A DNA stretch of 64,000 nucleotides from Sporodiniella umbellata. Taxonomy: Eukaryota > Mucoromycota > Mucoromycetes > Mucorales > Rhizopodaceae. A model generated the notes under the pieces. That model was not told where the DNA came from and searched no databases. It saw only the letters and a program-made list of their open reading frames with translations. The position numbers and the translations under genes are program-made. This document shows positions 1-64,000 of the stretch, in pieces (position 1 is the first letter of the stretch; each line of letters opens with the position of its first letter). The stretch lies in NCBI GenBank assembly GCA_025677835.1, contig JAIXMR010000040.1, positions 124,001 to 188,000 on the forward strand, written 5' to 3'.

Positions 1-529
1 ACTTGAACTGTTCCGGCCCTATTAATGTTCTTATATCTCTTTTTGAGTGACTTTTCCTCGTCCTATGCTCTTTGTTTTTTGTAGAGGATCTGATAACCTC
101 TGATAGGCTCGAAAAATTCTCCTATAAAAAAAAAAGCGGATGCTGTACAACGTTTCTCGAATTTCTGCCGTGCTTTTTGTTTCAAAGACTGACTGCAGTG
201 GATACTTCTAAATGCAACAGCAATAATAAAAACGAAAACAGTATTTAGCTTGTGTAGAGTCTTGAGGTCATTGCTTTGTCAGTAAGATGACAAACTATTT
301 GGAATTATAGTCTTTTTATTTGTTTTGTTTTTTTTTGGTTGAAGGACAATAAAAAACTTTTTTTACTGAATCCCCGAAAATATCTGATCATCAGATAATT
401 TGGCTTTACCGCTTTTTAACATCTTATAAAAATCTTGTTTTTTCGCTCAAGTTTTTATTTGCTCTTTGCTTTCACAACGGCTACAATAACAACAATAAGT
501 TTTAAATCCAAAAACTTATAATTTTAACA
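1..529 (+). promoter_or_regulatory. Upstream region of the siderophore transporter with iron-type GATA sites
   Basis: No gene seen. Two exact matches to ATCWGATAA, the consensus of fungal iron-responsive GATA repressors (SreA/Urbs1/Fep1 family), lie at 88-96 (ATCTGATAA) and 390-398 (ATCAGATAA). The second is part of an inverted repeat, ATCTGAT-C-ATCAGAT, at 382-396. A TATA-like TATAAAAA lies at 425-432, about 100 bp before the ATG. Since the downstream gene encodes a siderophore-type importer, iron repression through these sites is the natural inference. Confidence 0.6.
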
Positions 530-2449
530 ATGGTTGCTGTTGAGAACAACAGCGAACGATTCCAAGGCGTTGCCTATGTTGAATTATACAAAAAGGTTTG
601 GAGCAACAAAGAGAAATACATCATATTCTTTGGGTAAGTCTGGGTGGCTTATTATCACTATTCAAATACTTATGATTAAATAGTTTGTTTGTGTTTTCAT
701 GGGCCTCCAATTTTGAAGGCAACTTGACCTTTGCTTTGACTAACAAGGTTACAAGTATATTTGGCTCTAACAACTTAATCAGTATTCTGTCAACAATCAC
801 ATATATTCTTCAAACTGCACTTCTTCCTATTTATTCAAAGTTATCCGATATGTTTGGCAGAGCCCATTGCTATACTGTGGGTCTGTTCTTCTATATCGTT
901 GCTTTTATCATCTATGCTACTGCTAATAATTACAATACCTTGGTTGTAAGTAATTCGCAAAAAAAAAAAAAAAAAAAAAGTTATAAGAGGAACAAACAAA
1001 CTTATACATGTAACCAATAGGGAGGTCAAATTGTATATGCATTTGGTTTTTCTGCTACTTCTATTCTTGGGCCAATTGTTGTTGGTGGTAAGCAGCTGAG
1101 AACAAAAAGCTGAACAAACGCTAATAGTTAAAATAGATTTAACTACCGTTACCAATCGTGGTTTCTTCCAAGGTCTATATAACCTTCCCAGTTTGTTCAA
1201 TATCTTTGTGGCTCCTCGTGCAGCAGCTTTGCTTCTCAAGCAAGACCAATGGCGTTGGGGTTACGGGCTTGTTTGCATCATTTTGGGTGCTACTGCTATT
1301 CCATTGGTTGGAGGTCTTTGGTGGGTACATTTCAAGCTTAAGAGATCTGGACTCTTGGACGAATACAGATCCCAGCAAACAGACAAGAGCCCTCTCCACG
1401 ATTCTGAAAAAAACATTTTCCAGGTTATCTACTGGATTTTAGTTCAAATTGACATTGTTGGCAGCCTATTGCTTCTTGCCGGTCTTTGTCTTATTCTTCT
1501 TCCTTTAGTCTTAGCTTTGACCTTGTGGGGCGGCTGGTCAAGCGGAATCACAATTGGCACATTGGTGAGTGGCGTTGTCGCTTGGGGGCTTTTTGCTATT
1601 TGGGAATGGAAATTCTCTCCCAAGCCTATTATTCCTTTAGGTCGCTGGAAGTCATACACACCTATTTTGGGTGTTCTTGCCTTATCAACAGTCACATTGA
1701 TCTCTTCTACTAATTGGATGTACTACACAACCTACTTGATGGTTTCTCGCAAATATGACATCGATAAGGCTACATACCTTGAGCGTGGTTACAATGTAGC
1801 GTACATTCTTTGTGAAGTAGTTGTAGGTTACTTGATGAAACGTACTCGTAAATGGAGACCTTTTGTTTGGGCTGGTGTAAGCTTGATGATCCTTGGTGTG
1901 GGTCTTATGATTCCTGCTCGTTTGCCTAGTTCATCTGATGCCTTTGTCGTTGTTTCCCAAACAATTGTTGGTATTGGTTCAGGTTGTCTTTATATCCCTA
2001 TCTTAGTCGCGATCCAGAGTTCAGTACCTCATAGTGATATGGCCATTGTGACGGCTATGATGCAAATTGGTGGTTCAATTGCTGCCAGTATTGGCTCTAC
2101 TATGTCCGGTGCTATCTGGAACTCTATGCTTCCTGGTCAGCTTGCAAAATATGTTCCTGGTGAATATGATTACGCTAAGATTGTTGGAAGTACAGACTAT
2201 GCCATTGCACTCCCTGAAGCTCAGTATCGTGGTGTAGTTGAAGCCTATGGTCATATCCAAATGGTTCTCTCCATTATTGCTATCTGTATTGCAGTGCTTA
2301 CCTTTGCTTTCACCGTTCCAATGAAATCTTTTGGTCTTGAAGACCACTCACTTGAAGGAGACGCTCACACTGAAGTAGGAGCTACAAATGAAGTGAACGA
2401 ACATGGTAACCCCTTAAAAGAAAAGCATCTAGAAGATGATCTTAAATAA
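530..2449 (+). CDS. MFS siderophore-iron transporter (Sit1/Arn/MirB-like)
   Basis: Four exons (530-633, 684-945, 1021-1087, 1137-2449) encode 581 residues with the hydrophobic pattern of a 12-14 helix major facilitator. The N-terminal half has the MFS loop-2 type motif SKLSDMFGRAH. A DLTTVTNRGFFQGL stretch followed by an NIFVAPR segment is typical of fungal siderophore transporters of the DHA/SIT family. The protein should sit in the plasma membrane and import ferric-siderophore complexes by proton symport. The start at 530 is the first ATG after a TATA-like box and gives a charged cytosolic N terminus (MVAVENNSERF). The C-terminal tail is hydrophilic and acidic. Upstream ATCWGATAA sites suggest iron repression. 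Substrate specificity cannot be read from the sequence; another SIT/GEX-type MFS role is the main alternative. Confidence 0.85.
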
Positions 2450-3571
2450 TCAAAGATCCTTTATTAGTCTCTCATAGGCTTAAAGGGTATCAATCTACAA
2501 GCTCGTCCAAGCTTTAGTTGGTTTTGCTTTTTTTCTTTTTCGCATCTCTATTATTACATCATATATCATTAATTATAAAAATAAAATAGATCACTAATAA
2601 CAATACAATCTGAGTCCCATCCCTCCTTTTTTATGCTTTGTAATTAAATATATGTATGTTATCTTCTGATGACTTGCATCCTGCGCTTTACTTTAAAACT
2701 GACTTAAACGTTTGTTGTACAGTGTTTCTAAAGTTAATGTCGTATTTTATACTTCAAACCATCCAAAAGTATACTACATCGGCAACATTGTACCTTAAAG
2801 ATGTTCTGTTTTGGTTTCTAGAGCTGCATAGAAAGTCGTCAGTAGCAAACTTTAGTGAAACAGTTTTTGCTTACTGATTTTAAACGACAAGTAATGAGCT
2901 TTTATGTGTTTAATAAGAATGTAGAGTCAAATTGACTGTAAACTGCTGCCAAGTAGCTGAATATTTAAGGTAGATAGCATTGCTTGTGTGAGATCGTTTT
3001 GAGCGTGTAAAAGACCAAGTAAAAAGGCCAAAAAAAAAAAAAGTACATAGAGAAAATGCTCAGCATTCGTTATCTATTGAGTATTCAAAAAATCTCAGTC
3101 AAAGCTGTATCATATGGAAAGCTATTAAAACGCCTATTTACTCAAACCCCTGAAGCGTACCTCACTTTAAGTTAAAACATAAGAGCCGGCAGTGAGAAGA
3201 AAAGATAGACTTTGTTGCACAAAAATAAAATGGGTTTATGAAAATGTATTCAAACAAAGCAATACAAAACTGAGCTTAACATTGTATAAATGAATAAAGG
3301 CTTTCTTATTTTTTTTTTTTTAAAAAATCATAACAATAGGTGATAAAACATAAAGTCTAGTAGAAGAACAAGTTTCACTACTTTTCAAATAGATTCAAGA
3401 TTTATTTGTTTTTTGTTTTTATTTTGCTTTTTTTTTTAAAAAAAAAAAAAAAAAGCTTTGTGAGCGCTGTATTTGTACCAAAAAAAGAAAAGAAAAACAG
3501 TGAAATTGACAGAAAGGGTTTAAATTAGAAAAAAAAAAACAGAAAAAGAAAATTATAGCGGCTTTTTTTCT
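2450..3571. other. Intergenic spacer, no gene seen
   Basis: AT-rich spacer between two genes whose 3' ends face each other (MFS transporter and 14-3-3). Only short unsupported reading frames occur. It holds poly(A) and poly(T) runs, including a T10A17 tract at 3428-3454. Confidence 0.6.
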
Positions 3572-4815
3572 CTATTTGGGTCCTTCAGTAGCATCAGCCT
3601 TGTTTTCATCAGCCTTGTCAGATTCTAAAGTTATAGAGGGTTAGTGTATTTGCCCTTTCTTTCACCGCTTTTTTGTTCTTTTATATCGCGTGTATGTTCG
3701 TATAGTTACCTTCTTGCAAATCAGAAGTCCACAAGGTAAGGTTGTCTCTCAGCAATTGCATAATAAGAGTAGAGTCCTTATAAGATTCTTCAGAAAGAGT
3801 GTCCAATTCAGCAATAGCATCATCAAAAGCTTGTTTGGCAAGGTGACAAGCACGGTCAGGGGAGTTGAGAATTTCATAGTAAAAGACGGAGAAGTTCAAA
3901 GCAAGACCCAAACGAATAGGGTGAGTGGGAGCCAACTCGGTTTGTGCAATGTCTGTGGCTGTCTTATAAGCCTCGTGGGCTAAAGTAGCAGAGTCTTTAC
4001 GGGAATCGCTTGTAAGAAACTCAGCGAGATAACGGTGGTAGTCACCCATCCTGTTTGATATGTTAGTTATCTGTCTTGCTCCAAACTGATGTACACACAC
4101 ACACACACATATATATATGTATATATATGTATATGCGCCCTATCCTTCCCATTCCCTGATATATATGTTATTTTTTGTTGTTTTCAAAACTTACATCTTG
4201 TAGTAGAACACTTTGGATTCACCACCTTGGGCGCTGGGAATCAAGTTGTCAGCTAAAACAGCCAAAATATCTTTACAGACATCTTGAAGTTCAGTCTCGA
4301 TCTTTTGGCGATAGGACTTGATCTTTTCAACTTGAGTGGCGTTTCCTTTGCTTTCTTCCTTTTGTTCAATGGAAGAAACGATTCTCCAAGAGGCACGACG
4401 AGCACCAATAACGTTCTTGTAGGCAACAGACAAAAGGTTACGTTCTTCAACAGTCAATTCAACACCCATCTGAATACGAAATAATAATAAGAATCGGGCC
4501 ATCAAAAATCACGTTGCTCTCCCTCTTTAATATATTTTATTTTTATTTTTTTCTTACCTTTGCAACATCCTTAGTAAAGTTGACCATTTCTTCATATAGT
4601 TAAAAAAGAATATTTAGAAAAAAAAGAAGTAACGATAAAAAAGTTTGTGCTTTTAAATATTTAAGATATTTACCGTCGTAACGCTCAGCTTGTTCAGCAA
4701 GCTTGGCCATGTAGACATTGTTTTCACGCTCCTAAAAAAAGTCGAGATGAGTTGAGATTGTCAACTTTGCAAAATCCACAGATGATTTAAATTTTATATA
4801 CTTTACAGTAGACAT
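3572..4815 (-). CDS. 14-3-3 protein (BMH1/2-like)
   Basis: Six exons on the minus strand (4807-4815, 4674-4731, 4558-4589, 4195-4469, 3710-4050, 3572-3624) give 255 residues, the usual 14-3-3 length. The N terminus [20 protein letters not shown], the segments [25 protein letters not shown] and DNLTLWTSD, and an acidic C-terminal tail are family signatures. 14-3-3 dimers bind phosphoserine/threonine motifs and regulate signalling, nutrient and cell-cycle proteins in the cytosol. The phosphopeptide-binding K/R/R/Y set appears intact ([17 protein letters not shown]). One intron contains a CA/TA microsatellite at about 4092-4133. The first exon is only 9 nt, a common arrangement in this window. 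No second copy is seen here. Confidence 0.96.
4092..4133. repeat. CA/TA dinucleotide microsatellite in a 14-3-3 intron
   Basis: Runs of CA followed by TA/TG dinucleotides lie inside the intron between 14-3-3 exons 4 and 5. Confidence 0.8.
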
Positions 4816-7800
4816 TATTATCGGTTTTACGTAAAGCAGTTATAAGAAAAAAAGGGAGAAAGTTGGGTAAAAGGTGTTCAGAAAGAGTTGTCAAAAAGAA
4901 AAAAAGAAAAAAGATTTAAAAAAAAAAAAGCTGACTGTGATTATAAACTTCTGCGGAGATATTAGAATCGTTTTTTTTTTTTTACGTCACGATGTCAACA
5001 GTTTACGCGTGCGCGCACCTTCCTCTTTTTGTACGTCTACTACCAAAGTACTCTTATTCATCTAAAACAGAAGTAAAGAAGACAATAAAGGAAACAAGAG
5101 GAGATAGTTTGATACGAACTAAAAAAACGCTTTGTTTTTGTATTTTATTATGGGTGTTTCACAAAGGTGGCTCCCAAATACTTAGCTTTCCAATTCATTT
5201 CCTTTTTGTTGTCTTTGCCTAATGACCCTTCTAAAAAATACATGAAACAGATAGTGACCCATCATGTTAAGTGTACTTTGCGGTATTCTCATGGTCTTTT
5301 TGTCTTCTAGTAATTAGTAACCCTGTCGCATTATTATTGTTTTTCTTTGACACAGCTAGGCTGATGGGTATTGGCGGTCACAGAAAATAAAATTGATGAT
5401 TGCAGAATAAAGTACTAAAGACGAATAGGATAAACGAAGTGGGATTTGGCTCGCTTTGTTCAATAATGCGATACTCAGCTGAGCCTTATAGTGTTCTCAT
5501 AGACTTCTTCTAATGGTAAGGCAGTTTTAAGCTTTTCTTTAACCTTACTGCTATTATTCAAGAATATATTCGATAAATTGAGTTCGATTTCTAATATTGA
5601 GAGCATGGTCGTCAGTGCAGTTCAAGCGAAGAGACCTGGGAGTAAAAAATGAACAAAAGGAGTTACATTGTTCATAGTATGCATTCAAAAAAAAAAAAAA
5701 AAAAAAAAAAAAATGCTTAGGTATGGATGTTAGCAAAAGGATGATTGTTGAAATAGTAAATGAGTAGGGCCTTTTCATGGGTAATGCTCTTATCCATAGC
5801 TCGGCTAATAAAAGACTGGACACCCGCTACCAAGAATAGCAGTATGCATATCGTCATATATGCTATTCTGAACTGGCTTCAACTCTATTTACTTGTTGAA
5901 AGTAAAGCCAAACAAAACATGTTTTCGGAAAAAGAGTCATTGATGACTAAAACAGGTGAGGTATGTGCTGGCTTTTGTTTTACCAACTACTATATATAGG
6001 CGGAAACAGATCTCCAAAGAAAGTTGTGTTCACTGATGTGCCTTTTCAAAATCTGCCTTAACACGTAAGCTACAAAACAAAGTTGTAATCAATTCTTTAT
6101 ATATATATATGTTAGCATCTTTATCGTGATTTGTCTTGTGTATGTACTGGGCTATCTAAAACCTTGTTTCTGTGCTTAAAACTCTGACAAGTCAACTGAT
6201 AAAAAATGCTATCTAAACGCTCGATCATCACTTTTTTAGACAATTATGTACACTGACTCAAAGTGCTTTACATACACAAAAGAGCCTCACTTCATTACAA
6301 GACTTGCAGAATTTCACAAAAGACCAAAAATGTCGCGAGGTTTTAGCGCAGCGCTCAAGAAGTAACCACTTTACTAACTCCAGGTGTCTTTAATGTTATT
6401 CAGATAGCCAGATGAAAAAAAAAAAAAAAATAGGTTACTGTTGTGAAAGTTTTCTTTTCTGGAACCAATTAATTGACTTTATTGAGACCAGTAACTCGTC
6501 TGACAAAAATATGTAGGTGTCGGTGTTTAAATTGTAGCAGTTTGCTTTTGTTGACAGAGAAGGGCGCTTCGCGTTTTAAAAGTAATAGTAATTTTCTAGA
6601 ACAAAAAAAGCAAACGGTTGTGGTTTTGTAACTCTATTTTACTTTCTTTCTTGTGTAAAAACGTATGTGTTTTCTATTATTTTTTTTATTTATTCTTTAA
6701 AAAGTACAGTGATGCATACAAATTATACAATGGGCTGAAGTAAAAAGAAAACTGTACTTCATTTTTGACGCTAGTTAAATAAATATCGATAAAAAAAAAA
6801 TGCTTATTCATAACATACTCAATACCGTAAGCAAACATAAAAACAAATATCGTCAGAAGCGAAAACTAATAGTAAATGTAATGTTTCTTCATTTAGTTCT
6901 TCCGTTCCAAGCACTTTTTAGTTACCCAATCATACCGTTATTTGTGCAACAAAGCCATGCTGAGGTGACCGCGTGTCTTATCCACTAGGCTTTTCAAAAA
7001 AAAAAAAAGAACACATGGCTTATACTAGATAGGATAAACTTGTAATACAATATCTGTCTAATTTTCCAAGTGTTTCAAAAAAAGAAAAAAAAAAAGTGAG
7101 ATAGAATGCTTTTTCCTGTGGATTATATAAGTTTTAGCACAGATTCTTAGTTACTAAAGGCTTTCTATCCATTTACCACTCGTCCTTTTTGAATTTTACG
7201 GTTGATTTATGTCACTTCGTAACCCTATTCAGTTTAAAACAAAAAGTCTGGTACTCTTAAACCATATCTGCTAACATTCGGGTCAGTTGGGAAGCCTGCA
7301 TAATGAAAGTGTACCGCTTTTTAAAAATAGTCCTCCTTGGTGCTGAAAAAAGTTTGATGCATGTTTTTTTTTGTTTTCACTCAAAAGTACAGCTTATCAT
7401 GACTCCTTTTATAAAACTGTTCTTTTGTTAGACTGAAGGTTTGGTATAACGAACATACACCATTCTTTTTGTTTTGTACGCCTTGAAGATATATAACTAG
7501 CTCTACATAAAAGGTATTTGTATTTTATATACGCGTATCAAGAGACACCGTGACATCTGTACACAGAGAACATTGCCCATTTTATGTTAAAAAAAAAAAG
7601 AAGCTGGAGAGAAAAAAGATAAACAGCTACAAGCCAAAACATAGATGTGTTTATTCTCTTGCCTGTCTGTTTTTATAACTAAATTCTTGGTTTTTAGCAT
7701 ACTATCTTGACTTTATACTACTCTTGTTTTTAATTTCCCACTATGCTGATCAACTGTCCACCCTATACAACTGCTATTGAGATGTAAACTACACATTGTG

Positions 7801-8012
7801 AGGTTTTTGTATCAGTAACACCATTAAAATGAAACGCTATGAGCATTTACTAGTTCTTCTCAAGAAATAGCTTAATTGTATATCTTATGTTTTTTTTTTT
7901 CCATTGTAGTTATGTAAACTTAGATATACTCAAGTTTGAAACTGAGTGCACTATTAAAGAAAAACTAAGTCGAACAACTTGTAACACTTTTTTATTAACC
8001 ACAGTGTTTTCC
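4816..8012. other. 3.2-kb gene-poor spacer
   Basis: I see no convincing gene. The open frames here (none above 90 codons) have no recognisable domain, skewed composition and poly(A) or poly(T) inside. The segment next to 4816 must hold the 14-3-3 promoter. A short tRNA-A-box-like stretch near 6965-6985 has no matching B box. Confidence 0.5.
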
Positions 8013-8881
8013 TTAACGGTAAGACTTTTGGTAACGAGCACGAGCACCGGGACCAGCGAATTTCTTAGGTTCACAGCGACGAGGATCGGCAACAAGGAGA
8101 GTACGGTCGTATTGAACGAGGATTTCCTTGATTTCCTTCTTGGCGGCTTCATCGACATACTTTTGGTAGAAAGAGACAATAGCCTTGGCAAGAGCTTGAC
8201 GGATGGCATAAACTTGAGAGACATGTCCACCACCGTGAGTACGGATTCTGATGTCAACATTGGCGAAACGTTCTTCACCCAAAAGAAGGATAACTTCATA
8301 GACCTTGAACTTCAAGATCTCAGGTTCGAGGAGCTCGATGGGAGAACCGTTAATACGGATAAGACCACGTCCACGCTTGCAGTGAGCGACAGCAGTGGCG
8401 GTTTTCTGTTTTTTTTTTTAAAAAAAAAAGAATATCGTTAGTATCTATTTCACTAGTGGAAGCTTGTTTGTTTTTGAATATCGAGAAAAAAGTAACATAG
8501 CAATGGCAGATGCACTACAATTGCAGATACCAAATTAGAAATCAACATTGTGCCGTCATACAGCTGTCAAAAAGGAATCCGATAATCATTGCACTATAAA
8601 GTCTTGATCCCCATTTTGTATACAGAATAGTGCAGCTGAAAATGATAAAGCGCGGTCTCGAATCTGAAAGGGTTCGTATGAGCAAATGCATCTGTGCCTG
8701 TATACTAGTGTATGTGTGCGTGTGTGTATGTGCCTTTCTATCTCTTCTGTACTCAAACGTTATCTAGCTATGGACCTTTTTGCTCTTTCTTCTTTTCTCT
8801 TCGACATTCAAAACAAACATTTCTTCCATTCACTGCAATTCAAAGTTTTACCTTGCGACCAAAAGTTTGAACAGCTTCCAT
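8013..8881 (-). CDS. RPS16: 40S ribosomal protein S16 (uS9)
   Basis: Two exons (8852-8881 and 8013-8405) encode 140 residues. The sequence begins [20 protein letters not shown] and has the uS9 core [34 protein letters not shown]. It ends in the invariant SYR, the C-terminal tail that reaches the P-site tRNA anticodon loop. It is part of the small subunit head. The single intron (8406-8851) is 446 nt, far longer than nearly all other introns in the window. It sits after the tenth codon, as in many fungal ribosomal protein genes. Next to its 3' splice site is a T11A10 tract. The stop is at 8013-8015. Confidence 0.96.
8406..8851 (-). other. Unusually long RPS16 intron, possible ncRNA host
   Basis: This 446-nt intron contains an inverted repeat, TGCACTAT and ATAGTGCA, spanning about 8590-8635 with an internal loop. 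It also has a TG-rich stretch and a T11A10 tract (8409-8429). Ribosomal protein introns often host snoRNAs, but I could not identify a convincing C/D or H/ACA box set, so this remains a suggestion. Confidence 0.25.
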
Positions 8882-9832
8882 GATGGCTATAATAAATTTC
8901 AAATGTAACGTTTAGAATCTGTTCCTAAACACTTCAATATGCTCCATCCATCCATTGTGGTATCCACTTTAGTGGATGAGCTTTACTTTACCTAAGTTGA
9001 AAAGGAAGGATTGATGGATTGGCTTGTTTGGTCCTTTTGTTGATTTTCACTTTCAGCACACATAACGGATTCTCCACCCTTCAGTCTCATCGATCTTCCG
9101 GTCGGAATATGAAATATTATGCTGGTTATATATCATTACAAACGTCTTACAGACTACAGTCCAGTATCCATGTTAGATTTGAAGATTGGTAATAATTGAA
9201 ATATTGCCTGACTCAAATTAAGACCCTATGTTTTCTCAATAGTTTATCGGCGTTATATTTTGTGCTTGTGACATACAAAGAGCCTTTAAGTTTGCTGCTA
9301 CTAAACTCGTAGCAATCAACATCACACACTATTGGCTACGCTGCAAACGTATCATATTTGGGTAACTAAGGTTTGCTTCTAGTTAAAGTTGGCCATTTTG
9401 AGCATTTTTCCAAAAAGAAAGAAAAAGCAAACACAGTCCTCCATGTGTTTTTTAGCACCATTGAGAGTTTATAGAACTATAACAAAACAACTGAACACGT
9501 TTGGACTTGTATGGCGCACAATACCATGGTGTTGTATATATTTGCTCTGGCCAAATAAACTAAAAACTGATTTTTTTTTTAAAAAAAAAAAGAACTACCG
9601 AGAAGAGATCTATAAATTGCTTTACCTTTTACTTTTGTCTTTGTACTTGAGGAATCCTTGTTCAAAATATCCTGTTCAACTAAAGTCGTCATTTAAGATG
9701 AGCAATAACCGTTTGAAAAACTTGAGAACTGACAGTGATTTTTTAAATACCGCTGCTATATGATAATATTGCAGGTGGCTTTTCTCACCTGTTTAACATT
9801 TTCTTTCTTTTTTCGGCCCCCCTGTGAAGAAC
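8882..9832. other. Divergent intergenic region RPS16 / mitochondrial S10
   Basis: The region between two divergent genes for ribosomal proteins (cytosolic and mitochondrial) should contain both promoters. No open frame here resembles a protein. A T10A11 tract lies at 9571-9591. Confidence 0.5.
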
Positions 9833-10534
9833 ATGTCTGCTGTAATTTCAACAACTTTTCTTGTTTTAACATATAGATGGCTAAATACGCTCTTAACTCT
9901 CTAACACAAATATATATAGATTCGTCAGTTAAAACCTTTTCGGCTATTTAGCTCTGCACGTTTTTACACGTAAGAGAAAAGAATTAGAGAGATCTAGTAA
10001 ATTCAATCGATTATTATAGTACAAAAATAGCAGAAACAAGCGAGAGCAAGGTTTTGGAGCTACCCAAGGTTGCTGAAACGCCCAAAACAAGCGAAGTTTT
10101 TGAAGGTATAAAAGAGCAAGCATATATGCTCCAAAGAAGACTTTCATTTATTTCATCGCTTAGTACCCAAACGAGTTTCAACTACACACGACATTCCAGT
10201 ATGCAACCTCCAGTTCAGAGGCTATCTTCCTCAACAACTTGATTTTTACGCCGATTTCGCACGCCGTGCAGCCTATCATTTGGGTATGCCATGCTCTGGC
10301 ACCGTACCTTTGCCCACTCAGACTTCACGTTGGACAGTAATTAAGTCTCCCTTTGTCCACAAAAAATCACAGGAAAATTTCGAAAGAAAAACACATAAAC
10401 GGTTACTTCAAATCAAAGACGCCCATCCTGAAGTCGTAGATCGATGGCTCAAATATTTGACAATTAATGCCCCATCAGGTGTCGGTTTACGTGCAACAAG
10501 ATTCGAATTTGCGTCACTGGGAAAGAAGGCTTAG
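9833..10534 (+). CDS. RSM10: Mitochondrial ribosomal protein S10 (uS10m, Rsm10-like)
   Basis: Four exons (9833-9841, 9920-9969, 10020-10105, 10164-10534) give 171 residues. The uS10m core is unmistakable: THDIPVCNLQFRGY, LDFYADFARRAAYHLGMP, WTVIKSPFVHKKSQENFERK and a GVGLRATRFEF end. The N terminus reads MSAIRQLKPFRLFSSARFYT, an Arg/Ser-rich mitochondrial presequence with no acidic residues. That presequence only appears if the 9-nt first exon (ATG plus two codons) is joined to the exon at 9920, which supports this start. The protein is a small-subunit mitoribosome component. It lies divergent from RPS16 and just upstream of the Vid30-like gene. An alternative start at 10126 would shift frame and is rejected. 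Confidence 0.9.
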
Positions 10535-10730
10535 CTACATTCACAATAAATAGAAAGAGAAATACATAAAACCAAAAGTACAAAGTGTAGACAGTAAAAG
10601 ATGATCTTACAAAAATGTTGAGCTGTGTATGTGTGAGAACACGTGGTGTGAACTGAATATCATACGAGCATTTTTTTATTTTTCGCTTTTCTTTTTCATT
10701 ATATTTCTCGTGACATCCTTTATATCCAAA

Positions 10731-12673
10731 ATGAACTACTCTTCTGCTTTTCCGCCTTTACAGGCTTTTCCTTGGGCGTTTACTAGCGTCGATATAAATA
10801 AAGAAGCCCCTTTTAAACAACAAAACTCTCCACATAACACCGCTATTTCAAATTATCCCGCTTATTTAAAGCATACAAATTACTCACAGCTTGTAGCTGA
10901 ACAACACAATAGCCGTTTGATTGAGAGCGTTGATTTACGTTTACCAAAGATTTGGAATAAAAACGACAAAGCAAAGCATATTGATATTGGCATGAGTGGA
11001 TACGATCTATACTATTCAGGTTCTTTATGTTATATTTATACAAAACAAACAAAAAACTTTTACGTGGGAAATGTAACCAAAAGTGTATGTAGGACCCGGC
11101 AAAAAAGAGCTAGATTTCTCAGGAATTCGAACCAGCCTTCCTATAAAGCCACAGTGTGGGATTTACTATTTTGAAATAAAAATAACATCAAAAGGGGAGG
11201 ATGGCTTTATTTTCATTGGTCTTGGAAAAGCTGTAAACAGACTAGAAAGAGTAAACGGTGGTAGGTTACATACGCGATTTATTGATATTTTTATTCTCTT
11301 GTTTAATCAAGCCTGTTGAAAGCTAGAGACATATATTCGTACACTTTTCGCGGAGATGACGGCTGTATATATGAATCAAACGAAAACAGCAAGAAATACG
11401 GTTCTACTTTTTCTACAAACGACGTTGTAGGGTGCTGTCTGAACTATGCTGAACAAAAGATATTTTTTACCAAAAATGGTACCAGTCTTGGTCCTGCTTT
11501 TGAAGGTATCAATACGACGGGTGATTTTTACCCATTTATCGGGTTACGTACACCAGGAGAGAAAGTTTATGTTAACTTTGGCCAGGAGCCATTTCTATTT
11601 GACATAACATTATATGTCAAGGTAAAAAGACAAATGCCTTTAGTTACTTGATCATTAGGACCTGTGTGCTCTAACTAAGTTTTTCTTCAGGAAATAAAAC
11701 AAAAAACTATGCAAAGCTTGTTGATACAGGACCAATCTATCAAAAACGATGGTATAGATCTGTTAGTGCTAGACTATCTAGTCCATCATGGTTATGTAGA
11801 GTCGGCTAATGCGTTACAAAAAAACATGCAATCCTGTAATAAAGAAAACAGTGGACATAGAGAAGCAGACGACAGTACAGAAATTCAGATGCGAGCAAGT
11901 ATTCGAAGATTTCTTTTAGCAGGAAGAGTATGTGAAGCTATATCTCAAATTGATGCAATTTTTCCAAGCCTACTGGAAAACAATAAGCACCTTTTATTTC
12001 AATTAAAAGTACAAAAGTTTGTAGAAATGATAAAAGACTCTTTCCAACAATCAAACTATGGGCTGCAACATCAGATTTTGCACGAACAGGAAAACCTGAA
12101 ATATCATCGGCCTAGCGTTTCCACACCACCTCAAACACCAGTATCACCTGTTGCGCCGGGAAGGCGTGTCAGTTGGGCTGCTATTGCAGCTTCCTCTACC
12201 CATTCACCTACATTTACCAGGCGTAGCAGTAATGCAAGTAGCGTGCATAGTCTTGATTATATTGACGAAGAACATAGCTTCGTAAAAAGAGCTACATCAT
12301 ATGGCCGAAAATTACAGGAAAAATACAGCGAAAACCCTGAATACCGTACAATAATCGCAGACATCTTCTCTCTGTTGACTTGCTCAGATATAACACTTAG
12401 CCCAATGGCCCATGTACTCAGTAAATCAACACGGGACTCTCTTGCATCAGATGTAAACGCTGCCATTCAATGTGAGTGCTATGATTCTTATATAGATGTT
12501 TACACAAACAATATCACAGTAGTTCAATATTCATTTTAATGCTAATAGTGTATCAAAACAAACAAGAGACATCATGTTTGGAAAAGCTTTATAAACAAAT
12601 TGTTGTTACTATCGAGCAACTTTCATTGTCCGGTCATGGACAGGCTACTCTTGTTCAACCTGGCATGATATAA
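10731..12673 (+). CDS. Vid30/RanBPM-like scaffold of the GID/CTLH ubiquitin ligase
   Basis: Five exons (10731-11019, 11093-11260, 11323-11621, 11691-12471, 12549-12673) encode 553 residues. A SPRY domain covers about 95-255 (YYSGPGKKELDF, CGIYYFEIKI, FTKNGTSLGPAFEG). It is followed by LisH (LLVLDYLVHHGYVESANALQ), CTLH (RFLLAGRVCEAISQIDAIFP) and a C-terminal CRA region. This SPRY-LisH-CTLH-CRA order defines RanBP9/10 and yeast Gid1/Vid30. These scaffold the GID/CTLH E3 ligase, which degrades gluconeogenic enzymes after glucose return in yeast. A Ser/Pro-rich insert with TPPQTPVSP lies between CTLH and CRA and may be phosphorylated. The orientation matches the S10 gene upstream. Confidence 0.88.
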
Positions 12674-13117
12674 ACCCTTAGTGGGAGTTTTTATTTTGTC
12701 TCTTCTTCTAAACCAAAGTCTTTTTCATTGCCCTTTTGCAATTTCCTGGTTTGTTTCTTTAACTGGTAGTAAGTACAAAAACGCTAATAAGAAGCAAACA
12801 AAATGATATTTACATAACTCTATTGTCATTAATAAAGAAAATTTTTTTAACTGTAAAATGAGTCGAAAAAGAAAAAAGACGACCAAAAATACTTGGGAGC
12901 CAAAACCGAGAGGTTTCTTATAAACGCAAATGCTCTATTGATAGAAAAAGCAATATTTTAAAAGAGCTATCTTGTTACTGAACAAGCAAGGGGAGTTTTA
13001 GAATCGCACTTTATTGTTTTTAAAGTTTAAATTAATGAGTAAAATAAATGTTTGTATATCGGATGAGCTCCTTTACATGTGAAAAAAGGAATGGGGGATG
13101 AGGTGAGATGGTTTTTT
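12674..13117. other. Convergent spacer, no gene seen
   Basis: AT-rich spacer between the 3' ends of the Vid30-like and ammonium transporter genes. It likely contains only terminators and polyadenylation signals. Confidence 0.6.
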
Positions 13118-14632
13118 TTAAGCGTTATCCAGAGTATCATTCGCTAAAGGACGTCCAGGGTCTATGGTTCCTTGAGCTTGAGCTTGATAAGGATAGCCTT
13201 GAATCTCTTCTTTTACAACTTTTTCTTCTCCAGTGTTTTGATCTACACCCACAATTTTGTCTACATGATAATAGGCCATTTCTCCTATCTCAGCTGCATC
13301 CAAGCCTCTAAGCTCAGACTCACGGTCAACACGTAGCGAGAGACCAGGTATTTTGTTCATAATAAATAAAATGATGTAAGTGATGACAAAACTCCAAACC
13401 ATGCCTGTAGTGGCATCAGCAAACTGATACCCTAATTGGACATAGTGTCGGTTCATCCAGCCGCCTTCAATTACAGTAGTACCGTCTAAATTTGCTATAT
13501 ATGCTTCAGAAAAAATTCCAGTCAAAATAGACCCAACATAGCCACCAACTCCATGAACAGCAAAAACATCGGCCACATCATCATACTTGAGCCAATGCTT
13601 TAGATGGATAGCCATATTGCAAGCTAGTGCTCCCAAAAACCCAACAGCCACGGCTGGAGCAGGCCCTATAAACCCAGAGCCTGGCGTAATGGCTACAAGG
13701 CCAGCTACAGCACCAGAACAAAACCCAAGAGCAGAAAATTTGCGTTCAATACGATAATCAAGACACATCCAAGTAATGGCTCCTACAGCAGCAGCCAAAT
13801 TAGTGACCACACAGGCCATAGCAGCTCGAAGGTTACCGGATAAGGCAGATCCTCCATTAAACCCAAACCAACCAAACCATAGAAACGCGGTACCGAGGAC
13901 TACATTCGACATGTTATGAGGTCTAAACTCCTCTTTTTTATCTTCATGTCCCTCACGACGTCCTAAAATTAAGGCATAGGCTAAGCTGGCAGCACCGCTT
14001 GAAATATGAACAGGCGTCTAAATGATAGGTTTTTAGGTACTGTTTTGTTCGGAAAGATAGGACACTTACACCACCTGCAAAATCAACAGCTCCTAATTTA
14101 GCACTCCATCCACTAGGATTCCAAGTCCAGTAAGCAATAAAGTCATAAACAAGAGTAGACCATATAAAGATGAATATTATCATGGGTAGTAACCGAGCCC
14201 GCTCTGCAGCAGCACCAATTGCTAACGCAGGGGTCAAAGCCGCAAACATACATTGATAAATACAATATACGAGATCTGGAACAGAAGAAGACCCAATGGA
14301 CGGATCACCTAGTACCCCACGTAGGAATGCATTATCCAGATTCCCGATGAAGGGACTCGTACTTGTTTTGCTAAAAGTTAAACTGTAGCCCCATATAAAC
14401 CACTATAAATTGAGTCAGAGCGTTTAGCAACACAAACAAACGAAATAAGCTCCATTACCTGAACACTAACTACTACCAAAGATAGTACGCATGCAACGAT
14501 AAGCGATAATGCGTTTTTTTGTCGAGCCATGCCTGAATAAAAATAACCAACACCTGGAATCATTAGCCAAACTAAAGCGGTAGAGGTCAAGATCCAAGCA
14601 ATGTCTCCTGATTGGTACTTTGGTGTATCCAT
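13118..14632 (-). CDS. Ammonium transporter (AMT/MEP family)
   Basis: Three exons (14459-14632, 14070-14402, 13118-14017) encode 468 residues with about 11 membrane segments. The start [21 protein letters not shown] places the N terminus outside. The AMT signature runs [13 protein letters not shown], and the second conserved pore histidine is in [12 protein letters not shown]. Thus both twin-His residues are present, as in Mep2-type transporters and AmtB rather than Mep1/3. The channel imports ammonium across the plasma membrane as a trimer. The C-terminal tail has the conserved [15 protein letters not shown] region that gates AMT trimers. The 167-bp spacer upstream is rich in GATA sites, consistent with nitrogen control. 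Confidence 0.95.
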
Positions 14633-14799
14633 TTGAAAAGGTAAAGAAATTTTTTTTATTAAGATACAGTAGAAAAAGCGAAAGGCAAAGATATCCTAAA
14701 AACGGCTCACTATTTATATATACTTTCTTGTAAGTGATAAAAGATAAGTTATCTGAGATTGAATACAGATCGGAAAGACTGTTATCTTTATTATAAATG
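14633..14799 (-). promoter_or_regulatory. GATA-rich promoter of the ammonium transporter
   Basis: This 167-bp spacer contains GATA cores at about 662-666 and 690-694 (+14000), GATAA at 14736-14740, a palindromic pair AGATAA-G-TTATCT at 14742-14754, and another TTATCT at 14782-14787. Clustered GATA sites are the hallmark of AreA/Nit2/Gln3-type nitrogen regulation. Confidence 0.55.
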
Positions 14800-16094
14800 C
14801 TAAAAAATATTCCACAGACTGATACGGTTGTCCTGACTAGCGCCTACTAGCCAATTGCTTTGGGTACCAAAGTCGATGCTATATATTGTATCACGATGAA
14901 AAGACAGTACAGCTAAAGGTTTCATCTTTTTTATGGAGAACACCCTAAGCCTATTGCAAAGTGATTGGTCATTGATATCAAACAAAACTACCTACTTTCC
15001 GTCATATCCCCCTGTTGCAAAAATCTTGTTGTCGTGGCGAATCTTTACAGCTGGTACACCAGATTTTTTCGTTAATATCTCATTCAAAACATCACCTGTC
15101 ATCAGGCTTTGTTGGCAAATTCGGTTATCTGCAGATGATGAGATAAAATAAGATCTTGTCAGGTCTATAGACAAATCGAGTACTATGTAACACTTAGCGT
15201 GTAGTTCCTGTTTGTCAATATCTTACTAGGTTCTTTGTGTCTCTGTTTTCGCCAAATCGCTCGACTTTCCCCCTCGTTTATCTCCCAAAGAGCTATTTCT
15301 CCATTCTCGTACCCAACCAATACAAATAAAGATCCAGATGATTTAAACATTTCCACTGCCATACATGCTCCGTGTGTTTTTTCACCCCCAGATTGGATGA
15401 TCCACTTGGATTGTGTTACATCGAATATGCCAAACTAATTTTTTTTCCAAAGAAAGAAAAAAGATAAGCATCCGCCCTCTATCTCGTTCATGATAATATT
15501 ACAAAACCAATGTCTTCCATGGAAGCAAAACATATAAACTCAGATTCTACACACGTTTTTAACGTCACAAAACCTTTTATGCTTGGTTTTTTTCTTTTGA
15601 AAGATATTTACCATCATCTTCTAACGAAGAGAACTTACAAAAGCCAACGTCGTTGTAGGCAATGGAGTTTATCTTTTCCGCCTTCGCAGGTTGTTGGTGA
15701 AGATCCAGTTTCCAAATATATAGCATACTGTCTCTACCCTGGCTTTTTTCTTTTTTTTTTAAAAAAAAAAAAAGCTGAACATACTTGTTTTTTTTTCTGT
15801 TTTACCTAATCAACTTTTGAGAGCTGGATACAGCTATCTTCAAACAATTATCGGCATGAGCTTTCCAGGAAATTACTACACGCCTTGTTTTCAATCTCCA
15901 TATTACAATCCAACCGTCTGCATCACTTGAATTCAACTTTAAAATTGTATGCGCTAAAAGTTTTGTGAGAATAAATACCAAGAAGCCATGTATTTGTCAG
16001 AGTCGAATATGCACACATAATTGACGGTTGCTTTGTGTTCGCGAAAGATGTATGTGGGAGGAGGCGGTGGTGGTGCTGAGCTACAAGCAGACAT
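14800..16094 (-). CDS. ASA1: ASTRA-associated WD40 protein (Asa1 / GNB1L-like)
   Basis: Seven exons (15979-16094, 15806-15925, 15612-15742, 15503-15546, 15227-15434, 14996-15182, 14800-14950) give 318 residues, about the usual size for GNB1L. A Pro-rich start (MSACSSAPPPPPPTYIFREH) leads into WD repeats. DADGWIVIWRLKTRRVVISW, AYNDVGFCKF, KPLAVLSFHRDTIYSIDFG and a C-terminal DNRISLWNIF match the Asa1/GNB1L family. Asa1 works with the TTT/ASTRA chaperone complex that matures PIK-like kinases such as TOR. Reading straight through one short intron (14951-14995) shows an apparent in-frame TAG; splicing removes it. Divergent to RRP9 with about 310 bp between start codons. Confidence 0.85.
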
Positions 16095-16405
16095 AAAGGA
16101 AGAAAAGTATTGTAGGAGTTTCAAAGATTACAAAATTCATGGAAATATAAATTCTTTTACAATAGCTTTCAAACAATGTCAGCGCCTTTTCTGTTAACGG
16201 TTGAGCCTATACTTGATCCAAAGAACTATTTGAATCGAAAAAGTGGCTCTTGTACATATGCCTTGTTTTTTTCTGGCTTACATTACGTTGACTATGAGAC
16301 TGAAGCGAATCAGCTTTTGTGTGACCACTTATCGTGTGTGGCGTCTTGTGCCAAACCATTTGAGGGCACACATTTTTTTTACTGTCTTCTTTTTTTGTTC
16401 AAACC
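16095..16405. promoter_or_regulatory. Divergent promoter region ASA1 / RRP9
   Basis: This 311-bp region lies between two divergent WD40 genes and must hold both promoters. I see no clear motif. Confidence 0.5.
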
Positions 16406-18212
16406 ATGGCAGTAGACCCTTTTTTTGCCTCTGCACGCAAACGCAAGCGTAGTAACAACAAAGCTTCCACAAAGAAACAAACTCCACCAAAGACACATAA
16501 TAAGCGCGATAGCGACATCGAAGGCGATTCAGATGACGATGATCACTTTAACGCCAATTCATCACCAGAAAGCGCTGTAGAATCTTCAGACGAAGAAATT
16601 GAAGAAACTGCAGCTGAAAAACGTGTTCGTCTTGCAAAAGCTTACCTAAATAACATCGAAAAGGACGCTGAAGGTACATATCGCTATATACGTGTTTGCG
16701 TTTGCACAGTAAATGAACTGCTTCCTAATACATGATTTAGAGGAAATCGGTACTTTTGATGCTGCAGATCTCGACAGAGATTTGGTCGCTGAACGTTTAA
16801 AAAAAGACGATGTATGTTTTTTTTTTGGTCTACAAGGAATTCAAAACGCTAAACTTGTTAATAGGACGAATCTGAAGGAAGATTACACTTAAGAGTGGCA
16901 GACAAAGTGAGTTTTCTAGAGCTGGTCTTTTATGATTATTTATTAATGCCAGACATTGTATTCATAGTATAATTTCAAACCTGAAGACCTTAAATCGCAT
17001 AGATGTCGAGGACACCAACTTACTGTGACAGCGGTAGCTTTGTCTGAAAACGGCAATATATTTTATTCTGCTTCAAAGGACGGCTCTATTATTAAATGTA
17101 AAAATCTCGCTTGAGCTTTAAAAAATACAGGACTCACACAGTTAAACTTTTTTTAGGGGATGTCAAAGCAAATAAAAAGTTACATACTTTTATAGGCGGA
17201 AGAAAAGGAGTGAAAAACTATAACGGACACACTGATCACATATTGTGTCTTGCGATAAGTCATGATGGAAAATATCTAGCAAGCGGCGGTAGAGACAAAA
17301 TAATCAATATCTGGTCTGTGACCGAAGACAAACACATTGTTAAATTTACTCAACACAGGGATACAGTTTCTGTAAGTCTTCAAAGCCCTGAGACAAATCT
17401 TGTATTTATACTTTCGTCATAGGGATTGGCCTTTCGCAAAGGATCGAACCAGTTATATTCAGCATCGCATGACCGTACAATAAAAGTGTGGAACATCGAT
17501 GAAAAATCATACATAGAGACGCTGTTCGGCCACCAAGATCAAATTACTGACATTGATACCCTTGGCCGGGAACGTTGTGTATCTACAGGTGGCCGTGACA
17601 AAACAGCCAGATTGTGGAAAATTGTTGAAGAATCCCAGCTTGTATTCAGAGGTGGCATTTCCACAAAAGACGAGAGCGGGGCAAAAAGTTTGTATGTGGA
17701 AAATTCAATTGACTGTATAGCGCAGCTTGACGAAAGCATGTATGTTACTGGTGGAGACAGTGGGTAAGAGATGAAAACAAGTATGAGTCAAATGGGGTAC
17801 AAACAATTATCTTTCTAGTGCTCTTGCATTGTGGGAGATTAGCCGCAAGAAACCTGTACACCACAAATCTTTAGCGCATGGACTTGATAAAACACAAGTG
17901 GATGTACAAGATAAACAACCTAGTTGGATTACCGCCGTGGCATCACTGAGATATTCAGATCTGTTTTTCTCAGGCTCTTGGGATGGCTTTGTTCGCGTTT
18001 GGAAACTAGCCACAGATAACAAAAGCTTTGAGCAGATTGCAGAAATCCCAGTTGAAGGTGTTGTAAATAGCATTCAAGTCAAAACAGCTGGTACTTCAAA
18101 GCGTACCCTGCTTATAGTAGGTGTGGGCCAGGAATTAAAACTAGGTCGATGGATCCGAATGAAAAATGGTGTTAAAAACTGTACACAAGTGTTTGAGCTT
18201 GGCTATTTATAA
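16406..18212 (+). CDS. RRP9: U3 snoRNP WD40 protein Rrp9 (U3-55K)
   Basis: Seven exons (16406-16673, 16741-16811, 16865-16906, 16968-17097, 17157-17371, 17423-17763, 17819-18212) encode 486 residues. A basic N terminus (SARKRKRSNNK, a likely nuclear/nucleolar signal) is followed by an acidic stretch. A seven-bladed WD40 propeller then starts near HRCRGHQLTVTAVALS. Repeats such as GHTDHILCLAISHDGKYLAS and HDRTIKVWNIDEKSYIETLF, plus the Rrp9-typical DLFFSGSWDGFVRVWKL near the C terminus, identify it. Rrp9 binds the B/C motif of U3 snoRNA and is needed for 18S rRNA processing in the nucleolus. UTP12, another U3 processome WD40 protein, lies 4.5 kb downstream. Confidence 0.92.
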
Positions 18213-18373
18213 ATAGAAAAATATAAAAAATAAAAATACAAATAAAAATAACAAAAAAGAAACATCCTTTTTTTTTTTTGTTGGGAGCTGTTTACACTTG
18301 TTTTATAATCTTGTATACGCATCTAAAAATCAGAATGGCAATATATGTTAATTCAAAGCAACTGATCTACATT

Positions 18374-19491
18374 TTAACTTTTTGTGGGTATAGCTATGAC
18401 AAGATGCAGAAAGTTGTCTGCAAAACTCAAATTTACATGAGCCCAGTGGATCGGTGTTTCCAAAGGCAGGTGTATCCCATGAGCTACAACTACTATGTCT
18501 TTTCCTATCAGCTCCGGGATCATTTTTGTCACAGTTTCAGCAACAGTACGAGGGCTCTCTTTCTCTACATAATTGAGATTTTCTTTTTCTTCTTTTTTTT
18601 CTTCTTTTACCTGAATTTTCTTGATGAAAACTGACTAGTTCCTGAACAACCGGACAGTTGTCTGGCAAGTATAGTCTCACAGGGACATGTCGATTGCTAA
18701 GCGAATATTCTGTAAGCTGTTTGTTCACTTTCCAATAATCGTCATAACAATCTGAATACGTTTCACAATCTTTCTTCAGTAAAGCTCTGTAGTACGATTG
18801 AACTTACCTAAGGAAAGGGACTGCCAAAGCTGTATTTGATCATGTTTGGATAGGTTCATCACCTTTTTAGTGTTTCCTGTGCGTAAAAACTCGGCCTAAA
18901 GTAAAGCCATTGGCACAACAATAATAAACATACAAATAAAGGTAAAATTTATACCTCTTTAATCATGGACATGTACATGTTTTGCATTGTAGTTGGAGTG
19001 GGTTTTGCCAATAAAGTACTGGATGGAAAATTCTTAAAACGTATTGTTAAAGACCAAGGAAGAGTAATGTTTTGATATTCCAAGTCATACAATAGGCCAA
19101 CAGGGTAATGCCTTCAATGTTAGTTGAGTAAAAAAGTGTAATGCGGAAAGAGATCTCTTTGCTTTACCACTTGAGCGGTTCGCTCTCGCATTCATACCAA
19201 GCAGAGTCAAAGTCTTCCTCGGGTATTTGAATATCTAAGTCTGCTAGCAGCTTTTGTATTCGGCTTGTCAATAATGGTATATAGGAACATCTTGGTAATT
19301 CTAACTAAAGCCAATAGGGGAGTTGCCTGTGAGCAATGAAAGCTCTCCAGGGGTTTTTTTTTTGTATTTACGTATATAGGGTCGCACGCTTTGCTGCCAT
19401 ATTCTAATATTTCTGGCTTGTTAAATGATATTTTGATTGGAAGCTTTGCATTCCATACGCTCTGTGAAATTTGGAAATCAATCAAAGACAT
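18374..19491 (-). CDS. ATG5: Autophagy protein ATG5
   Basis: Six exons (19372-19491, 19168-19304, 18955-19111, 18808-18895, 18611-18784, 18374-18564) give 288 residues, normal for ATG5. The N-terminal ubiquitin-like fold begins SVWNAKLPIKISF and LELPRCSYIPLL. KWHYPVGLLYDL and TLPWSLTIRFKNFP are conserved blocks. The C-terminal ubiquitin-like domain has VPVRLYLP and ends ADNFLHLVIAIPTKS. The MIKEAEFLRTG segment carries the Lys expected to be conjugated to ATG12 (the K before EAEFLR). The ATG12-ATG5-ATG16 complex is the E3-like enzyme for ATG8 lipidation. The acceptor of exon 5 has two possible positions (18784 chosen because it adds the ALLKKDC helix start). Confidence 0.92.
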
Positions 19492-20464
19492 TGAAGAAGT
19501 GAAATAAAACTCAAAACAGCTGCATGAAAATAGTATTTATCTTTCTTTTTTTATATCATTCAAGGTAAAAACAGAGACTAAATAAGAAAACATGAATAAG
19601 GCCCTTTTTTTTTTGTCTCATACAAGGTAAATAAACCTATTGAGACACTGGTCTACCTATGCACAAAATGTCTTATTGATATTAGCAATTTGTAGTCCCC
19701 CTGTTTCATAATAAAACCATGTCATCAGTTTTGTTTAATGAGCTCTATTGGTTTAACAAAAGGTAGTCCTCTTCACTGCCCAATCAATTAAAAGTCCCGA
19801 GTCATAAATTTTTTAAAAGGAATTTATATAAATTATAAAAAAATTTTTCTCTTTCGTTCGTTTTTTTATAGAATACTTCTATTCTTTTTTCATATATTTA
19901 TTTAATTATTGTTATTAACCAAACAGAGCTATTACGGTAAAATACATATAACAACATAAAGGAGAGAGTTTTCTCTCTATCTCTATCTGTTCCTCTCTTT
20001 ACCCTCCCTCTTTTGCTATCTCTTGTTTTTGTCCATGTTAAAGGTGGGGCATGCCTTTATATTTATATGTATATATTTCTTTTTGTTTTACATGAGAATG
20101 TTTTACTATGTTTTGTTGAACAAAAAAAAAAAAAGGAGCGTACGGATTCTGCATTTTTATTTCGTTAATTGCTGGGCTTTCAGTTATGGAACAGTCCTAC
20201 TTTTGGCGGTAGTAAAAGAATTTGAAATTGTAAAACCTGCTAAAAAGTATGCATTAATTTGATACTGTAAGAAGCACCTAACTAGGTTAGCAATAGTTTT
20301 TTATGTATGTTTTTCTTTATTGCCAAAGACGGGATGAGTAGCCAGGGATTGCCTACGTTTCAAAAAGTAGTTAGAGGGCTGAACAGAGAAAGAGATCCTT
20401 GATAGTCGCAATGAATATGTTCTGATTTGGTTTTGATGTTTTTAGGAAAACACAACAAAGAACA
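19492..20464. other. Divergent spacer ATG5 / PNUTS-like, no gene seen
   Basis: AT-rich spacer of about 1 kb with a pyrimidine-rich block (about 19970-20030). No credible open frame. Confidence 0.55.
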
Positions 20465-21990
20465 ATGAATTACTCGGAGTCTGAAGGTACATTAAAAAGA
20501 TACACAAAAACAAGTGAACTAACTGATATACTTATAGATATAGCTGGTAAAGAACACAAATAAGTCTTTTAATCCGATTTGATTTTGTTAACAGTTGCTT
20601 TCATTGTTTTCGCGTAACTTTTTTCTACCTACTCAGATGTACTTAATCGACAAGGGATTGAGAACAACGAGCATCTGTATCTTTTTGTAGCCCTCATAAA
20701 AACAGCAAGAACTGATGGATACCTCGAATGTTTACTTAAAACAAAAGAGTCGAGGTTTCTGATTTCATTGTCTGAAAATGACGACGTTGCTTTGATTTTG
20801 AGAGACGCGTTGATTCAATCAAAAAACTATTGGAATACACAACAACTGGTTCAAGTTTTACATGTAAGTGTTTTTTTTTTTTTGTATAGTTTTTTTTTAA
20901 TCTGACTATTGTTCAGACTCTTGGCAGGATCCCCTTTACGCTACTAATGCTGAAAAAGCATCAATTGGGCCTCAAGTTAAAAGACGTAATGAAAGAAGCT
21001 GCTGCTAAAAACGATACTACTGTTATGAACATCAGTGAAGCATTAAAAAAGCAGTGGAAGACGCTTGAAAAAGACCCTAAGAAAAACTCTCTAAGCGAAA
21101 ATTCAAAACGTCAGTATAGAATCAAAAACAACTTTATAATTCTTTTATTCAAATTTGCATCAATTTTTAGTTCTTTCCAAAACTACACCCAACGTTATAA
21201 GAAAGCCTGGAATAAGATTAGCTATTGATAAAGACCCCCCAAAATCATCTGTAACTAAAGCAAAGTCTTATTCCAACCCTAGCTTGTTGGATGAGCTTCT
21301 TAAAGTCCCTAAAAAAAGCACAAATCAAACAAGCTTTTCTCAGAACGCTAATTCCTTATCCTCTAACTCCCAGTCGACCGCTCCTACACAAGCCAATAAC
21401 ACAATCCCTTTTCGTTCCGCTCCTGTGCAGGCCACACGCTACAACCAGGGTCCAACCCCGATGAATATAGATTTTCCTAGCAATACTAAGAAAAGCGCCA
21501 AAAAGAAAGTTACGTTCGCTGATAATCTTGTATCTATAAGAGAATACATACCGCATTCTGAAAGCGTAAGGTTTTTTTCATATACAAGTCTATGATTCTA
21601 ATTTTATGCTAGGATAATGAAGAAGAAATAATAGCGCCTAAACGTGAGATGGCCATATGGTATCAGCCTCTGCCTCTTTTATTTAACGAGGAGATTGATA
21701 ACGCTAAAATACGTAGACCGGTCACTACATCTGAAACTATATTTCACGATAACCGAGAACGAACCACGTTAAGTAAAATTTATGTGAGCAAAAAATTCAT
21801 TCCCTTTTCGCCTGCTGAGCCTGATGAACTACCAGACCCAAACATGAACACACCTGTCATTCCAACACTCGATGTGGAGCGACAAACGCATATAAAACAA
21901 CCTACTCAGACGCATATGCCCAAACAAGCGCCTATTCAGACACCGGATCCAAATATGATTGAACAGCTGCTGAGAAACAACCCAGCGTAA
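20465..21990 (+). CDS. PNUTS/Ppn1-like protein phosphatase 1 regulator with TFIIS N-domain
   Basis: Exons 20465-20486, 20637-20863, 20917-21113, 21202-21565 and 21613-21990 give 395 residues; an optional 9-nt microexon (20538-20546) would add three in frame. Residues about 20-130 look like a TFIIS N-terminal (LW) helical domain. Residues near 255-275 read KKVTFADNLVSIREY: a KVxF match to the PP1-docking RVxF motif followed by a LxxxREY element. The same order (LW domain, RVxF, REY) occurs in metazoan PNUTS (PPP1R10), and S. pombe Ppn1 is its counterpart in the cleavage-polyadenylation factor. The inferred role is targeting PP1 to RNA polymerase II 3'-end processing. The remainder is Ser/Pro/Gln-rich and probably disordered. 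The exon 4/5 junction is the least certain splice. Confidence 0.7.
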
Positions 21991-22246
21991 AATATCTAAT
22001 ATTACATATCAACTACATAGGCAATCTGATTCCTTTTATCATAGATTTATTGACTCCCTACGAGCACTTCAAAACATAAACACTTAAAAAAAAAATATAC
22101 CGTATTTAGGTAAAAAGAAAAAGAAACCTCTCTTGCGATTTGTTTCAATACTTATGCTACAATCATTAGCCAGCATATGTTTACTCGTAAATTATTAAAC
22201 AGCACGATAAATGTTTTCGTTTATATTTTTTACAAGAAAAAGTAAA

Positions 22247-22301
<55 letters not shown>

Positions 22302-22721
22302 TACATTATATGATACAAAATTTATTTATTTCAGTAAACACTTGCTGAAGTCAAAGGAGCGGATTTGTTTTATGGAAACCATTTACAATTTCATGGCGTC
22401 TCATATACAAAATAAAACAAGTAAAATCTCCTTTTTATAAAAAGAATAAATTCTTGACCGCTTTGTAAAGCGTGGCTCGCCCCTAGTCATTTCTATCCAA
22501 AGATATTGATATCACCTCGCTGAAGGACCGAGATGATAGTTTATATAATCTCACAATTTAGTCACACTTCATTCACTTCTACCTGGATGACACCCCAGAA
22601 GACTTTTTATTTCTTGCCCTCCCTGCAATGACCGTAAGTCCAATACCTTAGTTTTTATACACTCATATCAATCAAAAAAGCATTTAATAAAAAAAAATAT
22701 CTTTATACAATACATCTGGCT
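21991..22721. other. Convergent spacer with CA repeat
   Basis: Spacer between the 3' ends of the PNUTS-like gene and UTP12. Apart from the CA microsatellite listed separately I see nothing in it. Confidence 0.6.
22251..22300. repeat. (CA)25 microsatellite
   Basis: An uninterrupted CA dinucleotide run of 50 bp, the longest simple dinucleotide repeat in the window. Confidence 0.95.
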
Positions 22722-25700
22722 TTAGATAGCGCTAAATTCTCTTTTAGAGGTTGTTGCTACAGATGAAGAGTTGTTTCCGTCAAGAAACTCAGATGTGTTC
22801 CTTGATTTCCAATCCTGTTGGAGATATGTTAGTGCTGCTCTATTGTAACCCATGATATCTTTTTGGCGTTGTAGCTGTGCACGTAAATGGAAGCGGATAG
22901 AATCAAGCATAGGGCGCATCATTCGGTTAGCCACAATTTGATTATGATGAGATTTAACGATATAAAATAGTACACGGGATACTAGTACAATGCTCCAATT
23001 CTAATTAAGTCTAAATATGGTGTTTTCAAGTTTCAAACTAAAACAAAATAAAACTACCTTTTTGGCCCAGCTTTCAATATAGGAAAACAGCGACATAATT
23101 TTAGAGAACGGTAGCACCATCAATGCCTCTTCTAGATCGTTTGCTCTAATCTTTTGGAGAACGTTAAGTACATATCTATCGGGCTCAAGATCACCCATAG
23201 CTAATAGTATAGGGTTTCGTGCTGGTGGAGGTACGTCTAACCCTTTCGCTTTGCCTGACTCATAAGCCAGCCAACCGTTTTTTTCCTCGTCGCCAATATC
23301 CATGGCTTCCATCAGTCTCTCACCGGCCTTTAATGTTTCCATGGTTTGTTTTCCCGCTGAGTCCACTTCCATCTCGTCACCATTGACATTGGTCTTTTCC
23401 ATTTGGCTGACTAAAGTGGTTTCGTACATGTCTTCTAGTTCTTTTTCACGTTCTTCTTCCAAAAACAGTTGCTCGTCCGTCTTTTCCCATACGCGCAAAG
23501 ATCTATCATGCGATCCTGTAACAATAAACGAGCCCTGTTTAGCTACAGCTAAAGCCCAAATTTCTCCATGATGGCCTTCTAGTTTCATAATGTTTTCAAA
23601 CTAAAAAAAAAAAACAAAAAACAAAGTCAATACTCTATTTTTACACCAACGAGTTTGTATTTACCTTATCGCCATCCCAGTATTTAATGGTCTTATCTTT
23701 ACTGACTGTAAAAAAGTAATGTGTATTCCAAACAAACTGTACAGACATCACACTTTCCTGGTGGGCAAATAAAGATTTGTGACAATCACCAAAGTCAAGA
23801 CCCCATAATTTCACATTTTTGTCGGCTGAGCAAGTAGCAATGAGCATGTTGTCAGACGAAATATCCATAGAGAGCACAGGGAGTTTGTGACCATAAAGGG
23901 AAAGGAAAAATTTAAGAGTATCGTGATAAAAGACTTTGACAGTAGAATCCAGAAGAGATACAGCAATCAAGTTCTGGTTAGGGCTATATCTTACACAAAG
24001 AACTTCATCAGACATTTTGAGAGTTCTCATATGAGAAAAGGTAAGTCGTTTAGCAGTATTGTTTTTGTCTTCGACTACATCAAAGTCCCAGAATTTTACG
24101 TCTTTGTCGGCACTACCAGTTGCAAAACCTCGCTTGTCAGGACGCACTTGTAATGAGTAAACAGCCCCGTCGTGAGCTTTAATTGATTCTAATAATGAGG
24201 AAGACCCAATGTCGTAGAGCTCCAACTCGCCTGTTTTTGTACCCACTATAAGGTGCTTGTTTCCAGGCAAAAATGCACTACAAAGAGCAAAACCACATTC
24301 AATGGTACGGATACACGACTTTGTTTTCAAATTCCATATTTTAAGTAGATTACTAGATGCAGATGCTAACAGCTCATCATCTGAGCTAAGAGCAAGTGTA
24401 CGGATATCGGAACGATGACCAGGGACATCAAGGGAATAGAGTCTGGAAGGCTCGCTTGACTCTTCTGTTTTCTTTTCATGCGAAACTGGTATGCTGTAAG
24501 ACTCTAGTGCATTATTACTCAAAGATGTAACGATTTGAAGTTGCCCTGATTTTTCTATATTCGTTGCTGAAGGAAAGTCAAAACTGCGTACTTTAGCTGG
24601 TGTACGAACGAAGCATTCAGAGGTAAAAACATCTTCGGGTGTTATCTCCTCGCTCACTTCGTTTTCATCCTTTCCCTTCTCTCTAGCTCTTTTCTTTCTA
24701 CGTTGAATCTTTTTGTATACTTGTTCGTGCTCACGCACTCTATAAATCTCCACCGCTTTCTCATTTGCTTGTACACCTACGAATTTTCCTGAAGGATGGA
24801 ACTTAATTGTTACTAAACGATCGCGCGACTGACGGGGAATCGTGCCGTAAGATTGGATTGCTCTTTGCAATGAGGCAGGTGTTGCCTCTCCATCCTTCTC
24901 TACGGTTTTTTGCTGCTCGCCCAGATCTTCAAGAGAAAGGCCTAGAATCTTCCAGTCAATTTTCCAAGCCTTTAAATGTGGTTCCGCGCCACCAGAGATA
25001 ACGACACTTTGGTCATTGGATACTGCAAAAGACCACACTTCAGTTCGGTGCCCTACAAGCGTCTCTCTACAGTACTGTGCAGACAAATCCCAAAGTTTGA
25101 TTAAAGTATCTTTGGAGGATGACAAAAGATACCCTTCGACTGAAGTGCCCACTTCCTTTTCTGCTTCAGTACCTTTGGTCGTCAAAAACTCTAAGCAAGT
25201 GACTTGGTCTTTGTGTCCTTTAAGACGATACAAGCCAGATTCTGAAATAATGTCCCACACAATAAGGTCGGTATCTTTAGATCCTGAAGCAAGTCGTGTT
25301 CCATCGTGATCAAATGCCAATGCTGTTACTGCTGCTCTGTGACCACTTAAAGTTACAGTGGAGGTTGAAGAAGAAATGCTCCAAAGGCGAATGGTACCGT
25401 CATTGTAACTAGAGTTGTTAATTAGATTTGTAGATCTAAAGCTTTTAATTAAATCAATTACCCAACTGCATAGTCTTTCTTATTGGGACTCTTTGCTATA
25501 CTGGTCACTTCAGCTTTATTTCCTGGTTCTTTCCATCTGCCAGCCTGTAAGCGCGTGGTTAAAAAATAAAAAGGATCGTTTTTCGTAGATCGCTTCAAGC
25601 TTTGCTTTTTTTTTTTTTTTTTTTTACCTCACTGCCTTTTTTAAGATCCCAAAGAATGACTTCTTCAAGGGCAGGCGTAACAGCAACCTTTCCACTTTGG

Positions 25701-25780
25701 TCGCAAACTATATTGGATTGGGTTGAAGCAATTACGCCAAAGGTGACCAACGGCTCATAGCGAAGATATGCTTTAACCAT
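22722..25780 (-). CDS. UTP12: U3 processome WD40 protein Utp12/Dip2 (WDR3)
   Basis: Five exons (25628-25780, 25462-25544, 23665-25408, 23058-23600, 22722-23000) give 933 residues, matching WDR3 (about 940). Two WD40 propellers are visible. The first contains LASGSKDTDLIVWDIISESG and GHKDQVTCLEFL. The second contains AVSLLDSTVKVFYHDTLKFF and LSLYGHKLPVLSMDIS, then SADKNVKLWGLDFGDCHKSL. The C-terminal Utp12 helical domain includes LEEALMVLPFSKIMSLFSYI and a final coiled region. Lys/Arg-rich and acidic linkers separate the propellers. Utp12 is in the UTP-B subcomplex of the small-subunit processome in the nucleolus, binding early pre-rRNA/U3. The start MVKAYLRYEPLVTFGVIAS matches the conserved family N terminus. 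Confidence 0.95.
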
Positions 25781-26165
25781 TACTTGGTTTTGTTAGAGTT
25801 AAAAAGTAAAAGTACTGACATTTACAAAACAAGTAATGGAATTGTGACTAGTAGCCTCGTGGCTTAGATTCAAGTTGGTTCTCAGCTGTCTGATTGATCT
25901 GAGTGCTCTGATTCATACAAAAATAAAGTATCATACAAAAACGGAAAGCAACAAAATAACTCAAAATAATTATATAGAACAACAGTCTCACATGCAGCCT
26001 ATCTCTACTTAAAGTTGCGTCGAAACCGCTTTTAGGTGAGGATCAAGTTAGCAATCCAATGAGTGTCCAAATGCCTCTCCTTATACCCAATCATAATAGT
26101 TTCGACTTTAGTTGTGCATACAAAATACATTTTTTTTATTTTCGAAAGGCAAATAGTTAAATGAC
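25781..26165. other. Spacer upstream of UTP12, no gene seen
   Basis: Head-to-tail spacer holding the UTP12 promoter and the 3' region of RPP1. A cluster of CTGA tetranucleotides near 25895-25915 did not resolve into a snoRNA. Confidence 0.5.
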
Positions 26166-26606
26166 TTAATCGAAGAGACCTAATTGATACAAAATATTTA
26201 AGAACGCTGTCTATGTTTTCAACAAAATTTGCTTTACCGAAACCCATATCATCATCAGATTCCTCCTTTTCTTCTTCCTTAGCTTCTTCAGCAGGAGCGT
26301 CAGTAGCAGCGGCAGCTCCACCGGTAGCAGCACCAGCAGCGGCACCAGCACCAGGGGCACCAACGTTCAAGAGAAGAGCCTTGAGGTCTTGGCCAGCGAG
26401 GGCCTTAGCGTAGAGGTTGAACCAAATGGGTTCAACTTCAACACCAGCAGCAGAGACAAGAGTTTGGAGCTTGTCAGCCTAAATTACAGAATTTAAATCT
26501 TGCTAATTTCAAAGTCTCCCCCTTTTGTACAAATGCTTACGGTGATTTCGATGTTGTCATCTTCAAGGATGAGGGCAGCGTAGACAACGGCAAGTTCGGC
26601 AGACAT
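26166..26606 (-). CDS. RPP1: 60S acidic ribosomal protein P1 (stalk)
   Basis: Three exons (26541-26606, 26238-26478, 26166-26179) encode 106 residues. The N terminus [22 protein letters not shown] and [20 protein letters not shown] are P1 signatures. An Ala/Gly hinge and an acidic [17 protein letters not shown] end follow. The last LFD comes from a separate 14-nt exon; without splicing the tail would be replaced by about 45 unrelated residues. The C-terminal peptide recruits and activates translation GTPases at the ribosomal stalk. P1 pairs with P2 on P0. Confidence 0.96.
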
Positions 26607-27101
26607 GCTAAGTGGTTGAAGTTAATCTTAGATGGATGGATATGCAGACGGATTCATTCTTTACGTACGCACTAATTTGGATGCTAGTAAGAGGAGGATT
26701 CTTATTTCGGTGCTCTTCCGTAAACACTTATTTCCAGTGAAGCAAAAGTCACATGAGTTGAATGTCCGACAATAGGTTATCACTACATTACTATGCTGTA
26801 CACTATCAACAACGACGGAAAGCACGCTTAAAAGTAAACACGCTAGCTTAAAATATACTTTTTTTCATTGTAATAGTCAACAGAGATAAATTTAAAGGCT
26901 GTTCTCTAATAGAGTTGATGATATGGTTTGGTCGCTTTTTTATACTGAAACAATGAATAAGTGTAGTACTATATTCGAAAGAATGGCTTTCAACCCGAGT
27001 TGTTTTATTCGCTTTGCGCAATATTACATAAAAATACTACTACAACTTTGATTTATATATAAAACTTGAGATAGCGCTATATTTTTTTAACCGCTTTCTT
27101 A
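26607..27101. other. Spacer upstream of RPP1, no gene seen
   Basis: Contains the RPP1 promoter and the 3' region of the glomulin-like gene; no open frame with coding character. Confidence 0.55.
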
Positions 27102-29324
27102 TTAAGGATGAGCCAACTTGTTGAGTATCATGTCAAGAGAATCTTTCAACAGTTGTTGTTGGTTTATACGAGGTGGCTCTTGATTGCTTGGGATTGCAGA
27201 AGCTTTTTTGATCATTTCTTGGATTGGTTTAAGATAGTTTTCTTTGATACTTCCTATATTTTCAGCTGACCATACACTTGTCTTTAATGAAGTTAGCTTA
27301 GTATTTTGAAGTTGTGTATTTACCCAGTTATGACGCTGATCTTTCAATATTAGATAGTAATAAAAGCTAAGGGATTGAGCTATATAACCGTAGTCATCCC
27401 AGAATTCTGACTGTTTCTTTTGCCATGAGGGCTTGAATTGAAAAATAATAGGAAAAAACGTATGAACTATTACTGGTGTTTTGAACACTGATACTTCTTC
27501 GCTGTTGAAGGACTGGTTTACTTGATCTTTCAAAAGACCAATGGCTGCTGTTTTCATAGACGGAAAGGGACACCTATCTAAAAGCTCTAATAAAAAAAAT
27601 AGTCGAGCTTCTTTATCTCCAAAATCTAAAAATCTCTGAATCAGATGATACGAAAAGAAGCGAATTGATGGGTTGGGACACATAGACGCGACAGCTGAGA
27701 GAATTTGTAGTATTCTTGATACCGGAAAGCTAGCTTCGCATCCTAAAGGACTATTGATTTTTTTTTCAATATCATCCATGGTTACATTTGCACTTATGTT
27801 GTCTGAAAACACCAACAGTACAAATATTCCTTTATCTATGTGATTAATTGCATCAAAAGACCTAACGAAATATATGAATTTGTGTTTCTAAATATATGTA
27901 CACCTACCCTAATAGAAGATTCATGCTAATGCCAATATAGTTCTTTGCAATATCAAACATATCTGATTGGCACTTTTTTTTTCTATACAAAGACAGTGCC
28001 ATCAAAGAAGCAATACCTTCATAACTTAAAATATATAGTCTCTGGTTGACCATTTGCTTTTCGTTTTCGTAAATCTCGTCTTCTGCATTTCAAAATTATT
28101 TTAATATTTGTTTTTATATCTGATTTTATACTTGCCTATTGTTAAAGTTTCGAGGTCTTGATTCTGCTTTAAACAATTTAGCAATCGAAACATTCTTTCG
28201 TAGGTAAACCCATACGCTTCTGACAGTTCCTAATAACAGTAAGAAAAAATCCTTGTGTACGGATACTAACAATACAGCGATCAACAAGCTTACACGCGTA
28301 ATTTTTGTATGACGCATTCTCCTCCAGCTCATCGGCCCTCCCCGTATTATATTTCGAGTGTTCGGCTTTAAAATACAATACTGAGAGTTGCATATCAAAA
28401 TTCAAAACGACTTTTTCGAAAACCAAGTTCTGTATAAAATAACCCAGGTATCTTCGTTTAGTATCCCCACTTTCAGATCCTATGTCCACAGAATTTATCT
28501 AAAACACAGTTTAGTATCGTACCTTCTAATATTTTTCTCTACAAAAATAAAAAATAAAAGAAAGTCAAAACGCGAAAATATTTACAGGAAACTCTGCTAC
28601 TTTTTGGCTAACAGTGACAGCATGAATAAAGTGTGCAAAATCTAGGACAGCTGAGGTGATCCAAAAGACCATTTGATCCCAATCCGAGTATGTTTGTGAA
28701 CGATTAGACAAACTGCTTTTCTCAGTTAACAGTGACTCCACAACGTTCATTGTTTTCTTTAGAAAGTTTGTAAAGAAAGGGAAGTACAGCATCCACTCTT
28801 TGGGTCGTGTTAGTTGCTCTAAAGAATTGCCAAATAGCTCAACATATGCCATAAATAAAGTTACTGCCTTTGTATATTCATCCAGGTTCATATCGTTAGG
28901 CCACTCAAAGCAAATAAGTTTATCCATTATCTCCCCCAAAAGAATATCAGGGTCAAGTTTGGTTGCTAATTTTTTAATCATATCATATCCAGCTACTTTC
29001 GTATCATCTTCCAGTAGTAACGGGATCAAATCGTCTAAAAAAACAAACCAGCAGTCATCAAAAAGTTTTTCAGAGGATTCCTTTGTACAAATAAACGTCT
29101 TTATATATACTTTTTGTTGCCGTAAGCAAATACTTACCTTGAGAGCCAAGCGTAGCTGTTTTTCTTTGTGGAAAAGCACTGATTTAAAATTGGCAGCTTC
29201 AATAGTTGTACTCTCTTTATCCTTTGTTTCGTTTAGACCCGAGACGATTTAGTAGTTATTGCTTATTTACTTTTAATGCTTTGATGTTTAGAAAGTACTC
29301 TCGACTTGACACAAACAATGACAT
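27102..29324 (-). CDS. Glomulin/Alf4/Ybp-like protein (Kinetochor_Ybp2 family)
   Basis: Seven exons (29271-29324, 29138-29221, 28586-29080, 28271-28498, 28136-28229, 27908-28082, 27102-27861) encode 629 residues of mainly helical character. The block YHLIQRFLDFGDKEARLFFLLELLDRCPF followed by MKTAAIGLLKDQV is characteristic of the family that joins animal glomulin, plant ALF4 and yeast Ybp1/Ybp2. Glomulin and ALF4 bind RBX1 and restrain cullin-RING ligases; Ybp1 assists Yap1 oxidation and Ybp2 acts at kinetochores. Which role applies here is not visible. The intron 28083-28135 starts with GCAAGT instead of GT. The start at 29324 is the first ATG that gives a continuous spliced frame; the first two exons are short. 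Confidence 0.68.
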
Positions 29325-29424
29325 GGAAAATGGAAGAAAAAGGACAGATGACTTCTTTTTTAATATTGTTTTTATTCCCTTTTATTTCTTACAATTGTAT
29401 ATTTACAAATTTATAGATTTCTGC

Positions 29425-30066
29425 TTACATGTAAAACATGTCCCAGAGGTCACAGACATCGCAGTTTGCAATTAAGGTATTGTTCGTGTTTGGCTCTACA
29501 CAAAACTCAACTCGCCCTTGGCATAATGCACCATGTTGACTAAGTACGCCAAGTATGTTTTGTAAACATGTCTCACTGGTGTAAAAACCACAGCCTAAAC
29601 AAGAGTACAAATTAGGGGAGGTCATCACTAAATGTTGCTTGAGGCAATTGATGCAAATGGGGGATATTTGTTCGTTTTGAGAAAGAATAGACTCAAGCTC
29701 CTCATCCTCTTGTCTAAGATACTCTTCATATTCTTCCCTTAGACTCTCTTCGATTAACTCATCCATATCAACTACACCTTCTTTCAACATGGCATCTTCA
29801 TTCCTCTTCTTAAAATCGACCCATTCTTGTGTTAGAGTGTATTTTATCCACTAAAAAAAAGGTGTCAGAATTGAATAGAACTGCGCTTTTTGTTGTTCAA
29901 AACAGTGGTATTTAGATTTTTTATGTACCCTGTCTTCTCTTGAAGAATTGATTTTGTCTTGTCGAGCATTTTTCATTCGGTTTTGACATTCTTTTCTGAA
30001 CTTTTCTTTCCACCGATGTTGATTTTCTGTAGGTCCTTTTTTCACAGGCGATCTCTTTAAGCTCAT
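29425..30066 (-). CDS. RPA-interacting protein-like, C-terminal zinc finger
   Basis: Two exons (29929-30066 and 29425-29850) encode 187 residues. The basic N terminus (MSLKRSPVKKG, WKEKFRKECQNRMKNARQDKI) is the typical RPAIN start. An acidic helical middle follows. The C-terminal part has paired cysteines: CINCLKQH, CLGCGFYTSETC, a His/Cys near QHGALCQGRVEFC and CDVCDLW. This arrangement is that of RPAIN (RIP-alpha), which imports replication protein A into the nucleus. Only 66 bp separate its start from a divergent small ORF. The function in fungi is inferred from domain order only. Confidence 0.78.
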
Positions 30067-30132
30067 TTCCTTACTAAAGTAAAAAAAAAATTCAGCTTCG
30101 CGAAAAAAAACCTTTTTTCCCGAAAAAAATAA
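30067..30132. promoter_or_regulatory. 66-bp shared divergent promoter
   Basis: The only DNA between the start codons of the RPAIN-like gene (minus) and the Hsk3-like ORF (plus). It is dominated by poly(A) and poly(T) runs, so both 5' UTRs must be very short or overlap. Confidence 0.5.
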
Positions 30133-30306
30133 ATGTCTGAAAGCGATTCGAAAGTGCAGTCCTCTAAAAGCATGAAGTATGCTCAAATGCACTATGAGCT
30201 TGGAAAGTTATCTAAGTCTATGGCTGAAATGAATAGCCACTTTGAAAAAACGAACGATCAAGTGCCCCCGTTGCTCAAAACAAGCACTTACCATACCGCT
30301 ATGTAA
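30133..30306 (+). CDS. Small coiled-coil protein, possibly DASH subunit Hsk3
   Basis: An intronless ORF of 57 codons. The sequence contains KYAQMHYELGKLSKSMAEMN, a short amphipathic helix with the pattern of Hsk3 (Tyr-x-x-x-x-x-Glu-Leu-x-x-Leu, then a polar helix). Hsk3 is a subunit of the DASH/Dam1 ring that couples kinetochores to microtubules. The resemblance is short and the assignment tentative. Support for a real gene comes from the divergent start 66 bp from RPAIN and a clean ATG context. Another small coiled-coil protein is possible. Confidence 0.45.
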   Translation: MSESDSKVQSSKSMKYAQMHYELGKLSKSMAEMNSHFEKTNDQVPPLLKTSTYHTAM

Positions 30307-31063
30307 CTTTTTCGAATATTTAGAATTGCCTCTAACAATTGCATGCTGTAGGTTGATGTCAGTTCACACCATATTAAATGAGAAAAAAACCGATTGAAAT
30401 GCTATCATAAAAACACACAAGCACAAATATACCCAAGCTACAAGTACAGGTTTTTTTTGACACATAACATAGCTGTAATTGTACTTTTATTTTTCTATTT
30501 CAATAAATTTACAACCGTCTTAAAAACAAAGATAAGAAAAAGAAAAAGACTGCCTTCTAACTCCGGATATATCTCTTTTGTATGTATCATGACCAAAAAT
30601 GACTATGAGGGAACTTGTCGTTATAAGCATATTCTTAGCACATGTTTTTGGAGAGCCACTGTTGATTGCACAGTTAAACTAAGCTTTCTCGTGATCTTAT
30701 CAGGCTGAATTTTACAAGGATAGGCTACGAGCCAAGTTTAGAGAGTTGGTCTAGTAAAATGTTGCTTCTTTTTTGTTACATATTCTTTTGATTAAAAGCC
30801 TTTAGTCTAGCTGAACCGAAGCTTGAACAAACATCTCCAACCTTGCAAGACATTACAATTACGATAATGTTTTCTGCAATCATAAAAGATAAAAGCCGTT
30901 TAGATTGAACTAAAAAACATACTCTAGACATCGGTGCTCGAATTGTATCATCCACCTGATTTGGGAGGTGTGAATTGATTGCATTAATGAAGGAGTGTGC
31001 GTGTGAGTGACTAAATACGTGTGGAGGCTATTTGTTTTCTTTTTCTTTTTGTTTTCTTTAAAA
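30307..31063. other. Spacer upstream of ATG26, no gene seen
   Basis: AT-rich spacer; one 104-codon frame (30394-30708) has no recognisable domain and Lys/Phe bias typical of chance frames. Confidence 0.5.
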
Positions 31064-32841
31064 ATGAATTCAAATCATAACGTTTTACAATTTGTATCTG
31101 TAGCTGCTCAAATTGTAATAAATACATTTGTAGTATTCGTACTTATTTACTTGACCTAGCTTGAAAAACAAGAAAGCGTCGAGGATTTAAAAGGTACAGC
31201 ATTTTGGCTGACTTCTTTTATTGATCTTTCTTCACATAATATATCAAAAAGTTTTTAAAAAAACTCGCTCTTACATTTGCGTTTCTTCTATAGGCTCCTC
31301 TTCGGGTAACCTTTTATTTTTCCTTGAAAAAGTGCTTCCTTATAACAACTACTAGATTTACTGCAATTTACAGATGCCGATCAATGGGCAAATCAACAAA
31401 TAGAAACCAACAGCACACAACTTAGAGAGCTACTAGCGGAAGCAGCGGAAGCCACTTACGAAGAGCCAAAAACGCCTTCTGCTCCAACTGACGCAGCAAT
31501 ACCATCGACAACAGAAGAGCGCCTAAGAGCTGTGTTTAATTTAACATCCAATGAAACTTTAAAAGGAGGTACTTGTTAAAGCCCAACTAAAGTTGATAGA
31601 TGGTAACTTTTATATACAGAATGGCCTTGTTATGTTGTACAGTCTGCTATTGTTTCTGGTTGTATGTATTTGACCAAAAACTTTATCTGCTTCTTTGCTT
31701 CTTTGCCAAAAGGACAGGTAAAAAGATAGGACATCTTATAATTCAAAACTTACAGCCTGTAGTTCAAATCTCATAAATCAGGATATCTTTTGATAAAAAA
31801 AACCGGCAAGGTATCCGTCAACTATGAAAGATACTTTTTTGGTATAAACGATGATGTGCTTGCGTGGTATGAAAGCTCCAAAGACAACTACTCTCCTCAG
31901 GGGAAAATCGATTTGAAGTCCATACTGGACATCCACCAGTCTACAAAAAAAGAATACAGCTTTAAGATTGTAACAACAACAAAAACCTGGTGTTTCAAAG
32001 CAGACACAAAAGCATCGGTTATTGAATGGTAATAGCCATTTTGTATCAAGCAGCTAACACCGGATCTTTTATAGGACAAACGCCCTTCAAATAGCGATTT
32101 TTAAAGCAAACAATCATGGCCCTAACTTGAAGATCACATTGCCTTTCCAAAACATCTTGGATATAGAACAAACAGAAGCTTTTGAGTTTCAAAAATTCTT
32201 AAAAATTAGAGCTGTGAGTGCTGATGACAGCTTTGTTATGGATGAGGTACTATAAAGAAAAATACTTCAGATTACTCACATTGAGCTTAGTATTACTTTT
32301 CGTATTTTGGCGATATTGAAGGCACTTTTAAAAAACTCAAATCTGAGTGGAAAAACCATCCCTCTTTCCAGGAAACACCCTACTCTTCACCCAATCAGTC
32401 CATGCATGAATCAGAGCAGTTGGTCGTAGCTCCGCCAATCTCAACTAAGCGTGCAGGCTCAGTTGTAGCCAATGCCTTATCTGTACCAGGAGCCATTAAA
32501 GGGCTTTTGTATCCTTCAAATTCAACGGGAAGTAGCCGTCATTCGACTGAAAATGGTCACAATAGAGCAGAAGATTTATCTAGTTCAGATGACGAAGACT
32601 ATCAGACACCAGGCTGGTTACACAGCAAAGGTCAGTCAGGGATGCAATTGTTCTATGGTCTTTTGGGGAGCTCAGTAGGTAGTCCCTCCTCGAATTTAGA
32701 AAAAGAAGACGAGAGTTATGATGATAACGAGCCCAATAGATCGGATGAAGCTGAAGCGCTTAACGATCGTACCATTTCCAATTTCCAGAAATATTTTGTT
32801 CTGCCAGAGTCTGAAAAACTACTCAAAGGTAAACAATCCGT

Positions 32842-32873
<32 letters not shown>

Positions 32874-35149
32874 GAAACTAAGAGTAAAATTTAACCCAAT
32901 AATTAGTTTACAGGTGCTCTTATATTAAAACTATACCCTGCTACGGAAAGCTATACATATCTACAAATAATATATCATTTAATTCGAAAGGATTTGCTTC
33001 TAAAGCGAAGGTGAGAGATAATACTTTATTTTTTTTTATGTACATACATACACAAATATGCACATACATACATGTATATATATTGATTATAGACATTGCA
33101 AAGATTATTATCCCCTTCACTGATATAGTTAGAATACAAAAACTTGGAAGCCGTGGTTATATTTTTCACTCTTTAAGCATTCTCACACAGACAAAAAGAG
33201 AGATGTTTTTGGAATTTTCATCTATCAATAGACGCAACAGCTGTTTTGCAACAATGTTTATAAGACACAAACGCATATTAGAGTCAGAACCCGATAAAGC
33301 TGATGAGTAAAAAAGAACAGAGAAAAGAAAGGATTTAGATTTTAGTTAAACATTCTATTTAGAAAAATTCGTGATTGGGAAGTAAAGCTAATGGAAGATG
33401 AGCTAAAAGAAAGCAAAAATGATCACATTATCCCTCAAAATGTCACATTGCCAATTCTCTCTCGGAGTATGTCTAGTGAATCTTTTGTATATAAAAAACC
33501 AACAAACCCACTCCACTTTACTTGTATAACCATTGGCACTAGAGGAGACGTTCAGCCTTATATAGCCTTATGCAAAGGTCTAATGAAAGATGGCCACCGT
33601 TGCAGAATCGCAACACACGATGAGTTTAAGGACTGGATAGAAGAGCATGGTATAGAATTTAGAACTGTGGGAGGGGATCCTGGAGAGCTCATGGTTAGAT
33701 TTGATGTTTTCTATGATCTTTGTATACCGAATGTAAGAAAAACTAAAAAACCATACCTTTATTTTTAGAGAATATGTGTGGAAAACAACTTTTTCAGTGT
33801 AAACTTTGTACGAGAAGGACTGCGCCTGGTAAACCTTCAATAATTGTGGTCAATGCTTGCAGATATAAAGACTGACAAACAATTGAATTTTAGTTTAAAG
33901 GATGGATCGATGAGCTTCTTGATAAAACATGGAAAGCAGTACAAAAAACAGATATTATTATAGAAAGTCCAAGTGCAATGGTTGGTGTTCATATGGCCGA
34001 GGCACTTGGTAATCTAATAGTCAAATAATTTACACAATGAATTACAATTTAACACCTCTTAGGTGTGCCATATTTTCGTGCTTTTCCTATGCCGATGACA
34101 CGTACACGATCATTCCCCCATCCATTTGCAACACCAAATCACCCAAAAGGAAGACTATATAACGACATGACATATGTTTTGTTTGACTACGCCATATGGA
34201 GAGCTATTGCTGCACGTACTAATACCTTTAGAATAACGGAATTGAATATACCCGCAACAAGCTATGAAAAGCTAGAGATATGGAGAATACCATATCTATA
34301 TTCATTCAGTTCCAGCATTGTTCCGAGCCCGCTGGATTGGCTGGATTGGATTCACTGTACGGGCTATTGGTTTTTAGATAATCCTCAAGCGGGTTGGAAG
34401 CCTAATCCAAAGCTGAAGGCTTTTGTAGAAACCAAGGACCCACGACCTTTAGTGTATATTGGATTCGGGTCTATCATTGTCTCAGATCCTAAAGAAATAA
34501 CCCGGATAATTACAGAGTCTGTTTTGCTATCTAATGTTAGAGCAATCGTTTCAAAAGGTTGGTCGTCTAGACTCCAGCAAGATATAGGCACAGAAGACTC
34601 TGGTCTAGAAAAGCACCCTGACATTATTTTCAGTATACAGTCTGTACCTCATGATTGGCTTTTCCCCCAAGTGAGAGCCGTTGTTCACCATGGCGGTGCA
34701 GGTACTACAGCAGCCGGTTTGAGAGCTGGAAGACCTACAATTATCAAACCTTTTTTTGCAGACCAGTTTTTCTGGGGGGAGCGAGTTGAAGAGATGGGGG
34801 TTGGTAGATGTATAAAGCAGCTAACAGTGGAAAGTCTTTCGGCGGCTCTGCGTGTTGTATCAACTGATGAAAACATGTTGAAGCTATCGAAAAAAATTGG
34901 TGAAAAAATATCGTCAGTGAGTACCATAACCTTTACTGGAAAAGCAGTTTAATAAACTTTTCTTGATAGGAAAGCGGTGTAGATACAGCAATACAGTGTA
35001 TTTATCGAGATATGGAACTTGCAAAGTCTAGGACGTTGTCGTCTATGCAAAAAACTAGCCAGTCAAATGAAGATCATATTGAAGAAGGTTGGACTTTGAT
35101 TGACAAGTCAATCTCTAATTCTGTTTCTCATGACAAACAGGAACTTTAA
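31064..35149 (+). CDS. ATG26: Sterol 3-beta-glucosyltransferase ATG26 (UGT51)
   Basis: Fourteen exons from 31064 to 35149 encode 1062 residues. Order: a variable acidic N terminus, a first GRAM part ([20 protein letters not shown], about 87-120), a PH domain ([12 protein letters not shown] to [14 protein letters not shown], about 120-225), a Ser/acidic linker, a second GRAM ([20 protein letters not shown], about 445-520), and a GT28-type glycosyltransferase. The latter has [16 protein letters not shown] near 604 and the UDP-sugar motif [17 protein letters not shown] near 926, followed by [13 protein letters not shown]. It transfers glucose from UDP-glucose to ergosterol-type sterols; in some yeasts it is needed for pexophagy. 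Intron 7 contains T30 (32843-32872). The first exon's 3' end (31093, GTATCT donor) is the least certain. Confidence 0.93.
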
Positions 35150-35279
35150 GAGTATACTTAGCAACCCCTTTTCTATAATATACCTTATATATATATATAT
35201 ATATACTTTCAAAAAAAAAAAAAAAGGAGCGAAAAGAGAACAATATAAAAATAGTCTTTATTTACAACACAATGATACA

Positions 35280-36354
35280 TTAAGCAGCGGCGTTCACTCT
35301 TAAACTGGCTTCAGACGTAATTGCCTCCATAACATCAAGCTTTAGCAACTCCCTGACAGAATATTCTAGGGATGCTTCGTATGTGTACACAATAATTGAG
35401 TCGTTGATATGCATGTATTGCTTAGCTAATGCTGAAATACAATTAGTGACTCGTGCAATTTCTTGTCTTTCTTCTTCAGTAATTGTCTATTGCCAAACTG
35501 TTAGTATCCATATCAAGTATCGTCTATTTGAACATACATCATTTTTGCTTGAGTAATATATAGATGTATCTGTCTCATCGCCAACAACCGTTTTGAATTT
35601 TTTGTGGATCCATACATATCCATTAAGTCCAAGAATTATATCTACACCGCATGGTAGGGAGTGAAACTGTGATTTACAGCGTTGAACTAGAGCAGGCGGC
35701 ACACATATAAAGGATCCATTTCTAAGCTTGCAAAATTTGAATCCACGTGTATGGAGGCCGATAGTCCCATCACCATAAAATGTTTGAACTTCAGCCTACA
35801 AAATCTAATACTTTAGAAAAGAGTATTGAGGTATACACAAATCAATTAGCATTACCACCAACACATCCCCCTCTGCAAAAAATTGTCTCATTTGGAGTTC
35901 ATCGGCTTCATTTTTACGTCTCTATAGCAAAAAATGCTGAGCATTGGCTATTGACAGCCTAATGAGTTATCAAGCTTACCTGAACGCCACCTGGAAGACT
36001 GACAGAGCTCAGTAAAAGATTAGCATCCTGTCTAGAGTTTACATCCACTTTCCATCGTCGCATGGCAACTTCTGTGATGCGTCCAACAACAATATCACCA
36101 ATTTCAGCTGTATAGCGCGTTTTCAACGGTCTGACAGACAATAACTTGTTGACCTTTTCAACTACACCCGCAACTGAAGAAATAACAGCACTTTCTGAAT
36201 TTGTATATGTTCCGTGGCCTCTCATAAATTGTTGATCAACGGTTACTGTTTCACCGGGATTAACCAAATGTGCCTCTTCACCGTCAATTTGCATTCGGCT
36301 TTTTCCAGAGCTTGGCGTTTTAGTTGGTACTGGCGATAATATTTGAAAATCCAT
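35280..36354 (-). CDS. RRP4: Exosome subunit Rrp4 (EXOSC2)
   Basis: Four exons (35980-36354, 35856-35921, 35538-35795, 35280-35486) give 301 residues. The N-terminal ECR1 part contains [22 protein letters not shown]. The S1 domain follows ([40 protein letters not shown]). Then [21 protein letters not shown] and the KH-like domain ([13 protein letters not shown]) complete the cap subunit. Rrp4 sits on the RNA-entry face of the nine-subunit exosome core and guides RNA to the nuclease. It converges with ATG26 across 130 bp that include a TA microsatellite. Confidence 0.95.
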
Positions 36355-36547
36355 CTTGAAATTGTAGACGAAGGGAAAAGAAAAAGCACACAATCGACTT
36401 TTATGTGGTCCAAATTTTTCGTATATAAATACAAGCCACTGAGTTTTTATAATGTTAATGGTCTGCTCAGCCGTTTATTCTCTGATTAATAAGGTCGGCA
36501 TAAAATTGGAGAGCAATTGCTTTTTAAATTTTTATTATAGTACAGAA

Positions 36548-37982
36548 TTAGGTCTTTGTCCAGTTGGCCCATTCAGCCAAAGTATCATCGTCAATATAGT
36601 CATATCTCATAATGAGACCATCTTCTCCTGCTGAAACGACTTGTCTATTTTATATACAAAAAAGTTAAATTACTTGTAAATAAAGAAACTATATTACCGG
36701 CAATCGCGAGAAAACGCACAGCATCGAATAGCCTTTGTTGACCTTCTATGTCCAAGCTCAGATACCATGCTTCCAGTATGAAGATTATAAATAAAAAGTG
36801 ACCCTTGACTGGTTCCAATACAAGCATAAACCTCATCCAGACTGACATCGAATCTAGAAAAGTTTTCTCCTGACCGAAGCCGAATGGATCTTATAGATTC
36901 ACCTGTCTCTAGGTCCCAGTACTCAAGTTTTCCATTTATAGACTTTGATAAGACATTGTTGTTGGCAAATCTAATACAGTCTAGAAAAGAATGAAAAAAT
37001 CAATAAGAGCTCTCCTTTTGTGTCATACTGTACCAATGTAGTTGTCTCCGTGTAATTTTTTTAATAATCGGGAGTTTTTTTTGGATATTGTAATAGGTTC
37101 ATTGTCCATATTTGTAATACTTGGTATTTGCCACTCTCTCAATTCACCTCTGGAACTTCCTGAAACAAACTTTGTGCCTGAGGGATGAAAACACTAAGTC
37201 GTATTTAGTACCCAAGATTTACGTTGCTTCTAAAAAAATTTGCTTTACCAAAACCGTAGCATCACATTCAAAGATGGCCAAACAATTATTTTCGTCAATA
37301 TTCCACAATCTTATAGTCCCATCCTTGGATGCTGATAAGATAACGTTATCGTTTTGTGGGTGGGATTGCAAATCGTGGACAGTTTCTAATAAACTAGTCA
37401 ATTAATCCATTTTTGTAGATGATGTTTGGTTTCAAAGGTTTTACTTGTATGTCCTTGTAACTTTTTTATTTCTTGGGAATCCGCTATACTTAACACATGT
37501 ATTGCTCCACTTGCGCCAGCAGCAGCTAAACATGCATCACCTGGTCTATATAACCAACAAAATGTATGTAGTTCACGATTGACGCCGTCGTCAGCAGTGA
37601 TGTCAAAGTTTGACATAATATCCAAATGATCACCGCAGTGTTCATTATCGTATACGCTTAACTATACAATAGCTAAGAAAAAAAGTACCATATAGTATTT
37701 CTTTTATTTTCTTACTTCACAGCCACCAACTGTAGCCAGTATATTACTGGTATCGGTACTGTTTCTTTGCACTGCACCTCTTTTGTCAAATGTTTTGTTG
37801 AGATCTAGACCGATGGGAGCACTGAAGTTTTTATTGTTGAAAAAAAAAGAAATCTGATTGATGTCTCGGCCATGGTTTTCTTTTACGATTCTCCTTAATC
37901 GCATATTTCCAAACACATGCTCCTGTCTTTGATCCCGTGAAAGATTTTCTGCTTTTATGGCGAGTTGGCTAGAATTACTCAT
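36548..37982 (-). CDS. EED/ESC-like WD40 protein (putative PRC2 subunit)
   Basis: Six exons (37716-37982, 37445-37661, 37249-37385, 37034-37193, 36698-36980, 36548-36644) give 386 residues. The order of segments follows EED: NILATVGGCELSVYDNEH, ELHTFCWLY then CLAAAGASGAIHVL, LQGHTKTVHDLQSHP, NVILSASKDGTIRLWNI, NYIDCIRFANNNVLSKS, and AIRCCAFSRDCRQVVSAG near the end. EED is the H3K27me3-binding scaffold of Polycomb repressive complex 2. By eye, aromatic-cage positions of animal EED seem not conserved (His at the Y148 position, no Trp-Tyr pair at 364/365). Some other WD40 protein cannot be excluded without alignment. The splice phases are self-consistent throughout. Confidence 0.62.
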
Positions 37983-38658
37983 TTGACTTTTTGCCTCAAG
38001 AAAGCAAATAAAAACACGGCTTCTTTTTTTTTTTTTTTGGTTTTTTAAATCACTTTGTTCGCGTAGCGTGACTGGGAGAAAATACCTGCTTTTAGATTGA
38101 TCACATCCAGTGTGAAATTAGATACTATAGCCAAGTATGTACAGTACAAGCGACTCATATAAACTGACATTCTAAAAATAGCAAATATGGTGTTGTTTTT
38201 GAAGCACAATTTAATTATAACGATCTTTTTCTTTTTGCCTTTTAGGGGAAAAGATCACTACAAACTCTTAAAGCGGCATAAGATAGCCTTGTTGAGTCAT
38301 TGATCCCAAATTTTCCACAGCAATAGCTATAAAATTGAGCAGAATGCGGTAACAAAAATTGAAATAAAAAAATAAAAAAATAAAAAGCTGTAGAAAGGCT
38401 GGCTTGGATTCAGCTAAATAGTCCTTAAAATCCTACAGGCATCAAAGGATTAAAAAATGCAGAACTAATACATTAGCGACTAAAATTTTAACATGTACAT
38501 GTATGCAAGGTAGAAAAGTTGTACAAAAGATCCCTTTTAAAAATTTTTGATACAGAAATTTTTGTTTCTTGAAATTTTCCCTGTTCATAAATAGTTGCAA
38601 CATCCTAACATTGTGATATTTCTTCTCAACAGAGCTCCTTTTTTTTTTTAAAAAAAAA
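37983..38658. other. Divergent spacer EED-like / Ecl1-like
   Basis: Holds both promoters. A T11A10 tract (38639-38659) ends exactly at the first base of the Ecl1-like ATG. Confidence 0.55.
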
Positions 38659-39168
38659 ATGTGCGATTTGAACTGGTGTCCTGTCTGTGAAAAATCTATA
38701 CATACAGAATCTGTAAGTGCGCTCACTACTAAAAATATAAGCTAACATGTACAAATAACTTAGGATCTACTGTATTGCTCAGTAGAATGTTTTTTAGAAG
38801 ACAACCGTACCACAAAAGCATCAGTTCTTGAAGAGACTTATAGCGGCTTTTTACATCCTAAGTCTTGCAGTTTAGATTTTCACTATTCATCTATTAGCAT
38901 ATCAAAGAACACATCCATTACAACTTCGATACCGCCCTCAATGATCACTTCAAACACTCTGGATTCACTATCTTCAAAAGAGGACGATTCAGATAATGAA
39001 GAAGAGCAACATATTTTCTCCTGCTGCGATTATTGTGAAAACCAAGTAGAAAAAAGCCGGGACAAGCCCTTTCAAGATATTTACCCGTCATATAATCCAC
39101 TATGGTCCGAAAAGCTACCTGATATGGACGATTCACAAGACTGTCGCTTTCAAGAGGCCACTTTTTGA
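38659..39168 (+). CDS. Ecl1-like zinc-binding life-span regulatory factor
   Basis: Two exons (38659-38712 and 38764-39168) encode 152 residues. The N terminus MCDLNWCPVCEKSI, then LLYCSVECFLED, gives the C-x-x-C...C-x-x-x-C pattern of the fungal Ecl1/life-span regulatory family. S. pombe Ecl1-3 bind zinc and extend chronological life span on nutrient limitation. The rest is Ser/Thr-rich with an acidic patch (KEDDSDNEEEQHIF) and a second Cys pair (CCDYCENQ). The second Cys cluster is not something I associate with the small yeast members. No membrane segment. Confidence 0.75.
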
Positions 39169-40064
39169 TTGCACTAAAAAATATCACTTGTTTGCTATAA
39201 AACAAAAATTATTGTTACATCGCTCGGATGAACCATGTGTGACTCTCAGTAAATTTAAAACAAATCACATCACAAAAGCTTAATATACCTCATTAAAATA
39301 AAATCAAGCTATTCGCTTCAATACTTTTCAAGCTGTTACGCTCAAATTTCCTCAATTGTCTAAAGTGATCTAGTATCATATTTTAAATGAGCTATGTCGT
39401 AACCACGCAGTGCTTCCCGCTTATCGAAAGGAGCGATTGTAGACAGAACATAATTGTATTATTAAAGCTCTAAAGTTTATTAAAGAGTGTATGCTTTATC
39501 GAGTATGTACATATACATGTCATCTGAAAGCAAGAGTAGAGGTATATAGATCGTTTTTAGTAAATAGCTACTAGGTCTTTGCTAGCATTTTTTCGTGGCA
39601 CCTAGTATCTTGTTTTTGTATTAAAACATGCATATATTCTGTTAGGTTTAGAGATGGCTGTAAATTTTGCCGTATCTTGCCAAATTTTATATGTAAACAG
39701 TAGTCTACATACTATTAGACATGTGTTACCCAGAAAGCCATTGACTAATAACTGTAAAAAGTCAAGGGCCTAAGAGTATGAGCTAAAGTTGACAAATTAT
39801 TGATTAAAAAACGTTTTGATGCTTATTTATTACTATTGCGTTGTTCAAACCATTTTCAAGATCTATAATTCAAACTGTCTACTTGGATTTTTTTAATGGT
39901 CTATTTTTAGGGTAAAAGCTTTATCTAAGATGTCTGTCTGAGTCAACTTTCTATTTCTGGATAGAGTGCTGCCATGAAAATAGACGTGTATTTTCTTTTA
40001 TCATTCTCACCGTTTCTTTTCTTCCCTCTTTTCTTTTTTTTCTTTTAGTCAACATCAAAACACA
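39169..40064. other. Spacer upstream of the phosphatase gene, no gene seen
   Basis: About 900 bp of AT-rich DNA with a pyrimidine-rich tract (40010-40048) just before the start. No coding frame of note. Confidence 0.6.
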
Positions 40065-41144
40065 ATGATAGATACTGATTCATATTGTCAAAAAAAAGAA
40101 CGCCTCAATAAACTAAAGACATCTGATACACACCCACTCAAGTAATGAAAAATAAAGAGAATGTTTTTCCTCTTCTTTACGCTTTATCAAAAAAAGTATA
40201 AGCCATATTATGCCCTTATGTTTGCAAGGTTATATGCTACCAGATCACTGTGATTTGTATGATTTCATTCAAGAGCCCCTAAACTATGTGTTGAATAAGC
40301 CATCGTCTATAAAGGGGAACGTGTATCTGAGTTCCTGCCCAGGAAAAAAAGTTCGGTTGTCGGGGCCAGTAAAAGGGAGAGTCTCAATCAATCGTGATCT
40401 GGATCTAGACCTCACAAGGATAGAGTCATTTGGTATTACTATGATCGTTTGGTAAATAGTGGCACCCAAAAAAAAAGAGACCAATTTGATCATTTTTTAT
40501 AGTTGCTTAGACGATTATGAATTATATTCTCTGGGTGTATCTTGGTCCGAATACCAAGCAGAAGCAGCAAAAAAGAACATTGAAATTTATAGGCTTCCTA
40601 TAAATGATGGTGGATGTCCTGATTCGATGAGTGTTATGGAGACAACTGTTGAATCCATAAACGCTTTGTTAAGACAAGGAAGTAACGTACTCATTCACTG
40701 TAGGGCAGGTACGTAGAAAGAAAAGAAAAAAGACTATAATTAAATCAAGCAGGTATTGGTAGGGCGGGATTAGTAGCCTCGTGCTGGCTATTAGAAAACT
40801 TTCTTTGTCAAACGGCTGAGAAGGCCGTGTCAGTTGTTAGAAGTCAACGGAGCGTGAGAGCGGTAGAAACGCTTAAGCAAGCTAACTATATTATTCGTTA
40901 TTTGATATCAATGAGACAAAGACATGGCCTACAGCCCCCAAATATCTCACCAACAAGACCCCAAGCAAAATTACCCAACAGGTATTTTTTTCCACCTTCA
41001 ATTGATGCTATTGCCCAGCTGGAATACGATATCGTCAAAGGGTAAGCTTTATATTAAAGAGCGCATATCTATTTCCGTGTAATGCTTCGGAACCCAAAAG
41101 CTTAAAAAAAGTAATCGCCTTACCATACTAGGAATTTATTGTAA
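40065..41144 (+). CDS. Dual-specificity/tyrosine phosphatase (CDKN3-like)
   Basis: Five exons (40065-40141, 40203-40451, 40503-40708, 40753-41041, 41132-41144) give 277 residues. The catalytic loop is HCRAGIGRAG, formed across the exon 3/4 junction, matching HCxxGxGR with the nucleophilic Cys and the binding Arg. The general-acid region is YRLPINDGGCPDSMS (Asp within IND). The N-terminal third (SSCPGKKVRLSGPVKGR, then LDLDLTRIESFGITMIV) resembles KAP/CDKN3 and PTP-like proteins. The exact substrate is not visible; a CDK T-loop phosphatase is one option. The last exon of 13 nt adds NLL before the stop and is less certain than the rest. Confidence 0.82.
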
Positions 41145-41452
41145 CGCCAAAGTACAGTCTTTAAACTAAAGGCTTTTGGAAAAGTTAGTCCTAAGCTTAC
41201 ATCATTTAGTTGTTTTTGATAAATTGAAACTTAACTTCGAAAAAAAAACCTCACTATTGGTTTATTTGCTTGTTTTTGCTAGTTTTTTTTTTGTTTATAA
41301 AAACTCTAAAAGCAACCCTCAAGCTATAATTCAAAACACCCACGTGACCTTTTCCAAATTAAAAAAAAAAGAGTCTCCCGATAAAATCTGGGCGAAGCAC
41401 GTATGCAAAATTTGCCTTAGGTTATACGTCTTTAGCTGTATTTAGTTCAAAA
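41145..41452. other. Convergent spacer, no gene seen
   Basis: Between the 3' ends of the phosphatase and lectin genes; an 89-codon frame here has no domain. Confidence 0.6.
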
Positions 41453-42622
41453 TCAAAATCTTTTCATTCTAGTTTTTTGGTCGTAATAGCGATAACCAAC
41501 AAATAAGCCGCCAGCAACTGCACAGATCAAGAACAGTTTAAACAGGAAAGAGACAATACCACCAGAAGAGCCTACCTTCGTTTTCTTCGATGGTCTGGGT
41601 GGCATTTCCTTTATAGCAGCAGGGATAGGACGAGTAATAACAGATATAATATCGTGATTGTCTGATACTTCACCTGTATGTGCACTAAAACCAAGATAAT
41701 GGTGCTCAGGAAGAGAAATGTCGTGTTTCTTGAAGCAAAGATCCCATTCGTCTTCTGACTTCCACTGCAATTCTAATTGAATATAGTTTCCTTTATGATA
41801 GGTAAACTTGGCGCGAGTAGGTATTCCTCTTTGTCTAAAGTCAGCCTAAGAATGCTTTGTTTAGTGGAAGTCTCTTTCACATAAAATTACCTCACAACCA
41901 GCCAGCTCGGTATCGCTTCCGTCTTTGTCACCATTGTACTGTTTTGTACCATCGTTCAGCATAGCTGAAACATAGGGGAATGAGTGACGCTGAATAAGAA
42001 AGTTAGATTTTTTTTCTTCTTTTTTTTTTTTCTTTTTTGCTTACATGAGCTCTCTCGTTGTCATAAGTATCAAAAAAAATCCCAAGTCCTTGAAATCTGT
42101 CAACAGACCCAAATACAGGGCCGGGGTGCATTCGCTGCTTTGTAAGCCACACTGTAAAAAGAGAGTATAAGAAAATGTAGATATTTTACCAACAGTTTAC
42201 TTACTAGCAAAACCATCACCATAAAGATGCCCACCAGAACCGTCTACTTTAAACTCGACCTCGACTTCAAAATTATCTCCTGCTAAGGGCTGAGGAAAGT
42301 ATTAGACTTCGTTTAAAACGTCACTTGGAAATTTTACCAAACGGGACCACAAGAACCCAGACTGGGATTGTTTGTTAGATGTTAAGCGAATGTGTTGGTT
42401 TGTATTGACAATAGTATCTCCAGAAAAATCAAACCATCTATTTTGTAAGTCCTCATCTGTAGACAAAAATTTCGTTTATATTCGATCCATAAAGTAGACA
42501 TTCATTTGCTTACCGATGTAGGGCATTGCAATAGAATGCGTCCTCAAAGTTGAGCTACTTTGGGCCAAGGCCAAAGCAGCACCTGTTACTAGAGCTGAAA
42601 GAATAGTCAAAGCGGATCGCAT
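41453..42622 (-). CDS. L-type lectin cargo receptor (VIP36/LMAN2-like)
   Basis: Six exons (42514-42622, 42338-42456, 42205-42289, 42045-42151, 41891-41989, 41453-41845) encode 303 residues. A signal peptide (MRSALTILSALVTGAALALA) precedes the leguminous-type lectin domain with LYGDGFAMWLTKQRMHPGPV, GLGIFFDTYDNERAH and YLGFSAHTGEVSDNHDI. A single membrane segment near the C terminus (SFLFKLFLICAVAGGLFVG) is followed by a short cytosolic tail ending KTRMKRF. VIP36, VIPL and ERGIC-53 relatives bind high-mannose glycans with Ca2+ and move glycoproteins between ER and Golgi. The tail resembles the KRF/Y-type export signal. Catalytic activity is not expected. Confidence 0.92.
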
Positions 42623-42701
42623 GCTAATATGTAACGAGAAACAATAAGAAAAAAGAAGCAGCTGTATTTTCAGGCAGTAATAAAATGATCAATTTCGGAC
42701 T

Positions 42702-43678
42702 TTATTTATTTCTTTCCATTAAACGACCCAACAACTCCTTTTGAATCTGTGCCTGTTTCTTGCTTTCTGTGAGGGAGCCCAGACTTCTTAAATCGTTTAC
42801 TATGTCTTTTGTTTTACCAAAATAAACATCTTGAAGAGAGTTTCTCATTTTTAGCTCCATATCTTCTACCATACGACCAATATTAGCGATGTGGGCTGAA
42901 GGATCATCCACAGGATAATCCTGCTCTACTTGTCTGGTCATACTTCCACTTAAATTCAAATTTCCGAGGCCTTGATTGTTTGTTATCATATAAAGCATCA
43001 CGGTAGAAGTAAGCTGATATTGTGCATTTCGTCCTCTTTCTGTAACTTCAAATACATGAATAGAATCCCAGGCTCCTTTCATTCGCTTCGCTCCATCACT
43101 CACTAACCACAGTTAGCAATCAATTCTACTCTGTAAGCCATATAATATATACCTTTTTTTATTAAAACAACAATGGCAAATTTGTCGTCCATATCAAATG
43201 CATAAACAGATGAAACACCGCCCTCATAATACATTTCACGGTAAGTATCGAAAGCATCATTAGCTGCTATTTCAATCTTTCGTAAGGAGAGTGAAGGGAC
43301 TGCACCGTCTAATAACTCAGGCTCATATTCATTACTCCAAGGGGACCTTTGCATTTCACTCAGTTAATTGGCCCTTTTGTTTTGTTGGTATTTACCTGTA
43401 TGAATCTCCATCTCGGTTATAATCACAAACAAGATAGTCTCTTCCGGTTTTTACACAACGTTTGACTTTAAGAGGCTGGTCAACTGAAGATAGCAACTCA
43501 TCTACCAAATCGGGATGAACCAAATCAAAAAGCTTTCCTAAATTCTCCTCTACATTCTGTGGCGGCAAACGTCGCATTAAATCCAAAGCACAATCAAATT
43601 GGTCACTCTAACAAACATTTTATTTTATTTATTTGAGAAAAGAACAGATGCGACTAGTTTGAATCAAAACTTTACCAT
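42702..43678 (-). CDS. CAP2: F-actin capping protein beta subunit
   Basis: Four exons (43676-43678, 43396-43607, 43153-43346, 42702-43102) give 269 residues. [66 protein letters not shown] and [16 protein letters not shown] are near-invariant CapZ-beta blocks. It pairs with the alpha subunit to cap barbed ends of actin filaments. The first coding exon consists of the ATG alone, followed directly by a GT donor; the splice to the AGT-GAC-CAA exon restores the conserved MSDQ start, which supports it. The gene lies tail to head with the lectin gene (79 bp). Confidence 0.95.
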
Positions 43679-44483
43679 GATATCTTGTTGTTTAGCCTTT
43701 AATTGACTGAGAAAAACAAGAGATACTACGTTGTTATTCAAACAGTTTGAAGCCTTTTGTGTTACAAAAGGCGCCCTACGGGCACTCAAACCCTGTCCAC
43801 TGATGTCGTCACTGTTTATAATCAACATTGATGGGTTAGGTCGTTTTTCCCTTTAGCCTTTGTGAACATCCAGTGTTGAGATTCCTATCGCCAAACTCAT
43901 GATGTCAGTTCATTATTTATTGATAGAGCCCATATAAAAACACAATGTCTACATTTTTGATGTGAAACTGCCACGGTACCAGTTTCTTTATTTTCGGACT
44001 TATTCTCTGAACTTTTTCGAGCCAATATTCCAGAAAAAGCTACTAGCGCAGTAAAACTAAACTCAAGTAGCAGTAGAAAACACATTGGTATTATCTTTTC
44101 TTCATAATACAATTGAGGAAGAAAAAAACGTATAATGCAATCTAGAGCCCCCTTCTGAATCAGCATTACAAAATCGAAATTCAGTAACATTATTGACACT
44201 CAAGAAAAAATTTTTACTGGTACACGAAAAAGGCATTGCTTACAATCAGTTCTTTTTCATTTGCAAATTTAGACTATAGCGATTTAAGAATGTTTATTGT
44301 GTAAGAAGTATTTATGTTTAGATTTTTAAAATGGTTGCCAACAACCTCTCCGTTTTAGCAGTCCTGATTGGTGGCCAATAATTTTTTCAGTAAAAAAAAG
44401 TTAATGTGGCTTAGAAAGAATAAAAATTTTGTTGCAGCATTGTCGCAAATTGAGCTCTTCCTCTTTTTCACTCATCACACACC
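43679..44483. other. Divergent spacer CAP2 / RPS21 with structured element
   Basis: Contains both promoters. A 100-codon minus-strand frame (43897-44199) has one hydrophobic stretch but no recognisable family. A compact inverted-repeat structure lies at 43745-43791. Confidence 0.5.
43745..43791. repeat. Three-stem inverted-repeat element
   Basis: An outer 6-bp stem (745-750 with 786-791, +43000) encloses a perfect 9-bp stem with a 3-nt loop (GCCTTTTGT / ACAAAAGGC, 43752-43772). A 4-bp GC stem with a TAC loop follows (43773-43783). The layout is a three-way junction. It is GC-rich relative to its surroundings. Confidence 0.5.
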
Positions 44484-44865
44484 ATGGAGAACTCTGAAGG
44501 CCAACTCGTCGATCTTTACATTCCTCGCAAGTGGTAGGCTTCTTTTTTAAGCTCTTTTTTGCAGTTATACGTCTTTTTACCTACTCATTCTGTATAGCTC
44601 TGCCACCAACCGTCTCATCACTGCCAAGGACCACGCCTCTGTTCAAATCAACGTTGGCGATGTCACCCCTGAAGGTCGTTTCGCCAACTCTTTCTCTACC
44701 TACGCCTTCTGTGGTTTCATCCGTAAGGAAGCTGAAGCTGATGACGCTCTCAACCGTCTTGCCCAAGCTGATGGCTGTAAGTTCAATTATTTATATTGAT
44801 TACTCAAGACTAACCCATATTCTGGTTAATTAGACTTGAAGAACGTCTTCTCCTATCAACAATAA
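44484..44865 (+). CDS. RPS21: 40S ribosomal protein S21 (eS21)
   Basis: Three exons (44484-44533, 44598-44776, 44834-44865) encode 86 residues. [38 protein letters not shown] and [20 protein letters not shown] match eS21. It lies on the platform/beak side of the small subunit and takes part in 18S maturation. The final exon supplies the short C-terminal tail [10 protein letters not shown]. Confidence 0.96.
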
Positions 44866-46044
44866 ACTGCTTGATGTACTGTTTTATTTATAAAAATTAA
44901 CATGCTCAACTTTTATAACGATCTACTTTTATGAAACGCACCTATATTCGTCGTATAGAACATTAGTGTTACGGTTTTTCGTTTGACTGAAGCATTGTCG
45001 CCATCTTGTGTAAAGCTAGAAACTAGGCTCACTGACGAAAATGAAGGATGTACTGATCGGCTAACAAATGGTCCATGTATTGCTATGTTTGAGTTTATTT
45101 TCTCACCAAAGTTCGACTCAACCTTGCATAAGCAATCTGTTGAACACTATTATATCGTTTTAAACTTAGTTCATGTAACGCTTTTACAAAAATCTAAGAA
45201 ACCGTTATAATTGGATTGTTGTTTGGAAGAATTTTGGCACGTGTGTATTGATATAATAGATCTTTTCAAAGAAGTCCTTTCGATTATAGTGAGATTGTTT
45301 GTTTGAGTAAACGGCTTAGCCCTCTTTGATTTTCAAATAATCTTATCCCTCAGCTTTATTTTGTGAATAGCACTAAACACTATTCACTGTTTGGTTCAAG
45401 TAATTGAAAATAAAGCACCGGACTTATTGTAGTATTAACATCTTAGAGGGCAAACGTTGCACTCCTGTCGCTTTGGTGTAACAATAATGCAGAAGCAAAT
45501 TTATACTTGGATTGCACCAAGCTCAAAGTTAGAAAAGATCTGCAAAAGCCGTACTTAAATGATAGGTTTTCTTGGATACAAACCAAGCAAAAAAGTTAAG
45601 TGATCAATACACCAAAACTGTATAGTTACTATTATAGTTTATTTGCGAACTGTGCGTTTAGACCTAATCCATGCCTTTTCAATAAGGATGTTTGCAGCTT
45701 CGTACATTTTGGCCTAAAAAGTGTAACAACACTGCCCTTAAAAAAAGAGCGGGAAATGCCTCGAAGAATACGGTACAGAGTTCATAAGTAAACGTTGCTT
45801 TTTTTTTTTGTAAAGGTACAAGCCTACACATTTATTACAGCAATTTTCTTTAAAAAATTTCATACGTAAAATACGGCCATGTATTTTCTCAATATACATT
45901 GGGTGCCAAATACGTATTGTTTCAAAAAACCATATAAAAGTTTTACGAGTATAGCAATTAATTTGTACCGAGCTGGGATAAAAGACAATTTGTTGCACAG
46001 AGCAATGCTAATATATAACCTCTTTATTTTTCACACACCAAACT
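44866..46044. other. 1.2-kb spacer, no gene seen
   Basis: AT-rich with several short frames on both strands but none with a domain. Holds the promoter of the GMC oxidoreductase. Confidence 0.55.
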
Positions 46045-47845
46045 ATGCCGTTTGCAAAAGCGAACGAAATAGACAATAAACTATTTGATTTTGTCATTAT
46101 AGGAGGTATGCTTTTGAGCTTTTAGTTTTGCTTTTCTCACGTTGCCCTTTAGGCGGTACTGCTGGATGCGTTTTAGCCAACCGTTTGTCGTTTAATGGTG
46201 AATATAGCATATTAGTTTTAGAAGCTGGCACTTTGACACACCGAGAGGTTTTGGAGTCTCGAGTCCCTTTACTCAATAGCCGGTTAAAGAATACTGAAGT
46301 TGATTGGAAACACCAATCTGCCAGACAGCCCAACGCAAACCAAAGATCTATCAGTATTCCTTCTGGTAAAATGCTTGGCGGATGCAGCTCATTCAATGCT
46401 TGCTTATTTCACCGTTGTTCGCCTTCTGATTTCGATTCCTGGAATGTTAAAGGGTGGCATTACAACGATTTAAAGTCTTACTTTTGTAAAGCTGAAAGTT
46501 TCCACGATGAAAAAGCAAATGCGAATATTCATGGAATGAAGGGACCAGTCCATGCCACGCAACAGCAATTAGGACTACTAGGAAATCATTTTAAACATGC
46601 TTGTAAGGAAATGGGTATTCCTGAACATTACGATCTAACTGATAAGCCCTGCCAGATTGGCATTACTACTGTACAAGCAAGTATCTACGAAGGAGAAAGA
46701 TCATCAACCAGCGCCTCTTATTTACCCAATGAGGTAATTTGTAAATCAAATTTAACGCTGGCCATGGGCTGTAAAGTGGAGAAAATAACATTTGAGCAAA
46801 ATGTTGCTCAAAAAGTAGAGTTTAAAGACTTTGAAGGCAGCATATTTACAGTTAATATTGGACGTGAACTCATACTATGTGCTGGCGCTTTGCTCTCTCC
46901 TTTCCTGCTATTGAAAAGCGGGGTTGGACCAAAAGATGAACTAAGCAAACATGGAATACCGATGGTGGTTAATCTCCCTGGTGTCGGAAAAAACCTTCAA
47001 AATCACTGGCGAATTCCATTAGTTCACGAAACCTTGGATTCTTCAATGTCTATGCATAATAGTTTGTTTGTCGATACAGAAGAAACTTTAAGACAAGCAC
47101 TAGACAATAAAACGGGCCCATTTACACGAGTCTGGCCGGACGCCGTAGCATATTTGAAAATACCAGTAAGTCAAAACAGTCGAAGTTCTTTTGTAGTTAA
47201 ACAAACAAACTAGAATACTCCTGATAATAGCAGTCATTTACAAAATGCGCCTCAAATGGAACTGTTTACTGGAGGTTTGGCTTTGTGTAAAAGTGTTACT
47301 TCTCTTAAAAATGTGCCTTCTGCTACTCTTCTTATGGTTCTCCTTGCCCCCTTTTCAAGAGGCTCAGTTACACTAACAGGAACACAGGACATCCAAATTG
47401 ATTTGGGATTATTAAAAGATGAAAGAGACATGGAATGCTTTGAAAAAGGTCTCCGTTTTTCAATAGATATAGCCAATAACTCTGAGTACAAAAATAACTG
47501 CATAAAACGCTGGATACTGCCTTCAGAAAGCTTTGATTCCATAGATTTAAAGCGATATATTCGAGAACAAGTTGAAACAATTCACCATTACGCTGGGACC
47601 TGTAAGGTAAGTTTATTTACCACTCGAAAGTTACTGACAATATAATTGTTCTGTAGATGGGTCCAAAAGAAGAACCCACTGCAGTAGTAGATGAGCACCT
47701 AAAAGTTCATAATGTTCATAACGTTCGTGTTGTGGACGCCTCATTTTTTCCAACGGTACCTGCTGGTCAAATATGCTTTCCTGTTATCGCCTGTGCAGAA
47801 AAAGCAGCAGATATAATTCTTGAATACAACAATACACTCAAATAA
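46045..47845 (+). CDS. GMC family FAD oxidoreductase (choline dehydrogenase-like)
   Basis: Four exons (46045-46105, 46153-47165, 47214-47606, 47657-47845) give 551 residues, the usual GMC length. The FAD-binding motif FVIIGGGTAGCVLANRLS is at the N terminus, followed by LVLEAG. The first GMC signature has GGCSSFNACLFHRCSPSDFD. The active-site region reads HHYAGTCKMGP, with the conserved His-x-x-GTCxMG context, and the C-terminal VVDASFFPTVPAGQ helps bind FAD. No signal peptide is seen, so a cytosolic or peroxisomal place is likely. The substrate (choline, alcohol or aromatic alcohol) cannot be told. Confidence 0.9.
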
Positions 47846-47942
47846 GCTGCTAAAATGCTACCTGGATCTTGTAAATTTTTTCATATAAAGAATTCATATT
47901 CTAGTATAATCGTTTACAACTATCGCTAAACCCAATATTTTA

Positions 47943-50255
47943 TTAAGCTGTTGGCTCAAAGAGATGACTCAGCATGGCGTTTATTGTCTCTTTATCATAT
48001 TTAATATATTTTGATTGATTTTTAGAGAATTCTACTTTCTTATATTTGTCCAGAAATCTCCCGTACATAGGAACCAAAACGTTCTTCGCGTCTCTTCTAA
48101 CTTGGTTTCTTAGTTCAGGATCTGGGATAGCATAGGATTGCTGTGCTCTAGCCATTTCTTCAAATTCTGTGTTGAAATTCTAAAATATTGTTAAGCATGT
48201 CTTTTTTTCTAAAAAAAGAACGGCTTACTCTAAATTTATCTTTGATGGATTGTTTATCGTTATTGCCCATGGGGCTTTTAATGGCCCCACCTCTTACATA
48301 AGTGACATCCATCAAATTTTCAACACAAGGTTTCCACGAATCTTGATAAGCGTCGAGCTGTTTTTTGACTAACTTACTAAACTTCATTTCAGACCCCTCA
48401 TCAAATATAGCATTCAATGGAGGAGATCGGATTTGCCGCAAGATATGGTTATAGTTGTTCAAAAGAAATAAAGTTGTAAGTGTTGGCTTTCTATATCCTC
48501 GGGATTTGAGTTGTAAAGTAGTATCTAGCTGCTCAAGGGCATCTACAAAAAATTTCTGTAACAGGGTAGCACCTGCGGTTTGATTGCTCGCTAAAGATTT
48601 GCTTGTGTTTGCAAGTGCTTCATATGATGGCATTGTATTCCATCCTCCATCTCCAACAACAGCCAAAAGGGTTTCCACTGTCTCACCATATAAGAACAGT
48701 CTTTTGAAATAGTTTAGTGTCTATTAGCATGTCAATATGTAATCGATTGCAATACGGCGACAAGTATACTACTTACATTACTAGTCATTTCATGCACAGT
48801 CCCGTCGGCACTTAAATTCATTGGAGTGTTGACATCTTTTCGGCCCCGAATATCCTCCATAAAATCATAAAAGTTTCTAAGTGCAGTCAACTTAAATGCG
48901 TTGACCATCTCTTGAACTTCATTTAAGGAAATGGACTGCAAAATCCCTTCAAGATACCGAAAACACTCTCGATCATACTTTTCAACAATATCGAAAACGA
49001 ATGATGTATCTGTATAACTCAATCGCTTGGCGATGGTATTTAACTGTTTCCCTGCTGTTACATACTCTGTTGTCGCTAGTACAATAGACCCTCTAATAGC
49101 ATCAAATCTTCTATTTTCGTTGCTCATTACCTGTTGAGCAAAACTGTATTCTGAACCCATCATTTTGGTGTAACACTCAGTATACTTCAAGAACTCACTA
49201 GACCCTTTTTTATAAGAGGCACCTTGGTGTTTGTCAGACTGTTGAACTGATTGAGACAATGGATGTAGAGATTTCTGCAAGAACGAAGAGCGGATCTCAA
49301 TATATGGTTTAGTGAAATCGACAGAATAGCCCGTATGAGCCTCTGACGAAGCAATGTAGGTAGAAAGCTGAGAAAGCTGCTTTACTGACGCTGTTGTCAT
49401 TAACTCACTATCTGCAATGAAGTTTTGAGGAAAAATACTTATTGTAGGAACATATTCTTACTAAAGTTGTACATTGTGTTAATATCTACGGGGTTGCTGA
49501 CTGTTGAAAGCCACTTTCTAAACAAATTTTCCAAGTGAAGCATACCTGCTTTCAGTAGTTGTTTCTAGGGTGATTCAAGTGGCGATAAAGTAGTGTTAAA
49601 TAGGTTTTGCAACAATCACTTCATCTATTACCATTTGATATGTAGTTTTTTCACATCCTCTTAGTTGAAAATTTTCAAGGACATCAACACCATCCTTAAG
49701 TCTACCCATTGCTTTTAAATAGGGCATTACATCATTTTCATTAGGCCTTTCAAATAAAAAGCGAATTAAAAATTGATGAGAATTGCTAAAGCGTACCCTT
49801 TTAAAATGTACTCTTCCTCTATACTTGGCATGTTCAAGCATTCTACAATGTGACCAGTTTCCTTTAGTGTTTTGTTTATATCTAGTATCAAACATTCTGT
49901 TAATTATTTTGATTTTATAAGAGTATAGCCTCATTTACTATTTGCCAGCTTTGTTAAATTTTGTGTTGAACTGTGAATGGGAAGTATAGACTCTTCAAGT
50001 TTTGAAAGTCTGTGATCAAACGAATTCAGAACCGTTTCCTAAAGACGTTCAAAGAAAAAAAAAAGTTACAAGCTGTTTGAAACCTCAAATTGTTACCAAT
50101 TTATTTGATAACCCATTCATTCTACCAAGTTGCTTTTGAAGAGCATCTAGCTCGGCAGAGTCCGAATTTCCTTTTTTCACTATATTACTAACAAAAAAAT
50201 GAACTATAAGAAATGTAATAGAAAAACAGCGTTATCTATAAACAAACCTTCTCAT
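47943..50255 (-). CDS. EXO70: Exocyst complex subunit Exo70
   Basis: Nine exons (50248-50255, 50097-50187, 49939-50038, 49797-49896, 49632-49746, 49462-49564, 48777-49411, 48229-48720, 47943-48179) encode 626 residues, the usual Exo70 length. The N-terminal coiled coil (residues about 1-100, e.g. DALQKQLGRMNGLSNKLETV) leads into a helical rod. Family blocks include GPNENDVMPYLKAMGRLKDG, KAGMLHLENLFRKWLSTVS, TLTTLFLLNNYNHILRQI and DPELRNQVRRDAKNVLVPMY. The C-terminal basic patch region that binds PI(4,5)P2 is present (RFLDKYKKVEFSK). Exocyst tethers secretory vesicles at growth sites such as hyphal tips. It shares a 139-bp divergent promoter with the HPS1-like gene. Confidence 0.93.
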
Positions 50256-50394
50256 ATTCACTTGGAAAGAAGAAGGGAATATATTGCAAATTCAGACGCC
50301 GTTGATATCTGACACTCCTTTTTTTCCTGTTTCATTTCTTAACCTTATCTATTTTCTATCGCTTTGCCCCTTTTTTTTAAACTTTGATTAGTGA

Positions 50395-52713
50395 ATGATT
50401 ATATATTTCATAATCAACAAATTAGGAGCTGTTGTATATCAATCTTGCACTGTTTCAAATGCAGCTCCTACAGAGGGTCATAGAATTCGCCATCTTCCAT
50501 TACTTGTCATTAACGATCTCATTAAAGCCAACTTTCATGACACCATTCAGTATATAAAGTTAGGAAATAAGAGCGTTGCATTTAAAGAGGTAACAGTGTG
50601 TTTTCTAAAACATAGTTTACTTAATAGGTTTCTTCTGATAGCAACAAAACTTAGTATATGTAGCCTGTACGAAAAGGAGCATCCCAATTGACATTCTACA
50701 GCATCACTTAATCCTGATGCATTCATTTTTAAAGTTTCACTTTGGACCTCACTGGACCTTGCACCTTTATGAAACAAGGCGAAAAACGAATATCACACAA
50801 AAAGATATCAGTATCTGCCTGTCACAACTACCGTTTTTGTGTGGTAATTTGCCACTCAGATCAAGCGACACACTATGCACTTTAGAGCAAATCCAAGCAG
50901 GGGAAGATTTGCAAGAAAAACTGTCTGAAAGTATGATGGAGTGTTGTAACTCTAACTTTACTTGGTCTCTTGGCCGTTATGGGAATCATCCAAGCAATAC
51001 AATAGATAATAAGAAAATGGTGTCATTCTTCAGCCCTAGAGGCAACCATCTATTTTCCAATGAGTCTAGTATATTGTCGACATGGGCACATTGTTTTCTT
51101 TTTGCTAGAGAAAAGATAGTATCTCACTGCTCAAACATTAACCTAACCAAGGATGAGCTACCTGATCAATTTGTGTATTTTTTAAAACTATTAGTCTCAC
51201 ACTATTCTAAAGAAAGATGTATGTCATTATATTGAGACGGGTATCGTTTTTGAGTATCTCATTTTTTTTTTTTTACATCTACAGCGCAATATAAGAATAG
51301 ATTCAAAACAACATATGTTACTTTGTTAGATTCAAATGACTGTAGTAACGCTCTACCAAAAAACATATCAAACAAGTAGGTTGTTATATTAGATGCTAAA
51401 AAAAAAACTTATGTATATTGCCATAGTACAACAATAAATAGTAGCGTGAGCAGTACAAGTAGCCAAAGCTTTATATCATATAGTTCTGCTGCTAGCCCTA
51501 GTCATCATCTATCATCGTCGCTGGCATATGTTTATAATACATCATCATCACCTTTTAAAATCAGAGAGAAAACATCATCATCCGTTACTGTTGTATCATC
51601 TGACTCATCTGCTCCTTATTGGTGTCCACCCCTCACAGAAAAAACTACAGCTCCATTATCAAAGCTAACAACTACAACAGATACCAGTGAGTTTCGACCG
51701 CCTTCGAATGCCATATCGCTAAATCCGTCATACCCAGACAATGCGCCTACAATATACGACATTCTCAACGACAATAACCAAGATTGTCTTCTTTCAGGAA
51801 GCGTCCCTTCAGAATCCAATATATTTCCCGCTTTTGAACAAAAGACAAATCCAAATTCAGCCCCATCATCACCTGTTTTGCGCTCACGTTCTGGCAGCCT
51901 TTCATCCAACACAAACAAATCGGGCGCACTCAAACATTTGCTAACAAACTTGATGAATGGCGAGCCAAGTTATTTAGACCAAACAGATGACGTAAAATTA
52001 GTACGGCGTTGGATCAAGCTAAATGACCATGCTTTTTTGGCCAATATAATTATTATACATGTCTACGAAGGCCTGTGTTCAGTAGTCGTGTGTAAAGACG
52101 ACCCAGAAAAATTATCCAAAACAGCGAATGTGTCGAAGCCCCCTTGGAAACCACTATCTAATCAAGTGAAACAGTTCAAGCTTTCGCTTCGATCTTGTTT
52201 ATCTGATTTTCACTCGTTTTTACTTACTAAAGAATCTACGCATTTCACCAACCTTTCTTTCACCGCAACATATCCTGGCATAGTACACTTCATATACTTT
52301 GAGAAAGGAATCATGATTACACCATCGATTGTTGATTTGAATGAGTTAGACAAAAACCATGAGCTGCTGTATCAAGTAGTATACGACAACAAAACGTCAA
52401 ACACATTGGAAAAGAAAAAATGGATGTGGCCATCAACTGCTCGTCTGAAACAATTGGTAATACAAGCTGGAAAAAAATAACGATTTCTAAACGATATTAG
52501 TGTAACGACATTATACAGTTTAGTACAAATTGTAAAAGATCCTCCAAAGAAAAGTGTATAAAAGAATCAAAAGACTGTGAATATTATCTTATATATGAAA
52601 AGGGGCCTAAAAATCAAGAGCTGCTATCTATATATTTCAACTCAATATCGGCTGATAAGCTTTGGAATATGCATCATAGATTACTGAATGATCTTAGCCA
52701 GCGTAGACTGTAA
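50395..52713 (+). CDS. HPS1-like subunit of BLOC-3 (Rab32/38-type GEF)
   Basis: Five exons (50395-50589, 50642-51218, 51285-51375, 51442-52456, 52519-52713) encode 690 residues, close to human HPS1 (about 700). The first longin-type domain starts at residue 1 (MIIYFIINKLGAVVYQS) and includes LQHHLILMHSFLKFHFGPHW, which parallels the HPS1 block ending in Phe-x-x-HFG. A Ser/Thr-rich, probably disordered middle follows. Near residue 566 is YPGIVHFIYFEKG, like the HPS1 PGLVHFIYVDR block, preceded by a DFHSFLLTKE helix. The last exon (CEYYLIYEKG onward) completes the C-terminal longin fold. HPS1-HPS4 is a guanine exchange factor for Rab32/38 in lysosome-related organelle biogenesis. Ccz1/Mon1 relatives are alternatives, but the blocks fit HPS1 best. 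Confidence 0.72.
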
Positions 52714-53386
52714 AGTAAATAAAACACTTTTTTTGTTCGGTGAGTCACAGATACATAAAAGAGATTGGATGAGAACGTATGCTATTCAATACTATCAACT
52801 ACTCAATATATAAAAAAATCCCCCTGGAAACTATGATAGAATATCTATGCTTATCCGGTCGGGTATTTCTTTTCATTGTTAAACCTTTCTTTATGTAAAT
52901 TGATGAATTTTTACAAAATACTCGGTTTCTTTAAAAAAATTACTAAACATTTAGAATCTTTTTCATATAGAAATTAAACACTGTATTTTCTGAAAAAAAA
53001 AAAAAAAAAAAAAAAAAAAGAAAAAATATCAATAGCAACTAATTAAAACGCTCTATCAGTCCTTTTGATTTACGACAGTTTTAAGTTTTCAATTTTTTTT
53101 TATTTTCTAGCCAGTTCCTGGTTTAGAAGTACGTTTTCAATCTTTTTTTTTATAAAGTCCTACACTAAACTTTGTTTTTAGATTGTGATATGAAAATATA
53201 AAATAGTAAAAGCTGCAACAGTTTTTAGCCTATACAAGAATTGTATAAACTCAACAAAGGCTTGAAAATCAAAATACGTAAATGAAAGTGAAAAGTATGA
53301 AACTATAGTTTTATAAGTTTATTAGAAGCGGGGTTTTTGTTTCAACAGAGGATTAGAAGAGCTGTCAAATTTACAATTGCCAAGGC
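52714..53386. other. AT-rich spacer
   Basis: No gene seen; includes a long poly(A) run at about 52993-53019. It marks the transition from housekeeping genes to the repeat-rich end. Confidence 0.6.
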
Positions 53387-53800
53387 TTATTTATTCGAAA
53401 TATACCAGCTGACAGGTCCATACACAATTTTATCCAAAAGCCTAACATTTTTTTCTCGGACGTATTCGCTTACTTTTTCTTTTACCAACTCGCTTTCTGT
53501 TGGTATAAAAAGTATAACGTTTTTTTTTCTGATAGATTGTGTCTCTATCATAGATATTGAAACATATTCTTTTATAACGAATTCGAGGTAGTTACCATCA
53601 ACTACCTTCATTCTTTCATCGTAAACGTCATCTTCATCCATGTCCTCGTCGCCAGCTATAATTTCTTCCAAATCGTTTTTCTCATCTTGGCTTAAATTTT
53701 CAAAAAAGATCTCCTTAATTGCCTTTATAATGGTTTTGTTTGCTTTGTCAAATAATATAGCTTCATTTATATAATCTTTGTTGATAGGCATTATTTTCAT
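53387..53800 (-). CDS. Hypothetical protein, 137 residues
   Basis: A single open frame starting MKIMPINKDYINEA. It has an acidic patch (IIAGDEDMDEDDVYDERM) and a basic-hydrophobic C-terminal half, with no signal peptide, Cys cluster or membrane segment. I recognise no family. Its Lys/Ile/Asn-rich composition follows the local AT content. It sits between the last housekeeping gene and the tandem array, so it may be a lineage-specific gene or a fragment of a larger one. Existence as a gene is uncertain. Confidence 0.4.
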   Translation of the reverse strand: MKIMPINKDYINEAILFDKANKTIIKAIKEIFFENLSQDEKNDLEEIIAGDEDMDEDDVYDERMKVVDGNYLEFVIKEYVSISMIETQSIRKKNVILFIPTESELVKEKVSEYVREKNVRLLDKIVYGPVSWYISNK

Positions 53801-54015
53801 CGTTTGCTTTTTATTTGTCTGTATAGTGGTTGTAACTTGTTTTACGAATACAGTAGTTCCAGTCTAAATTAAATGCTTTTTAAAAAGCAATTTTTATCTG
53901 CACATTTTTAGGAAGTGACTGCAGAAAGAGATACTTAACAGGGAAGTAAATTGAAAGTCGTTTTACATTATGATAGTTATTTTTTCTTCTTTGACCCTAT
54001 ATATTATTTAAACTA

Positions 54016-54142
54016 AAAGAAAAATACGTGTAAATTGCCAAAATTGACACCGTGCTTTTTTTATTGTTCTTTTTAGAAAAAAAAATATATAAAAGAAAAA
54101 TAGGCGTAAATTGCCAGAACTTACAACGTGCCCTTTTAATTG
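54016..54142 (+). repeat. Two imperfect direct repeats with GTAAATTGCC core
   Basis: Blocks of about 50 bp with cores at 54030-54039 and 54106-54115 (76 bp apart) share the surrounding AAAAGAAAAATA...GTAAATTGCC...CGTGC pattern. The core recurs at 56419-56428 and its counterpart in the second unit. Confidence 0.55.
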
Positions 54143-54409
54143 TATGTCTTTGAAGGGAAAAAATTATCGAAATACACCTCCTGTAAGAGTTGTGTCTTCA
54201 AACAGGGAAAGGGAAGAGCCGGAAAGGTTCAGGTTTGGATCGACACAACTTTGGAAGGGAGAAGTGCTGCGTCAAGGACTTGTAGTGGAACCTCGGGACA
54301 ATAGAGCTTACAGACGAAGCGGATCTGCAAGAGCGAGGCAAAAGATTAAATAAAAGAAACAGAAAAGACGGACAGTCCAAGAGGGAACACTTTGAATAGT
54401 AAAAGAATA

Positions 54410-54581
54410 TGTAATCGTTTGCTCCTGTTTATTGAATGAATTGACAAAGACTATTTATACTCTTTGTTGAAGTAAGAGAATGTTCAATCAAATTAAATAT
54501 CTGATATGGAATACAGTAATAGAGTAATGCAATAGATATTGGACAGTGATAATAAAAGGATGTTAGTCCCAAGTCATTACA
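54410..54581 (-). repeat. LTR-like element (172 bp), copy 1
   Basis: Bounded by TGTAAT and ATTACA, the canonical TG...CA inverted ends of LTRs. On the minus strand it has a TATA box (GAGTATAAATAG), then AATAAA about 25 nt later near the 3' end, as in a U3-R-U5 layout. A purine-rich stretch (AGTAGTGGAGG) lies directly upstream of its minus-strand start, like a polypurine tract. No target-site duplication is visible and no gag-pol frame adjoins, so it is a solo or decayed LTR. Confidence 0.55.
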
Positions 54582-55900
54582 CCTCCACTACTGAAAGAAT
54601 AGATGGAAAGAGATATTTCGAAATAATTCGAACTTTATGATGGATTTAAAATAACCATCTAAAAAGAAAAAAGAAGCAGATATGAATTATAATATATTTA
54701 TGAAAATATAGATTCGTTTGCATTAAAGAATCTTATTTACACTAAACAATTATATTTTAGTAATGTGTTCAAAGAATATAAATGTCGTGTTCCGACTCAT
54801 CTTTGAATACACTTTGGGTAATTTATACGAAGAAATAATGAGTTATATAAGAAGGTCTTACATCTTGAAGTGCACGTCAAGTATGGAAGCAATCTCCTAT
54901 ATTCTCTAATCGGTCGTAACTACATGTATCACTTACCTAAACTAGTCAACAACCCATGATAGACGTCTTAATTTTATTATGATAAAGGATGGATTTTGAT
55001 TTAAGTAAACTCGCCCGAGGTCGGAAATTGAATATGGAATAGAAAATTTACGGTATTGTTTTCGAGTCGGATAGTTCTGAAAGAAAACCACACGTCACAA
55101 GAGAAGATGAAGGAGAGCCATGAGATCATGAAGAATACAGGCCGATATTTAAATAGTTGTGGCGTATTATGATAGATATGGTTCGTCCTGAATGGTGTCT
55201 GATTGTACGTGTGTACAAGATTTCAAAAATAACTGACCTACTGTTCACTACGCCGTTGTGTTCTTTCCTCTTGTCACCGTCTCAATTGAAATACTCAAAT
55301 CGTTTCCCAGTTATTACCACCTCTCGTTTTTAATTTACATCAACGACATCTGGACAAATATCGGAAAAGTGTATAAAAGACAGATCTCGAAGAGTGAAAA
55401 TAAAGACATCGAACTTTTTACCTATTCTTAATATATTTTGAAGAAAAGTCATACCCTTATATTTGACAACTCTTCATTAAATATAACTTCTTTACTCTTA
55501 CTACTCTCAAATTATTGTTGTGTTTTTCTGGTTCCAGTTGTTCGAAGTAGGTTTCTTCAGTCGGCCTTAGTACTCGTTCGAACTGAAGTGAATTAACATC
55601 AATAATTTAGACAAACCGCTGGTATTTATTGAGCTATAATTGAACTCCCTCAATTTAAATTACCAACCCCACCGTACACTTATCAATTAAAATTAAATTG
55701 ATTATCGCTACAGGATGTAGATAATATCCCATCAAAAATATAATGCTGCCTTCTTTCTAATATATTTCTATATAGCGTCATTATCATCTCTCTTTATATT
55801 TATAGATTATTTGGCAACACAATTAGAGTACTTTTTAGATGATTTTCTATATAAATTTGCGCATTTTTTTTTTAGAAAAAAACTCTTTCTTTACATAAAT
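54582..55900. other. Non-coding part of the macro-repeat
   Basis: No open frame. A TATAAAAG (55372-55379) followed by AATAAA (55399-55404) on the plus strand resembles a second, unrelated LTR-type promoter/polyA pair, but no ends could be defined. Confidence 0.45.
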
Positions 55901-56338
55901 ATGTTTAAAGATACCAATATGTTTTACAAACGCTTTCAATGGGATAATTAAAAATCTATTTTGTTTTTAATCGAAAACGAATTAATTCTAAGACCAGAGT
56001 GTGAAAGCTGTCATTTCCTCACGAGATTGAGTAAAAAGAACAAGGAGGGAGACTATCGTTATAGATGCTACCCCTGTAATAAAACCAGAGGGTTTTATAC
56101 TTTGTCACATTTTACCAAATCAAAAATGAAACCGTTTACAATCTTGGAACTACTTTTTTTCTGGTCCTATGGTATGAAAAACAAACTATTGATATAGAAA
56201 TATAAACACAAAATAGAATATAGACCTAGTGAGGTTCACAGGCAAAATTCAGTATCAGTTGCTAACGCCTCTATTTTCTACAAAAAGATTAGAGAAATCA
56301 TTACAGAGTACTATTTTAAAAAACATCCTTTTATTTAA
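55901..56338 (+). pseudogene. Transposase N-terminal remnant (Merlin/ISXO2-like zinc ribbon)
   Basis: One reading frame runs from the ATG at 55901 to TAA at 56336-56338, broken by an in-frame TAA and TAG. It contains a zinc ribbon (RPECESC ... YRCYPCNKTRGFYTLSHFT), then LELLFFWSYGM and a helical SVSVANASIFYKKIREIITE block. The order of zinc ribbon, a skl/tf-type motif, a W-containing helix and a helix-turn-helix-like part is that of ISXO2/IS1016 (Merlin) transposase N termini. The DDE catalytic part is absent. The same stops are present in the second unit. Confidence 0.5.
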
Positions 56339-56947
56339 AAAACCACTCTTTAGTGTCGCGCTGACTGTACTGTGCTTCCATTCTCAGTATACCAGATACT
56401 TTTGATACTTGTGTCAGGGTAAATTGCCCAGAAAAAGGGCAGACTTGGTCACATGTTTGAAGCTAATTAGCCCAGCTGCTTGAAAATCAATTACCCCGTA
56501 GTTTGATCAGCTTCTTGTCAAAATGATTCCATCTAGGCTAAATTCGATACGACTCTACATATAAAGCTTAGAAACGGATTTTACATTTATTTGAAGAAGG
56601 CATGGGAGCAATGACAAGTACATATTTAATTATTGTTATGATGAGGGAAAAGGCCTAAGATACACAAAGTTGTATTACACTAATTTTTTTCGATTTTGAG
56701 TTGTTGTTGCATAACAATGATATTGCTTTTGAACAGCTCAGAAGGGGTATTTATCTCTCTCTCTCTCTCTCTCTCTCCCGTCTACATTGTTTATTTTTTA
56801 TCAACAAAAAAATTCTTGAAAGATAGAGTGGATCTTTATGATGATATAGGGGTGTGGCAATAATTGACAAAAGCTTTATAGAGGTACTATCAATTGCTAG
56901 CCTTTACTTTTTGTTTTTTTATAAGAAAAAAAAAAGAAAACGAATTC
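56339..56947. other. Non-coding part of the macro-repeat, TC microsatellite
   Basis: Holds a GTAAATTGCC core (56419-56428) and a (TC)n run (about 56754-56777). A poly(A)-interrupted frame at 56854-57084 is a shadow of the gene on the other strand. Confidence 0.5.
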
Positions 56948-58638
56948 TTAATGGTTTGACTTTAATTTTTTTTGTACTGTTTCGCTTGATGACGATGTTG
57001 TTGGCATATTTGGGAGGGGCCTTCTCTCCAAACAGTTATCAAACCATGCAATGTCATTTTCATTGGATTTGTTTTTGGACGTAACGATTTCAAACACTTC
57101 CTTGACAATTTCGGAGCACACCCAGGTAGAAAGAATGACTGGTAAGACAGTAGGTCCAAACTGATCCACAAAGCTGCTAATCACCAACGTCTTGCACCTT
57201 GAAACACGCGAAATGTACTTGGTGGGTCTGTCCAACTCAATCAGCGTGCTTGACAAGCCAGAATGAATAAACCCAACAGTGCGAATCGCCTCTGAACGAT
57301 GATCGAAGTTGATCTCCTTGAGTAAAGAGTCCAACATGTCTTTCAGTATACGTGGTAACTTGTAGAAGCCTTCATTCATAAAATTTGTACCAGATTCATC
57401 CTCAATCTTTGACTTGGCTTCACTAGCACCAAACTCCAAAGGGACAGTATGCTGGTTGTTGAATTGTCTAAAAATTAAGTCGCACTTGTGACCATACTTG
57501 GATCGACTGATTTTTGAAATGGATCCAATGGTTCTTGTGTCATTCTTCCTTTTCTTAGTCCCTAGACAAGCAGACTCACCACCGACAGCCTCAATATGCT
57601 CTAATTTATCAAAACAAGATTCGATCATTGACCAAATGTGGGTTTGATACCATCGTTCGTTATGAGGCCTATTCATACTACCATTTTCGTATTCTCGAAC
57701 CAGGGAAAAGATAACAAAAGTGATCCAGTCCTTATCAGCGCTTTCTTCTTTGTTGTAGTCAGAGTGAAAAGTGTGATTATTTCCTAAAGCAGTTCGAAGC
57801 TTAGCTGTGCTGTCTTGGTTGTATTGATTTAAAAAATTTTTCAAAGAATCTGGAGGTTTTGGAAAGCTTTTCTTTTTATGGTTTATGATTTCTTGGAGTT
57901 CCTCTTCAGTAAATACATTGTAAGAGATGTAGTTCTTGTCGTATGGGTCAATAATCAATGATCGGCTCGGATGGTCAGACTCACACTGCAAACCAAACAT
58001 AAAAAGCTCATCATCCACACATTTACCAGTTGAAAGATACCATTTGCTGTTTTGATTTAATTTTTTAAACATGTCTTCAAATGGAACGTTATGTTCATCA
58101 ACTGTATCATTTGTAGGTTCAATCGTATCTTCTTCAAAAGCATCGATACCCTCTCTTGTATTGTTTATATTATAATCTTCATGACTAATACTATTTTCTT
58201 GATTTTTATCAGCCTGATTAATTGTTTCAAAATCAGCCTCAATCAATTTAATTTCATCCTCAATTAGCTTGTTTTTAACGGTCAAGGAAAGGTATTTCTT
58301 ATTTATTATAAGCTTCTGCCTGGTCTTCAAGTAAAAAAACTGTCTCACCAACGTAGTATCTAGCAGCTAAACATAATTTTAATAATTAATACAAGCTTTA
58401 GAAAAAAAAATACTCGTACTTCTCTTGGTTTCTTTTGGTGCTTCCTGGCCCACAAAATAACCTCTCTCTTTGTATTGTGTTTCAAATTCAAGCTACCAAT
58501 ACTGATCAAAGCTCCTTCAAGTGCACGTAAGCAAGAGGACCAATCTTCACACTTCGAATTCTTAGCAAAGGCAAGCGCTTGGAACGTTGCATCTGGTTTC
58601 CAGTTGTTTAGAATCCATTCTGTATGTGAAGCTTCCAT
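56948..58638 (-). CDS. Unknown 545-residue protein of the tandem array, possible PD-(D/E)XK-like core
   Basis: Two exons (58420-58638 and 56948-58366) joined at a GTACGA donor. The N terminus is MEASHTEWILNNWKPDATFQ. Residues about 78-170 are Lys/Glu/Asn-rich; the C-terminal half is globular. A stretch near 367-391 reads KCDLIFRQFN ... VPLEFGASEAK: an Asp, then Glu-x4-Glu-x-Lys, which resembles the D...ExK core of restriction-like nucleases. A similar layout is, in my recollection, common in expanded protein families of Mucoromycota, but I cannot confirm a family. The frame is intact and identical, where visible, in copy 2, so it is under use or very recent. Four TATA-bearing 325-bp repeats lie upstream. 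No signal peptide. Confidence 0.7.
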
Positions 58639-58780
58639 TTTTTAAGAAGAAAAGAGTGAAAATGTCAGACACTTAGAGGACTTCAAATAAATTAAAAAAT
58701 GCTATTCGTGACAAATTTTTTTTCTGACATCATATTTCTTACTCAACTTTTATTTTTTATTTTTTTTGTAAGCATTAAAC
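58639..58780. other. 5' UTR/leader region of the tandem-array gene
   Basis: Between the start codon (58638) and the first 325-bp repeat; it ends with a 36-bp partial repeat copy (58745-58780). Confidence 0.5.
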
Positions 58781-59105
58781 CTCAACAAGATGAGAATAAC
58801 TACCAGCTGTTCCAGTGCATAGCGACCTGGAAACATTCTTTTGGGAGTGTTTTAAACGAAGGCTCGAAACGGTCTCCTTTGGGTGATTCCTAAGGAAGAC
58901 CACTTCGTTTTGACAGGGCCTTTTATACACAGTAAAGGGGTTGGTTACGCTTCTCACATACAACGTGGTGTATCTTAGGCACGGTAGCTTATTACTTGTC
59001 TTGTTATTCACTTACTCTTTGGAAAAACTAAGGTAATTTGCATTTTTTGCAATGGGACAAAGCTAATTTACTTTTTATTTTTTATTTTTTTTGTAAGCAT
59101 TAAAC
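58781..59105 (-). repeat. 325-bp promoter-type repeat, unit 1
   Basis: First of four direct repeats. On the minus strand it contains TATAAAAG (from CCTTTTATACACAG on plus, near 58920), aimed at the gene starting at 58638. It also has a TTGC-T6-GCAA inverted repeat. Confidence 0.9.
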
Positions 59106-59430
59106 CTCAACAAGATGAGAATAACTACCAGCTGTTCCAGTGCATAGCGACCTGGAAACATTCTTTTGGGAGTGTTTTAAACGAAGGCTCGAAACGGTCT
59201 CCTTTGGGTGATTCCTAAGGAAGACCACTTCGTTTTGACAGGGCCTTTTATACACAGTAAAGGGGTTGGTTACGCTTCTCACATACAACGTGGTGTATCT
59301 TAGGCACGGTAGCTTATTACTTGTCTTGTTATTCACTTACTCTTTGGAAAAACTAAGGTAATTTGCATTTTTTGCAATGGGACAAAGCTAATTTACTTTT
59401 TATTTTTTATTTTTTTTGTAAGCATTAAAC
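59106..59430 (-). repeat. 325-bp promoter-type repeat, unit 2
   Basis: Second direct copy, apparently identical to unit 1 by inspection, with the same TATA box and inverted repeat. Confidence 0.9.
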
Positions 59431-59755
59431 CTCAACAAGATGAGAATAACTACCAGCTGTTCCAGTGCATAGCGACCTGGAAACATTCTTTTGGGAGTGT
59501 TTTAAACGAAGGCTCGAAACGGTCTCCTTTGGGTGATTCCTAAGGAAGACCACTTCGTTTTGACAGGGCCTTTTATACACAGTAAAGGGGTTGGTTACGC
59601 TTCTCACATACAACGTGGTGTATCTTAGGCACGGTAGCTTATTACTTGTCTTGTTATTCACTTACTCTTTGGAAAAACTAAGGTAATTTGCATTTTTTGC
59701 AATGGGACAAAGCTAATTTACTTTTTATTTTTTATTTTTTTTGTAAGCATTAAAC
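59431..59755 (-). repeat. 325-bp promoter-type repeat, unit 3
   Basis: Third direct copy, apparently identical to its neighbours. Confidence 0.9.
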
Positions 59756-60080
59756 CTCAACAAGATGAGAATAACTACCAGCTGTTCCAGTGCATAGCGA
59801 CCTGGAAACATTCTTTTGGGAGTGTTTTAAACGAAGGCTCGAAACGGTCTCCTTTGGGTGATTCCTAAGGAAGACCACTTCGTTTTGACAGGGCCTTTTA
59901 TACACAGTAAAGGGGTTGGTTACGCTTCTCACATACAACGTGGTGTATCTTAGGCACGGTAGCTTATTACTTGTCTTGTTATTCACTTACTCTTTGGAAA
60001 AACTAAGGTAATTTGCATTTTTTGCAATGGGACAAAGCTAATTTACTTTTTATTTTTTATTTTTTTTGTAAGCATTAAAC
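59756..60080 (-). repeat. 325-bp promoter-type repeat, unit 4
   Basis: Fourth direct copy. Its last base borders directly on the first base of the second macro-repeat unit. Confidence 0.9.
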
Positions 60081-60308
60081 TGTAAGAGTTGTGTCTTCAA
60101 ACAGGGAAAGGGAAGAGCCGGAAAGGTTCAGGTTTGGATCGACACAACTTTGGAAGGGAGAAGTGCTGCGTCAAGGACTTGTAGTGGAACCTCGGGACAA
60201 TAGAGCTTACAGACGAAGCGGATCTGCAAGAGCGAGGCAAAAGATTAAATAAAAGAAACAGAAAAGACGGACAGTCCAAGAGGGAATACTTTGAATAGTA
60301 AAAGAATA

Positions 60309-60480
60309 TGTAATCGTTTGCTCCTGTTTATTGAATGAATTGACAAAGACTATTTATACTCTTTGTTGAAGTAAGAGAATGTTCAATCAAATTAAATATC
60401 TGATATGGAATACAGTAATAGAGTAATGCAATAGATATTGGACAGTGATAATAAAAGGATGTTAGTCCCAAGTCATTACA
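60309..60480 (-). repeat. LTR-like element (172 bp), copy 2
   Basis: Same length, ends, TATA and AATAAA as the element at 54410. It lies in the duplicated unit, so the pair does not flank a retrotransposon body. Confidence 0.55.
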
Positions 60481-61803
60481 CCTCCACTACTGAAAGAATA
60501 GATGGAAAGAGATATTTCGAAATAATTCGAACTTTATGATGGATTTAAAATAACCATCTAAAAAGAAAAAAGAAGCAGATATGAATTATAATATATTTAT
60601 GAAAATATAGATTCGTTTGCATTAAAGAATCTTATTTACACTAAACAATTATATTTTAGTAATGTGTTCAAAGAATATAAATGTCGTGTTCCGACTCATC
60701 TTTGAATACACTTTGGGTAATTTATACGAAGAAATAATGAGTTATATAAGAAGGTCTTACATCTTGAAGTGCACGCCAAGTATGGAAGCAATCTCCCATA
60801 TTTTCTAATCGGTCGTAACTACATGTATCACTTACCTAAACTAGTCAACAACCCATGATAGACGTCTTGATTTTATTATGATAAAGGATGGATTTTGATT
60901 TAAGTAAACTCGCCCGAGGTCGGAAATTGAATATGGAATAGAAAATTTACGGTATTGTTTTCGAGTCGGATAGTTCTGAAAGAAAACCACACGTCACAAG
61001 AGAAGATGAAGGAGAGCCATGAGATCATGAAGAATACAGGCCGATATTTAAATAGTTGTGGCGTATTATGATAGATATGGTTCGTCCTGAATGGTGTCTG
61101 ATTGTACGTGTGTACAAGATTTCAAAAATAACTGACCTACTGTTCACTACGCCGTTGTGTTCTTTCCTCTTGTCACCGTCTCAATTGAAATACTCAAATC
61201 GTTTCCCAGTTATTACCACCTCTCGTTTTTAATTTACATCAACGACGTCTGGACAAATATCGGAAAAGTGTATAAAAGACAGATCTCGAAGAGTGAAAAT
61301 AAAGACATCGAACTTTTTACCTATTCTTAATATATTTTGAAGAAAAGTCATACCCTTATATTTGACAACTCTTCATTAAATATAGCTTCTTTACTCTTAC
61401 TACTCTCAAATTATTGTTGTGTTTTTCTGGTTCCAGTTGTTCGAAGTAGGTTTCTTCAGTCGGCCTTAGTACTCGTTCGAACTGAAGTGAATTAACATCA
61501 ATAATTTAGACAAACCGCTGGTATTTATTGAGCTATAATTGAACTCCCTCAATTTAAATTACCAACCCCACCGTACACTTATCAATTAAAATTAAATTGA
61601 TTATCGCTACAGGATGTAGATAATATCCCATCAAAAATATAATGCTGCCTTCTTTCTAATATATTTCTATATAGCGTCATTATCATCTCTCTTTATATTT
61701 ATAGATTATTTGGCAACACAATTAAACAGAGTACTTTTTAGATGATTTTCTATATAAATTTGCGCATTTTTTTTTTAGAAAAAAACTCTTTCTTTACATA
61801 AAT

Positions 61804-62241
61804 ATGTTTAAAGATACCAATATGTTTTACAAACGCTTTCAATGGGATAATTAAAAATCTATTTTGTTTTTAATCGAAAACGAATTAATTCTAAGACCAG
61901 AGTGTGAAAGCTGTCATTTCCTCACGAGATTGAGTAAAAAGAACAAGGAGGGAGACTATCGTTATAGATGCTACCCCTGTAATAAAACCAGAGGGTTTTA
62001 TACTTTGTCACATTTTACCAAATCAAAAATGAAACCGTTTACAATCTTGGAACTACTTTTTTTCTGGTCCTATGGTATGAAAAACAAACTATTGATATAG
62101 AAATATAAACACAAAATAGAATATAGACCTAGTGAGGTTCACAGGCAAAATTCAGTATCAGTTGCTAACGCCTCTATTTTCTACAAAAAGATTAGAGAAA
62201 TCATTACAGAGTACTATTTTAAAAAACATCCTTTTATTTAA
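61804..62241 (+). pseudogene. Transposase N-terminal remnant, copy 2
   Basis: Same frame, zinc ribbon and the same two internal stops as at 55901. The shared decay shows that the element died before the duplication. Confidence 0.5.
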
Positions 62242-62849
62242 AAAACCACTCTTTAGTGTCGCGCTGACTGTACTGTGCTTCCATTCTCAGTATACCAGAT
62301 ACTTTTGATACTTGTGTCAGGGTAAATTGCCCAGAAAAAGGGCAGACTTGGTCACATGTTTGAAGCTAATTAGCCCAGCTGCTTGAAAATCAATTACCCC
62401 GTAGTTTGATCAGCTTCTTGTCAAAATGATTCCATCTAGGCTAAATTCGATACGACTCTACATATAAAGCTTAGAAACGGATTTTACATTTATTTGAAGA
62501 AGGCATGGGAGCAATGACAAGTACATATTTAATTATTGTTATGATGAGGGAAAAGGCCTAAGATACACAAAGTTGTATTACACTAATTTTTTTCGATTTT
62601 GAGTTGTTGTTGCATAACAATGATATTGCTTTTGAACAGCTCAGAAGGGGTATTTATCTCTCTCTCTCTCTCTCTCTCTCCCGTCTACATTGTTTATTTT
62701 TTATCAACAAAAAATTCTTGAAAGATAGAGTGGATCTTTATGATGATATAGGGGTGTGGCAATAATTGACAAAAGCTTTATAGAGGTACTATCAATTGCT
62801 AGCCTTTACTTTTTGTTTTTTTATAAGAAAAAAAAAAGAAAACGAATTC

Positions 62850-64000
62850 TTAATGGTTTGACTTTAATTTTTTTTGTACTGTTTCGCTTGATGACGATGT
62901 TGTTGGCATATTTGGGAGGGGCCTTCTCTCCAAACAGTTATCAAACCATGCAATGTCATTTTCATTGGATTTGTTTTTGGACGTAACGATTTCAAACACT
63001 TCCTTGACAATTTCGGAGCACACCCAGGTAGAAAGAATGACTGGTAAGACAGTAGGTCCAAACTGATCCACAAAGCTGCTAATCACCAACGTCTTGCACC
63101 TTGAAACACGCGAAATGTACTTGGTGGGTCTGTCCAACTCAATCAGCGTGCTTGACAAGCCAGAATGAATAAACCCAACAGTGCGAATCGCCTCTGAACG
63201 ATGATCGAAGTTGATCTCCTTGAGTAAAGAGTCCAACATGTCTTTCAGTATACGTGGTAACTTGTAGAAGCCTTCATTCATAAAATTTGTACCAGATTCA
63301 TCCTCAATCTTTGACTTGGCTTCACTAGCACCAAACTCCAAAGGGACAGTATGCTGGTTGTTGAATTGTCTAAAAATTAAGTCGCACTTGTGACCATACT
63401 TGGATCGACTGATTTTTGAAATGGATCCAATGGTTCTTGTGTCATTCTTCCTTTTCTTAGTCCCTAGACAAGCAGACTCACCACCGACAGCCTCAATATG
63501 CTCTAATTTATCAAAACAAGATTCGATCATTGACCAAATGTGGGTTTGATACCATCGTTCGTTATGAGGCCTATTCATACTACCATTTTCGTATTCTCGA
63601 ACCAGGGAAAAGATAACAAAAGTGATCCAGTCCTTATCAGCGCTTTCTTCTTTGTTGTAGTCAGAGTGAAAAGTGTGATTATTTCCTAAAGCAGTTCGAA
63701 GCTTAGCTGTGCTGTCTTGGTTGTATTGATTTAAAAAATTTTTCAAAGAATCTGGAGGTTTTGGAAAGCTTTTCTTTTTATGGTTTATGATTTCTTGGAG
63801 TTCCTCTTCAGTAAATACATTGTAAGAGATGTAGTTCTTGTCGTATGGGTCAATAATCAATGATCGGCTCGGATGGTCAGACTCACACTGCAAACCAAAC
63901 ATAAAAAGCTCATCATCCACACATTTACCAGTTGAAAGATACCATTTGCTGTTTTGATTTAATTTTTTAAACATGTCTTCAAATGGAACGTTATGTTCAT
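62850..64000 (-). CDS. Unknown tandem-array protein, copy 2 (5' end outside window)
   Basis: Second copy of the gene at 56948-58638. The frame is open from its stop (62850) to the window edge. The visible C-terminal 374 residues, from the MFKKLNQNSKWYL segment on, read the same as in copy 1, including the LEFGASEAK segment. Exon 1 and any upstream 325-bp repeats lie beyond 64000. Confidence 0.7.
   Translation of the reverse strand, partial: EHNVPFEDMFKKLNQNSKWYLSTGKCVDDELFMFGLQCESDHPSRSLIIDPYDKNYISYNVFTEEELQEIINHKKKSFPKPPDSLKNFLNQYNQDSTAKLRTALGNNHTFHSDYNKEESADKDWITFVIFSLVREYENGSMNRPHNERWYQTHIWSMIESCFDKLEHIEAVGGESACLGTKKRKNDTRTIGSISKISRSKYGHKCDLIFRQFNNQHTVPLEFGASEAKSKIEDESGTNFMNEGFYKLPRILKDMLDSLLKEINFDHRSEAIRTVGFIHSGLSSTLIELDRPTKYISRVSRCKTLVISSFVDQFGPTVLPVILSTWVCSEIVKEVFEIVTSKNKSNENDIAWFDNCLERRPLPNMPTTSSSSETVQKKLKSNH

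Follow-up and report, generated by a model that had tools for sequence, protein, structure and literature searches.

A recent tandem duplication of a gene-bearing segment beginning at the edge of a solo LTR in Sporodiniella umbellata

Near the end of a contig of Sporodiniella umbellata, a segment carrying one intact gene is followed head to tail by a second, incomplete copy of itself that starts at 60081, exactly where an LTR begins. We probably see here a recent LTR-bounded tandem segmental duplication, produced by recombination with a second LTR or by re-integration of a circle. The window, meaning the whole stretch of 64,000 bp analyzed here, corresponds to C134:124001-188000. A self-BLAST of this window aligned 54181-58098 with 60080-64000 at 99.694% identity over 3,922 columns, in agreement with an initial annotation in which the segment from 54182 was said to restart at 60081 with few differences. 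Chance is far too weak to give near identity over 4 kb. The contig stops at window coordinate 64048, which lies 48 bp beyond the window, and the second unit is thus cut inside its gene. The features of the two units are given below in window coordinates.

54182..60080: unit 1, 5,899 bp, with one intact gene inside (from self-BLAST and unit alignment)
60081..64000, on to the contig end at 64048: unit 2, incomplete, 3,968 bp of the expected 5.9 kb
54177..54181: left target-site duplication CCTCC; the empty-site paralogues on C79 and C43 hold a single CCTCC
54182..54581, plus strand: solo LTR of unit 1, 400 bp, TGTAAG...TTACA
54582..54586: right copy of the target-site duplication, CCTCC
54587..54782: right half of the dispersed repeat holding the LTR insertion, with relatives on C43 (88.2%, 305 columns) and C79 (85.2%, 304 columns)
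54783..54961: dispersed-repeat fragment, aligned with eight other places
54980..55687: piece of a second dispersed repeat, of which C14 has a copy at 98% identity
55897..56319, plus strand: IS1595/Merlin-like transposase remnant, N-terminal part; DDE part absent, frame broken
56948..58366, minus strand: exon 2 of the gene, with the stop codon
58367..58419, minus strand: intron, 53 nt, GT...AG
58420..58638, minus strand: exon 1 of the gene, with the ATG; P0001 has this joined N-terminus as well
58748..60080: 325-bp tandem array, four identical copies plus 33 bp (100% identical)
60080..60081: junction, array end ...ATTAAAC joined to the LTR 5' end TGTAAG
60081..60480, plus strand: LTR of unit 2, flanked by TAAAC (left) and CCTCC (right), lacking a target duplication
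62850..64000, minus strand: unit 2 gene, truncated where the contig ends; its 1,199 bp (up to 64048) match unit 1 exactly

Between 54182-58146 and 60081-64048, we counted seven substitutions, every one a transition (unit 1 coordinates 54388, 54877, 54898, 54904, 54970, 55348, and 55486), together with a 4-bp indel near 55825 and a 1-bp indel in the A-run at 56806. Judged by these seven substitutions in approximately 3,965 bp, the duplication is recent, which bears out the very recent duplication named among the options of the initial annotation. The 1,199 bp of gene sequence common to both units showed no differences. Sparing of the gene by selection was considered; the chance, by length, that none of seven substitutions would fall within 1,199 of about 3,965 bases is approximately 0.08, and thus no selection is claimed.

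The LTR-like element reported at the start of the unit is a solo LTR, with TG...CA ends, a defined length in many copies, a target duplication, and an empty site. Across the genome, its family gave 35 match rows, and 12 of these covered positions 1-400. A perfect 5-bp target duplication flanked seven of these 12 copies (unit 1 included) and was lacking in the other five (unit 2 and those on C126, C6, C35, and C195), so its absence around the LTR of unit 2 is not by itself proof of recombination. When the flanks of the unit 1 LTR were joined with one CCTCC, they matched C43 at 88.2% identity over 305 gapless columns and C79 at 85.2% over 304 columns, in both cases through the insertion point. 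On the strength of these alignments, C43 and C79 are paralogous empty sites of the unit 1 LTR insertion. Weaker partial matches across the insertion site were found at L008, L035/L038, L036, L046, and L054. Because unit 1 retains both CCTCC copies and the empty sites hold only one, the LTR insertion came first and the tandem duplication second; unit 1 is the original arrangement and the joint between array and LTR is derived.

Downstream of the LTR, the unit contains fragments of dispersed repeats and a piece described as a dead transposase fragment. That description stood, since the piece is homologous to stretches next to matches of PF12762 (DDE_Tnp_IS1595) on C113 and C2. The unit-like stretches C113:158437-158818 and C2:358865-358971 adjoin PF12762 matches at C113:158113-158388 (27.0 bits, at the family cut-off, with two stops) and C2:358388-358612 (37.9 bits), respectively. 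None of the nine PF12762 matches genome-wide lies in the unit itself. A match of the transposase piece to SH2 (E-value 0.0024, below the curated cut-off) was set aside as chance.

Other genome copies of the same dispersed repeats show which unit has changed at a given site. In this way, eight of the nine differences could be polarized (the 1-bp A-run indel is left out of the polarity counts), with four derived in unit 1 and four derived in unit 2. Unit 2 carries the usual state of the family at 54388, 54898, 55348, and the 4-bp indel. At 54388, LTR position 207, the T of unit 2 was present in 20 of the 22 distinct LTR places covering the site, the exceptions being C171:128162 and C110; rows from the same place were counted once and three weak LTR rows that lacked a locus (C2, C73, and C142) were omitted. 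The unit 2 base was also seen in six of eight places at 54898 (the unit 1 base in the other two) and in all three places at 55348, while the 4 bp that unit 1 lacks occur in unit 2 as well as in the only relative compared, on C113. Conversely, the unit 1 base was found in all eight places compared at both 54877 and 54904, at the sole place covering 54970, and in three of three places at 55486. These counts omit the short row C154:28892-28954 as well as the copies of the 54980-55687 repeat at C112:238855 and on C45.

The polarized differences bear on whether the duplication is real, of which we are highly confident. The initial annotation had kept open an assembly effect, that is, reads of one locus, or two nuclear haplotypes, misjoined at the contig end. 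Unit 2 does lie at the very end of the contig, a typical site of errors. Nevertheless, private mutations are present in both units, which argues against one locus having been assembled twice. Sequencing errors near the end of a contig should accumulate in unit 2, and they would not recreate the family states that it carries. Furthermore, the assembly contains a single full copy of the 8.1-kb left flank and, elsewhere, only short repeat matches of 29-78 bp to it, so that no second haplotype was seen there; this speaks against unmerged haplotypes and is compatible with collapsed ones. Taken together, we regard an artefact as very improbable. The pair could also be the exposed margin of a long, macrosatellite-like array of many units homogenized by conversion, a reading that is compatible with others and that we consider unlikely. 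The contig stops within a unit where no feature stands out, as would be expected of an assembler faced with unresolved repeats, and the 325-bp repeats are identical. A break in mid-unit also fits the chance end of a read. However, the assembly contains only about 1.67 units, each with private changes and hence not fully homogenized, and whole-genome searches with parts of the unit (57000-58747, 58748-59072, and 55690-56960) retrieved no third unit or further copy near this identity on any other contig. These searches covered the 25.95-Mb assembly of 198 contigs and scored only the best candidates, so that their counts are lower bounds. As for the suggestion that units be counted beyond the window, the contig indeed continues, by 48 bp, and does not reach a full second unit. 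We also asked whether the contig end might be a chromosome end. Four copies of the telomere motif TTAGGG in a row occur once in the assembly, inside C129, so that this motif gives no basis for deciding whether contig ends are chromosome ends.

How the duplication arose can be approached from its junction. The segment ends 33 bp into a fifth 325-bp repeat, and the unit 2 LTR begins directly after the array end GCATTAAAC; one LTR breakpoint is thus present there. Recombination between two LTRs leaves an edge located exactly at the end of an LTR. Under the mechanism that we favor, the array would have received, at TAAAC, another LTR of this family nearly identical to the first, and unequal (sister-chromatid) recombination of this LTR pair would have doubled the segment; alternatively, an LTR-closed circle may have been excised and re-integrated with the same outcome. 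The LTR at 60081 would then be a recombinant, with its left flank from the second insertion and its right flank from the first. This model predicts that, at the right edge of the units, the array is followed by an LTR and then by TAAACCTCAACAAG, where the array resumes. Neither the second LTR nor anything beyond it was found in the assembly, as the contig ends before it could appear; the recombination step is therefore inferred, with one of the two expected LTR breakpoints seen. Near-identical LTR pairs at independent sites do occur in this genome (at least one), namely the copies on C61 and at C172:8923, which share 98.5% identity over 402 columns and have different target duplications. A difficulty for the model is that the LTRs of the two units differ at one base in 400, whereas none of the other copies over 1-400 exceeds 90% identity to the unit 1 LTR, and a hybrid with a typical member should differ more. 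So few differences would be allowed if the exchange took place near the 5' end, if the partner was near identical, or if conversion erased them. The family-like T of unit 2 at LTR position 207 fits either a hybrid or a mutation in unit 1. The same near identity over 400 bp, as expected from a single LTR, would favor end joining or replication template switching at the edge of the LTR, with no second LTR involved. The base C at both 54181 and 60080 leaves a one-base ambiguity at the junction, which could be the one shared base of such an event; the break might have fallen there because that edge broke or stalled replication. On the other hand, an unguided break would rarely fall at the exact first base of an LTR in a 6-kb segment, and no longer shared sequence is present at the joint. 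We consider this route doubtful. Following LTR-LTR recombination as we propose it, further crossing over could then alter the copy number, gene included.

The 325-bp array, which the initial annotation called a promoter-repeat array, begins 109 bp upstream of the ATG of the gene, as deduced from the coordinates. The tandem repeats upstream of the ATG are there, and each holds a TATAAA on the gene strand; a role as promoter is only inferred from their position and this motif. The motif across the repeats represents one event copied four times, which alone is not significant. No 325-bp repeat was found elsewhere in the assembly by whole-genome search, the counts of which are lower bounds. Other identities for the array were tried and rejected. 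A search of 50000-64000 against Rfam with E-values up to 1 gave three weak rows at 51133-51585, below the gathering thresholds and none of them in the unit, and ARAGORN predicted no tRNA anywhere in the window. Four 141-nt pieces gave folding z-scores of -0.02, -0.77, -1.87, and -2.13, which are not striking. One minus-strand frame of the repeat, at 58778-59011, had no protein relative.

The gene in unit 1, announced as intact, is indeed so: its two exons encode 545 amino acids, of which 516 are identical to those of P0001. It belongs to a Mucoromycota family without a Pfam name and matches proteins of Rhizopus, Parasitella, Pilaira, and Mucor, with more distant matches in Geosiphon and Gigaspora. 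Elsewhere in the window, a WDR3-like reading frame (23641-25320) is 88% identical to a protein of Rhizopus arrhizus and 85% identical to one of Rhizopus azygosporus, its two best named matches. Judged by these proteins, the DNA comes from a member of the Mucorales close to Rhizopus. Among 12 other genome matches to the gene, nine had stops within the matched stretch, some of which ignored introns could explain; an intact, duplicated member is thus worth a functional look. A match of the gene to COG5_C (E-value 0.085, below the curated cut-off) was set aside as chance. The active-site motif of PD-(D/E)XK enzymes is D ... (D/E)xK. In an alignment of 29 rows, D369 and E384 were each conserved in 25 of the 26 rows with a letter there, G occupied position 386, the place of the motif's K, in all 26 rows with a letter, and K415, which sits in the next helix, was found in 28 of 28 rows. 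The product was compared with restriction-endonuclease-like folds such as BpuSI and DrdV, and it is possibly PD-(D/E)XK-like. At the speculative end, the locus might be an unstable LTR-bounded array of at least three units that amplifies a single member of an undescribed restriction-endonuclease-like protein family of Mucoromycota, with a homogenized 325-bp promoter array in each copy. If true, gene dose would be tuned at two levels, by the number of units and by the promoter repeats.

The variation of CUP1 copy number in Saccharomyces cerevisiae and its selection by copper are established. Among the matches listed in our literature search, none dealt with this locus or with an LTR-bounded tandem array in Rhizopus; others may exist. 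The CUP1 array resembles the present locus as a tandemly repeated gene segment (PMC6890164). A closer parallel is offered by the GAP1 locus of S. cerevisiae, where recombination between flanking LTRs, newly inserted ones included, gives tandem duplications (PMC11790251). Both cases involve a gene-bearing tandem duplication with an LTR breakpoint, and at GAP1 new LTR insertions can supply the partner. At GAP1, however, breakpoints at two Ty1 LTRs are deduced from reads and the selection is known (PMC11790251), whereas here the downstream LTR is unassembled and the host belongs to the Mucorales. The wtf loci of Schizosaccharomyces pombe likewise comprise a gene family beside solo LTRs in which unequal crossing over alters the tandem number; our locus gave no sign of meiotic drive, and the comparison concerns arrangement, not sequence (PMC11497594).

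The duplication looks like an ordinary copy-number change of a known kind, and it is plausible that the locus is a copy-number hotspot. For an early-diverging fungus, it provides a clean case from nature in which a segment with a gene has been duplicated starting at the edge of a solo LTR, and both the empty site and the polarity of the mutations can be read from the assembly. The copy number of this gene family may also be undercounted where assemblies break.

The 400-bp solo LTR that opens the first unit (54182-54581) interrupts a dispersed repeat, the left part of which, about 75 bp long, lies at 54071-54150, ends close to the LTR and has 12 other matches in the genome. Two solo LTRs on other contigs of the assembly, C61:37231-37632 and C172:8923-9324, share 98.5% identity and occupy separate sites with different 5-bp target duplications, indicating that this LTR family was mobile fairly recently. 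A second region of C172, around position 76844, carries the first 69 bp of the LTR (98.6% identity) followed by CTTACA, for a total of about 75 bp, with GTTCC on either side. This miniature appears to be a mobile derivative of very small size, bordered by a target duplication of its own.

Within C112:237557-239323, pieces of the unit's dispersed repeats, corresponding to 54782-54961 and 55220-55687, lie on both sides of a match to the transposase domain PF12762 (DDE_Tnp_IS1595). Because of this arrangement, these repeats may correspond to the ends of IS1595/Merlin-like elements.

Two close-set relatives of the unit's two-exon gene were found in opposite orientation at C44:39017-42304, with 41 and 46% identity, the first having two stops within the matched stretch. 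In the array upstream of the ATG of the unit's gene (58748-60080), every 325-bp repeat contains a TATAAA in the orientation of the gene, with start positions 58927, 59252, 59577, and 59902, and each repeat could therefore act as a promoter.
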